DNA from: a virus
Length of the DNA: 37,683 nucleotides
Reading direction: 5' to 3' (one strand)
Virus record (IMG/VR): IMGVR_UViG_3300037293_000133
Coordinates: 1 to 37,683 of that record
The notes under the pieces were generated by a model. It made no database searches. It was not told the DNA's origin and was given only the letters and a program-made list of their open reading frames with translations. This document shows positions 1 to 37,683 of this stretch, piece after piece. Position 1 is the stretch's first letter. Every line of letters starts with the position of its first letter. The position numbers and the translations under genes are program-made.

Positions 1-127
1 TTGATACCGCTCCCGAAGCACTAGATACATGGATTGAACTTGTTACAGAAATTCAAGACAATGACTCTCAGATAGCTAACTTATTTACTCAGATAGCTAC
101 CAAACAAAGCAAGTTTACTCAAAATGG
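1..127. repeat. Left copy of 127-bp terminal direct repeat
   Basis: Bases 1-127 are identical to bases 37557-37683. A long reading frame passes through the repeat in the same phase at both ends, so the two copies represent one place on a closed or circularly permuted map. An exact length of 127 is what an assembler using that word size leaves when it closes a circle, so I read this as an assembly overlap rather than a biological terminal repeat. Confidence 0.95.
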
Positions 128-1280
128 TTTTGTCAAGTTATCGAGCAACGGTGAAACGGTGAATTATTTGACAGCCTTAGCAATGTCCGATATTTCAGGT
201 CTTGAAAACTCACTTAATCTATTAGAACCTAATTTCTCAAAAAACACGGCGTTCAATAAGGATTTTGGAACAAGTTCGGGAACAGTTGCACAAGGGAATG
301 ATAACCGAATTTTGAACGGGCAAACAGCGTTTGTGTACGGAAATCATGCGAATGCGGGCTATCTAACAGAGAACTTCTTCGAGCATCAGTTCTCCGATGG
401 TTCAGGGGGTGTTCGGAATGAATACGGGTTAAGGTTCTACGACCAAGACAACCTTGAAAAAGGGCGACTAACCTACGACATCGAAAATGAATTAGTTGGA
501 TTTGCAACGACTCACGTAGACGAATCAGGGTCAGCTTTTACTATGCGAAACGTATTCGACGATGCAGGGCGATTGGTCCAAATTAACGGTTCGGGTGATG
601 CAAGGGCGTATGCGTTTTCTGACGAAATACAATCGAGCGGCGGTAGCACAACGCCCGGTCTACAAGATGTTGCAACAATTGACCCGTTAACACGAATTAG
701 AATTAAGTACAACGAAGGAACAGCAACGAACGTTGCGGCCTACGACTTCGCATTGGTATCAGACACGCAAAGATTAAGGTATCGGGCAAACGGGCAAAAC
801 GTCGAAAACTACGCTCTAATGTCTGATTTGGCAGGGTTAGGCGGTAGTGCTACGCCCAATTTGCAATCGGTAACAAATGAAGGAGCAAGAACCACAAATG
901 ACATAATTCTGAAAAACGTATCTGATGCAAACTTGACTGGGTTATCGTTCGAGAATAGCAGCGGTGTTGCTCAGGCTTCCTTCGTATTCTATCAAGCAAC
1001 GAACGCTGATAAGTTTGAAGTTAAGTCTTTGCGGGGTTTGGATTTGATTGGATCATTAGCGGTTAATATCAAGAGCATCGGTTCTAATATGCTACTTGAA
1101 ACGCCGACTGATTTGCGATTGAAAGCTAACACAATCAACTTGGATGCCCCCTATCTATCCGTCACCGTTCCAAACGCAAACTTAAGTGATGCGTATGGTT
1201 CGAGGTATGCAATTGAAAAGGTTAATATTGGAACAACCCAGAACCCCAACACCAGATTCCAATGGGTGAAAATTAACTAA
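1..1280 (+). CDS. Tail tip/fibre protein, C-terminal part (continues from 37683)
   Basis: This is the 3' part of the long tail protein that begins at 33743. The frame at the right end enters here with the first full codon at position 3 and runs to a TAA at 1278-1280; joined across the overlap the protein is about 1697 residues. This part is rich in Gly, Ser, Thr and Asn and contains two related short stretches (SSGGSTTPGLQDV and GGSATPNLQSV) followed by phrases typical of receptor-binding fibres. It ends in a region that looks like a trimeric fibre tip or intramolecular chaperone (LEKGRL earlier, FQWVKIN at the end). I see no catalytic motif. It acts outside the cell in host recognition; which residues bind the receptor cannot be read from sequence. 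Confidence 0.85.
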   Translation, partial: DTAPEALDTWIELVTEIQDNDSQIANLFTQIATKQSKFTQNGFVKLSSNGETVNYLTALAMSDISGLENSLNLLEPNFSKNTAFNKDFGTSSGTVAQGNDNRILNGQTAFVYGNHANAGYLTENFFEHQFSDGSGGVRNEYGLRFYDQDNLEKGRLTYDIENELVGFATTHVDESGSAFTMRNVFDDAGRLVQINGSGDARAYAFSDEIQSSGGSTTPGLQDVATIDPLTRIRIKYNEGTATNVAAYDFALVSDTQRLRYRANGQNVENYALMSDLAGLGGSATPNLQSVTNEGARTTNDIILKNVSDANLTGLSFENSSGVAQASFVFYQATNADKFEVKSLRGLDLIGSLAVNIKSIGSNMLLETPTDLRLKANTINLDAPYLSVTVPNANLSDAYGSRYAIEKVNIGTTQNPNTRFQWVKIN

Positions 1281-1298
1281 AATTTTTCAATTTAATAT

Positions 1299-1318
1299 CG
1301 TTATATTGCACAATATTA
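1299..1318 (+). promoter_or_regulatory. Tandem 10-bp motif, site a
   Basis: Two adjacent 10-mers, CGTTATATTG and CACAATATTA, preceded by TTTAATAT. The same pattern occurs at 18336, 20551 and 26627. It lies 21 bp before the ATG at 1340, in the gap after the tail-fibre stop codon, so it could control the secreted-protein and lysis genes. No TAnnTTTG box is visible here. Confidence 0.45.
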
Positions 1319-1339
1319 ACATATTAGAAAACACTATAT

Positions 1340-1684
1340 ATGACGAATAGAGAAGCGATAGGTACACACGCCGCGATAATGGCATTAGTAAACGGCAAAT
1401 CCGTAGAGTTCATAGGCAAAGCAAAGTTATTGCAATTGTCAAAGTCAATTGAGTTGATTAGTGACGAACTCCAAGATTTGCAAAAAATCGAAGCAAGCGA
1501 CAAAGAAGCGGGGATTGAATCTTTTTTTGAGGAAACTTTTGAGTTCACCCCGCTTGCATTAGACCTATTCAAAACGGTAGACAACACCCTGACAAGCCTC
1601 ACTTTCACAAACGGCGAGAGTGAAAAAACAGCAACTGAATCAAACCTTGCTATTCATCTAGTTAATAACGGATTTATCAAATGA
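1340..1684 (+). CDS. Hypothetical protein, 114 aa, late operon
   Basis: An acidic, mainly helical 114-residue protein with no signal peptide or membrane segment. I do not recognise the family. It is the first gene after the tail-fibre protein and after the tandem 10-mer motif at 1299-1318. Its TGA overlaps the ATG of the next gene (ATGA, 1681-1684), so the two are probably translationally coupled. The position between fibre and lysis genes fits a minor virion or fibre-assembly protein, but that is inference only. The antisense frame is open over 94 codons but has no phage-like features and opposes the operon. Confidence 0.75.
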   Translation: MTNREAIGTHAAIMALVNGKSVEFIGKAKLLQLSKSIELISDELQDLQKIEASDKEAGIESFFEETFEFTPLALDLFKTVDNTLTSLTFTNGESEKTATESNLAIHLVNNGFIK

Positions 1685-3783
1685 AAAAAATACTCTTATT
1701 CTTCCTACTCTCTTTTGCCGCTCACGCTCAAATATTCAGGGCCGTAAATCCGGTTGACCCGCTAACGATTGCCGAAAATAGCGGAAAGTTCGGCACGTTG
1801 GTCACTAAAAAATACATAAACGGAACGCAAAAGTTCTATTATCTTACGTCGGACAACGAGGGAAACATAAACCCATTTGCATTCCGGCAGGGTAACATTT
1901 TCAACGACTTGGCAAGCGTTCAATTACCCGCTAATTTCAGCACTTATAACTTTTTTGATTGCGGACTTTTCGACGGATTAACCGTGGGAATCTGGACGGT
2001 TGCAAACAAGCCAACAAAAATAAGGCGGTTCAACGATGCGTGGTGGGTAGTACAAGAGGTTGACCCCGTTTCGTCACGCGATGTATTCCAGCCGCGAGGT
2101 ATTAACTTCTTGACAACAACGAATCAGAATATAAGCTACGAAAAAATACTAGACAGTCGGTGTTCTTCTCAGCTTTCAAATCAAGTTACTGGAACGGGCG
2201 GGTTAGAGCTTACGCCGAACTTCTCCACTCCCGACGGTTACGAATTGGCGGGTGAAGCCTACCAGAAAATCAATCAGGTTGTAGTTACGGATTGTGCTAC
2301 GTGTACACCGTTCGATAACTCGTTACCAACTGCGGCAAGTACATTCAAAGGTCGCGTTCGATTCGTGAACGATTCCGAAAACCCTAACATAATTTGTTGG
2401 GCGTACAATTCAGCCGCCCCAAATACGCCAGTTGATTTGGATTTGTACATTGGAAATTTCAAAGTCATGACCGTCAAAGCGGGTTATATTGCCAACGATG
2501 TGGTTGAGGCATTCCCGAACGATAACCTAACAAATAATGGACTCTATAATTTTAGATTCGACCTAGAACACCTCTATTGGTGGCAGAACGGCAACGGGCA
2601 ACCCGTCAAGGTAACTTTTGCGGGAACAAAAACAGAATTGGAGTTTGATAACAACAATCCAATCCCCGAAGATGGTAGTTCTCGATTACCCCCAAAAACA
2701 AATATTACAAAAAACAGCGGTGGTACGGGTAACTGCTTCGCTTATCGGGATAATGTTATCCTACCAAGTTACGCAGCCAATTACATCACGGGCGTAAATA
2801 TCGCATCGCAAGGTCTGTCCGTAACGCCATATAACACATCCTACGACGTTATCGAAACAGCAACTTATAAGATTGCGTTGGCTAACTTAATGGGTGCTAC
2901 CCCTGACTGGATAGGCAAAAAAAGTGAAACAAGAAGCCGAAGTCTACAACGCGACTCAGGGATGCAATTTGGAATATATGACCCGTATATCGGTGAACCG
3001 TCTGAAATTCAGACCATTTTTCGAGGCGTAGATGGTCAAAGTGGCAGAGGGTACACCACCACCGAAACTACGCGAGCGTGGAACGGATTGCCACAAGGCG
3101 TATATGAATTTGAATTAAGCGGACGGTCTGGTGGTTTCAATTTCGGTGGCGTACCGTTTTTCAAGGAGTGGAATAATACAACAAAGCTACTTACAACTCA
3201 GGCAAATCTCTATCAATACGCGTTTGCATTGAATAATGACAAAGTTTTTGCCGACGCGACCAACGAACAAAAAATTAGAGCAGTTGCTGACAATGCGTTT
3301 GAAATTACCTACAAAATTAACCTTAATCTAACCTACTTGAATGGGTTACAATTTGCTCAAATAAATCCGTATGGTTTCTTCAATACTGAATACAGATATG
3401 CTAAGTATTATTCAGGCACTACGCCATTCAATAACGGCGATTTGACTACGATTGACATGGACGGATTACCTAACCAATCCGACCCAGTTTTGTCTGAAAT
3501 CACAAGCGTAATTGCCACCGAAAAATGGGTTGCATTATTCAATGCGGCAGGTACGGAAGGTATTGGAATTGTATGGAATAGAGAGGACTCCTATCGTGCT
3601 TCTGTGCAACAAGAAGACCAATTGGGTGCGGGTGGAAACGTGATATATTACTTTCCGAACCGTGACCGACCTACCGTCTACCCTACTGAATCAATCGAAG
3701 ACAAATATTATATCGTAATGGGGTCAATCTCCGAAATACGTGATTTTGCATACAAATTAAACGGTTTTCCGTGCTACAACTAA
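1681..3783 (+). CDS. Large exported protein with Sec signal peptide, 700 aa
   Basis: The N-terminus is a textbook signal peptide: MKK, a run of Leu/Phe, then AHA|QIF, with the predicted cut after residue 16. The remainder is a Gly/Asn/Thr/Tyr-rich, beta-type protein with several Cys residues, including a C-x2-C (DCATC) near residue 205 and a terminal CYN. I do not recognise the family and see no enzyme signature. It is coupled by ATGA overlap to the 114-aa gene and lies between fibre and lysis genes. Virion proteins normally lack Sec signals, so it may be exported by the infected cell (surface modification, exclusion or release), or be a virion protein matured through the periplasm. Confidence 0.8.
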   Translation: MKKILLFFLLSFAAHAQIFRAVNPVDPLTIAENSGKFGTLVTKKYINGTQKFYYLTSDNEGNINPFAFRQGNIFNDLASVQLPANFSTYNFFDCGLFDGLTVGIWTVANKPTKIRRFNDAWWVVQEVDPVSSRDVFQPRGINFLTTTNQNISYEKILDSRCSSQLSNQVTGTGGLELTPNFSTPDGYELAGEAYQKINQVVVTDCATCTPFDNSLPTAASTFKGRVRFVNDSENPNIICWAYNSAAPNTPVDLDLYIGNFKVMTVKAGYIANDVVEAFPNDNLTNNGLYNFRFDLEHLYWWQNGNGQPVKVTFAGTKTELEFDNNNPIPEDGSSRLPPKTNITKNSGGTGNCFAYRDNVILPSYAANYITGVNIASQGLSVTPYNTSYDVIETATYKIALANLMGATPDWIGKKSETRSRSLQRDSGMQFGIYDPYIGEPSEIQTIFRGVDGQSGRGYTTTETTRAWNGLPQGVYEFELSGRSGGFNFGGVPFFKEWNNTTKLLTTQANLYQYAFALNNDKVFADATNEQKIRAVADNAFEITYKINLNLTYLNGLQFAQINPYGFFNTEYRYAKYYSGTTPFNNGDLTTIDMDGLPNQSDPVLSEITSVIATEKWVALFNAAGTEGIGIVWNREDSYRASVQQEDQLGAGGNVIYYFPNRDRPTVYPTESIEDKYYIVMGSISEIRDFAYKLNGFPCYN

Positions 3784-3795
3784 AATAAAAACAAC

Positions 3796-4224
3796 ATGAT
3801 AACATTCTTAGCTATATCAAATATAATTCTATTCAGCGGCATAGTTTACTTTGCCGTAAAACTAAGCAAAATACGGGTCAGCGGTTCGGACGTTTCACCC
3901 CCGCTTGACGATTATTTGTCGGCGGTGAAAATGAACGTAGTGAACGTAAACGCCCTATTTGAAGCACTCAAAACTGAGCAAGACAAACGGTACGTGATTC
4001 TTTTGTCAAAATTGGAAGAGTTCAATAATCTTTTAGGTGCGATGGACGAAATTTTGCAGGGGCAGGAAATAACACACACAAAAATAAACGCACTAAGTAA
4101 GGGTTTGACTCCCGCCGATATTACTGCCGCAGTAAACCAAGCATTTGATAAGCAAATTAACGGGTTGATTTTGTCAGATACAAAGGGTAATGAATTAGCC
4201 ATAGAATTACTTGACACAAAATGA
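3796..4224 (+). CDS. Single-pass membrane protein with coiled coil, 142 aa
   Basis: Residues 3-23 form one hydrophobic segment (AISNIILFSGIVYFAVKL), followed by a long helical region rich in Leu, Glu and Lys that could be a coiled coil. The topology (short N-terminus, one membrane helix, large soluble C-terminal helix) resembles an inner-membrane spanin or a lysis accessory protein. Its stop overlaps the ATG of the endolysin gene (ATGA at 4221), which places it in the lysis cassette. There is no lipobox. A second protein of the same shape is encoded at 6856, so which one, if either, is the spanin is open. Confidence 0.7.
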   Translation: MITFLAISNIILFSGIVYFAVKLSKIRVSGSDVSPPLDDYLSAVKMNVVNVNALFEALKTEQDKRYVILLSKLEEFNNLLGAMDEILQGQEITHTKINALSKGLTPADITAAVNQAFDKQINGLILSDTKGNELAIELLDTK

Positions 4225-4667
4225 AACTATCCCAGAATTTTAGCCTTCTCGAAATGATTGAATCACCTACCGCAAGGCGATTAAATTACACCGAACAATT
4301 CGAGCCACCATTACACGTAATAACAAATCTTACGTGCCTAATCGAAAGCGTTTTGCAGCCAATGAGAACGGCACTAAGCAAGCCTATAACGGTTACTTCG
4401 GGGTATCGTTGTGAAAGATTAAACAAGCGTGTCAGGGGGGCTAAAAACAGCCAACACGTAGGAGGCGAAGCGGCAGATATTAGGATACATGGACTAACGA
4501 CAGACGAAATAGTTGACTTCGCCATTCGCTTCAATATCCCCTTTGACCAAATTATTGAAGAGTTTGGGTCATGGGTTCATATCAGTTTTAGTCAGGTGAG
4601 TAATCGAAGAGAAGCGTTACGAGCAACAAAGAACAGTTCAGGTCGAACAGTTTACACAAAATATTGA
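4221..4667 (+). CDS. Endolysin, peptidase M15 family
   Basis: A 148-residue zinc peptidase of the M15 type (D-Ala-D-Ala carboxypeptidase / L-Ala-D-Glu endopeptidase fold, the peptidase_M15_3 group). The zinc ligands are visible as SQHVGGEAAD (H79 and D86) and WVHIS (H120), with Glu113/114 as the likely catalytic base. The family motif SGYRCERLN is at about 60-68. There is no signal peptide, so it should reach the peptidoglycan through the holin encoded just downstream. Length is normal for a single-domain phage endolysin, and no cell-wall binding domain is present. Confidence 0.92.
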   Translation: MKLSQNFSLLEMIESPTARRLNYTEQFEPPLHVITNLTCLIESVLQPMRTALSKPITVTSGYRCERLNKRVRGAKNSQHVGGEAADIRIHGLTTDEIVDFAIRFNIPFDQIIEEFGSWVHISFSQVSNRREALRATKNSSGRTVYTKY

Positions 4668-4691
4668 AATACATAAACCAAAGAAAACACA

Positions 4692-5201
4692 ATGTTAATA
4701 TTCGTCAGCACAGCGTTTAACTCGCTACAAACGCACCTCAAAACGGTCAGAATTGAAGAATTTGGATTTGCAATGTTGATTGCAACACTAATCAAATTCC
4801 TGACCCAAAGTTGGCAAGTAAACGCCTTACTGTTCATCGTTTTAATCTTGATTATTGCGGTCAATACGTGGAGCGGTGTACGGTTGTCGAAAAAGAAAGG
4901 ACAGTACAGCTTGAGAGTTTTGAAAGAAAAACTGATAGCAAAATGTATAGGTTATTTCATTTTAATTATCACCATCAGTCTGATGGTGATAATGTTGTTT
5001 TTGGCATCCCTGCGTGACGGAACGATGATATTTCCAGAATATTATTTGAATTTACTGGTTATTCTAACCTTCGTTATGCTCGGTATTTTTGAAATCAAAA
5101 GCGTCCTCGAAAACTTGAAGGAAAGTAACACGCACGTACCCGAATTTTTGGCCAAGGTGATTGGCAAGGTTGAAGAGAAAGTAAACGATATTATCAAGTG
5201 A
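4692..5201 (+). CDS. Holin, phage_holin_4-like
   Basis: A 169-residue protein with three or four hydrophobic helices (about 28-40, 44-60, 85-108 and 118-136). A basic stretch with the pattern NTWSGVRLSKKKGQYS leads into LRVLKEKLIAK, as in the class of holins often annotated as toxin-secretion/phage-lysis holins. The C-terminal half ends in an amphipathic helix (EFLAKVIGKVEEKVNDII). It directly follows the endolysin gene, as expected for membrane permeabilisation at lysis. A perfect 29-bp palindrome lies inside the coding sequence at 4965-4993, in the codons for the third helix. Confidence 0.82.
   Translation: MLIFVSTAFNSLQTHLKTVRIEEFGFAMLIATLIKFLTQSWQVNALLFIVLILIIAVNTWSGVRLSKKKGQYSLRVLKEKLIAKCIGYFILIITISLMVIMLFLASLRDGTMIFPEYYLNLLVILTFVMLGIFEIKSVLENLKESNTHVPEFLAKVIGKVEEKVNDIIK
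4965..4993. repeat. Perfect 29-bp palindrome inside the holin gene
   Basis: The arms ATTATCACCATCAG and CTGATGGTGATAAT are perfect 14-base complements separated by a single T. The transcript could form a 13-bp stem with a 3-base loop. It is entirely within codons for hydrophobic residues. No U-run follows, so it does not look like a standard terminator. Confidence 0.9.
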
Positions 5202-5347
5202 CCTACCCCATTATCCGAGTACTTCGATACAAATACGGGGTGAGCAAAGCTGTCGCCCTAGCAACGGTTAAGGCAATCCGCAGACGATTGAATATGAAAG
5301 CGAACGAAGAGGTTACTGAATTGATGTACCTAAACCACAAAAAATGA
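5198..5347 (+). CDS. Small basic protein, 49 aa, GTG start
   Basis: A frame starting with GTG at 5198 overlaps the holin stop (GTGA) and ends with a TGA overlapping the ATG of the next gene at 5344 (ATGA). It encodes a 49-residue basic helical protein beginning VTYPIIRVLRYKYG and containing AVALATVKAIRRRLN. It exactly fills the 140-base gap between two genes, with coupled start and stop on both sides, which is strong circumstantial support. The function is unknown; the basic central helix could bind nucleic acid. Confidence 0.6.
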   Translation: MTYPIIRVLRYKYGVSKAVALATVKAIRRRLNMKANEEVTELMYLNHKK

Positions 5348-6570
5348 CAAGACGCAAGCAGGTTTTTCAAGAGTTCGACAGCATGACAAGCGAAGAAATT
5401 AATGAGCGGGGTTTTGCTCAGACTCTTGCTGAGAAATACGGTTACACAAATAGTTCGGCAATCCTAAAGGCGAAGGCCGAATATTTTGCAAGTAAGTCGG
5501 ATGAAACGGGTAACGCAGGAATCTTAGAGGCGTTTGCAAAAATCGGACTAAAAAAAGAAACCGCCGACCACGGATGGATAAAACATAAAGAGATTTCTGC
5601 CCACTTCAAAAACCCTTATTACTCTGCCGATAATATTCAAGATGTAACTGAATCATTCGAAAAAATCTTAAAGAAATATCAGACTAAGATTTTCAAGAAA
5701 GCCCCAATAATCAAAGATTCGTTTGAAAAAATGTTAATCGTCACGACTACCGACGATCATGTAGGGATGAACCCAAACCCACACGGATTGGGTCTATTCG
5801 AGTACGAATACACGCCGCAGGTGTACAGAGATAAGTACGAAGAGGTTTGGGCAACTATCTGCAAAAAGTACGATGATAACCGAGGGGCGTTTGACGTTCT
5901 TTGCTTAGATAACTTAGGAGATGAACAAGACGGGTGGCATGGTTATACGACCCGTGGGGGGCATAAGTTGCCGCAGAACGCCACAAACTTTGAAGTTGCC
6001 GAGGTCGTCATGGATACGAAAATTGAACTATTACACAAGTGCATTGACAATGGCATTGCAAAGAAGGTAATACTTCGCAAAGTGGGTAACGATAATCATT
6101 CAGGCGATTTTGGTAAGATTGTCAATCTTGGCGTTAAAAAAGCTATTGAAGCAACTTATCAAAAAGAATTAGTTGAAGTGGACATTTTGCACAAGTTCAT
6201 CGAGCAACGATTTTGGGGCAAGCACGCGTTTCTGTTAACGCATGGTAAGGATGAAAGCGATAGAAAGTTTGGATTGCCGTTCTATTTGAACGACAAATCT
6301 ATTAACTATTTGAAATCTTACATTGACCACTACGGACTGAATCAAAAGTATGATAGAATCCACCTAGATAAAGGCGATTTGCATCAACTTGGGAGCGAAA
6401 CGATTAAGTCACTTACGTACAACAACTTCATGAGTTTCGCCCCGGCTTCGAGTTACTGCCAACATAATTATGCAAATAATGCTCCCGCTGGTTTTACGTG
6501 GCGAATAGTTCACAAGCAAGACACACAAGAAGAAAGAGGTAACATTTATTTTGACTATAAGAAAATATGA
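5344..6570 (+). CDS. Calcineurin-like metallophosphoesterase, 408 aa
   Basis: The five blocks of the metallophosphoesterase fold are in order: TTDDH (137-139), LGDE (191-194), GNDNH (248-252), THGK (299-302) and GDLH (344-347). These supply the Asp, Asn and His ligands for two metal ions, so phosphodiesterase or nuclease activity is expected. About 125 residues of helical sequence precede the catalytic domain and may bind DNA or a partner (FAQTLAEKYGYTNSSAILKAKAEYF looks helix-turn-helix-like). Unusually, it sits in the late operon directly after the lysis genes, not with replication genes. Substrate is unknown; phage homologues are often annotated vaguely as oxidoreductase or phosphoesterase. 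Confidence 0.82.
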   Translation: MTRRKQVFQEFDSMTSEEINERGFAQTLAEKYGYTNSSAILKAKAEYFASKSDETGNAGILEAFAKIGLKKETADHGWIKHKEISAHFKNPYYSADNIQDVTESFEKILKKYQTKIFKKAPIIKDSFEKMLIVTTTDDHVGMNPNPHGLGLFEYEYTPQVYRDKYEEVWATICKKYDDNRGAFDVLCLDNLGDEQDGWHGYTTRGGHKLPQNATNFEVAEVVMDTKIELLHKCIDNGIAKKVILRKVGNDNHSGDFGKIVNLGVKKAIEATYQKELVEVDILHKFIEQRFWGKHAFLLTHGKDESDRKFGLPFYLNDKSINYLKSYIDHYGLNQKYDRIHLDKGDLHQLGSETIKSLTYNNFMSFAPASSYCQHNYANNAPAGFTWRIVHKQDTQEERGNIYFDYKKI

Positions 6571-6875
6571 AACTACAAGAACAGATTCAAGAGTTCAACG
6601 AATTTGCCGAAAAGCAAGCAGATATAATGTTGAAAAAGGGCAATGACTACGCCAACGAAGACCGACTAAGTAACTTCAAGTTAGTTGCTCAGATTACGGG
6701 ATTAACGCCCGAACAAGTGATAATGGTTTTCATCGCAACAAAAACGGTGCGGTTGGGCAACCTAATTGCAAGCGGGAAGGCTCCAAATAATGAGTCAATC
6801 GAGGATAATTTACTCGATTCGTCAAATTACAATCAACTACTTAACATGATTCGCAATGATAAAACTACTAAGTAA
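6567..6875 (+). CDS. DUF1599-like (nucleotide-modification-associated) protein
   Basis: A 102-residue protein with the pattern KKGNDYANEDRLSNFK, IKTVRLGNL-like ATKTVRLGNLI, and IEDNLLDSSNYNQLL near the C-terminus. This matches the DUF1599/Nmad1 group, a helical MazG-related family that has been proposed to take part in modified-nucleotide metabolism in phages. It is coupled to the metallophosphoesterase upstream (ATGA at 6567) and overlaps the next gene by 20 bp. No thymidylate-synthase-like or base-hypermodification kinase gene was seen in the window, so a complete modification pathway is not evident. An alternative is a nucleotide pyrophosphohydrolase-like housekeeping role. Confidence 0.65.
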   Translation: MKLQEQIQEFNEFAEKQADIMLKKGNDYANEDRLSNFKLVAQITGLTPEQVIMVFIATKTVRLGNLIASGKAPNNESIEDNLLDSSNYNQLLNMIRNDKTTK

Positions 6876-7287
6876 TCTCTCTCGAATAACAAGTTTTGGT
6901 CGAACCTTAATCGGGTTGGCTGTGGCTGTTGCTGTGTTCTTCTTCCTACGTAGCGTATTGATAGATTGGCACTATAATAAGTACGTGAATCCCGTTGTTG
7001 TTGTGAAGGTGGAACAAGCCACTAAGCCGCTGATTATTTCGATTGATAGTCTTACAACCGCCGCAATCGAGTCGGGCCAAAACTTGACAATTGCAACGGG
7101 TCAGATAAGCGAATTGCAATTGATTATTCAGACCATCAACGGGCAAAAAAAAACCACCGAAAGCAAGTTGCAATCGGCGGTCCAACAGAACAAAAGATTA
7201 GTAGATATGGATAAGGTTGATTTGTTGATAATCAGAAAAAAAATATTCAAAGACGATTCAACTTTTGTGAATTGGTGGGAGCGGTGA
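6856..7287 (+). CDS. Membrane-anchored coiled-coil protein, spanin candidate
   Basis: The 143-residue product has an N-terminal cytoplasmic stub, one membrane helix (about 17-36, RTLIGLAVAVAVFFFLRSVL) and a periplasmic helical region of about 100 residues rich in Gln, Lys and Ser (ISELQLIIQTINGQ, TESKLQSAVQQNKRL). The length and layout match Rz-type inner-membrane spanins. No lipoprotein partner is encoded inside or after it, so a two-component spanin is not proven. It is the last rightward gene before the convergent block. Confidence 0.55.
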   Translation: MIKLLSNLSRITSFGRTLIGLAVAVAVFFFLRSVLIDWHYNKYVNPVVVVKVEQATKPLIISIDSLTTAAIESGQNLTIATGQISELQLIIQTINGQKKTTESKLQSAVQQNKRLVDMDKVDLLIIRKKIFKDDSTFVNWWER

Positions 7288-7304
7288 GGCCATTCGTGCC
7301 TCAC
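7284..7304 (+). terminator. Hairpin after the last rightward gene
   Basis: GTGAGGC and GCCTCAC form a 7-bp GC-rich stem around a 7-base loop, overlapping the stop codon of the 6856 gene. No clear U-run follows, so it may act as an mRNA 3' end stabiliser or as the first half of a complex terminator with the palindrome at 7343. Confidence 0.45.
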
Positions 7305-7342
7305 GACGCATAGCCTGCCGCATTCCAAAGTATTTTGATTCT

Positions 7343-7372
7343 TATGTTACTTTAAACGTTTAAGGTAACATA
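7343..7372. terminator. 30-bp palindrome in the convergent intergenic region
   Basis: The sequence is symmetric about 7357/7358: TATGTTAC, T/G mismatch, TTAAAC, then the complement. Fourteen of fifteen pairs are perfect and the remaining one is a G-U wobble in RNA. It lies between two converging transcription units (ends at 7287 and 7412), so a bidirectional terminator is the simplest role. The word TTATGTTACTTT is repeated at 7382-7393, which could instead mean a protein-binding site. Confidence 0.5.
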
Positions 7373-7411
7373 TAATCTTTATTATGTTACTTTCATTACT
7401 TCTGTAAGGTG

Positions 7412-7666
7412 CTAATTTGTTTTACGTTTATTTAATTCGTTTCGTAATTCAGTTAGCTTCTTTTTTTCAGCGTAGTACCATACCATCATTTTGCCCTTTT
7501 TACAACGTATCATTTCGTCATAGCATTTATTATACTTTTCTCTTAAATCGCTTAAACTAATCATAGTAAGGGGTATATTTAATTGCTGTTTATTGTAATT
7601 ATCTACTACCCTTTTTGCTTCTTTATATTCTTTTTCGCTTATCATAATTTCTGAATTTTTAATCAT
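7412..7666 (-). CDS. Hypothetical protein, 84 aa
   Basis: Last gene of the leftward early block. It encodes an 84-residue, highly charged helical protein (many Lys, Glu, Asn) with low GC content compared with neighbours, which suggests recent acquisition. No family recognised. An internal Met at residue 8 is an alternative start. Confidence 0.55.
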   Translation of the reverse strand: MIKNSEIMISEKEYKEAKRVVDNYNKQQLNIPLTMISLSDLREKYNKCYDEMIRCKKGKMMVWYYAEKKKLTELRNELNKRKTN

Positions 7667-7736
7667 ATTTGTTATTTCGTGAATTGGGGGGAGCGTTGGT
7701 TTTCAACTAACCATACCCGAAGCGTTATGGGTAATG

Positions 7737-7922
7737 CTAAACCAATAGCTTTTTTAGAGACTGAGAAATCATTCTTAACTGTCTCCATTTTATATCGCTT
7801 TTTATAGCTTCTTCTAATTGGTTTTCTTCTTTATATTCTCTAAAGTGTTTTAGTAATTGTTCACATCTTGCATCAATTTTACCTATTTCACTTTCTAATC
7901 TTTCTCTTAATGTTTGTTTCAT
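7737..7922 (-). CDS. Hypothetical small coiled-coil protein, 61 aa
   Basis: A charged, almost wholly helical 61-residue protein (KQTLRERLESEIGKIDARCEQ...), typical of small early phage proteins. It starts 54 bp after the end of the 50-aa membrane protein gene. Base composition is AT-rich. The function is unknown. The stretch after its stop (7705-7736) contains an ATTACCCATAACG sequence reminiscent of, but not a convincing match to, the attC-like sites described elsewhere. Confidence 0.55.
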   Translation of the reverse strand: MKQTLRERLESEIGKIDARCEQLLKHFREYKEENQLEEAIKSDIKWRQLRMISQSLKKLLV

Positions 7923-7975
7923 TTTGTATTTGATTTAATCCGTTTCGTACCTCAAACGGCACATATTCATATTCG

Positions 7976-8128
7976 TTAGAACGCATCTAGCCAGTCAAAA
8001 AACCCCGCCACTTGCAGAACTACGCCTCCAATCAGGAGGAGCATAAACACCAGAAATGACAAAAATGCCAAGTGTTGCAGGTCCGTTGCGGTGTCGTAGA
8101 ACTCTTCTTCTCCGTTTTCGTTTTTCAT
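7976..8128 (-). CDS. Small single-pass membrane protein, 50 aa
   Basis: ATG at 8128 overlaps the stop of the YqaJ gene (ATGA), giving a 50-residue protein: an acidic N-terminus (MKNENGEEEFYD), then one hydrophobic helix (about 21-41, AFLSFLVFMLLLIGGVVLQV) and a short aromatic tail (FFDWLDAF). The coupling and clean membrane topology support it as real. Function is unknown; small membrane proteins in early operons may affect host membrane processes or superinfection. Confidence 0.6.
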   Translation of the reverse strand: MKNENGEEEFYDTATDLQHLAFLSFLVFMLLLIGGVVLQVAGFFDWLDAF

Positions 8129-8739
8129 GATTGTATTTGTTTACTGTACTTGTCTAATTCATTTTGAAGTGAATCGCCGAACTTTTCGACGGATGCAATA
8201 GTAGCATCATAGTTTTTTAGTTCTTTTCGCTCAATTCGCTTAACCCACATTGGAAGCGGCTTGAAACGATCATCGAAACTGATGAAATCCATCCATTCTA
8301 AATCTTCGTTAACCACAAATGCTGTGGTGATTTGTGGCAAATATTCGGACGGTATTTTGTCGTGTCGAATATATTGAACATGGTTAGAAGTATTCGGGCA
8401 TTTAATTTCGATTCCACCGTCAAAACCAACAAAACCGTCAGGTGAGTATCCTAGAAATTTGTAAATATCTGAAACACAAAAACCCGCTTGGTGTACTTCT
8501 CGAAAGTTTAACCTTTCGTACAATTCAACTACGTGCTGTTCGTAATCTATCCCTCGTTGCATTGCATCGTTGGAGAACCCTTCGGGAAGCGTAAAACTAC
8601 TAAACCTTTCCGCGACTATTTGGTCTTGGAGCGAGAGCCAAGCGGATGATATTAACCGCTTGAAACTCGTTCCTGATACCATTCCGTGCTTTACTTTACG
8701 CCACTCCTCGCTACGCTGGGGCATATTAAATACTTGCAT
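8125..8739 (-). CDS. YqaJ-family viral recombinase / lambda-type exonuclease
   Basis: A 204-residue nuclease of the PD-(D/E)XK superfamily. It has the family opening QRSEEWRKVKHGMVSGTSF, then RGIDYEQ (Glu67), GYSPDG (Asp101), IEIK (Glu111, Lys113) and PQITTAF (Gln136), the expected catalytic set. The enzyme should digest one strand of duplex DNA ends and hand the single strand to the annealing protein. It overlaps the DUF1071 annealing gene by 14 bp, the usual exonuclease-annealase pair (Red-like recombination), with the SSB gene just upstream. Confidence 0.92.
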   Translation of the reverse strand: MQVFNMPQRSEEWRKVKHGMVSGTSFKRLISSAWLSLQDQIVAERFSSFTLPEGFSNDAMQRGIDYEQHVVELYERLNFREVHQAGFCVSDIYKFLGYSPDGFVGFDGGIEIKCPNTSNHVQYIRHDKIPSEYLPQITTAFVVNEDLEWMDFISFDDRFKPLPMWVKRIERKELKNYDATIASVEKFGDSLQNELDKYSKQIQS

Positions 8740-9334
8740 CCTGTAACTCTTTAAGGTGTTGGACAGTTACTTTGTACTTGTCTGAAATAAAGCCTGTGGT
8801 TACTGCTCCGGTACTCAATGCTTCAATAGCTTTAGCCCATCTTTCTGGCTCATCAGGGGACAATACTGGCTTAGATTGTGGCTCCGCAGGTGGAGATTGC
8901 GGCAAATCTTCTCCCGCATAAATGTAGTGACCTAAACCAAAGAGTGCTAAATTTTTGGTTAAGCAACGCATTATTGCTGTGTTTATGTCAAACATAGAAG
9001 CCGCTTCGCACTCCTTTGCCCCAAACTTTGTCTCGTAAGTGTACGTAACATTTTTTTGAGACTTATTAGCTCCATCGGTAACGGGCAAGTGCATAGGCAG
9101 CGTTTCTCCGTTTATGGTAACTTCGGTTGAAACTAAGTAGCCTAAGTCTTTATCGTATAAGTACGGCTTCTCTCCGAAATAAATGGTCTTATAAGACGCT
9201 TCTGGAAACTTTTCTTTAACAATTCCCCAGGCCCAAATCCATGAGAGATAATTGAGTTTGCCTTTTTGTTTTACTTTGTGATTGCAGTTTATTATTGACA
9301 AAATGCTCCACGTCTCGTTCTTTTTTTCGGTCAT
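8726..9334 (-). CDS. DUF1071 single-strand annealing protein
   Basis: A 202-residue protein with the DUF1071 signature: YLSWIWAWGIVKEKFPEA near residues 29-46, MHLPVTDGANK in the middle, and FDINTAIMRCLTKNLALFGLG near 115-135. Members belong to the Rad52/Erf-like annealing superfamily and pair complementary single strands. The C-terminal 50 residues are Pro- and Ser-rich, then helical. It overlaps the YqaJ nuclease, its functional partner. The start follows a leader (hairpin 9352-9365 and AACCAACCAGAACAA) that closely resembles the leader of the gene starting at 10233. Confidence 0.88.
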   Translation of the reverse strand: MTEKKNETWSILSIINCNHKVKQKGKLNYLSWIWAWGIVKEKFPEASYKTIYFGEKPYLYDKDLGYLVSTEVTINGETLPMHLPVTDGANKSQKNVTYTYETKFGAKECEAASMFDINTAIMRCLTKNLALFGLGHYIYAGEDLPQSPPAEPQSKPVLSPDEPERWAKAIEALSTGAVTTGFISDKYKVTVQHLKELQDASI

Positions 9335-9351
9335 TTGTTCTGGTTGGTTAA

Positions 9352-9365
9352 GCCCCTTTCGGGGC
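9352..9365 (-). promoter_or_regulatory. Leader hairpin before the annealing-protein gene
   Basis: GCCCC and GGGGC flank a 4-base loop. On the transcribed strand it is followed by TTAACCAACCAGAACAA and the ATG at 9334. A second GGGGCTTAACCAA leader occurs before 10233. With no U-run on this strand, it looks like an mRNA processing or stability element rather than a terminator. Confidence 0.5.
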
Positions 9366-9370
9366 GTTTG

Positions 9371-9745
9371 TTAAAATGGTAAATCTTCTTTGTTGTCTTC
9401 CATCGAATCAGCCATGGTACGTTTCTGCGATGGTGCTTGTGTTACTCCCTCCGACTCAGCTTTGAATACCTTCCAAGCGGCAAGGGTAATGTAGAATTTG
9501 CCGTTGTATTCGTTCATCGAAATATTGAAGTCTACTTTAACTTCGCCGCCTACTTTGTTGTACTTTTTGAAGGCTTCTACCTTCTCTGCTCCGAAGATTT
9601 CAAAAGCATATTTATTGGTGTACGCTTCCGTCGTTTCGAGGGTAAAGATGATTTTTTGCCATTCACCAGAGCCATCTTTTTTTTGTCCACTTTCGACGGG
9701 CATGATATCCTTGATTGTACCGGTTCTGTTTAATCCTTCGTTCAT
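9371..9745 (-). CDS. Single-stranded DNA-binding protein, DUF3127 type
   Basis: A 124-residue OB-fold protein resembling DUF3127 (GTIKDIMPVESGQKKDG, EWQKIIFTLETTEAY, YNKVGGEVKVDFNISMNEYNGKFY). The C-terminus ends in an acidic tip, EDNKEDLPF, like the DDIPF tail by which bacterial SSBs recruit partner proteins. It sits directly before the annealing protein and exonuclease genes, completing a recombination/replication module. The family is largely confined to Bacteroidota and their phages. Confidence 0.85.
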   Translation of the reverse strand: MNEGLNRTGTIKDIMPVESGQKKDGSGEWQKIIFTLETTEAYTNKYAFEIFGAEKVEAFKKYNKVGGEVKVDFNISMNEYNGKFYITLAAWKVFKAESEGVTQAPSQKRTMADSMEDNKEDLPF

Positions 9746-9778
9746 TGTGTTATTGATTATTAATTGAAAATTATTTGA

Positions 9779-9853
9779 TTAACAAAAGCACCAGAACGCG
9801 ATTAACGCGAAGCCGTAGCACATTGCTATTATGTATGTTTTTAGGTTTTTCAT
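9779..9853 (-). CDS. Possible 24-aa membrane peptide
   Basis: ATG at 9853 overlaps the TGA of the preceding gene (ATGA). The short frame encodes a hydrophobic peptide, MKNLKTYIIAMCYGFALIAF and four more residues, enough to span a membrane once. Coupling and composition make it plausible, but at this length chance cannot be excluded. Confidence 0.3.
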   Translation of the reverse strand: MKNLKTYIIAMCYGFALIAFWCFC

Positions 9854-10233
9854 GAGCAACAGCAGGTTGAGCAGTTGTTGCACTTCTTTTTCGCTTGAAC
9901 AAAGGGCATTATCAAGGCCCGTAGAATCACTTGCTCTGAGTCGTTCAATTCAATCGCCATGAACGATTGCCCTCCGAAAACTTCGCGGCGTATCTCAGCC
10001 CCTCCGTTAGCTATCCACACTTCAAATTGGTAGCCAAGAACGGTTAATATTACCGTCTGCTTATCATCTTTGGTGAATGTGAAGTTGCCGCTCAACAGCG
10101 ACTCTTTGAACGTTTGCGTAATGCCATTGATCTTGTCCTTTAGTGTTTCAATTTTATTGTTTTCTATGGCAGCAGCGGCGGCCGACTTAATGCGAGTGAT
10201 TGTTTCTTCGATGTTTTCTTGTATCTTTGTCAT
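9850..10233 (-). CDS. Hypothetical protein with Cys-rich tail, 127 aa
   Basis: The chosen start is the ATG at 10233 (MTKIQENIEE), because the same CAGAACA-ATG leader precedes other starts here; an upstream in-frame ATG at 10263 lies in the loop of a hairpin. The product has an Ala-rich helical N-terminus, a central beta-type domain (FTFTKDDKQTVILTVLGYQF) and an unusual terminal CNNCSTCCCS cluster that could bind a metal. Family not recognised. Confidence 0.65.
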   Translation of the reverse strand: MTKIQENIEETITRIKSAAAAAIENNKIETLKDKINGITQTFKESLLSGNFTFTKDDKQTVILTVLGYQFEVWIANGGAEIRREVFGGQSFMAIELNDSEQVILRALIMPFVQAKKKCNNCSTCCCS

Positions 10234-10250
10234 TGTTCTGTTTTGGTTAA

Positions 10251-10280
10251 GCCCCGCTTGCATTGTTCTGCTCGCGGGGC
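10251..10280 (-). promoter_or_regulatory. Leader hairpin before the 10233 gene
   Basis: GCCCCGC and GCGGGGC form a 7-bp stem with a 16-base loop. The leader word CAGAACAATG occurs both in the loop (10261-10270) and at the true start (10231-10240). The transcribed strand continues GGGGCTTAACCAA, as before 9334. Read in the opposite direction the stem is followed by GTTTTTTG and would make a rightward terminator. Confidence 0.5.
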
Positions 10281-10288
10281 GTTTTTTG

Positions 10289-10564
10289 TTATGCTAATTG
10301 AAGTTCTCTTGATTCTTTGCGGCGATTGTCAACCGCTTCGCCTTCGCGGTCTGGAATAGAAGACAGTTCGTTGTTCGCCTTATCCATGAAGTCAATCACG
10401 TCTTGAAAGCTATTAACGGTTTCAGGTTCTAACACCCGGTTTTCGTGGTTGATGTTGTGAAAAACGTGAACCTTATTTTTGTGAATCATAGCGATAAGGT
10501 CTAAACCGCTATGAAAGATTTCGGACTCACAAAGTGCGAGTAAATAAAGTGCTGTTCTGTTCAT
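10289..10564 (-). CDS. Hypothetical protein, 91 aa
   Basis: The start is taken at the ATG at 10564 (MNRTALYLL), which follows CACCAGAACA and lies 24 bp after a good TAnnTTTG promoter box; the longer open frame extends through the promoter and is not credible. The protein has a helical N-terminus, a central beta part (KNKVHVFHNINHENRVLEPE) and a charged tail. No family recognised. First gene after an internal early promoter that likely drives the SSB, annealing and exonuclease genes. Confidence 0.6.
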   Translation of the reverse strand: MNRTALYLLALCESEIFHSGLDLIAMIHKNKVHVFHNINHENRVLEPETVNSFQDVIDFMDKANNELSSIPDREGEAVDNRRKESRELQLA

Positions 10565-10587
10565 TGTTCTGGTGTTTGATTGTGTTA

Positions 10588-10619
10588 CAAATATACTAAT
10601 AAATACGTAACTATTACAA
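10588..10619 (-). promoter_or_regulatory. Bacteroidota-type promoter, leftward
   Basis: On the minus strand TTG (10619-10617) is followed after 21 bases by TATATTTG (10595-10588), matching the known -33/-7 consensus TTG...TAnnTTTG. It sits 24 bp before the ATG at 10564. Confidence 0.7.
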
Positions 10620-10654
10620 TTATTTATGAAATAGTTTTTGAACAAAAAAAGTCA

Positions 10655-11164
10655 CTATAATTTATTCGCTTTCAATAATTTGTCAAATCCTGCCTGAAAT
10701 TTGAGTTTAGGTTGTTCATCGCAACTTCGTAAATCCATTAGGGCAAAAAACAAGCGTTGAACAGTGAAAGTAATTTCCCTCATTTCGTCAAAAGTTGACA
10801 TTTCCAAATGTTCATTTGCTTTGTGTTCTTCGCTATGTATCACTTGAAAGCTAACGCCCGAACACATATCTTTTACCGCTTTCAGCACTTCCCTTTTTTC
10901 TCTTGCATCGTTCAATAGGTACGTTTCAAAATGACGGTGGATTCGTTCCGTATGTTGTTTGTATTTACGAAAATCATCAAGTGCGTGGTCGGGAAAATCG
11001 TTATACTTGGTGAGTTGTGATACCATTTTTATAATCTTGTCCGTTCCCGTTTCCATCGCTTTGCGGTTTTTGGCCTTATGCTCCATGAAAATTTTGTTTT
11101 CAATGGCGTTCTGCGTTTCTTGCAAATTCATCATTTGCCATGCGGTAGTCTTGTCGTCTGTCAT
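10655..11164 (-). CDS. Hypothetical protein, 169 aa
   Basis: A 169-residue, mostly helical, charged protein with several His residues (RIHRHFETYL, VIHSEEHKANEHLEM). No membrane segment, no recognised domain. It starts at ATG 11164, downstream of the left border of the cassette-like segment. Position in the early block suggests a DNA-metabolism or host-interaction role, but nothing in the sequence fixes it. Confidence 0.65.
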   Translation of the reverse strand: MTDDKTTAWQMMNLQETQNAIENKIFMEHKAKNRKAMETGTDKIIKMVSQLTKYNDFPDHALDDFRKYKQHTERIHRHFETYLLNDAREKREVLKAVKDMCSGVSFQVIHSEEHKANEHLEMSTFDEMREITFTVQRLFFALMDLRSCDEQPKLKFQAGFDKLLKANKL

Positions 11165-11185
11165 TTCTTTATTTTGTTTTAAGGT

Positions 11186-11242
11186 CTATGTTTTTGAATA
11201 CTTATTTGATTTCAGCAGGGCGAAACATAAGATAACAGCCGC
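11186..11242 (-). pseudogene. Remnant of small membrane-protein gene
   Basis: The frame GVIAAVILCFALLKSNKYSKT ends at TAG 11186 and resembles VIGCFALLKYLPKWFKNID of the intact 37-aa protein at 13079. At DNA level the two share AGCAGGGCGAAACA and flanking bases. Here the 5' part is missing and the match begins at the attC-like border near 11236, as if an insertion removed the start. Confidence 0.4.
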
Positions 11243-11333
11243 TATAACGCCATTCTGCGAACGCCGGATAGCTTGGTGTTGTATGCAAGTGCTTAATCTG
11301 TGCTAAATTGAAAGTTTGTATTTCAAATACCAT
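11202..11333 (-). CDS. Possible 43-aa ORF running through the attC-like site
   Basis: The ATG at 11333 follows a leader (GCGTTGGCAAAAATATTTAATT) nearly the same as the one before the methyltransferase at 12931. Only the first 16 residues (MVFEIQTFNLAQIKHL) lie before the attC-like hairpin; the rest is its translation and adjoining DNA. It may be the truncated 3' ORF of the cassette rather than a functional gene. Confidence 0.3.
   Translation of the reverse strand: MVFEIQTFNLAQIKHLHTTPSYPAFAEWRYSGCYLMFRPAEIK
11229..11286 (-). repeat. attC-like hairpin C (3' end of YopX cassette)
   Basis: On the minus strand CATACAAC opens the site and GTTATC closes it; the outer arms AACA..GCTAT and ATAGC..TGTT pair with unpaired extra bases, as in integron attC sites. 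CATACAAC is the reverse complement of the first bases of the segment that starts at 12089 (TTGTATG). The site is related to the one at 25248-25310, sharing AACACCAAGCTAT and CGGCTGTTAT. Confidence 0.55.
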
Positions 11334-11440
11334 AATTAAATATTTTTGCCAACGCTTTTTTTAAAATAAATTAATTTTTACTTTTATAAGCCGTTTTAAT
11401 TTTTCAGTCAATATATCAAGGTCGTTATAAAAAATATGTT

Positions 11441-11641
11441 TTATTGTTTCTCCAAAAAGTTACCTTTCAATTTAACTTTTATCTTTTTATTACAACACCC
11501 TGCATAACCATCTTCAATAGAACTTTCCATTTGTTTTTTCTCCATTTGTTTTGCCACTAATATCACCTCGAATAAGTCATTAAAAGCATCTTTATAAGAT
11601 GCTTCTAATTGTTCCTCTATATATTCCACTGCTGTTTTCAT
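11441..11641 (-). CDS. Hypothetical protein, 66 aa
   Basis: A small acidic then basic protein (MKTAVEYIEEQLEASYKDAF...KKIKVKLKGNF) with a Cys pair. It lies 11 bp after the YopX gene in the same cassette-like segment and is AT-rich. No family recognised. Confidence 0.5.
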   Translation of the reverse strand: MKTAVEYIEEQLEASYKDAFNDLFEVILVAKQMEKKQMESSIEDGYAGCCNKKIKVKLKGNFLEKQ

Positions 11642-11652
11642 AATTTAATAAT

Positions 11653-12015
11653 TTAATAATTCATATAATAATTAATATCTTTGTGTTTTTCTTTATTTTG
11701 GTATATATTTCCAACGACTTCAAAACTTGTTGTATCTACATCTTGCATTACTTTTGTACCGTTCTTAAAGATAAAAGAACCATTATTAAAACTGCAATGC
11801 CAAAATTGCAAAACAGATGAGTGTTTCCTAAAATCTAATATTATATCTCCTTCAAAGATATATACATTTCTTGTATCTCTTAATCCAGAACATTGACTTA
11901 TATCTATCTCACTATTTTGGTTGCTTATGTCCCCGTTTTTTAAAAACTTCATAGTATAAGTGTCTGTAAATTGGCGTTTTGTTTTATTCCAGAATCTAAA
12001 ATTATTTTTTTCCAT
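11653..12015 (-). CDS. YopX family protein
   Basis: A 120-residue protein with the YopX layout: N-terminal FRFWNKTKRQF, then DISQCSGLRDTRNVYIFEGDIILDF (the family's C-T/S-G-L-x-D...YEGDI core), and a terminal FEVVGNIYQNKEKH. YopX proteins are common phage accessory proteins of unknown biochemical role. The gene is AT-rich compared with the phage backbone and lies within cassette-like segment 2. The ATG follows the leader word AAGCGATGG shared by neighbouring genes. Confidence 0.8.
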   Translation of the reverse strand: MEKNNFRFWNKTKRQFTDTYTMKFLKNGDISNQNSEIDISQCSGLRDTRNVYIFEGDIILDFRKHSSVLQFWHCSFNNGSFIFKNGTKVMQDVDTTSFEVVGNIYQNKEKHKDINYYMNY

Positions 12016-12082
12016 CGCTTAAAATATTTAATTATTTGTTTTGTTATTAATTGAAACTTTTGTGCTTTAAAGTCGCACCAGA

Positions 12083-12146
12083 CATACAACACTAAATATA
12101 ATTCATGCTAAAAAGCACGAAATTATATTATTTCCGTTAGCAGTAA
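12083..12146 (-). repeat. attC-like hairpin B (3' end of methyltransferase cassette)
   Basis: The arms AATATAATTCATGCT and AGCACGAAATTATATT pair with one extra base on one side and one mismatch, closed outside by AAC and GTT. The outer box TACTGCTAAC directly follows the methyltransferase stop and is the reverse complement of the first ten bases around 13030 on the other side of the gene. Imperfect stem, bulged base and AAC/GTT ends are the diagnostic layout of integron attC sites. Confidence 0.6.
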
Positions 12147-13030
12147 TACTACATTTGTTCTCCAAATGAAGTTACTACTGTAAATTCTTTTTCTTTTCTT
12201 TTTTCTTCCACCCTCTTTAAAGAAATATTAAAATACTCTTTGTTGTTTTCAATTCCTATAAAGTTTCTGTTTGTGTTTATACAGGCTATTCCTGTTGTAC
12301 AACTTCCGAATGTATTATCTAAAACCGTTTCGTTTTCGTTGGTGTATGTATTAATTAAGTATTCCATTAATTCAATAGGTTTTTGGGTTGGGTGTAGTTT
12401 TTCTTTATCATATTTGAAAGTTAAAATACTTTTTGGATAACCACTTTTAGTTTGTTTCCAAATTTTACCTTTTTCTCTACACTTTCTTTGCCCTGTTGTT
12501 TTAGTTTCAGAATTAACCTTATCAATATCAACATCTATTAATCCTTGTGGATTGTAACACATAGTCAAACACGTACTTGTTGCTGAACCCTCACTAAACA
12601 CACTAATATTTTCGTGTTGCTTTAATGGTCTTGCTTTTGCGTTTAAGTGTCCTGTTGCATTTAATTTATTCCAAATAAAATTATATTTGAACCATTTTAG
12701 ATTTGAGCAATTCAAAACACTTGTAAAGGGTTCTGTACTTGTTAAAACAACAGTGCCGTTTTTTACTAAAATTCGTTTATATTCTTCCCATAATTGTTCA
12801 ATTGGTATAATTATATCCCAAGCACAGGCAGTAGTTCCATAAGGTAAATCACAACAAATAAAGTCAATACTTTTATCAGGTATCAACTTCATTTGTTCTA
12901 TTGTATCTCCGTATCTTAAATCTATTGTCATATTTTAATTTTTAATATTTTTGCCATCGCTCAAAAAAGAAAAGAAAAAGGTTCTGTTCTCCGAATGGGC
13001 ATTTGTGGTTAATTACCGTACTACTGCTAA
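12090..13030 (-). mobile_element. Integron-cassette-like segment 1 (DNA methyltransferase)
   Basis: Starts G|TTAGCAGTA at 13030 and ends with attC-like site B, whose outer box TACTGCTAA is its exact complement. It contains one promoterless-looking ORF whose stop codon touches the attC-like site, the classical cassette arrangement. The preceding sequence (13025-13080) is itself an attC-like hairpin, so the segment joined an existing site. Confidence 0.6.
12149..12931 (-). CDS. Site-specific DNA methyltransferase (N4-C/N6-A, beta class)
   Basis: A 260-residue amino-methyltransferase. The catalytic motif DLPY is at 28-31 (CDLPYGTTACAWD), and the AdoMet-binding motif comes last (HPTQKPIELMEYL, then LDNTFGSCTTG), the order of the beta class. 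The region between carries the target-recognition part. There is no restriction enzyme gene beside it, so it is a solitary methyltransferase, most simply explained as protecting phage DNA from host restriction. It lies in a cassette-like segment and is AT-rich. In motif I the usual GSGTTG reads GSCTTG, a substitution worth noting but compatible with activity. Confidence 0.9.
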   Translation of the reverse strand: MTIDLRYGDTIEQMKLIPDKSIDFICCDLPYGTTACAWDIIIPIEQLWEEYKRILVKNGTVVLTSTEPFTSVLNCSNLKWFKYNFIWNKLNATGHLNAKARPLKQHENISVFSEGSATSTCLTMCYNPQGLIDVDIDKVNSETKTTGQRKCREKGKIWKQTKSGYPKSILTFKYDKEKLHPTQKPIELMEYLINTYTNENETVLDNTFGSCTTGIACINTNRNFIGIENNKEYFNISLKRVEEKRKEKEFTVVTSFGEQM

Positions 13031-13080
13031 CACGGTATAAAAGCCATTGAAAAAACGGCTCTTATACCCATCCGTTATTC
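13025..13080 (-). repeat. attC-like hairpin A (upstream of methyltransferase cassette)
   Basis: GGTATAAAAGCC and GGCTCTTATACC pair 11 of 12, enclosed by AAC (13029-13031) and GTT (13074-13076). It ends GTG|TTAGCAG, the start of segment 1. Extra unpaired bases lie on one arm only, as in attC sites. Confidence 0.5.
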
Positions 13081-13192
13081 ATCGCTTTCCAATTTTGTTG
13101 TTTAGGTCTATATTTTTGAACCATTTCGGCAAGTATTTTAGCAGGGCGAAACAGCCGATAACAAGCCCTATTAGTGTTAATATTTCATTCAT
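13079..13192 (-). CDS. Small membrane protein, 37 aa
   Basis: ATG at 13192 overlaps the TGA of the preceding gene (ATGA). The product is one hydrophobic helix (ILTLIGLVIGCFALLKYL) followed by a basic tail (PKWFKNIDLNNKIGKR). A 5'-truncated relative lies at 11186-11242 on the far side of the two cassette-like segments. The function is unknown. Confidence 0.5.
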   Translation of the reverse strand: MNEILTLIGLVIGCFALLKYLPKWFKNIDLNNKIGKR

Positions 13193-13386
13193 GCTCCTTG
13201 AATTTTTAAAAATGTGATAGATTCGATATTCTGATGTCTATTATCTTGTACGAGGTAGTACTTCGCATCAATGAAAAACGTATTTTTCACCTCTGACATA
13301 CTTAACCCGTCGCACTCGTAAGATTCGCTTATGACCTCACGGTTCCCGAAATATTTAATTGAATAGGCTACTTTGTATGTTTTCAT
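13189..13386 (-). CDS. Hypothetical protein, 65 aa
   Basis: A 65-residue protein of mixed beta and helix (MKTYKVAYSIKYFGNREVISESYEC...). The ATG at 13386 follows CAAACGAAAT. It is coupled to the downstream 37-aa membrane protein gene. No family recognised. Confidence 0.6.
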   Translation of the reverse strand: MKTYKVAYSIKYFGNREVISESYECDGLSMSEVKNTFFIDAKYYLVQDNRHQNIESITFLKIQGA

Positions 13387-13403
13387 ATTTCGTTTGTTAA
13401 TTT

Positions 13404-13616
13404 TTATAAAAGGTCAACGTACTGCTGCAATGCAACCCGAACGTGATTCCTAAATCTTTCAGTAAGAAAGTCAGCCCTGAGGAGTTTTGATATAATTGGT
13501 TGTGAGTATTGCTGATTAGTGTACACGTAAAACTTATTTTATATCAAAAAATCAGTTAGTGCGGCCTGTGTTAGGTTCATATCTTTTAGTAACTTCCTTA
13601 GTTCGGGTGGTGTCAT
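13404..13616 (-). pseudogene. HTH-like regulator interrupted by an in-frame TAA
   Basis: ATG at 13616 overlaps the stop of the VRR-NUC gene (ATGA). The frame reads MTPPELRKLLKDMNLTQAAL, then TDFLI, a TAA at 13541-13539, and continues open for 44 more codons including YSQPIISKLLRADFLTERFR and VALQQYVDLL to a second stop at 13404. The two parts together look like one small XRE-type DNA-binding protein: LTQAAL is a typical helix-turn-helix start and SQPIISKLL a typical recognition helix. Possibilities are a nonsense mutation, a truncated functional peptide, or stop-codon readthrough. Confidence 0.5.
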
Positions 13617-13852
13617 TCTGTTGAGATTAAAACGTTGAAATTTAATTTTGATAATTCATCTATTCTATATTCTTGAATCTTGCTAAGTACGCCAGTAGGC
13701 TTTTTGACCTCAATAAAAAGAACATCGTTCGGTTTTAGGCAAATCAAGTCAGGCACACCGTTTTTGTTAGCTTTGGAGATTTTCAGCACGTACCAACCTA
13801 GCTTCTCGTATCGTTTGATTATTTTGCTTTGTATTTTTTGTTCCGAAATCAT
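13613..13852 (-). CDS. VRR-NUC domain nuclease
   Basis: A 79-residue stand-alone VRR-NUC protein, a compact PD-(D/E)XK nuclease. The catalytic residues appear as GVPDL (Asp), FIEVKKPTG (Glu, Lys) and SKIQEYR (Gln). Such minimal phage versions act as Holliday-junction or structure-specific endonucleases alongside a helicase. Its first 86 bases overlap the end of the SF2 helicase gene in another frame, an unusually long overlap; the N-terminus MISEQKIQSKIIKRYEKLGW is normal for the family, so the start is credible. Confidence 0.88.
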   Translation of the reverse strand: MISEQKIQSKIIKRYEKLGWYVLKISKANKNGVPDLICLKPNDVLFIEVKKPTGVLSKIQEYRIDELSKLNFNVLISTE

Positions 13853-15065
13853 TTTTGAAATGTGTTAGTGTGTAGTTCTTTTTTTTCATTACTTGATTGT
13901 ATATTTTCGACTCAATACCACCTTTCGCAAACAGCCAAAAAACAGTATTTTCGGTGCGTTCTTTGGTTGTCAGTCTGTCACGACTTTGCCAATAGCTAAC
14001 CGCTGAGTGGTCTATGTTATAGTACACCAAATAATCAGCCTGACGTAAGCTTATTCCTTCCCGCCCTGCTTGGATTTGCAAGGCGATATACTGAAACCCC
14101 TCCATGTTGAAGGCATCTAATTCAGTAGTCAACTTGTAGCCTAATACCTGCTTGAGGGCATCAAGTTCAGCTTTGAATTTATAAAAAATCCCCAGACGTT
14201 TTTTAGGAAAATTGTTAGCTATGTATTCAGCTTTTGTAAGGTCAAAAATGATAGCATTACCACTTTCACCGATACACGTTCCTGAAAAAACTTGTTGAAT
14301 TTTGCTTTGTTGCTTCACGGCGGTATCTGCCAAGATTGTGTCAGTTTTCCCCCGATAAATACCGTGCGTTGCCAAGTCTTTTGCGATGGCATACGTGAAC
14401 GGTTTCATTTGAACTTCAATCACTTTTTCTGTAACCTTCGACTTGAACCCCGCCTCTTCCTGCGTAAAATCAATTATGTACCCTTCCAGAAAGCGATTGA
14501 TTTTTTGTTCATCAGCTTGGGAGTAATCACTTACATCTCCGTAGCCGAAATTCTTTTTTGTGATGTTGACGAAATCTTTTGCCCACTTATAAAACGTCTT
14601 GTAATCAGCGAATGGACTGAAATTCGACACCCAAAACTGGTGATAGAATTGACTGAAACTTTCGGGCGTTGGCGTACCGGATAGATATATTTGCGGCAAG
14701 TGGGCCCACCGCTTCTTAATCTCGACCGCTGAAACGTTCGGTTTCGGGAACGCACCGTTTCTGTGGTGTTCGTCACAAATTACTATATCAAAATTGCCTT
14801 CTACTTTGTGCAAAGATTCATAGTTAATTACCTCGATACTGAATGCGGGGGTCATTAGTGCGTAATCGTACTGCACCGAACTAATAGCTTTCTTTTTTGT
14901 AATGAATAATACCGACTTCTTCTCAAGCAACTCGCAAGTAAGAAGAGCGGTAAGGGTTTTGCCCGTTCTTACTTGCATCGCTAGATAGACCATCCCTTTC
15001 TCAATGATTTTGTAAGCTGCTCGTTCGGCGATGTCTTTTTGATATTCTCTGAATTGTAGTGTCAT
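13767..15065 (-). CDS. SF2 DNA helicase (DEAD/SNF2-like)
   Basis: A 432-residue helicase. Motif I is MQVRTGKT (30-37), motif II is DEHH (98-101), motif III is SGTPT (129-133), and the C-terminal RecA-like domain carries QAGREGISL and motif VI QSRDRLTTKERTE. Phage members of this group work with a VRR-NUC nuclease, which is encoded immediately downstream and overlaps it. The last 24 or so residues (after THFKNDF) lack family character and coincide with the overlap, so the C-terminus may have been extended by loss of a stop. Confidence 0.9.
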   Translation of the reverse strand: MTLQFREYQKDIAERAAYKIIEKGMVYLAMQVRTGKTLTALLTCELLEKKSVLFITKKKAISSVQYDYALMTPAFSIEVINYESLHKVEGNFDIVICDEHHRNGAFPKPNVSAVEIKKRWAHLPQIYLSGTPTPESFSQFYHQFWVSNFSPFADYKTFYKWAKDFVNITKKNFGYGDVSDYSQADEQKINRFLEGYIIDFTQEEAGFKSKVTEKVIEVQMKPFTYAIAKDLATHGIYRGKTDTILADTAVKQQSKIQQVFSGTCIGESGNAIIFDLTKAEYIANNFPKKRLGIFYKFKAELDALKQVLGYKLTTELDAFNMEGFQYIALQIQAGREGISLRQADYLVYYNIDHSAVSYWQSRDRLTTKERTENTVFWLFAKGGIESKIYNQVMKKKNYTLTHFKNDFGTKNTKQNNQTIREARLVRAENLQS

Positions 15066-15068
15066 AAT

Positions 15069-17414
15069 TTAAAATGGTACTTCGGTTTCTATATTTTTAA
15101 TCGTGAAAAATCTACCTACGGAGTCTTTGCCCCTCTGGAGTTCGAGTTTGTGGAACCTCGCATATCCCTCTATCCAAAGCGAAAACTTCTTATTCGTTAA
15201 CCACTTTTTTACGTCAGGGTATTCCTCCGAAAATCCTTCAAAACATACCTTATTGTACGTGCGTGCATTTTGAGTAAGTGGTTCGTCATTTGTCCACTCA
15301 AAAAACTCAAAAGATGTTTCCTTGATAAATTTTCGAGTATGTAGATTTTTGTAGTTAGTTTGGCTAAGTCCGTAGCTCAAAAAGTACTGCAAACATTGGA
15401 TCATGAAATTGTCAAAATACAACCATTCATCGCTAGACCAATCGTCGAAAAGCATACAACCAAATTCGTCAATCGGCGAGTGGTGTGAACCAAAATAGCT
15501 ACTTAGTTCAACCTCGAATTTTCGACGCTCAAACGAGCCGCCTACGCCCCCGATAGTATAGTTGGTAGTGATTAGTACTTTGGGTGATTTAGCAATGCCC
15601 AAGCGGGTTGCATCTTTGTTCTTTCGCTCAATTGTAATCCCCTCAGTAATGACCGAAAACAAACGTTCAAAATCGAAGTTCTTTTTTACATCGTCGTAGA
15701 CTAAAACTTGCGTATCAATATCAACGGTCTGATAGGTAAATGACTTATCAAAGTCAAATTGCTTCCCGTCCAAAACCCCCACCTTTTTTACCTTTGTTAG
15801 CCCCTGAACAATTAAGCCCTTGCCGCTGCCGCCGTTTGGATTTTCACTAATTACCTCGTCGTTGAAAACAATAGCTTTGTTGTCAGCACTGGTCTTAAAA
15901 GAATGCATCAGATAACCCAATACTGATTTAATCGACTCGTAACGCTCTTTTTCTTTATTCGCTACTAAGAATATGAACTTTCGATACATACCATTTTTGT
16001 AGTCTGCTAATTCAAAAGGGCGGTCAATTATTTGCTTCTCCCAAACGTAGCCGTCTAAGTCAATGTACTCGATTCGTTTGACGGTTTTCTTAGATATTTC
16101 GAGGACACAATTTTGATAGTACAGATAACAAAATTCCTGCGTGTCAGATTTTAGGTTCAAATCAACATTATCCAAGAAACTTAGGTAGTCACCTTTGAAG
16201 TATTTCGTTGCCCCCGCCATTAATTCGTAAGGCTGAAAACCGATATTATCGCGGGTGTGCAGGTCGTTCAAAACAAAGTCTTTAATCTGCTCTTCTTTGA
16301 GAATTGAAACTTTATTTTCGACAATTTTTACAAATACAAAAGATGTTTCATTGGGGTAATACTTGAATATCTGATTCGATTGCAAGTAAGCTTTGAATTT
16401 GTGATGCACAAGATGGTATCTTCCGTTCTTGTCGATACTCCAAAATTCATCAACACTGAGAGTATCTTTGATTTCTTCAATAGCATCGTCAATACCTTCG
16501 ATGTTTTTATATTTGCGACTGATTTGGCGGGAGTTTTTGCCATTCACAATATCTTTTTGAATGCGTTCCCGAATGGTCTTGTTCTCGAATTGTTTCGTAT
16601 TGTGGTCAGCTTCGCGAGAATAAGCAGATTTGACAATTGTATCCACTTCACTTCGAGTAAACGTTCCACTCACGAACTGTGCAAAAAACTCATCGGCATC
16701 GGCCTTTGGAATACCAAATTCATTGAACGCAAATGCCAACTTAATAAGGTTGTCGTTTCGTTTTCCCGGAACAAAACCAAATTTACGCTCCCACCACTTA
16801 CGCAGATTTTCGATAATCGCGTAATGAGAAGTTTCGGGAATAATTACTTCGATAGTACCTAAATCTTGCAATTCAGGTTCTGGAAGGTTATCAAACAACT
16901 TCGATTCGTAATTCACGTAAATGTCTGGGTCGCTGCTTTCAAAACAAACCCGTGAAACGTCTGAGGTACTGATGTCAAAATAAGGCGAATTGTAATAGTC
17001 TTTCAATCCGTCAAAAAAACGTTTGTGTGTGTTAGTATCAGCCGGGATGCGAACGATGCACTTGAAGCCATTACCGGAGGGTGAAGAAAATAATAACATC
17101 GTGTGTTGGTCTGCTTCAAGCGAATCGCGTACAGCTTTCAACTCTTCGTTATTAGGTATCTTATCGAAGTCCAGACAGATTAATCCGCTGTGAACTTTCA
17201 ACCCCGAAGCCGATCTATTTTTGAACGTTCCGCTAAAGCAAATAGACGGGAGCATCTTTTTTAGATTGTTTCGCTTCTCCTTATCCTGCTCTTTTCTTAT
17301 CTGCTCAATTGCAATATGACTGTGACCGCTCCGGATTCGCTCAACTGCCGTTGCCACATGACGGTCAAACCCCGCCGAAGTAGCCAATATATTTTTGAAA
17401 ATGGTAATATTCAT
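15069..17414 (-). CDS. Replicative primase-helicase (BT4734/VirE-N AEP + SF3/D5 helicase)
   Basis: A 781-residue fusion. The N-terminal part matches BT4734/VirE-type archaeo-eukaryotic primases: LDFD (81-84), SPSGNGFK (111-118) and SRVCFESSDPDIYVN (155-168). A helical linker region follows (about 200-300). The C-terminal part is a superfamily 3 helicase: Walker A NPNGGSGKG (525-533), Walker B LVYDD (571-575), motif C VLITTN (613-618) and an arginine finger near 630. It should initiate and unwind at the phage origin; the GACGGT array lies directly upstream of its start. It is the first gene of the leftward replication operon, 3 bp before the helicase gene. Confidence 0.93.
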   Translation of the reverse strand: MNITIFKNILATSAGFDRHVATAVERIRSGHSHIAIEQIRKEQDKEKRNNLKKMLPSICFSGTFKNRSASGLKVHSGLICLDFDKIPNNEELKAVRDSLEADQHTMLLFSSPSGNGFKCIVRIPADTNTHKRFFDGLKDYYNSPYFDISTSDVSRVCFESSDPDIYVNYESKLFDNLPEPELQDLGTIEVIIPETSHYAIIENLRKWWERKFGFVPGKRNDNLIKLAFAFNEFGIPKADADEFFAQFVSGTFTRSEVDTIVKSAYSREADHNTKQFENKTIRERIQKDIVNGKNSRQISRKYKNIEGIDDAIEEIKDTLSVDEFWSIDKNGRYHLVHHKFKAYLQSNQIFKYYPNETSFVFVKIVENKVSILKEEQIKDFVLNDLHTRDNIGFQPYELMAGATKYFKGDYLSFLDNVDLNLKSDTQEFCYLYYQNCVLEISKKTVKRIEYIDLDGYVWEKQIIDRPFELADYKNGMYRKFIFLVANKEKERYESIKSVLGYLMHSFKTSADNKAIVFNDEVISENPNGGSGKGLIVQGLTKVKKVGVLDGKQFDFDKSFTYQTVDIDTQVLVYDDVKKNFDFERLFSVITEGITIERKNKDATRLGIAKSPKVLITTNYTIGGVGGSFERRKFEVELSSYFGSHHSPIDEFGCMLFDDWSSDEWLYFDNFMIQCLQYFLSYGLSQTNYKNLHTRKFIKETSFEFFEWTNDEPLTQNARTYNKVCFEGFSEEYPDVKKWLTNKKFSLWIEGYARFHKLELQRGKDSVGRFFTIKNIETEVPF

Positions 17415-17442
17415 AAAAAAGACGTTTGAATGACGAATAAAT

Positions 17443-17708
17443 GACGGTTGACCGTCTGACCGTCATGTTGTTAAAAACCTTGTTATTAGCGAGTTATGAA
17501 GGAAAAAGCCTAATGACGGTCAACCCCTCCCTTATTCGCAGTTATTTTTTTTTGTTTTATCTTTTGTGTTTTATTTTCTCTGTAACCCTAAATAGACCGT
17601 CTTACCGTCCTTTTACAAGAAAATAGATATATAACTAACTAATAATAAGTAAGTTACAACCACGACGGTCTAAAGCCTTGACCGTCATACTACCGTCATG
17701 TAACCGTC
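17443..17708. repeat. Ten GACGGT/ACCGTC motifs, candidate origin or operator
   Basis: Ten copies of the hexamer in 266 bp: GACGGT at 17443, 17515 and 17664; ACCGTC at 17451, 17459, 17596, 17604, 17681, 17692 and 17703. Several are extended to TGACCGTC or TGACGGTCA, and the first three form a close cluster (17442-17465). Between them lies an AT-rich stretch (17540-17660). Placement between the primase-helicase start and a small HTH gene fits replication iterons or repressor operators. The last two copies lie at or inside the 3' end of the 17696 gene. Confidence 0.65.
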
Positions 17709-17944
17709 ACCTCGGTTATTACTAATTTTGTACTTGTTACTAATTCTACGTATTCCCGAAGAGATTCAATCGCCCTATCTGTAGGATACCTATTCCCGCT
17801 GCACATAGCATTAATGCTGTTGCTAGAAATTCCCGCACCGTGAATCTTAGCAACATCGACAGCCCAGCCATACGAAGTGGGTAGTTTATCCCTCAACGCT
17901 CTCATTAACTCCCTCTTTTGGTTTGCATCACCACGTCCTGCCAT
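17696..17944 (-). CDS. Small HTH-type DNA-binding protein, 82 aa
   Basis: The 82-residue product has a basic N-terminus (MAGRGDANQKRELMRALRD) and a segment WAVDVAKIHGAGISSNSINAMCSGNRYP resembling a helix-turn-helix of the XRE/Cro class, followed by a C-terminal helix. It is the gene next to the GACGGT array, so it may be the protein that binds it, as a repressor or origin-binding protein. Its codons also contain the last array copy. A promoter matching the Bacteroidota consensus lies at 17979-18011. Confidence 0.65.
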   Translation of the reverse strand: MAGRGDANQKRELMRALRDKLPTSYGWAVDVAKIHGAGISSNSINAMCSGNRYPTDRAIESLREYVELVTSTKLVITEVTVT

Positions 17945-17974
17945 AATTGTGTATTTATTTGTAATAATTTGTTA

Positions 17975-18166
17975 ATGCCAAAGTTACGTAAAAAATACGC
18001 AACGGTTACAATAAAATACACAATAAAATATGAAAAATTACGGAGAAAGGGCACAAGGCCTTTGAAAATGGATCTGGATTGTAACATTAAAGGGGCTGTC
18101 GGTCCTAACGGCAGTACTTTTTTTGTGCCAAATGGAACGTTGAAGCCAACTAAGCATGAAGAATAA
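17975..18166 (+). CDS. Possible small basic protein, 63 aa
   Basis: A rightward frame from ATG 17975 encodes a very basic N-terminus (MPKLRKKYATVTIKYTIKYE) and a Gly/Pro/Asn-rich tail. It diverges from the HTH gene and overlaps the next small gene by 11 bp. Its start overlaps the proposed leftward promoter, which lowers confidence. No family recognised. Confidence 0.4.
   Translation: MPKLRKKYATVTIKYTIKYEKLRRKGTRPLKMDLDCNIKGAVGPNGSTFFVPNGTLKPTKHEE
17979..18011 (-). promoter_or_regulatory. Bacteroidota-type promoter for the HTH gene
   Basis: On the minus strand TTG (18011-18009), a 22-base spacer, then TAACTTTG (17986-17979), matching TAnnTTTG. The ATG at 17944 lies 35 bp downstream. This would drive the HTH gene and perhaps the whole replication operon through the GACGGT array. 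Confidence 0.6.
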
Positions 18167-18317
18167 CTCAACGCACGGGGGGCGACGAAAAGGCTCAGGA
18201 CAGCCGAAAAAAGCCCCCACCAAGACGATTGCAGTCCGGGTGCAAGAGAAGCACTACGACGAAATTAAGGAGAAATTGAAAGCCTTGATTAAAAAAGTAG
18301 AGGACCAAGACGAATAA
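18156..18317 (+). CDS. Ribbon-helix-helix-like protein, 53 aa
   Basis: The 53-residue product begins with a Gly/Arg/Lys-rich arm (THGGRRKGSGQPKKAPTK) followed by TIAVRVQEKHYDEIKEKLKALI, the strand-helix pattern of small Arc/MetJ-type regulators. Such proteins bind DNA as dimers through the beta strand. It overlaps the preceding frame by 11 bp. It lies immediately before the four-copy 10-mer array at 18336, so it is a candidate for the protein recognising that array. Confidence 0.6.
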   Translation: MKNNSTHGGRRKGSGQPKKAPTKTIAVRVQEKHYDEIKEKLKALIKKVEDQDE

Positions 18318-18335
18318 TATTTTTACATTTAATAT

Positions 18336-18375
18336 CGCATTATTGCAGGTTATTGCGATATTATGCGTAATATTG
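18336..18375 (+). promoter_or_regulatory. Tandem 10-bp motif, site b (four copies)
   Basis: Four adjacent 10-mers: CGCATTATTG, CAGGTTATTG, CGATATTATG and CGTAATATTG, preceded by TTTAATAT as at site a. One helical turn per unit puts all copies on one face of the DNA. It is upstream of the tRNA-like sequences and the Rha gene. Confidence 0.5.
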
Positions 18376-18405
18376 TAAGCGAGACAGCAACGTTGCTGTT
18401 TGGTA

Positions 18406-18468
18406 TTCGGGGTAGCTCAGTTGGTGAGAGCCTGTTGTTTGTCGCTGGTTCGAGTCCAGCACCCGAAG
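18406..18468 (+). tRNA. Degenerate tRNA-like sequence lacking the anticodon arm
   Basis: Acceptor TTCGGGG/ACCCGAA (six of seven pairs), positions 8-9 TA, D-arm GCTC..GAGC and T-arm GCTGG-TTCGAGT-CCAGC are all present. Only 12 bases separate D and T stems where about 23 are needed, so no anticodon stem-loop can form. Total length is 63 nt. It is either a deleted tRNA pseudogene or a tRNA mimic with another use; it should not decode. Confidence 0.55.
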
Positions 18469-18518
18469 CGACGTAATCGAAAAAAAGGATTTGTCCACCA
18501 CACGGACTACGTAAATTA

Positions 18519-18540
18519 GGCGATTGGGGTATCAGTCGCC
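18519..18540 (+). terminator. Hairpin followed by AT-rich tail
   Basis: GGCGATTG and CAGTCGCC form an 8-bp stem (one G-U) with a 6-base loop, followed by GAATTTATTT. It could end transcripts carrying the tRNA-like sequence. Confidence 0.4.
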
Positions 18541-18687
18541 GAATTTATTTCAATTGCGAAAAGGTTATTTACATCAGTGCTCAAACAAGCACTTACCATT
18601 GATTCTTTAGCAGATAACTAATTGATAATAAGGTAATTGAGGTGGTGCTCAAATCTTTGTTTTTTATACAACAACATAATTTAATAT

Positions 18688-18760
18688 CGCGGGGTAGAAC
18701 AGTTGGCAGTTCGTTGGGCTCATAACCCAAAGGTCGGAGGTTCGAATCCTTCCCCCGCAA
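18688..18760 (+). tRNA. Initiator tRNA-fMet (CAT)
   Basis: A complete cloverleaf of 73 nt without encoded CCA. Acceptor CGCGGGG/CCCCGCA has the C1xA72 mismatch, the anticodon stem is TTGGG/CCCAA with three consecutive G-C pairs next to loop CTCATAA, and the D stem is GAAC/GTTC with A11-U24. These three features together define a bacterial initiator tRNA, not an elongator Met tRNA. T-arm is GGAGG-TTCGAAT-CCTTC. It is followed by a strong hairpin terminator. Confidence 0.93.
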
Positions 18761-18765
18761 CTCTG

Positions 18766-18826
18766 TTTTGGTTGAAAAGATTAATTTAATTACCCCGATT
18801 ATGTCGGGGTATATTTTCAACCAAAA
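18766..18826 (+). terminator. Two-part hairpin terminator after tRNA-fMet
   Basis: The outer stem TTTTGGTTGAAAA/TTTTCAACCAAAA is a perfect 13 bp. Inside it TACCCCGA/TCGGGGTA forms an 8-bp stem with a 5-base loop followed by TATATTTT. The inner hairpin is a good rightward intrinsic terminator; the outer arms make the structure active or stable in both directions. Confidence 0.75.
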
Positions 18827-18859
18827 AAAAGATTCATAGTTTATTATTTAGGGTAGAGA

Positions 18860-18889
18860 ATATCCCTGCTTTTGGCGGGGTATATTTTA
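18860..18889 (+). terminator. Second related hairpin before the Rha gene
   Basis: ATATCCCTGC and GCGGGGTATAT pair with one bulge and one mismatch around a short T-rich loop, followed by TATTTTAA. The 3' arm and tail (CGGGGTATATTTT) repeat those of the terminator at 18804-18817, so this looks like a diverged tandem copy. It lies in the leader of the Rha gene and could attenuate it. Confidence 0.5.
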
Positions 18890-18934
18890 ACCTTCACAAA
18901 GACATTCCGTGTTTTATCATTTGATTCTGAAAAA

Positions 18935-19489
18935 ATGATGTCTAGTAAGCTAATCGCCGAAAGGACTGGAAAGTTACACTCGAATGTCCTTCGTGATATT
19001 CGCACAATGATGGACGAATTAGGGGATTCAGATTTGAATCCTATTGATTATCAAGTAGTTGCGTTACCTAACGGCATGACCGCCGAAGTCTTACTAAACG
19101 AACGCTTATCGCTTTGTCTTGCGTCAGGTTACTCTATCAAACTGCGGATGATGATAATCGACGACTGGGCAAGCATGAAGACACAAGCCCAACTTCCCCA
19201 AGACCCCATCATATTAATGCGGTTGCAACAAATCGAGTTCGATAGTCGGCTAAAACAAGTTGAAGCAAGAATAACGACAAGGCCAGAATACTTCACAATA
19301 GCCGGGTATGGTTCGCTGAAAGGAATTCAAGTGGGATTGAAACGAGCCGCTGAACTCGGTCGCAAAGCATCAAATATTTGCAAGGCGAACGGTTACGAAA
19401 TGGACACAATCCCCGACCCCCGATTCGGACGGGTGAAACTCTACCCAATTAAGGTTTTAGATTTGCTTTTCAATACCAGTATAGCGTAA
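18935..19489 (+). CDS. Rha-family phage regulatory protein
   Basis: A 184-residue protein. The N-terminal part matches the Rha domain: MMSSKLIAERTGKLHSNVLRDI, then AEVLLNERLSLCLASGYSIKLRMMIIDDW (about 52-80). The C-terminal half (about 110-184) contains SLKGIQVGLKRAAELGRKASNICKANG and PDPRFGRVKLYP, an ORF6N/KilA-C-like DNA-binding arrangement. Rha proteins are named for interference with phage growth in hosts lacking integration host factor. The open frame extends upstream to a TTG in the hairpin at 18872, and codons before the ATG look partly protein-like, so a non-ATG start cannot be excluded. Confidence 0.85.
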   Translation: MMSSKLIAERTGKLHSNVLRDIRTMMDELGDSDLNPIDYQVVALPNGMTAEVLLNERLSLCLASGYSIKLRMMIIDDWASMKTQAQLPQDPIILMRLQQIEFDSRLKQVEARITTRPEYFTIAGYGSLKGIQVGLKRAAELGRKASNICKANGYEMDTIPDPRFGRVKLYPIKVLDLLFNTSIA

Positions 19490-19496
19490 TTCATCA

Positions 19497-19524
19497 AATC
19501 CTACGGTCAACCTGCCGTAGGATT
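19497..19524 (+). terminator. Hairpin after the Rha gene
   Basis: AATCCTACGG and CCGTAGGATT are perfect 10-bp arms with an 8-base loop, starting 8 bp after the Rha stop. No U-run follows on this strand. Its left arm and loop read ACGGTCAACC, similar to the GACGGTCAACC copy in the 17.5-kb array. Confidence 0.5.
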
Positions 19525-19542
19525 AAATCAAAAAATGCAATC

Positions 19543-19755
19543 ATGGACCTGAAAGATTCAACCTATATTGTAATCAAAAGGCTCACGTGCAATTATTACC
19601 TCAAAAGATTGACGACAACATTGTGGCGAAGAACCGAAAGACCCAAATTCATTATAACGCTAATGACTCAATCAGAGGTTGTCAACTTCGTAAATGAATC
19701 AAAAGAACTTGGGTGGCCGGTCGAACGTTGGTCAAAACAAACTAAGCAAAAATAA
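19543..19755 (+). CDS. Hypothetical small basic protein, 70 aa
   Basis: A 70-residue basic protein (MDLKDSTYIVIKRLTCNYYL...ELGWPVERWSKQTKQK). It begins 53 bp after the Rha stop, past the hairpin. Composition is protein-like but no family is recognised. Confidence 0.5.
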   Translation: MDLKDSTYIVIKRLTCNYYLKRLTTTLWRRTERPKFIITLMTQSEVVNFVNESKELGWPVERWSKQTKQK

Positions 19756-19828
19756 AATGGACAAATTCACAGAATCTCCCTCCTGACTAACCACTCACCC
19801 ATCGAGATTTGCCGTTCATCACATATGG

Positions 19829-19860
19829 TTGTAACATATATGTTTCTTTTTCTATATTTG
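19829..19860 (+). promoter_or_regulatory. Bacteroidota-type promoter, rightward
   Basis: TTG (19829-19831), a 21-base spacer, then TATATTTG (19853-19860), an exact TAnnTTTG. The ATG of the acidic protein is 46 bp downstream. An imperfect ACATAT...ATATGT inverted repeat (19820-19842) overlaps the -33 element and could be an operator. Confidence 0.7.
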
Positions 19861-19906
19861 TATAAGCAATAAGGGCAACACAGCCCGAACGCTAATCAAT
19901 ACTACC

Positions 19907-20338
19907 ATGAGCGGATTTGGAAACGACCTAAAGCAAGAGCAAAAAACAACTCCACTTTTTCGTAAGGTTTCTGGTGGCAATATATTCAGAAGCGAAGAAG
20001 CTGAATATTGCTTTTCAACATCATTCAGCCGCAAGCTAATAGCAGCAGGCGATTTCGCTATCGTTCTATACTCGAAAGAGTATAGCGGTCTGTACGACTG
20101 TAAAGATGCCGATGCAGGCAAAGACTTCGGTTACGACGAGTTCAGGGTAACAATGTCTAAAGACGAGTTACTTGAAAATATAGACGTAATTGTGGTTCCT
20201 GATTCTTGGAATGACGACATCGAAGAAAGTCTGTTCGATACAGACAAAGACCCTATGGTCTGGATAGATAATCTTTCGGAGTTCGGCAAGGTCGTCTTTG
20301 AATCAGATGCACACTTTGATGTTGACTTTAATTTTTAA
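19907..20338 (+). CDS. Highly acidic protein, 143 aa
   Basis: A soluble 143-residue protein with roughly 31 Asp/Glu against about 14 Lys/Arg, the acid residues dense in the second half (PDSWNDDIEESLFDTDKDP, ESDAHFDVDFNF). No family recognised. It is the first gene behind one of the best promoter matches in the window. Strong acidity and an early-type promoter are the features of DNA-mimic or anti-defence proteins, but that is speculation; an ordinary regulatory protein is equally possible. Confidence 0.7.
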   Translation: MSGFGNDLKQEQKTTPLFRKVSGGNIFRSEEAEYCFSTSFSRKLIAAGDFAIVLYSKEYSGLYDCKDADAGKDFGYDEFRVTMSKDELLENIDVIVVPDSWNDDIEESLFDTDKDPMVWIDNLSEFGKVVFESDAHFDVDFNF

Positions 20339-20342
20339 TATT

Positions 20343-20540
20343 ATGACCTGGAAAGAACGCTATGACCGTATGAAAGTCCACTACGAATGGACTGATACGA
20401 AGGTGTCAGAGATGTGCGGGTACAAATCCAGAGAAAGTTTCTTGAATTCACTCTACTCCGCTAAGAAGTTCCCAATCAAAGGAATGATAATCGTTTTTGA
20501 GTTGGAGAACGGATTGAAAGAATCAAGCAAATTTATCTGA
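20343..20540 (+). CDS. Small HTH-like protein, 65 aa
   Basis: The ATG at 20343 (MTWKERYDRMKVHYEW) is preferred over in-frame starts inside the previous gene. The segment DTKVSEMCGYKSRESFLNSLYSAKKFP looks like a helix-turn-helix, and the rest is a helical C-terminus. It lies 4 bp after the acidic protein gene and just before the 10-mer site c, so it could be a local regulator. Confidence 0.6.
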   Translation: MTWKERYDRMKVHYEWTDTKVSEMCGYKSRESFLNSLYSAKKFPIKGMIIVFELENGLKESSKFI

Positions 20541-20550
20541 AACTTAAAAT

Positions 20551-20570
20551 CGCTATATTACGTTATATTA
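20551..20570 (+). promoter_or_regulatory. Tandem 10-bp motif, site c
   Basis: Two adjacent 10-mers, CGCTATATTA and CGTTATATTA. It is upstream of the terminase-portal operon. A 175-bp leader without a gene follows before the ATG at 20746; I see purine-rich sequence there but no defined RNA structure. Confidence 0.5.
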
Positions 20571-20745
20571 CAATGTAAAACATGTGGGGAAAGTCAGAAT
20601 CTTCGTGAGGGAATAAGTTAAACGGAGAACGAAGTAAACCCGAAGCAAAGAAGTAAAAGCCACGAACAAAGAACGATTACAGTAGCCTTAGACCTTGTCC
20701 AATTTTATAGAGAATATTTTAACGGTATTAATTCTTTTGAATAAT

Positions 20746-21096
20746 ATGAAAAAAGACCCAGAAATACATGAAGAAGCGATTGTAAGATGTATAGAAGCGA
20801 ATAATTTATTTACTTTAGAAATGATATTTTCGTTCTACAAAGGCATCGGGAAAACAACGTTTTATGAACTTGACTTGAACAAGTCGGACAGGGTATTAAA
20901 AGCCTTAGAAGATAATAAAATAATAACCAAGCAAAATCTTTTGTCACGATGGCAAAAAGGTGATAATGCTACGTTACAAATAGCCCTCTTTAAGATAATA
21001 GCTACCCCTGATGAACATAGCCGATTAACGGCAAACAAGACTGAACATTCAGGGTCGGTAGAGATTAAGCCGATAACCGGAATGGTAATAAAATGA
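20746..21096 (+). CDS. Terminase small subunit
   Basis: The ATG at 20746 (MKKDPEIHEEAIVRCIEANN) is used because the longer frame begins with TTG. The 116-residue protein has an N-terminal helical DNA-binding part (LFTLEMIFSFYKGIGKTTFYEL) and the C-terminal signature LSRWQKGDNATLQIALFKIIATPDEHSRL, characteristic of small terminase subunits of this phage group. It recognises phage DNA for packaging and recruits the large subunit, whose gene it overlaps by 4 bp (ATGA at 21093). Confidence 0.85.
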   Translation: MKKDPEIHEEAIVRCIEANNLFTLEMIFSFYKGIGKTTFYELDLNKSDRVLKALEDNKIITKQNLLSRWQKGDNATLQIALFKIIATPDEHSRLTANKTEHSGSVEIKPITGMVIK

Positions 21097-22421
21097 TAGT
21101 TGAATTTGATAGCCACAAAAACGAAAAGCAAAAACTTGCCGCAAAATATTGGCTCGATGACGAAACAATGGAAATTGCCTACGGAGGCAGTAAAGGTTCT
21201 GGTAAGTCGTATCTTGGGTGTTCGCTTATATTCGGGGATGCTCTCATTTACCCAGAAACGATGTACTTTATTGCCCGTAAAAAACTAAACGATTTAAGAA
21301 AATTTACCATTCCATCAATTCACGAAGTTTTAAAAAACTTGGGGATAGGGGCAAAGTATTACAACTATCAAGGTCAGGATAATTATTTTGAACTTTACAA
21401 CGGCTCTAAGGTTTTTCTTCTCGATGCTAAACATATGCCATCAGACCCGCTTTATGCACGTTTTGGCTCTATGCAAATGACTCGTGGATGGATAGAAGAA
21501 GCGGGAGAATTTGAGTTATCAGCAAAGAATAATCTCTTAGCTTCGGTTGGTCGATGGAAGAATGATGTATTTAATTTGAAAGGAAAGGTTCTTCAAACTT
21601 GCAATCCGATGAAGAACTATCTTTACAATCAATTTTACTTACCAAACAAAAAAGACGAATTACCCATTTTTAGGAAGTTTGTTCAAGCCCTTCCAGAGGA
21701 TAATAAAAAATTGCCGCAGGGATATATTGACAACCTCAAATTGATACTAAGCGAAAGCGAGAAACAACGTTTGCTTTTTGGAAATTGGGAATACGACGAT
21801 GACCCAGCAATATTAATTCCATACGAAAATATATTAAACACTTTCACAAACGCTTTTGTCGATTCAGGCACAAAGTATATTGTTGCCGACATCGCCCGAT
21901 TTGGTGGAGATAAGACGGTTATTGGCGTTTGGTCTGGACTTCGATTATTTAAGATTGTGACCATTGACAAAAGTGGGTTAGATGAAGTCAAAGAAGAGTT
22001 AGAAAGATTGCGGACACAATACCAAATCCCATTATCAAATATAATCGTAGATGAAGATGGCGTAGGTGGCGGGGTCGTAGACTTCATGAAATGTAAAGGG
22101 TTTGTGAACGGGTCTAGGGCATTGAAAATTGGCACAGTAGAGCAAAATTACCGTAACTTAAAAACTCAATGCTATTATGGAATAAGCGATTTGATTAATA
22201 ATAACTTGATTTATTTCGGCATTGACGGCGTAGCCAAAGAAAAACTAATAGAAGAACTTCAATACGTCAAGCAAAAGAATATGGACAAGGACGGGAAACT
22301 TGAAATAATGAGCAAAGAGGACGTAAAAGAGCAGTTAGGGCGTTCCCCCGATTACTCCGATATGGTCATGATGCGTTACTGGTTCGAGATAAAACCCAGC
22401 TTATCGTGGGAAGTTGCATAA
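21093..22421 (+). CDS. Terminase large subunit
   Basis: A 442-residue packaging motor. ATPase domain: Walker A GGSKGSGKS (31-39), Walker B with catalytic Glu GWIEEAGE (132-138) and coupling motif TCNP (169-172). Nuclease domain (RNase H fold): VADIARFGGDKT (Asp266), IIVDEDG (Asp320/Asp322) and GRSPDYSDM (Asp420/Asp423). Length and motif order are typical of terminase_3-type proteins. A circularly permuted assembly would fit headful (pac) packaging, but the sequence alone does not settle it. Confidence 0.95.
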   Translation: MIVEFDSHKNEKQKLAAKYWLDDETMEIAYGGSKGSGKSYLGCSLIFGDALIYPETMYFIARKKLNDLRKFTIPSIHEVLKNLGIGAKYYNYQGQDNYFELYNGSKVFLLDAKHMPSDPLYARFGSMQMTRGWIEEAGEFELSAKNNLLASVGRWKNDVFNLKGKVLQTCNPMKNYLYNQFYLPNKKDELPIFRKFVQALPEDNKKLPQGYIDNLKLILSESEKQRLLFGNWEYDDDPAILIPYENILNTFTNAFVDSGTKYIVADIARFGGDKTVIGVWSGLRLFKIVTIDKSGLDEVKEELERLRTQYQIPLSNIIVDEDGVGGGVVDFMKCKGFVNGSRALKIGTVEQNYRNLKTQCYYGISDLINNNLIYFGIDGVAKEKLIEELQYVKQKNMDKDGKLEIMSKEDVKEQLGRSPDYSDMVMMRYWFEIKPSLSWEVA

Positions 22422-22488
22422 ACACTATTTTTTTTCGTACATTTGTCCTGCCAAGACCCGTTAATGCTGCGTTCTTAATTTGAACGCA

Positions 22489-23793
22489 ATGGAATCCAAT
22501 TATAACAAAATTATTTACGATTACGTAAAGAACGTAAGCCTTCAACATTCTGCACCCCTACACAAGTACGCAGATTTGTATCAAGTCAACTCCATTCTAT
22601 TTGCCCTGATGAATTACAAGGCAGAGAAAGCGAGTCAGGCCAAACCCATGTTATACAAGGTAAAAGACCAAGAAGCCGCAAAAGACTTTCAGAAGTTTAA
22701 TGGTTTTGCAAAAGATACCTATGAAACTAAGCTACTCAAAAAAGCAAAAGAAAAGGGAGTCGAAGAGATTTACCTAGACGACATAACCGTTACATCCCCT
22801 TATTATCGAACAAAACGACTGCTTACTAAGCCGAACGAAATGCAATCGTTCGGAGAATTTATTTACAGCTTATCTGCTTTTTACGATATTTCGGGTTTTA
22901 ACCTGATTAATACACAAAAGGTAGATGGTCAAGTCGCTGCGTTATATTCCTTACCAACTCACCAAATCACCATCGAAGGTGGGAGCCCACAGGACCCCGT
23001 TAAGGCATATCAATACGATGGGTTATTCACCCAAAAGTTTGACCCAAAAGACTGTCACGCTTTGCGTTCGTTTAGCACAAATTACAACAAGATGGGTTCG
23101 CACCTGTACGGAACGTCAAAAGTTCAAGTATGCTATGCCGACCTTCAAACCTACATCGCAGCATTAGAGCGAGAGCATTCAGCTTTTAAGACGGGAGATT
23201 CCGCACATTTGCTCTTCCCGAAAAACGCAGATGCCCAAATCGAAGCCAGTAACGATAACACGCTTTTGCAAAAGATGCGTGACGGAATCAGGTCAGCCCT
23301 ATGGAAGAAAGACGAACATCGAGCCGCACTCGTTGCTCAGGAATTAGGACATATTAACTTAGCAAATCCGATTGGGGAAAGTATCACGCTAGAAGTCAAG
23401 AAGGATATTCGCGAAATATTAGCGGCGGTATTCATGTTACCGCCCGAAGTTGTTTTTAACGAATCGTCATCCAGCACATACAATAACGGTAAGGAGAACG
23501 GACGTAGAGCGTTACACCTTGGGGTGTTTCCTTTTCTTAACAAGCAAGAAGAAATATTATCGGAGGAGATCATTAGGCCACAAACCGGGCTAAAGTTCTG
23601 TTTCGATAAAACCATTTACGACGAATTAGCCCTTGATAAGGTCGAAGAAATGGCGAAAATGAAAGACATCGACTTTCTGACCCGCAGAGAAAAACGGCAA
23701 TGGTTTGACTATGGCGATGTAAGTGAGGGCGATTCGTTTGAAGATGCAATAGAGCCAGTAACCCCCTTAAATTTTGATTATGGAAACAGTTGA
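22489..23793 (+). CDS. Portal protein
   Basis: A 434-residue HK97-type portal. Evidence is the position after the terminase, the size, the central ITLEVKKDIREILAAVFMLPPEVVF segment (portal wing/stem region), and the ALHLGVFPFLNKQEEILSEEII helix near the C-terminus. The ATG at 22489 (MESNYNKIIYDYV) is chosen over an upstream TTG. It forms the dodecameric DNA channel at one capsid vertex. The stop overlaps the next gene by 14 bp. Confidence 0.88.
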   Translation: MESNYNKIIYDYVKNVSLQHSAPLHKYADLYQVNSILFALMNYKAEKASQAKPMLYKVKDQEAAKDFQKFNGFAKDTYETKLLKKAKEKGVEEIYLDDITVTSPYYRTKRLLTKPNEMQSFGEFIYSLSAFYDISGFNLINTQKVDGQVAALYSLPTHQITIEGGSPQDPVKAYQYDGLFTQKFDPKDCHALRSFSTNYNKMGSHLYGTSKVQVCYADLQTYIAALEREHSAFKTGDSAHLLFPKNADAQIEASNDNTLLQKMRDGIRSALWKKDEHRAALVAQELGHINLANPIGESITLEVKKDIREILAAVFMLPPEVVFNESSSSTYNNGKENGRRALHLGVFPFLNKQEEILSEEIIRPQTGLKFCFDKTIYDELALDKVEEMAKMKDIDFLTRREKRQWFDYGDVSEGDSFEDAIEPVTPLNFDYGNS

Positions 23794-24571
23794 GGAGTTA
23801 CGATTGCACTATGAGAAGATGAAAGAAAAGAGCGAAGCCCAAACTTACAGAATGGTTCGTGCTTACCTTTATAATACCTTAATTCGTTACAAGACAATTG
23901 CCGTTAACGAAGCCCCCGCAGCAGCCGAAAACAGACTAAACGAAATACAGCGGGAGGACTTTCAAAAGCTGTTTGAGGAGATTTATTTAAAAGTTGGACT
24001 GTTTTTTTATCAAGATCAAAAAAATAGGTTAGAGCAATACAAAGATAAAGATACGCCCAATGTCGATTTTTTTAGTTTGATTTGGCGGCAAATTGTGGTT
24101 AATGCTACTTCGACTCTGGAAATTGCTTCATTAATTACGCGAGTAACTGAAAATACGAAAACAATGATTCGGGCGTTACTCGTTAAGGCAGCAGCCGAAC
24201 GGATGGCTCCCCGCGACATTGCGAAATTATTCAATGCGGAGAAGGTTATCTTCACAAAGTCCAGAGCGTTAACCATTGCACGAACAGAAGTCGGCAGAGC
24301 GGCGAGTATTGGCATAGAACAAGCCGCTAAGGACAGTCAATTAGAATTATTAACCGTTTGGCATCATTCCGCAATTGGCAATTACAGAGAGAACCACAGA
24401 CCGTTAAATGGGAAGTATGTAAAGAAAGGTGAAGTGTTCAAGGTTGGCGATGTGACAATGAAATACCCGCACGACCCTAGCGGCGGTGCGAGCGAAGTGA
24501 TAAACTGCCGTTGCACTCATAGCTATGTTACGCGAAGGTCGGCCGAAGCATTAGGAATCGAGCGAAGTTAA
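23780..24571 (+). CDS. SPP1 gp7 / Mu F-like head morphogenesis protein
   Basis: A 263-residue minor head protein. The C-terminal part carries the family signature: ARTEVGRAASIGIEQAA, then HHSAIGNYRENHRPLNGKYVKKGEVFKVG, YPHDPSGGASEVINCRCTH with the conserved NCRC. It binds the portal and is packaged in small copy number, assisting DNA ejection or head assembly. The ATG at 23780 overlaps the portal gene. Immediately after its stop the structural operon is interrupted by a leftward island of accessory genes. Confidence 0.9.
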   Translation: METVEELRLHYEKMKEKSEAQTYRMVRAYLYNTLIRYKTIAVNEAPAAAENRLNEIQREDFQKLFEEIYLKVGLFFYQDQKNRLEQYKDKDTPNVDFFSLIWRQIVVNATSTLEIASLITRVTENTKTMIRALLVKAAAERMAPRDIAKLFNAEKVIFTKSRALTIARTEVGRAASIGIEQAAKDSQLELLTVWHHSAIGNYRENHRPLNGKYVKKGEVFKVGDVTMKYPHDPSGGASEVINCRCTHSYVTRRSAEALGIERS

Positions 24572-24582
24572 TCGTTTGTTAT

Positions 24583-24870
24583 TCAAATAAAATCTGATTT
24601 TGACATACTTACCGAATGCCCATTTTCATTCTTTACACTAAGCCTCAGGTTGTTTTCTCTCCAACTTCTGACAATATACCTTTCCCCAACTATAAAAGTT
24701 TTCGCTGTTGGGGCATGCTCGTTATATGGTCTATACTCAACCAAATCCCCCTTTTTTACAAATCGCTCTTCCTTACTAGCTATAAGGTTTCGTTCTTTAT
24801 AAAGATTCTGATGATACCTTTCAACAATATCTAAGGCAGCTAAGTATTGGTCTTTTGTGATATCTGTCAT
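24583..24870 (-). CDS. Hypothetical protein, 95 aa
   Basis: A 95-residue protein with a helical N-terminus (DQYLAALDIVERYHQNLYKERNLI) and a beta-type C-terminal domain (KKGDLVEYRPYNEHA, IVGERYIVRSWRENNLRLSVKNENGHSVSM) that could be an SH3-like barrel. It is leftward, against the structural operon, and ends 12 bp from the end of the head gene. No family recognised. Confidence 0.6.
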   Translation of the reverse strand: MTDITKDQYLAALDIVERYHQNLYKERNLIASKEERFVKKGDLVEYRPYNEHAPTAKTFIVGERYIVRSWRENNLRLSVKNENGHSVSMSKSDFI

Positions 24871-24881
24871 AGTTTGTTTTG

Positions 24882-25151
24882 TTATTGGGCTGTATATCTT
24901 AGTCGGTAAATCATTAATCCGTCATTATCAAGGTCGAGAGTTCTACTTTCGATGGTAAAAGCAATGAAACTCACAAGTACGCGTTCGCCAACTAAAAGCA
25001 GCGGGAGGTCTTGGAAATTTTTTTCGATAAGTTTAAAATAATTGTAATTCATTTTCCACCCCAAAGCATTCAATTCACAATCTTCGCGTTTAAAAGGACA
25101 TTCGAAATGATGCTCAATTTTTGAATAGTTTAATAAAAATTTACTTTTCAT
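24882..25151 (-). CDS. Hypothetical protein, 89 aa
   Basis: An 89-residue protein (MKSKFLLNYSKIEHHFECPFKREDCEL...), with two Cys and a beta-rich C-terminus. The start overlaps the stop of a 24-aa frame (ATGA). It belongs to the leftward island. Function unknown. Confidence 0.55.
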   Translation of the reverse strand: MKSKFLLNYSKIEHHFECPFKREDCELNALGWKMNYNYFKLIEKNFQDLPLLLVGERVLVSFIAFTIESRTLDLDNDGLMIYRLRYTAQ

Positions 25152-25222
25152 ATTTTGGGTAAAGTTAATCTTTGTTTCGGGTAATCTAACTTAACAAATT
25201 CAATGTCGCCTAATTCAATCAT
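25148..25222 (-). CDS. Possible 24-aa leader peptide
   Basis: ATG at 25222 after a poly-A leader, encoding MIELGDIEFVKLDYPKQRLT and four more residues, with ATGA overlap to the next gene. It is the first frame after attC-like site E. Too short to judge alone. Confidence 0.3.
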   Translation of the reverse strand: MIELGDIEFVKLDYPKQRLTLPKI

Positions 25223-25247
25223 TTTTTTTCGTTAATCGGTTTTATTA

Positions 25248-25310
25248 ATAACAGCCGTTATAAAGCAATTCTCCTAACGTCGAACAGCGTATAGCTTGGT
25301 GTTGTGTGTA
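25248..25310 (-). repeat. attC-like hairpin E (3' end of Dam cassette)
   Basis: Opens with TACACACAAC right after the methyltransferase stop and closes with GGCTG|TTATT. Outer arms AACACCAAGCTATA and its partner CAGCCGTTATA pair imperfectly with unpaired bases. TACACACAA is the exact complement of the segment's own start at 25777. Related in sequence to site C at 11229-11286. Confidence 0.55.
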
Positions 25311-25777
25311 ATACTACTTTTGTCTTCCATCAAACACCACCAACATACTATCGTGCATACCACATTTGCCCGTAACATATTCCCCTTTAGTATTTATGCC
25401 ACAAAATTTTATTCTCTTTTCAATAAACCTTATTTCATCACTATTCGGCAATATATGTTTATGAAATAGTTGGGTGCTTGTACTTACAGGCAAGAGCATT
25501 ACACACAATTTACCTTTCTTACTTTCCTCTATTGCCTTAATTACGAACGCATCTTTTAACTTTCTGCTGTAAGGAGGGTTAATAAAATTTCGTTCCTTCC
25601 AGTCTACATTTAAACCATTGTGCTTTTCAATATCATTTTGATACGGGCAAGGGTCATAGTTAAAATCAAATTCCTTGTTTATTTTATCATAAAAGTAAGG
25701 CGGTGTAGCCCAGTCGTCTTTATGAGGTATATTTCTATCTTTCATATTTATTGCTTATTTACCCGTACTACACACAA
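25252..25777 (-). mobile_element. Integron-cassette-like segment 3 (Dam-type methyltransferase)
   Basis: Starts G|TTGTGTGTA at 25777, contains one ORF whose stop touches the terminal attC-like site, and ends with site E, whose outer box complements the start over 12 bases (TACACACAACAC). It follows the long attC-like site D. Same orientation and organisation as segments 1 and 2, more than 12 kb away. Confidence 0.6.
25314..25745 (-). CDS. Phage N6-adenine methyltransferase (Dam, PF05869 type)
   Basis: A 143-residue DNA adenine methyltransferase. Family features: DDWATPPYFYDKINKEFDFNYDPCP at the N-terminus (10-34), the catalytic NPPYS (56-60) and VMLLPVSTSTQLFH. The length is close to the usual 150-170. 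No restriction partner is nearby, so anti-restriction or regulatory methylation is likely. It is the only gene of cassette-like segment 3 and opposes the structural operon around it. The phage thus carries two unrelated methyltransferases, both in cassette-like segments. Confidence 0.9.
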   Translation of the reverse strand: MKDRNIPHKDDWATPPYFYDKINKEFDFNYDPCPYQNDIEKHNGLNVDWKERNFINPPYSRKLKDAFVIKAIEESKKGKLCVMLLPVSTSTQLFHKHILPNSDEIRFIEKRIKFCGINTKGEYVTGKCGMHDSMLVVFDGRQK

Positions 25778-25905
25778 CACGTGGTATAGTGCATAGCGGT
25801 TTTGTTTTTTATTCAAAGTTTCTTACTATCTATTAAGTTCTGTTCTTTTTGATAGGTTCGTGAATTTAATCCGCTACGACACCATACCACCATACGTTGT
25901 AAGAA
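25771..25905 (-). repeat. Long attC-like hairpin D (between resolvase remnant and Dam cassette)
   Basis: Arms 25776-25799 and 25871-25898 pair over about 20 bases (AAC, GTGGTAT, GTG, TAGCGG and complements) with unpaired bases mainly on one side, separated by a 71-base AT-rich loop. Ends are AAC and GTT. Size (about 130 bp) and layout resemble large attC sites of chromosomal integrons. Its opening arm supplies the last codons of the truncated resolvase. Confidence 0.55.
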
Positions 25906-26173
25906 ATACTACAAAAACGATACCTTTTGTGTGCATCCATTCGCTTAACTCAATCAGGTCTTTAATGCTCCGACCTAATCGGTCAAGCCGCCAAACTACG
26001 AGCGTGTCACCTTTACGGATGAAGTTTTTTAGTTCGTCAAGTTTTGGGCGTTGTTTGGTTGCCCCCGACATGGTATCGGTATAAAAGTGTTCACAACCCG
26101 CAACTGATAATGCGTCAATTTGCAAATCTGGATTTTGTTCGTGCGTAGAAACACGCGCGTAACCTATTTTCAT
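25874..26173 (-). pseudogene. Truncated serine recombinase (resolvase/invertase N-terminus)
   Basis: The first 80 residues are a clear resolvase catalytic domain: MKIGYARVSTHEQ with the active Ser9, then DTMSGATKQRPKLDEL and VVWRLDRLGRS with the catalytic arginines. After MHTKGI the family sequence stops, and the last residues (FLTTYGGMVS) are encoded by attC-like site D. The long helix and the C-terminal DNA-binding HTH, normally another 80-100 residues, are absent. It is probably inactive, or a catalytic domain without target binding. It is coupled to the upstream gene by ATGA overlap. Confidence 0.85.
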
Positions 26174-26571
26174 ATTTCTTCCTGGTAATTCGATGAAACT
26201 GCACTTCGTATTGATAGAATCCTGATAATAACCTGCTCAGATATTTCGTGCTTTTCGCACAAAGTCTTAAGCAATTCGTAAAATACCGACTCATCCGCAA
26301 CGCTCATGTAATTATGAGTAGCCAACCCTTTTGACTCTCGCAACTCCGTGCAGATTTCAAGGATGTTATTCGCTAATAGTTCCCCGTAGATCGCCACCTT
26401 GCTATCCAAGCCGTTTGCGGTTCGCACCTGCGATATGGTCACTTTCCCACGAAACTTTACGCCAAATCTCAACTTGGTTTTATCTCGCATATTTTTGCCC
26501 GTGTTTGGACTAACTCCGAAGTGCTTTGATATGTCTTTGACTTGACATACATAATCATCGTGGTATTTCAT
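26170..26571 (-). CDS. Putative DNA-binding protein, 133 aa
   Basis: The ATG at 26571 (MKYHDDYVCQVKDISKHFGVSP) is chosen because it follows the promoter at 26601-26631 at normal distance. VKDISKHFGVSPNTGKNMRDKTKLRF resembles a helix-turn-helix, followed by a basic beta part (GVKFRGKVTISQVRTANG) and a helical C-terminal half. Family not recognised. It overlaps the resolvase remnant by 4 bp. Its promoter overlaps the 10-mer motif of the divergent capsid operon, so it could regulate that region. Confidence 0.6.
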   Translation of the reverse strand: MKYHDDYVCQVKDISKHFGVSPNTGKNMRDKTKLRFGVKFRGKVTISQVRTANGLDSKVAIYGELLANNILEICTELRESKGLATHNYMSVADESVFYELLKTLCEKHEISEQVIIRILSIRSAVSSNYQEEI

Positions 26572-26600
26572 TTGAGGTACATATAAGTAATGGTGAAGTA

Positions 26601-26631
26601 CAAATATAGCCAACCCGTTCCATTATCGCAA
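26601..26631 (-). promoter_or_regulatory. Bacteroidota-type promoter, leftward, overlapping motif d
   Basis: On the minus strand TTG (26631-26629), a 20-base spacer, then TATATTTG (26608-26601). The -33 element lies inside the first 10-mer of site d, so a protein bound there should compete with this promoter. Confidence 0.7.
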
Positions 26632-26646
26632 TATTACGCAATATTA
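26627..26646 (+). promoter_or_regulatory. Tandem 10-bp motif, site d
   Basis: Two identical adjacent copies of CGCAATATTA. It is followed at 26652-26659 by TTACTTTG (one mismatch to TAnnTTTG) and the protease ATG at 26679. It therefore occupies the upstream part of the capsid-operon promoter region. Confidence 0.6.
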
Positions 26647-26678
26647 ATATGTTACTTTGTATAAAACGGGGTAATAAT

Positions 26679-27344
26679 ATGTTGTATAAATCGCACGGTA
26701 GCAAGTCAAGTATTCAGGACGTAGACACAAAGCAAGGAATTGTAATGGGTTATTTGTCGGCATTTGACGTAAAAGATTACGACGGCGACGTAGTGCGGAA
26801 AGGGGCATTTGCCAAAACAATTGCCGAGCGTGGCCCGAACGGCAAAAAATCCATTCGTTTTCTCCAAGACCACGATAAATATAAAAACGTAGGTCATTTT
26901 CTGGAATTAAAAGAAGATGACTACGGACTGTATTATGAAGGAAAAGTGGGGAACTGGACAGCAGGGCAAGATTACTTAAAAATGGTCGAAGATAAAATCA
27001 TAACCCAACACTCAATAGGCTATCGAAAGATAAAAGAACAAATGAGTATTGAGGGTAACATCCTTTCTGAATTGTACCTAGTCGAAGGGTCAGGTTTGCA
27101 AGTAGATGCAGCTAACCCGTTTACGCCGGTAATAGGCGTAAAGTCAGCCGCCGATTACGCCGAATTATTTAAAAACCTTGCGAAAGCCCTAGCAAGTGGC
27201 ACGTATTCAGACGAAACATTTAAGACGGTAATCATACCGCAATTTGAATATATACAAGAGCAAATAAAGCAACTCACAAAGCCGTCACCAGACACTTTGC
27301 CGACGACAGAATTTCTCGAATTAATCGAACAATTTAAAATCTAA
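26679..27344 (+). CDS. Prohead maturation protease (HK97/S78 family)
   Basis: A 221-residue serine protease. The catalytic residues are in LQDHD (His65) and QHSIGY (Ser112), with GYLSAFDVKDYDGDVVRKGAF as the family N-terminal block. The ATG at 26679 fits the family start (MLYKSHGSK); the longer frame begins inside the regulatory region. It cleaves scaffold/delta domains during capsid maturation and stands directly before the capsid gene, 8 bp away. Confidence 0.92.
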   Translation: MLYKSHGSKSSIQDVDTKQGIVMGYLSAFDVKDYDGDVVRKGAFAKTIAERGPNGKKSIRFLQDHDKYKNVGHFLELKEDDYGLYYEGKVGNWTAGQDYLKMVEDKIITQHSIGYRKIKEQMSIEGNILSELYLVEGSGLQVDAANPFTPVIGVKSAADYAELFKNLAKALASGTYSDETFKTVIIPQFEYIQEQIKQLTKPSPDTLPTTEFLELIEQFKI

Positions 27345-27352
27345 AGCAAAGA

Positions 27353-28582
27353 ATGGAATTAATTGAAATTAAAGCCGCAATCAAAGAACAAGCGGACGGA
27401 ATCAAGTCGCAAATCGACACCCAAAAACTAGAGTTTATCTCTATGGTTAAAGAAAAAGCCAGCACCCTAGAATTAAAATCCGCTCAGGATAAGTTAATTG
27501 AACTGACCGACTTATTAACTAAGCAGCAGGACAAGCTAGACAATATCGAACTAAGTCGCAAAAGCACGAATCAAACGGGTTCTGTATTCGCGAACCAATT
27601 AGCGGATAAAGTATTTACAAAAGACAACATCCCAAAAATAAAGAGCGGGATGAGAATGACGTTTGACGATATTCAGTTAAAAGCCGTTTCAGACATGACA
27701 CGTGGCTATTCTGCCACAGTTGGGCTGAGGGACCTTTTTGCAGATGTAGAAGCGGGGATTGCCAAAGCCCCAAAAGCAACACCCAATATATTAGATTATA
27801 TCCGAATAGGCACAACTAATTCAGAAATCGTAAAGTGGGTTATCAAGACAGCTTCGGAAGGCGGCGTGAGTCAAACTGCCGAAGGAGCCAAGTTCAATCA
27901 AGTTTCTTACAAGTTTGACAAGGAACAAGCATCAGCAAAGAAAACAACCGCTTATTCTAAAATCTCAAAAGAAAACATTGAGGATGTAGAATTTACTTTG
28001 AACGAAACTATTGTCGAGTTACGCGAGGATTTCTTAATCCAAGTTGGAACCCAAGTACTTAGTGGTGACAATTCAGGCGAGAATCACAATGGTATTATTA
28101 ACCAAGCAAGTGCTTTTGCTCGTCAGGCAGGCATAGGAACCTTAACGGGTGTCACTATGCGAGATGTTTTAGAACACGCATATTTGCAAATTATCGTAGC
28201 TGGTAAGGGGAAATATACGCCTAATGCTTGCTTAATTAGTCCAGCAGACTTGACGAAAATTAAAACAATTAAAGACAGCACAGGACAGTACGTAATGCCT
28301 TTGTATCTTTCAAATACGGGTTATGATGTTAACGGCATTCCTTTGATTGCTGACCATAACATTACGCCGGGAACTTTTCTAATGGCCGACTTTACGAAAT
28401 TTGCATGGTTCAATTACCGAGCGTTAACAATTAACACGTATGACCAAAACGAAGATGATGTCTTGAAAGATTTCATCACAATTGCGGGATCGCTTAGAGC
28501 CGTTTCACGTATCAAAACTCCAGAACTGGGTGCGTTTGTTAAGGGGACATTTTCAACGGCGGCTACCGCACTACAAGCGTAA
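27353..28582 (+). CDS. Major capsid protein, HK97 fold
   Basis: A 409-residue protein. Residues 1-70 are a helical, coiled-coil delta/scaffold domain (EIKAAIKEQADGIKSQID..., ELTDLLTKQQDKL) likely removed by the protease. The mature part has the HK97 pattern: AEGAKFNQVSYKFDKEQASAKKTTAYSKISKENIED (E-loop to spine), LREDFLIQVGTQVLSG, and a C-terminal RAVSRIKTPELGAFVKG. It forms the icosahedral shell. Confidence 0.93.
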   Translation: MELIEIKAAIKEQADGIKSQIDTQKLEFISMVKEKASTLELKSAQDKLIELTDLLTKQQDKLDNIELSRKSTNQTGSVFANQLADKVFTKDNIPKIKSGMRMTFDDIQLKAVSDMTRGYSATVGLRDLFADVEAGIAKAPKATPNILDYIRIGTTNSEIVKWVIKTASEGGVSQTAEGAKFNQVSYKFDKEQASAKKTTAYSKISKENIEDVEFTLNETIVELREDFLIQVGTQVLSGDNSGENHNGIINQASAFARQAGIGTLTGVTMRDVLEHAYLQIIVAGKGKYTPNACLISPADLTKIKTIKDSTGQYVMPLYLSNTGYDVNGIPLIADHNITPGTFLMADFTKFAWFNYRALTINTYDQNEDDVLKDFITIAGSLRAVSRIKTPELGAFVKGTFSTAATALQA

Positions 28583-28587
28583 AAAAT

Positions 28588-28722
28588 ATGTATAGAGTTG
28601 CAATTGAGTTTGCAGGCGTAGCGGTAAGGACAGTTCTAACGAACGTCCCTGCCGAATACGTAAACGAACTTATCAAAGACGGTTTTATTACCGAAATAAA
28701 AAACACTAAAGCGAAAAAATGA
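28588..28722 (+). CDS. Small head-region protein, 44 aa
   Basis: ATG at 28588, 5 bp after the capsid stop, encodes MYRVAIEFAGVAVRTVLTNV and ends with a TGA overlapping the next ATG (ATGA at 28719). The C-terminal EYVNELIKDGFITEIKNTKAKK is a short helix plus basic tail, similar in style to small proteins between capsid and connector genes. Function unknown. Confidence 0.65.
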   Translation: MYRVAIEFAGVAVRTVLTNVPAEYVNELIKDGFITEIKNTKAKK

Positions 28723-29228
28723 CCTACGGAATTATCGTAAAGAAGTCGGGTGAAACCATCGGTGCAGAGCCAGTTAGCTTATCGGACGTGAAGCAATATC
28801 TAAACGTAACGTTTGATGCTCACGACACTAAACTAACTCGATTAATTACGTCTATTCGTGAGTCGTTAGAGCAATTCAAGAACGTAACACTAATAGACGA
28901 GCGTAGTGTTAATGTGTCTTGGCAGACATTTTGTGATGATGAACCCCTCCCGTTTCTTCCAATTAAGGCAAACACAACCGTTACCGTAACAGACCTTTTA
29001 GGCGTTGCGATTGATGCAAGTTCGTTCACATTGTTAGATACGGGCGGTTTCATTACCTTAGTTGGGGAGTTTCCCAACGGTGTCAAGCTAAGTTACATTA
29101 CATCAAAGCAGTCTATTTCAAATAATATCAAAGAGTTATTGATTCGCTCGGTAGCCTCTTGTTTTGAAAGCGATATGACACCGAAACAATCAGTACGCAA
29201 ACATTTTAATTATGTCGAAATCTATTAA
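28719..29228 (+). CDS. Head-tail connector, HK97 gp6-like
   Basis: A 169-residue protein. The N-terminal part VSLSDVKQYLNVTFDAHDTKLTRLITSIRESLEQF is the helical core of gp6/gp15-type adaptors, which form a ring under the portal. A beta domain follows (LPFLPIKANTTVTVTDLLGV), then a helical C-terminus. Gene order (capsid, gp6-like, joining protein, gp10-like) supports the call. Confidence 0.8.
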   Translation: MTYGIIVKKSGETIGAEPVSLSDVKQYLNVTFDAHDTKLTRLITSIRESLEQFKNVTLIDERSVNVSWQTFCDDEPLPFLPIKANTTVTVTDLLGVAIDASSFTLLDTGGFITLVGEFPNGVKLSYITSKQSISNNIKELLIRSVASCFESDMTPKQSVRKHFNYVEIY

Positions 29229-29418
29229 GCCTAAACTAACTCCCGAAGAAATTAAAGAAATTACCGATTTGGTTTTTTTGACCAATACGAGTATTGACGG
29301 GGTGGTTTATCAAAAAGGACAGCAAGTTCTTTCGGTTTCTTTAGGCATTGATAAAACAAGATTGGACGATATTTTAAACCGCTCATTAGCACGATACAAG
29401 GACGATGGAGAAGTTTAG
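29212..29418 (+). CDS. Hypothetical head-completion protein, 68 aa
   Basis: A 68-residue protein overlapping the connector gene by 17 bp and the next by 14 bp, so clearly within the operon. The sequence (LTPEEIKEITDLVFLTNTSIDGVVYQKGQQVL) suggests a small helix-plus-strand domain. No family recognised. Confidence 0.7.
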   Translation: MSKSIKPKLTPEEIKEITDLVFLTNTSIDGVVYQKGQQVLSVSLGIDKTRLDDILNRSLARYKDDGEV

Positions 29419-29716
29419 TGAACCAATTCAGATATGTTCAAAGGCAAAAGCGACAGATGCAGCGGGTGGCGTAATCGAATCAATCGAAACAATTCACGAC
29501 ACAGTAAACGCAATTATTACGCAATTAGCCCCGAACAAGGATAGCAACGGCAGCCGTCAGGAGTTCGGCCAAAGCTACAAGATAGAGTTCTGGAAAAATC
29601 CTAATTACGTGATTGACGAAAGTTACTACATCAAGTTCCGTTCGTTTCGCTTAACGATTCAGTCAGTTTTATTCACCCAAGATGATAAAAAGGTAATAAT
29701 TACAGCAGCACGATGA
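29405..29716 (+). CDS. Head-tail joining protein (phage_H_T_join type)
   Basis: A 103-residue beta protein: EPIQICSKAKATDAAGGVIESIET, ITQLAPNKDSNGSRQEFGQSYKIEFW, and FRSFRLTIQSVLFTQDDKKVIITAAR. Size and position between the gp6-like and gp10-like genes match the SPP1 gp16-type adaptor that closes the head and receives the tail. Confidence 0.75.
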   Translation: MEKFSEPIQICSKAKATDAAGGVIESIETIHDTVNAIITQLAPNKDSNGSRQEFGQSYKIEFWKNPNYVIDESYYIKFRSFRLTIQSVLFTQDDKKVIITAAR

Positions 29717-30126
29717 ACGGTTTAACCAATTTTAATGAATGGCGAAAGCAGGCAGAAGCCTATAAAAGAGCCGTAAAGCAAGTGGCACAGCAGAACATTG
29801 AAGAAGCGGCGGGATATGCCGAAACAATGGCGAAGGGTTCCGCCCCAGTTCAATACGGTTTTCACCGTCAGAACATAAAAGGCTCCGTTGAAAATGCGGG
29901 GTACACGGCACGGTTAACAGCTAACGCCACATACGCACCTTATTTGGAGTTCGGTACGGGTGGCGGTGTTGACGTTCCGCGAGGATTTGAAACTATGGCA
30001 AAACAGCTAAAAGGGCGTGGGATTAGGCAAGTAAACCTACCCGCACGGCCACACATTATTCCCGCCGCATATTCGGCACTTGACTTTTTGACACGCAACA
30101 TCGAAGCCGATTTAGATAAGTTATGA
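29713..30126 (+). CDS. HK97 gp10-like tail-component protein
   Basis: A 137-residue protein. The diagnostic stretches are AYAETMAKGSAPVQYG-like GYAETMAKGSAPVQYGFHR, ATYAPYLEFGTGGG and the C-terminal PARPHIIPAAYSALDF. These match the HK97 gp10 family of neck/tail-completion proteins. It overlaps both neighbours by 4 bp. Confidence 0.88.
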   Translation: MNGLTNFNEWRKQAEAYKRAVKQVAQQNIEEAAGYAETMAKGSAPVQYGFHRQNIKGSVENAGYTARLTANATYAPYLEFGTGGGVDVPRGFETMAKQLKGRGIRQVNLPARPHIIPAAYSALDFLTRNIEADLDKL

Positions 30127-30548
30127 AAGATGCTACGTTCTATCTGCTTACTGAAATTTACAGAATCCTGAATGGTAACGTTTCGGGTGATCTCTTTTCT
30201 ATTGAGCAGCCACACAGCGAAACGTCTGATTTATTTGCAAAGGTTACGAGCGGGTTTATGACTTCGAGCAACACAAAAGACACCTTCACGGGGACTTACG
30301 TGGCTAACGTGGACGTAATAAATCGAGTAAGTAACACCGCATTAAGTTACGTTGCCTTAGATGCCCTTTGTAACGAGATAACAGCATTATTAACGCCAAC
30401 TCCGAATCAAAAAGGCATGGTTGAGAATAACGATTTTAGCCCAATTTATGTACGGGTAACAGGAAGCACAAGTTTCACGGACACAAACGACACGAACTAC
30501 ATTTTACGACGAGTTTTAAACATTGAATCACGAATTAAACAAAAATAA
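30123..30548 (+). CDS. Tail terminator / tail completion protein (DUF3168-like)
   Basis: A 141-residue protein located between gp10-like and tail-tube genes, the standard place of the tail terminator. The helix-strand pattern (ATFYLLTEIYRILNGNV, TYVANVDVINRVSNTALSYVALDALCNEITALL, YILRRVLNIESRIKQ) fits the fold. It caps the tail tube and joins it to the head. Confidence 0.72.
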   Translation: MKDATFYLLTEIYRILNGNVSGDLFSIEQPHSETSDLFAKVTSGFMTSSNTKDTFTGTYVANVDVINRVSNTALSYVALDALCNEITALLTPTPNQKGMVENNDFSPIYVRVTGSTSFTDTNDTNYILRRVLNIESRIKQK

Positions 30549-30550
30549 TT

Positions 30551-31000
30551 ATGAGCCACATTTTAGGCAACAACTACCGTCTTTCTATCGACATGGGTTC
30601 GGGTACTCCTACTTGGAAAACATTTCAAGACGAAGTAACAGTAACCTTAACTCCAACCAATGATAAGGTTGAGGTGACAAGCAAGGACACGGGCAAGCAT
30701 AAGAAGCACATTAAAACGTTGCTCGATCACACTGTAAGCATCACGGCGATTGAGAACAACGCACCCGGGCTAAACTCACTGAACTACAATGACATTTACT
30801 CTTTGTACTTACTGAATTATTCAGATGCAAACGGCGGTGTTAAGTCTTTCAAGTTACAATCAACCGTTTCGGGTGATAACCTATTTTCTTTCACCGGATT
30901 TGTTGAATCCCCAACCCTACCCGCTCCGAATAACGGATTGGTTGAGTATTCATTTAACGTACAAGTTGTTTCGCTTCCAACAATTGCCGAAGTAGCATGA
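30551..31000 (+). CDS. Major tail (tube) protein
   Basis: A 149-residue protein. GNNYRLSIDMGSGTPTWKTF, EVTVTLTPTNDKVEVTSKDTGKHKKHI and FTGFVESPTLPAPNNGLVEYSFNVQVV match TP901-1-type tail tube proteins. The alternating beta pattern and location before the chaperone and tape-measure genes support it. Hexamer rings of this protein form the tail tube. Confidence 0.88.
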   Translation: MSHILGNNYRLSIDMGSGTPTWKTFQDEVTVTLTPTNDKVEVTSKDTGKHKKHIKTLLDHTVSITAIENNAPGLNSLNYNDIYSLYLLNYSDANGGVKSFKLQSTVSGDNLFSFTGFVESPTLPAPNNGLVEYSFNVQVVSLPTIAEVA

Positions 31001-31356
31001 CATTTGAATTAAAACACGGCGAAAACGCCCTTTCACTTTCGGTGAACAACAAGTCAATGAGGATGGCGTTAGCTTCCGTGCAAAGCATGGGGTTTGACGT
31101 ACGAAACTTAGACGTATTTACGCAGAGCGAATTCATGATGGAGTACGCTTACAGCTCTTATGTGGTTCAATGCCGCTTAGACCGCAAGCCAGTTGCGTTA
31201 AACGTGGTAGAGTTTGAGGATATTATAACCGCAGAGGTTGAAGAAAAGGTCAGTAATTTACCTGAACTTTTTGAAGAATTAGCAAACTCTTTGGTCAGTA
31301 CCGTTGAAAAGCAACAAAAAAAAACGAAGGGGAAAGTCAAACCGACGATGAATTAG
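30997..31356 (+). CDS. Tail assembly chaperone (G-type)
   Basis: A 119-residue acidic protein between the tail tube and tape-measure genes, the invariable site of the tail chaperone pair. The 3' end contains nine consecutive A residues (31316-31324) read as CAA AAA AAA ACG, and shortly afterwards the frame closes at 31356. It keeps the tape measure soluble during tail assembly. Confidence 0.82.
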   Translation: MTFELKHGENALSLSVNNKSMRMALASVQSMGFDVRNLDVFTQSEFMMEYAYSSYVVQCRLDRKPVALNVVEFEDIITAEVEEKVSNLPELFEELANSLVSTVEKQQKKTKGKVKPTMN

Positions 31357-31676
31357 AAGCATACTTTTGTGGTGAAATTGGGCTTGCTCCTACGCTATTT
31401 TGGTATCAAATGACGTGGCGGCAAGCCCTTAACGTTTCAGAGGGTCACAGAAAAAAAGTAGCCCGCGAGTTTGACCGTGAAAAGTTATTGCACCGGGGCG
31501 TTTATACAATGATTCATAACTTTTTAGTTAAGGAGGGCGACCGTAAAGAAGCCCACGTACTTTACCCGACTGAATTTGACGATCAGCAAGAAAAGGAAAA
31601 TTACAGTATGCCGATACAGAACGTGAAGAACTTATTTTACACAATATTTGCCGACAAGGTTGTAAAGGATGAATAA
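30997..31676 (+). CDS. Tail assembly chaperone GT-type fusion via -1 frameshift
   Basis: A slip of one base back at A-AAA-AAA (31317-31323) moves ribosomes into a frame that reads NEGESQTDDELEAYFCGEI and continues, without a stop, into the 31410-31676 frame (MTWRQALNVSEGHRKK...). The product is about 226 residues: 109 from the first frame and 117 from the second. The T part has no convincing start of its own and includes the conserved W-x-x-T-W-R region and FLVKEGDR. This is the conserved -1 frameshift strategy of long-tailed phages. Its end overlaps the tape-measure ATG by 8 bp. Confidence 0.8.
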
Positions 31677-33750
31677 TAAATTATTTGTTGACATAGATGC
31701 ACTAACCAATAAGTTCAACGCCAAAGTGAACGGGGCGATGGATAAGCTGCAAAACTTTGGTGATAAAGCTACAATGGTTGGCGGTGCGTTATCTATTGCA
31801 ATAACCGTTCCGGTATTATTAGCGGCAAGACAAGCCATTGCTGCTGCTTCTAATGTAGAGGAAGCCCAGAATAAAGTTAACGTTGCCTTTAAGACTTCAT
31901 CGGGTGTTATTCACGAGTTCGCAAAGGACAGTCTAACCAATTTCGGTATCAGTTCAGGGGCGGCACTTGACGCAGCGGCGTTGTTCGGTGATATGGCTAC
32001 AAGCATGGGCATCAACACCGGTCAGGCAGCAGAAATGAGTAAAACGCTTGTCGGGTTAGCCGGAGATTTGTCAAGTTTTAAGAACATACGAATAGACGTA
32101 GCAGAAACAGCCCTCAAATCAATCTTTACGGGCGAAACAGAAAGTCTAAAAGGGTTGGGAATTGTAATGACGGAAGCCAACTTAAAGGCATTCGCATTGT
32201 CGGAAGGTATTCAAAAGAATATCCGTGACATGACCGAAAGTGAAAAGGTCAATTTACGGTACGCCTTTGTAATGGCAAAGACGACCAACGCACAAGGAGA
32301 TTTCGCCCGAACGTCAGACGGGGCGGCAAACCAAACCCGAATTTTAGAGGAAAGTATTAAACAACTTTCGGCGGGATTTGGAGAGCGGTTACTTCCTATG
32401 TACGCCAAAGTATTACAGTCAGTTAATAAGGTTATTACCTACTTTGACAACTTAGACGGTGGCACAAAGGATTTAATTTTGCAAGTCGCAGGTTTAGCCG
32501 CCGCTATTGGGCCGCTATTGTTGGGCGTTGGTGGGGTTATTCAATTAATGCCAGTTTTAACGTTAGGATTTGCCGCACTCACGGGGCCGATTGGTTTAAC
32601 CGTTGGGGCGTTAACCCTCGCAGGAGTTGCCATTTATAAATATGTCGATGATTGGGAGAAGGGTTTTGCCCGAATCCATAAGGCATATTTGCAGCTTGAT
32701 TTAGTATTGGCAGGAATTTTCAACGACAGAGAAACCGTTCAGATTGATACATCCGAAATAGAAAGATTAAATAGAATTATAGATAGAACCTACGAATCAG
32801 CTACGAAGCTATACAAAAGCCCTGCCTTTGATTTCTTACGTGGCGGACAAAAGGCGTTTGCAGGTATGGGTGCAAATATCCCGACGGTAGCAGACCCAAA
32901 GCCAATTAATCCGCTTGCGGGTTTTGGCAAAAAAACATTAAAAGAAATTGAGGATGAGTTAGCGGCAAACCTAGCAGCTAATGAAGCGGGAATTTTAGCT
33001 TATCGGTTAAAGTTGGAAAAAGGATTTAACAAACTCAAAGCTACTCGCGAAAAAATAGCTAAATCTATGGAGGGACTTATGGTCCCTATGTTAGCAAAAG
33101 AAATACCCGGCATTTCTTCTAATTATATCTTAGACCCCGAACTTGGTAAAATATTCAATCAGGAAGTTTTTAATAACAATTTAAACAACCAAGTCGAAGC
33201 GATAAAAACTAAGATAAAAGGTTCTGTCGAAGACATTAAGATTTCCTTTACCGAGGATATGTTATTGTTTGACGATTTTAGCAAGGCGGTTGTTGATGCT
33301 TCTTTTATGCTTTTAGGAGATGTTTTTGCAAATAGTTTTGCTTCTGCCTTTAATCAAGACATCAAATTTGATTTTAGTCAACTACTCGGTGGATTCTTTG
33401 CAGCAATCGGGGCAATGATGATGGAAATGGCGATTAAATTAGAAGCTATTGCAACAATTAAAGATTCAGCAGTCGCAGCGTTAAACTCCTTAGCACCGGG
33501 GGCGGGAATTGCGGCAGCCGCTTTACTGTTTGTTGCCGGAGCAGCCCTCAAAGGCGGCGGCATGGCAATGAGCGCGAACACAAACAGTAATTCGCAGATA
33601 AGTTCTCCCCGACAAGGCGGCGGGAGTTTCGGCGGCAGTAGTGGGTTTACTATGCCAACCCTAAATTTGAATATTAACGGAGTCTTAAAAGGCAACGGAA
33701 CAGAACTACAAGCAGTACTCAATAACACTCAATATTCTTGGAATGGCTAA
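31669..33750 (+). CDS. Tape measure protein
   Basis: A 693-residue protein. N-terminus IDALTNKFNAKVNGAMDKLQNFGDKATMVGGALSIA and the TP901-type core (AALFGDMATSMGINTGQAAEMSKTLVGLAGDLSSFKNI, ALKSIFTGETESLKGLGIVM) are diagnostic. Hydrophobic membrane-like helices follow at about 265-320 (LILQVAGLAAAIGPLLLGVGG, AALTGPIGLTVGALTL) and near 600-630. It sets tail length and helps DNA entry; about 690 residues implies a tail of roughly 100 nm by the usual 0.15 nm per residue rule. It overlaps the next gene by 8 bp. Confidence 0.92.
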   Translation: MNNKLFVDIDALTNKFNAKVNGAMDKLQNFGDKATMVGGALSIAITVPVLLAARQAIAAASNVEEAQNKVNVAFKTSSGVIHEFAKDSLTNFGISSGAALDAAALFGDMATSMGINTGQAAEMSKTLVGLAGDLSSFKNIRIDVAETALKSIFTGETESLKGLGIVMTEANLKAFALSEGIQKNIRDMTESEKVNLRYAFVMAKTTNAQGDFARTSDGAANQTRILEESIKQLSAGFGERLLPMYAKVLQSVNKVITYFDNLDGGTKDLILQVAGLAAAIGPLLLGVGGVIQLMPVLTLGFAALTGPIGLTVGALTLAGVAIYKYVDDWEKGFARIHKAYLQLDLVLAGIFNDRETVQIDTSEIERLNRIIDRTYESATKLYKSPAFDFLRGGQKAFAGMGANIPTVADPKPINPLAGFGKKTLKEIEDELAANLAANEAGILAYRLKLEKGFNKLKATREKIAKSMEGLMVPMLAKEIPGISSNYILDPELGKIFNQEVFNNNLNNQVEAIKTKIKGSVEDIKISFTEDMLLFDDFSKAVVDASFMLLGDVFANSFASAFNQDIKFDFSQLLGGFFAAIGAMMMEMAIKLEAIATIKDSAVAALNSLAPGAGIAAAALLFVAGAALKGGGMAMSANTNSNSQISSPRQGGGSFGGSSGFTMPTLNLNINGVLKGNGTELQAVLNNTQYSWNG

Positions 33751-36700
33751 ATCACTAAAATATTTTTACGAATACAAAGATTACCGCGAAACCCTACACC
33801 GTGTGGAGATACACGTGGAAGGTTTTGCGGGAACAGCCGTTGAGTTGGCAGCGGGGGGTGAACCGTTCAGTATTCAACAAAACAAAGAGGTAGCACAGCA
33901 ATATTTAGGCGGGTTAGTACCTACAAAATTTAAGCTACAAGCCGTATCGAATTCAATTTTTAATGCTGCTTCCTTTGTCTCCGAAAATTACGGGGATGTA
34001 GCTATCTTAAAAAAGCTAGACGGGGTAGTTGAGTATGAAGGGATTTTAACTCCTTTTGAATCGAAGGATTTAGACTTGCCGAACGGAATGTTTGTTACTG
34101 ATTTGGAAGCCGAATTGGGAGTCGTCTACCTGAAAAACGTTACTTACGCCCATACTACTAATAGAATTACATTATTAGCGGTAGTTAAGAAGTGTTTGGA
34201 TAGACTAAGTTACTTAACAGCGTTTAATTTTGAAGTAATAGCGAACGGCGTTTTATCCGTTGATAATGGCGGCGTAACAACTTGTACGTGGTTCGATTCG
34301 TATATTAACGAAGAGAACTTTGACGGGTTAAGCTGTTTAGACGTTTTGAATGAAGTAATACCTTCATATATCGAATTAACGTTTGACAAATCAAAATGGG
34401 TTCTTCGTGATGTGTCCGAACTGAATGCGGGCAACTCGGTTTCAAAACTCTATAACAACGCCTTAACGCTACTTTCAACGTCCGACTACTTACGCCCCAC
34501 CGCAACGATACAACGCTTGTCAGGCGGCAGCTTTGGTAAGTCTTTTAGCTTTTCTAACATCACCGTTCAGAAAGAAAAGAGCCGTAGCAAAAAGTTGTTA
34601 CCGATTGGCGAAATGGACAGCGTAACTGGATGGACCTACGACGGCGGCGACTATGAATCAGAGTTGATGGAGTTCGCAGACGGGAAGTTATTCAATAAGG
34701 GTTTTTCGTCTTTTCAGGGTAGCAACAACCTAACCCACTACATCAATGCGGCGGGGGTTTCTTACTTTCCAAACAATAATATATTCGAGAATAATGAGTT
34801 AGAACAATTAAAAATAAGCATCAAAGCCGAATCGCAGGGAAATCTAAGGAATCTGCGTTTCCAAATAATTGCGGTTCAAGTTGGTTTGAATAAAAGCTAC
34901 TTTTTGACAAATGAAGGGGCGTGGTACGAACAAGTTGCCGGACTCTCAAATACTCCGATTTATGAAGTTCCAATTCAAGAACAAGAATTTACGATTACTC
35001 TACCAAAACCGCCACATAATCCGGGTAACTTTCTTTTTCGATTACCGCAAAGCGACGGGATATTTTCAGACGATTCAATTATACCTACGACTAATATAGA
35101 GTATAAGCTATTTATCAAGGTGCTGCTTCCTGAAAGGCTAGGGTCAGTAGACCCCGCAGCATTCGTAGATTCAAGAATCGACTACATTAGAGTAAGTCAA
35201 CAAAACCTAATTGATAGCGGAGCCGAAGGGTTTGAACGCTCGTTTGGTGGAGCCATTAAAGCCGATAGGACGAACAATCTACCCGTAAAATTTAACGTCG
35301 GTTATCCGTTAGAACCGAGTGGGTTAGAAACGCTTTACCCTACCGATTCGGCGACTACCTCGCTAAAGTTCTTCAAACCCTACCACAACGGCACGTTTAA
35401 AACTATAACTGAATACATTGCAGATAGATATTTGAGTAGCCTATCAAAAAGATTAAAAACTTATGATGGGCAAGTGAACAGCGAATTGACGTTTGGTAGT
35501 ATTGTCGCAATCGACTCCGTAAAATATCGGGTTCATACTTACGATTACAATACTCGTACAAGATTCGCAAACGTACGATTAGTAGAATTGACCATCAACG
35601 CAGTAACGGCAAGTGTCCAAGATTTAACGAATCCATTCAATAAGGCGGTTGAGTTGGCGTTGCGCAACATCCCCCGCGAAGGATTAAAATACGACACACT
35701 TTTTGGAAATGAAAATTTCACAAGTAAGCTAAACGGGTCAGGGCAACTGGTTATAGGGTTACGTTCACAACTACGAGCAGAATCCCTCTTGGCTAAAGCG
35801 GGTGAGGTATTCTTACGCAAAGAAGGTAACGAAGCAGGAACGGGATTGATTTGGGTTGATAACGATTTGACCGAAACCGATTCGATTAAACCCGTAACGG
35901 ATGGATTCGCTTTCAAAAGCGAAGATAATGCATATACCGCTGTTCTGGACTTCTCCGAACTTACGTCAAATGTCGTTTTGAAGGTTCCAGTTCTTGCAGC
36001 AGACAGTACGATTGCTACGGATGCAACGGCGTGGATGCGTGGAGCCACGAACGTATTAGCCGCAAAAGATTTTATCGGTTCGGCAAGTGGGAATTTCGAT
36101 ATTGGGATAAAGCGTAACGGTGTTGAGATAGCAACGGCAAAAAGCACGGGTGTTGATGTTGTTGGGAAGGTGAAAGCGGCAACGGTGAACGCCACGAGCC
36201 TAACAACAAATAGAATTATAAAGAGCGGTGCGGATGGTTTGCTTTCGGACAGTCTAATTTTCGATAATGGCACTAATGTTGGGATTAATGCCAATCCTAT
36301 CGTATCGGATAAGTTTCAAATATATGGCAATGGGTTTAATCTAGGGATATATCGGAACATTGACTTCAATCTTATCGGGGCTGCTGCGTCGATTCTATCT
36401 GTCGGGCAAATTGTTGACGCTATCCCTACGCCAGCTTATGATTTGATTGGATTTTCTACAACGAAGACAGATGGTCTATTTCTATTAAGAGTTAGAAACG
36501 CTAACGTAATGACTGAATATATCCGTGTATTGTCAAGCGGGACTATTGGATTTGGAACGACTGTTCCCCTCGCAGGTACAAGGATAGACGTAAACGGCAT
36601 TACCCGAACTACGAACCTAAGAATCACCAATAACGCTGCGGCAGGCAAAGTGTGGCAATGTAGTAACGCAGACGGGTCGGGCGTATGGACATCACCGCTA

Positions 36701-37683
36701 ACGTCTGAAAGGTATATCGGGGAATGGGATGCAGGTAGCGGGGGTGCCCCGTCCGCAAGCCCAAATACGGGAGATTATTATAGAGTAAATGGAGCGGGAA
36801 CTTACGCAGGTGTTACTTATGCTTCGGGAGATGATACGTATTGGAACGGGTCGGCGTGGTTGCTGCGTAAAAATTACTTAACATTGCCGAAAGCGACATC
36901 GGGTATATTGGGTGGCATCAAAATTGGGTCAACTCTCGAAATAGACAGCAGCGGAATCGTAAACCAAAAAACGGGAGTAGTTACGGCGGGTGATTATCAG
37001 AACGTAACGGTAGACACTTACGGACGGGTGACGGGTGGCACGAATCCAACTACGATTGCGGGTTATGGGATTACGGATTATAATAGTTTGTGGGATGCTC
37101 GCTTAGGAACGCAAATAGCTTCGGCTAATTATTGGACAAGGGAGGGCAACGGTCAACTTAATTATAGCAACAAGGTAAATGTTGGTCTAGTATCAAGCCT
37201 TAGTGGGGGGGCGTATTTGAACGTCCGTAATAATATTTCCCTCTATGCTGACGCTAGTAATAAGCATAGCTATATCGAAGTTGGAAGTTACTATAAGACT
37301 TGGGCAATGTCAACGCAAGGAACTACCCCTTCTAACTCAAAGTTTGCTTTTTTTGCGGAAGGGGTTAACCCGTTAACTCTGCATGGGAATGGAAATGTCA
37401 GCGTAAAATCCAACACTGATAATGGTTTTGCAACCTTACAAGTTGGTGGAACTATTCAGCAATCAGTAGCGAGTAATTACCTAAAAGCGGATGGGAATGG
37501 GGTTATTGTTGCGGCAAATTTCGCAACCGATTGGGATGCAAAAATGGCAACGTTCATTGATACCGCTCCCGAAGCACTAGATACATGGATTGAACTTGTT
37601 ACAGAAATTCAAGACAATGACTCTCAGATAGCTAACTTATTTACTCAGATAGCTACCAAACAAAGCAAGTTTACTCAAAATGG
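33743..37683 (+). CDS. Tail tip / fibre protein, N-terminal part (continues at 1-1280)
   Basis: The ATG at 33743 overlaps the tape-measure stop. The frame is open to the window end and continues in phase at position 3 of the left end to a stop at 1280, about 1697 residues in all. Residues 1 to about 630 look like a baseplate/distal-tail module (MAKSLKYFYEYKDYRETLHRV, later YLRPTATIQRLSGG, SELTFGSIVAIDSVKYRVHTYDY). Afterwards come repeats of fibre type: KSGADGLLSDSLIFDNGTNVG, DAGSGGAPSASPNTGDYYRV with DDTYWNGSAW, and VTVDTYGRVTGGTNPTTIAGYG followed by GITDYNSLW, a widespread fibre repeat. So one protein combines tail-tip and receptor-binding functions. Confidence 0.88.
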   Translation, partial: MAKSLKYFYEYKDYRETLHRVEIHVEGFAGTAVELAAGGEPFSIQQNKEVAQQYLGGLVPTKFKLQAVSNSIFNAASFVSENYGDVAILKKLDGVVEYEGILTPFESKDLDLPNGMFVTDLEAELGVVYLKNVTYAHTTNRITLLAVVKKCLDRLSYLTAFNFEVIANGVLSVDNGGVTTCTWFDSYINEENFDGLSCLDVLNEVIPSYIELTFDKSKWVLRDVSELNAGNSVSKLYNNALTLLSTSDYLRPTATIQRLSGGSFGKSFSFSNITVQKEKSRSKKLLPIGEMDSVTGWTYDGGDYESELMEFADGKLFNKGFSSFQGSNNLTHYINAAGVSYFPNNNIFENNELEQLKISIKAESQGNLRNLRFQIIAVQVGLNKSYFLTNEGAWYEQVAGLSNTPIYEVPIQEQEFTITLPKPPHNPGNFLFRLPQSDGIFSDDSIIPTTNIEYKLFIKVLLPERLGSVDPAAFVDSRIDYIRVSQQNLIDSGAEGFERSFGGAIKADRTNNLPVKFNVGYPLEPSGLETLYPTDSATTSLKFFKPYHNGTFKTITEYIADRYLSSLSKRLKTYDGQVNSELTFGSIVAIDSVKYRVHTYDYNTRTRFANVRLVELTINAVTASVQDLTNPFNKAVELALRNIPREGLKYDTLFGNENFTSKLNGSGQLVIGLRSQLRAESLLAKAGEVFLRKEGNEAGTGLIWVDNDLTETDSIKPVTDGFAFKSEDNAYTAVLDFSELTSNVVLKVPVLAADSTIATDATAWMRGATNVLAAKDFIGSASGNFDIGIKRNGVEIATAKSTGVDVVGKVKAATVNATSLTTNRIIKSGADGLLSDSLIFDNGTNVGINANPIVSDKFQIYGNGFNLGIYRNIDFNLIGAAASILSVGQIVDAIPTPAYDLIGFSTTKTDGLFLLRVRNANVMTEYIRVLSSGTIGFGTTVPLAGTRIDVNGITRTTNLRITNNAAAGKVWQCSNADGSGVWTSPLTSERYIGEWDAGSGGAPSASPNTGDYYRVNGAGTYAGVTYASGDDTYWNGSAWLLRKNYLTLPKATSGILGGIKIGSTLEIDSSGIVNQKTGVVTAGDYQNVTVDTYGRVTGGTNPTTIAGYGITDYNSLWDARLGTQIASANYWTREGNGQLNYSNKVNVGLVSSLSGGAYLNVRNNISLYADASNKHSYIEVGSYYKTWAMSTQGTTPSNSKFAFFAEGVNPLTLHGNGNVSVKSNTDNGFATLQVGGTIQQSVASNYLKADGNGVIVAANFATDWDAKMATFIDTAPEALDTWIELVTEIQDNDSQIANLFTQIATKQSKFTQN
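37557..37683. repeat. Right copy of 127-bp terminal direct repeat
   Basis: Identical to 1-127; see the left copy. Removing one copy gives a 37,556-bp circular map. Confidence 0.95.

Follow-up and report, generated by a model that had tools for sequence, protein, structure and literature searches.

Integrons serve bacteria, and as found recently also archaea, as platforms for gene capture; few have been reported from phages. The 37,683-base IMG/VR virus record analysed here over its whole length, hereafter referred to as the window, raises the question of how a DNA methylase gene in such a virus came to be bordered by ends of integron form, and which enzyme could have placed it there. The answer suggested by the sequences, to which we give a probability of roughly 0.8, is that an integron-type cassette, for which excision as a circle and recombinase-driven insertion are proposed, carries the methylase as cargo. 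Larger phages with the same kind of cassette look like carriers of a matching integrase, and the viruses may have their own means of gene shuffling, comparable to that known from bacteria.

Three cassettes lie on the minus strand of the window; in each, an attC-like hairpin stands 5' of the gene, and a box that matches the start of the same cassette stands on its 3' side. In the following list, R1 designates a covariance model built on 17 hairpins, all from arrays adjoining phage integrases (two of 19 short hairpins were dropped from the training set), and its E-values are rough.

13074-13078, minus strand: left array junction, ..ATAAC, common to the sister phages L222, L223, L224 and L090
13073-12136, minus strand: N6/N4 methylase cassette
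13032-13073, minus strand: attC-like hairpin of the methylase cassette (R1 match at 13024-13081 including the flanking boxes, 44.5 bits, E 9.8e-10)
13022-13031, minus strand: 5' box GTTAGCAGTA of the methylase cassette
12149-12931, minus strand: DNA methylase ORF, 260 aa (PF01555, N6_N4_Mtase, E 4.1e-29)
12136-12145, minus strand: 3' box TACTGCTAAC of the methylase cassette, exact complement of its own 5' box
12135-11278, minus strand: YopX-like gene cassette
12091-12135, minus strand: attC-like hairpin of the YopX cassette (R1 match at 12083-12143, 37.8 bits, E 6.9e-8)
12081-12090, minus strand: 5' box GTTGTATGTC of the YopX cassette
11653-12015, minus strand: YopX-like ORF, 120 aa (PF09643, E 1.3e-11)
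11441-11641, minus strand: second ORF of the YopX cassette, 66 aa, no Pfam match
11278-11287, minus strand: 3' box TGCATACAAC of the YopX cassette, its complementarity being limited to the 8 bases CATACAAC
11268-11277, minus strand: right array junction, flank ACCAAGCTAT.., common to L222, L223 and L224, the L090 contig ending earlier
25895-25301, minus strand: Dam methylase cassette (third cassette)
25779-25895, minus strand: attC-like hairpin of the third cassette (R1 match at 25771-25903, 39.0 bits, E 3.1e-8)
25769-25778, minus strand: 5' box GTTGTGTGTA of the third cassette
25314-25745, minus strand: Dam methylase ORF, 143 aa (PF05869, E 3.8e-21)
25301-25310, minus strand: 3' box TACACACAAC of the third cassette, exact complement of its own 5' box

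The self-complementarity that an earlier note on this DNA had seen between the 5' end of the cassette and the box following the ORF stop is exact: GTTAGCAGTA (13031-13022) and TACTGCTAAC (12145-12136) are reverse complements, the complementarity extends to 13 of 14 bases, and the TACTGCTAAC box starts three bases past the stop codon of the methylase ORF (12931-12149). Within the window, the boxes are complementary at 10 of 10 bases in two cassettes and over 8 bases in the YopX cassette. The imperfect hairpin with a bulged base and AAC/GTT ends described in the same note is also present, at 12091-12135, the bulged base being a T. The covariance-model search that it had recommended returned three window sites at E < 1e-7 with R1, the next match being at 0.48; the attC-type features (inverse boxes, AAC/GTT, imperfect stem) are thus found at three window sites by a model trained elsewhere. 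A generic scan for AAC-hairpin-GTT folds, applied to the window alone, gave 9 sites for a shuffle mean of 7.5 and did not discriminate; our conclusions rest on the trained model and on array statistics. A further attC suspected by eye around 11238-11291 was discarded, having neither a model match nor a complementary end for GTTATCTTAT nearby. Transposon-like or invertible elements were also set aside, since one hairpin per gene with complementary boxes fits the logic of cassettes.

Other features of the window deserve mention. The same ten bases, ACCAAGCTAT, follow both arrays (11268-11277 and 25291-25300). The methylase leader contains a CTTTTTCTTTTCTTTTTT tract whose exact complement lies at the end of the ORF (12963-12980 with 12187-12204), and an exact complement of 17-19 nt is found in the last 160 nt of 24 of the 28 scored cassettes with a CTTTTTCTTTTCTTTTTT-type tract, also around different genes, with controls mostly at 4-10 (one at 18) and some of the 28 cassettes belonging to near-identical phages. 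A serine recombinase ORF (resolvase, PF00239) of 99 aa, at 25874-26173, enters the third hairpin by 22 bases and stops there, as if the third cassette had been inserted into this gene. The motif around GCCATCGCT (plus strand) is repeated at 11336-11356, 12006-12024 and 12941-12961, ahead of several ORFs of the region, and is perhaps a leader or promoter element. The phage carries a tRNA-Met (CAT) gene at 18688-18761, and tRNA alone was matched in an Rfam search of the window at gathering scores. Its host phylum is probably Bacteroidota, as suggested by its Flavobacterium and Polaribacter phage relatives.

Of 16 IMG/VR relatives of the methylase (L003-L018, a set that leaves aside the near-identical phage L002), 10 lose DNA homology to the window at 12134-12136, and 12 lose it at 13033-13052. 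GTTAGCAGTA is exact at the cassette start in 12 of the 16 and TACTGCTAAC at the cassette end in 10; neither box is present at the methylase in L008, L011, L012 and L015, which indicates that this gene also occurs without ends of this type. The 17-mer TGTTAGCAGTAGTACGG was retrieved in nine genome stretches, five of them (L105, L106, L108, L112, L113) with the hairpin preceding it, and in 60 viral stretches, of which L026, L048 and L051 seem to be unrelated. After exclusion by hand of L026, L048, L051, L107, L109, L110 and L111, a matching downstream end was found for 48 of 60 distinct cassette starts, around different genes, and six of the 12 starts without such an end have less than 900 bases of downstream sequence. 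The hairpin criteria used around the 17-mer were loose, 70 of 77 cases passing, at least four of which (L026, L031, L055, L061) look like chance folds. At 80 boundaries identified by the hairpin pattern, an own end matching at 7 of 7 was present within 3.2 kb in 46 (13 of 32 when counted by box type), whereas the controls for the same boundaries gave 2.0% (other boxes), 4.4% (upstream) and none (shuffled boxes). The self-complementarity of cassette ends exceeds chance.

Five records were found using the neighbouring helicase-like gene as query. Left of the array, 497-500 of 500 nt are identical between the window and L222, L223, L224 and L090; on its right, 498-500 of 500 nt are identical in L222, L223 and L224, the L090 contig having already ended. 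At this shared junction, L222 holds the two cassettes of the window, L223 a single cassette with an RNA ligase, and L224 a different N6/N4 methylase followed by the window's hairpin and YopX cassette, while L090 displays the order of L224 with one extra cassette, situated exactly behind AATAAC. The spacer left of the first hairpin (13068-13073) reads GGATGG in the window, TTTTA in L222 and GAATGG in L223, with the same core and flanks. Among isolated Flavobacterium phages, mymlan6-1 has a window-type methylase where mumin6-3 has another, with the ends GTTAGTGGCA..TGCCACTAAC; the switch falls at GCTAACG, and the adjoining 1.5 and 4.0 kb show identities of 99.5% and 99.9%. These exchanges designate hairpin-gene-box as the moving unit. 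The hairpin attributed to the methylase in the earlier note (12083-12146) has consequently to be reassigned: the hairpin at 12091-12135, together with the YopX gene, follows another methylase in L224 and L090 and, on these comparisons, is part of the YopX cassette, an equal hairpin at 13032-13073 preceding the methylase and belonging to its cassette. The core of that note, a DNA methyltransferase on an integron-type cassette, agrees with the ends, with the hairpin found by the model and with the exchange at one junction in near-identical phages. The empty site that it expected was only approached: no exact one was found among the relatives of the junction, and L225 (91.7% identity on the left), which has no cassette there and reads GATGAATAAAG, is suggestive only, because its sequence diverges at the junction.

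Concerning the enzyme, none of the window ORFs of at least 60 aa is related to the integrases of four MAGs holding the cassettes, and the window, which may be a fragment, corresponds to the definition of a CALIN, with neighbouring sites at 13.0 and 12.1 kb and no integron integrase. With the four MAG recombinases as phmmer queries, L060 and L054 were found to encode a tyrosine recombinase of about 265 aa directly behind their arrays; L010 contains the beginning of such a gene, and partial ORFs were matched in L045 and L131. An IMG/VR scan gave 147 recombinase relatives, of which the best 80 were retained; AAC-TATTATATA or a similar sequence lay at most 110 nt upstream of the match at 72 of 78 loci, versus 71 of 1600 random windows. 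This constant site, AAC|TATTATATA, located between array and recombinase gene, marks a breakpoint: in 14 locus pairs, an identity of 91.7-100% over 400 nt right of the AAC is lost 4-6 nt to its left, these pairs being drawn only from loci with differing left sides and several of them sharing loci. Over 45 non-redundant loci, 168 sense and 2 antisense hairpins occupy the 3.5 kb upstream of the recombinase (2 in the shuffled upstream control), and 2 sense and 0 antisense hairpins its downstream side. An attI beside the integrase gene, with cassettes joined to it, therefore seems to exist in related phage contigs. At 3 of 51 integrase loci no hairpin was found. The 217 cassettes of 51 arrays, with 104 box types, have own ends matching at 7 of 7 in 87 cases and at 6 of 7 in 51 (138/217), the random-pair control being 1.2% and 3.7%, respectively; a full match across one hairpin, between neighbours, occurs in 0 of 221 cases, no better than chance. 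An unequal bulge is missing from 130 of 223 hairpins. ORF-less stubs, such as GTTATGGCA-TCGTTTTAATG-TGCCATAAC, sit right at the attI-like site in L152, L162, L164 and L189. PHROG matches were obtained for 6 of 10 proteins near the integrases, including a DNA polymerase, a helicase and an RNA ligase/tail-fibre catalyst.

The catalytic residues R131, K156, H215, R218, H241 and Y250 of this recombinase are invariant in 40 of 40 sequences. Three phage-type proteins stayed under every NCBIfam cut-off, with a XerA-like model ranked first and the integron model (TIGR02249) second. A profile of the 40 sequences matched 4a8e (XerC-like, 1.8e-50), 5hxy (XerA) and 2a3v (IntI4) in the PDB, the last in two stretches separated by 81 residues in IntI4 and 33 here. 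For the AlphaFold model (pLDDT 85.9, pTM 0.60), the nearest fold among the matches listed, a list from which the absence of a family excludes nothing, was XerA 5hxy (Z 22.7, rmsd 11.4, 256 aligned), and IntI4 was aligned over 261 residues of 320 (Z 18.7, rmsd 15.0); the large rmsd values probably reflect the domain arrangement in the model. According to PMC9668308, an additional domain serves to define IntI. On these alignments, the phage recombinase appears to lack this domain. Tools requiring it would not call such an integron complete, and the question is raised of how an integrase lacking it could use hairpin sites. The integrase is matched by 260 of 50,697 phage records, all under 60% identity, so that no isolate with this integrase was found.

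Gene polarity was scored relative to a hairpin arrow defined by the long spacer (4-7 nt) coming first. In the phage arrays, the longest ORF of at least 50 aa runs along the arrow in 177 cassettes and against it in 7, 33 having no such ORF. A sample of 299 Flavobacteriales genomes also contained integrase relatives (E 1e-60 or better), in 105 of them, and hairpin model matches were present in 54 of 199 Flavobacteriales genomes; around the integrase relatives, 5 of 20 genome regions had model matches at E 0.1 or better and 15 had none. On two such regions (L256, L239) and 12 more picked for their hairpin matches, all 20 ORFs of at least 60 aa run against the arrow (0:20), 18 of 22 cassettes have ends matching at 6-7 of 7 (6.0% at random), and the integrase is opposite in strand to the hairpins in 6 of 7 regions with both, L282 being phage-like. 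These genome arrays are likely chromosomal; the bins may hold phage contigs. Their attC lies on the 3' side of the gene, which is the usual integron form; relative to them, the phage cassettes are inverted and depart from this form. The ORF had been read in the earlier note as pointing toward its attC; the unit is instead hairpin-gene-box, with the gene inverted relative to the Flavobacteriales genome arrays.

These orientations bear directly on the view that the window is an ordinary CALIN, composed of classical bacterial cassettes with attC 3' of the gene and brought by an IntI-type integrase of the host. Its ends and hairpins are of integron form, similar arrays exist in Flavobacteriales genomes (the 54 of 199 with a model match), and IntI1 used five of six tested phage attC sites in E. 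coli, one of them from Polaribacter phage P12002L (Qi et al. 2023, PMC9892861). Such an origin is nevertheless unlikely in our opinion, as the hairpin is exchanged together with its downstream gene, the ORFs accompany the arrow at 177:7 in phages versus 0:20 in genomes, and the arrays adjoin a recombinase without the IntI domain.

The hairpins themselves show a more complex history. Similar cassettes (at least 80%) from different records form 23 pairs; in 19 pairs the sequence upstream of the hairpin is different, and of these 19, 10 have a left hairpin with more than 0.85 identity and 1 has the right 60 nt at this level. Cassette pairs (18) were also picked for differing outer flanks on both sides; five pairs of at least 97%, some of them interdependent, combine differing flanks on both sides with a left hairpin identity of 0.97-1.0. 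At 80-95% cassette identity the left hairpin often differs between copies, which suggests that hairpins also exchange by themselves. Moreover, a search with one hairpin alone gave 30 distinct contexts, which comprise 13 right and 29 left boxes, and sister phages have the hairpin core in common while their spacers differ. Plain homologous recombination, with hairpins as conserved linkers and internal crossovers shuffling genes without any site-specific enzyme, would account for these last observations, but it leaves unexplained the cassette-specific match of the two ends, the AAC junctions of the mymlan and mumin phages, the one-cassette difference between L224 and L090 and the breakpoints at the attI-like site, and we judge it decidedly improbable. 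A role of the hairpins as transcription terminators or mRNA elements, beside a recombinase that would be an ordinary phage integrase adjoining them by chance, is in line with their intergenic position in one orientation and with the statement, cited in Qi et al. (PMC9892861), that attC sites may be weak terminators, but it predicts neither the complementary cassette ends and constant integrase breakpoint nor the single-cassette differences between sister phages, and is hardly credible.

In the integron-type cassette that we favour, the unit consists of a hairpin, a 5' box GTTANNN.., a gene and a complementary 3' box ..NNNTAAC, neighbours being joined AAC to AAC. The cassette would leave as a circle, in which the two boxes and the hairpin would form one fully paired attC; the recombinase would exchange strands at G|TT (AA|C on the other strand), and circles would be inserted at the constant attI-like site or at other attC or AAC-like sites. 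Because the window phage shows arrays without integrase, it would rely on an integrase supplied in trans by a co-infecting phage or by the host, and homologous recombination via shared hairpins would act besides this enzyme. More generally, it seems fairly probable that Bacteroidota phages own a separate class of integrons, with a compact Xer-like integrase devoid of the IntI domain, an attI of their own, inverted genes and a pool of anti-restriction and other small genes shared with smaller phages having arrays only. As the attC arms match fully only in the excised circle, capture might in this class be favoured over loss by a built-in ratchet.

The 138 cassette proteins of the integrase-linked arrays have few Pfam matches, spread over 12 families, with N6_N4_Mtase in 4 and MT-A70, D12, RNA ligase, Lar restriction alleviation, exonuclease and others in one protein each; methylases lead among the 25 PHROG families listed of 56. 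The benefit of the cargo could be anti-restriction, a methylase letting the phage alter its protection against host restriction. In Nilsson et al. 2020 (PMC7077304), muminphages plating poorly on one host lack a specific methylase of the better-plating ones, and the cassette swap between mumin and mymlan phages is a candidate route to such plating differences. A virus-encoded version of the integron, with its own integrase, would explain the precise swapping of orphan methylases and small genes.

Phage attC clusters, including methylase cassettes, have already been published: Qi et al. 2023 (PMC9892861) report 17 of them, some in virulent phages, and two methylase cassettes in P12002L. The rarity of phage cassettes put forward in the earlier note is thus a fair statement, but this study, with its P12002L methylases, came before. 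P12002L, like the window, combines attC sites and methylase cassettes in a virulent phage without integron integrase; it has three model matches, one of its methylase cassettes ends as the window's YopX cassette does (3' end of TGCATACAAC type), and its cassettes are of the window's cassette family. Neither an associated phage integrase of the present type nor an inverted unit figures in the available part of Qi et al., and no report of an integrase-bearing, inverted phage integron was found in the literature searched, which comprised few subscription papers and no bioRxiv preprints. In Bacteroidetes proper, one complete integron, in Salinibacter, is named in the IntegronFinder 2.0 paper.

The phage system shares with integrons a tyrosine recombinase, an adjacent attI-like site, arrays, complementary ends and AAC/GTT hairpin sites, but differs from them by an integrase lacking about 48 residues in a stretch where IntI is longer, by genes inverted relative to the hairpin and by its location on phage contigs. 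The Flavobacteriales arrays (L256, L239, L278, L280 and others) have the same hairpin type and end complementarity, with integrases 40-54% identical where compared; unlike in phage arrays, their genes, and the integrase in 6 of 7 regions, are opposite to the hairpin arrow. XerA-type and other Xer recombinases, enzymes that act on a single dif site to resolve chromosome dimers, are the closest solved relatives of the phage enzyme, by sequence (4a8e) and among the fold matches listed (5hxy); the phage enzyme differs by its position beside arrays of hairpin cassettes.
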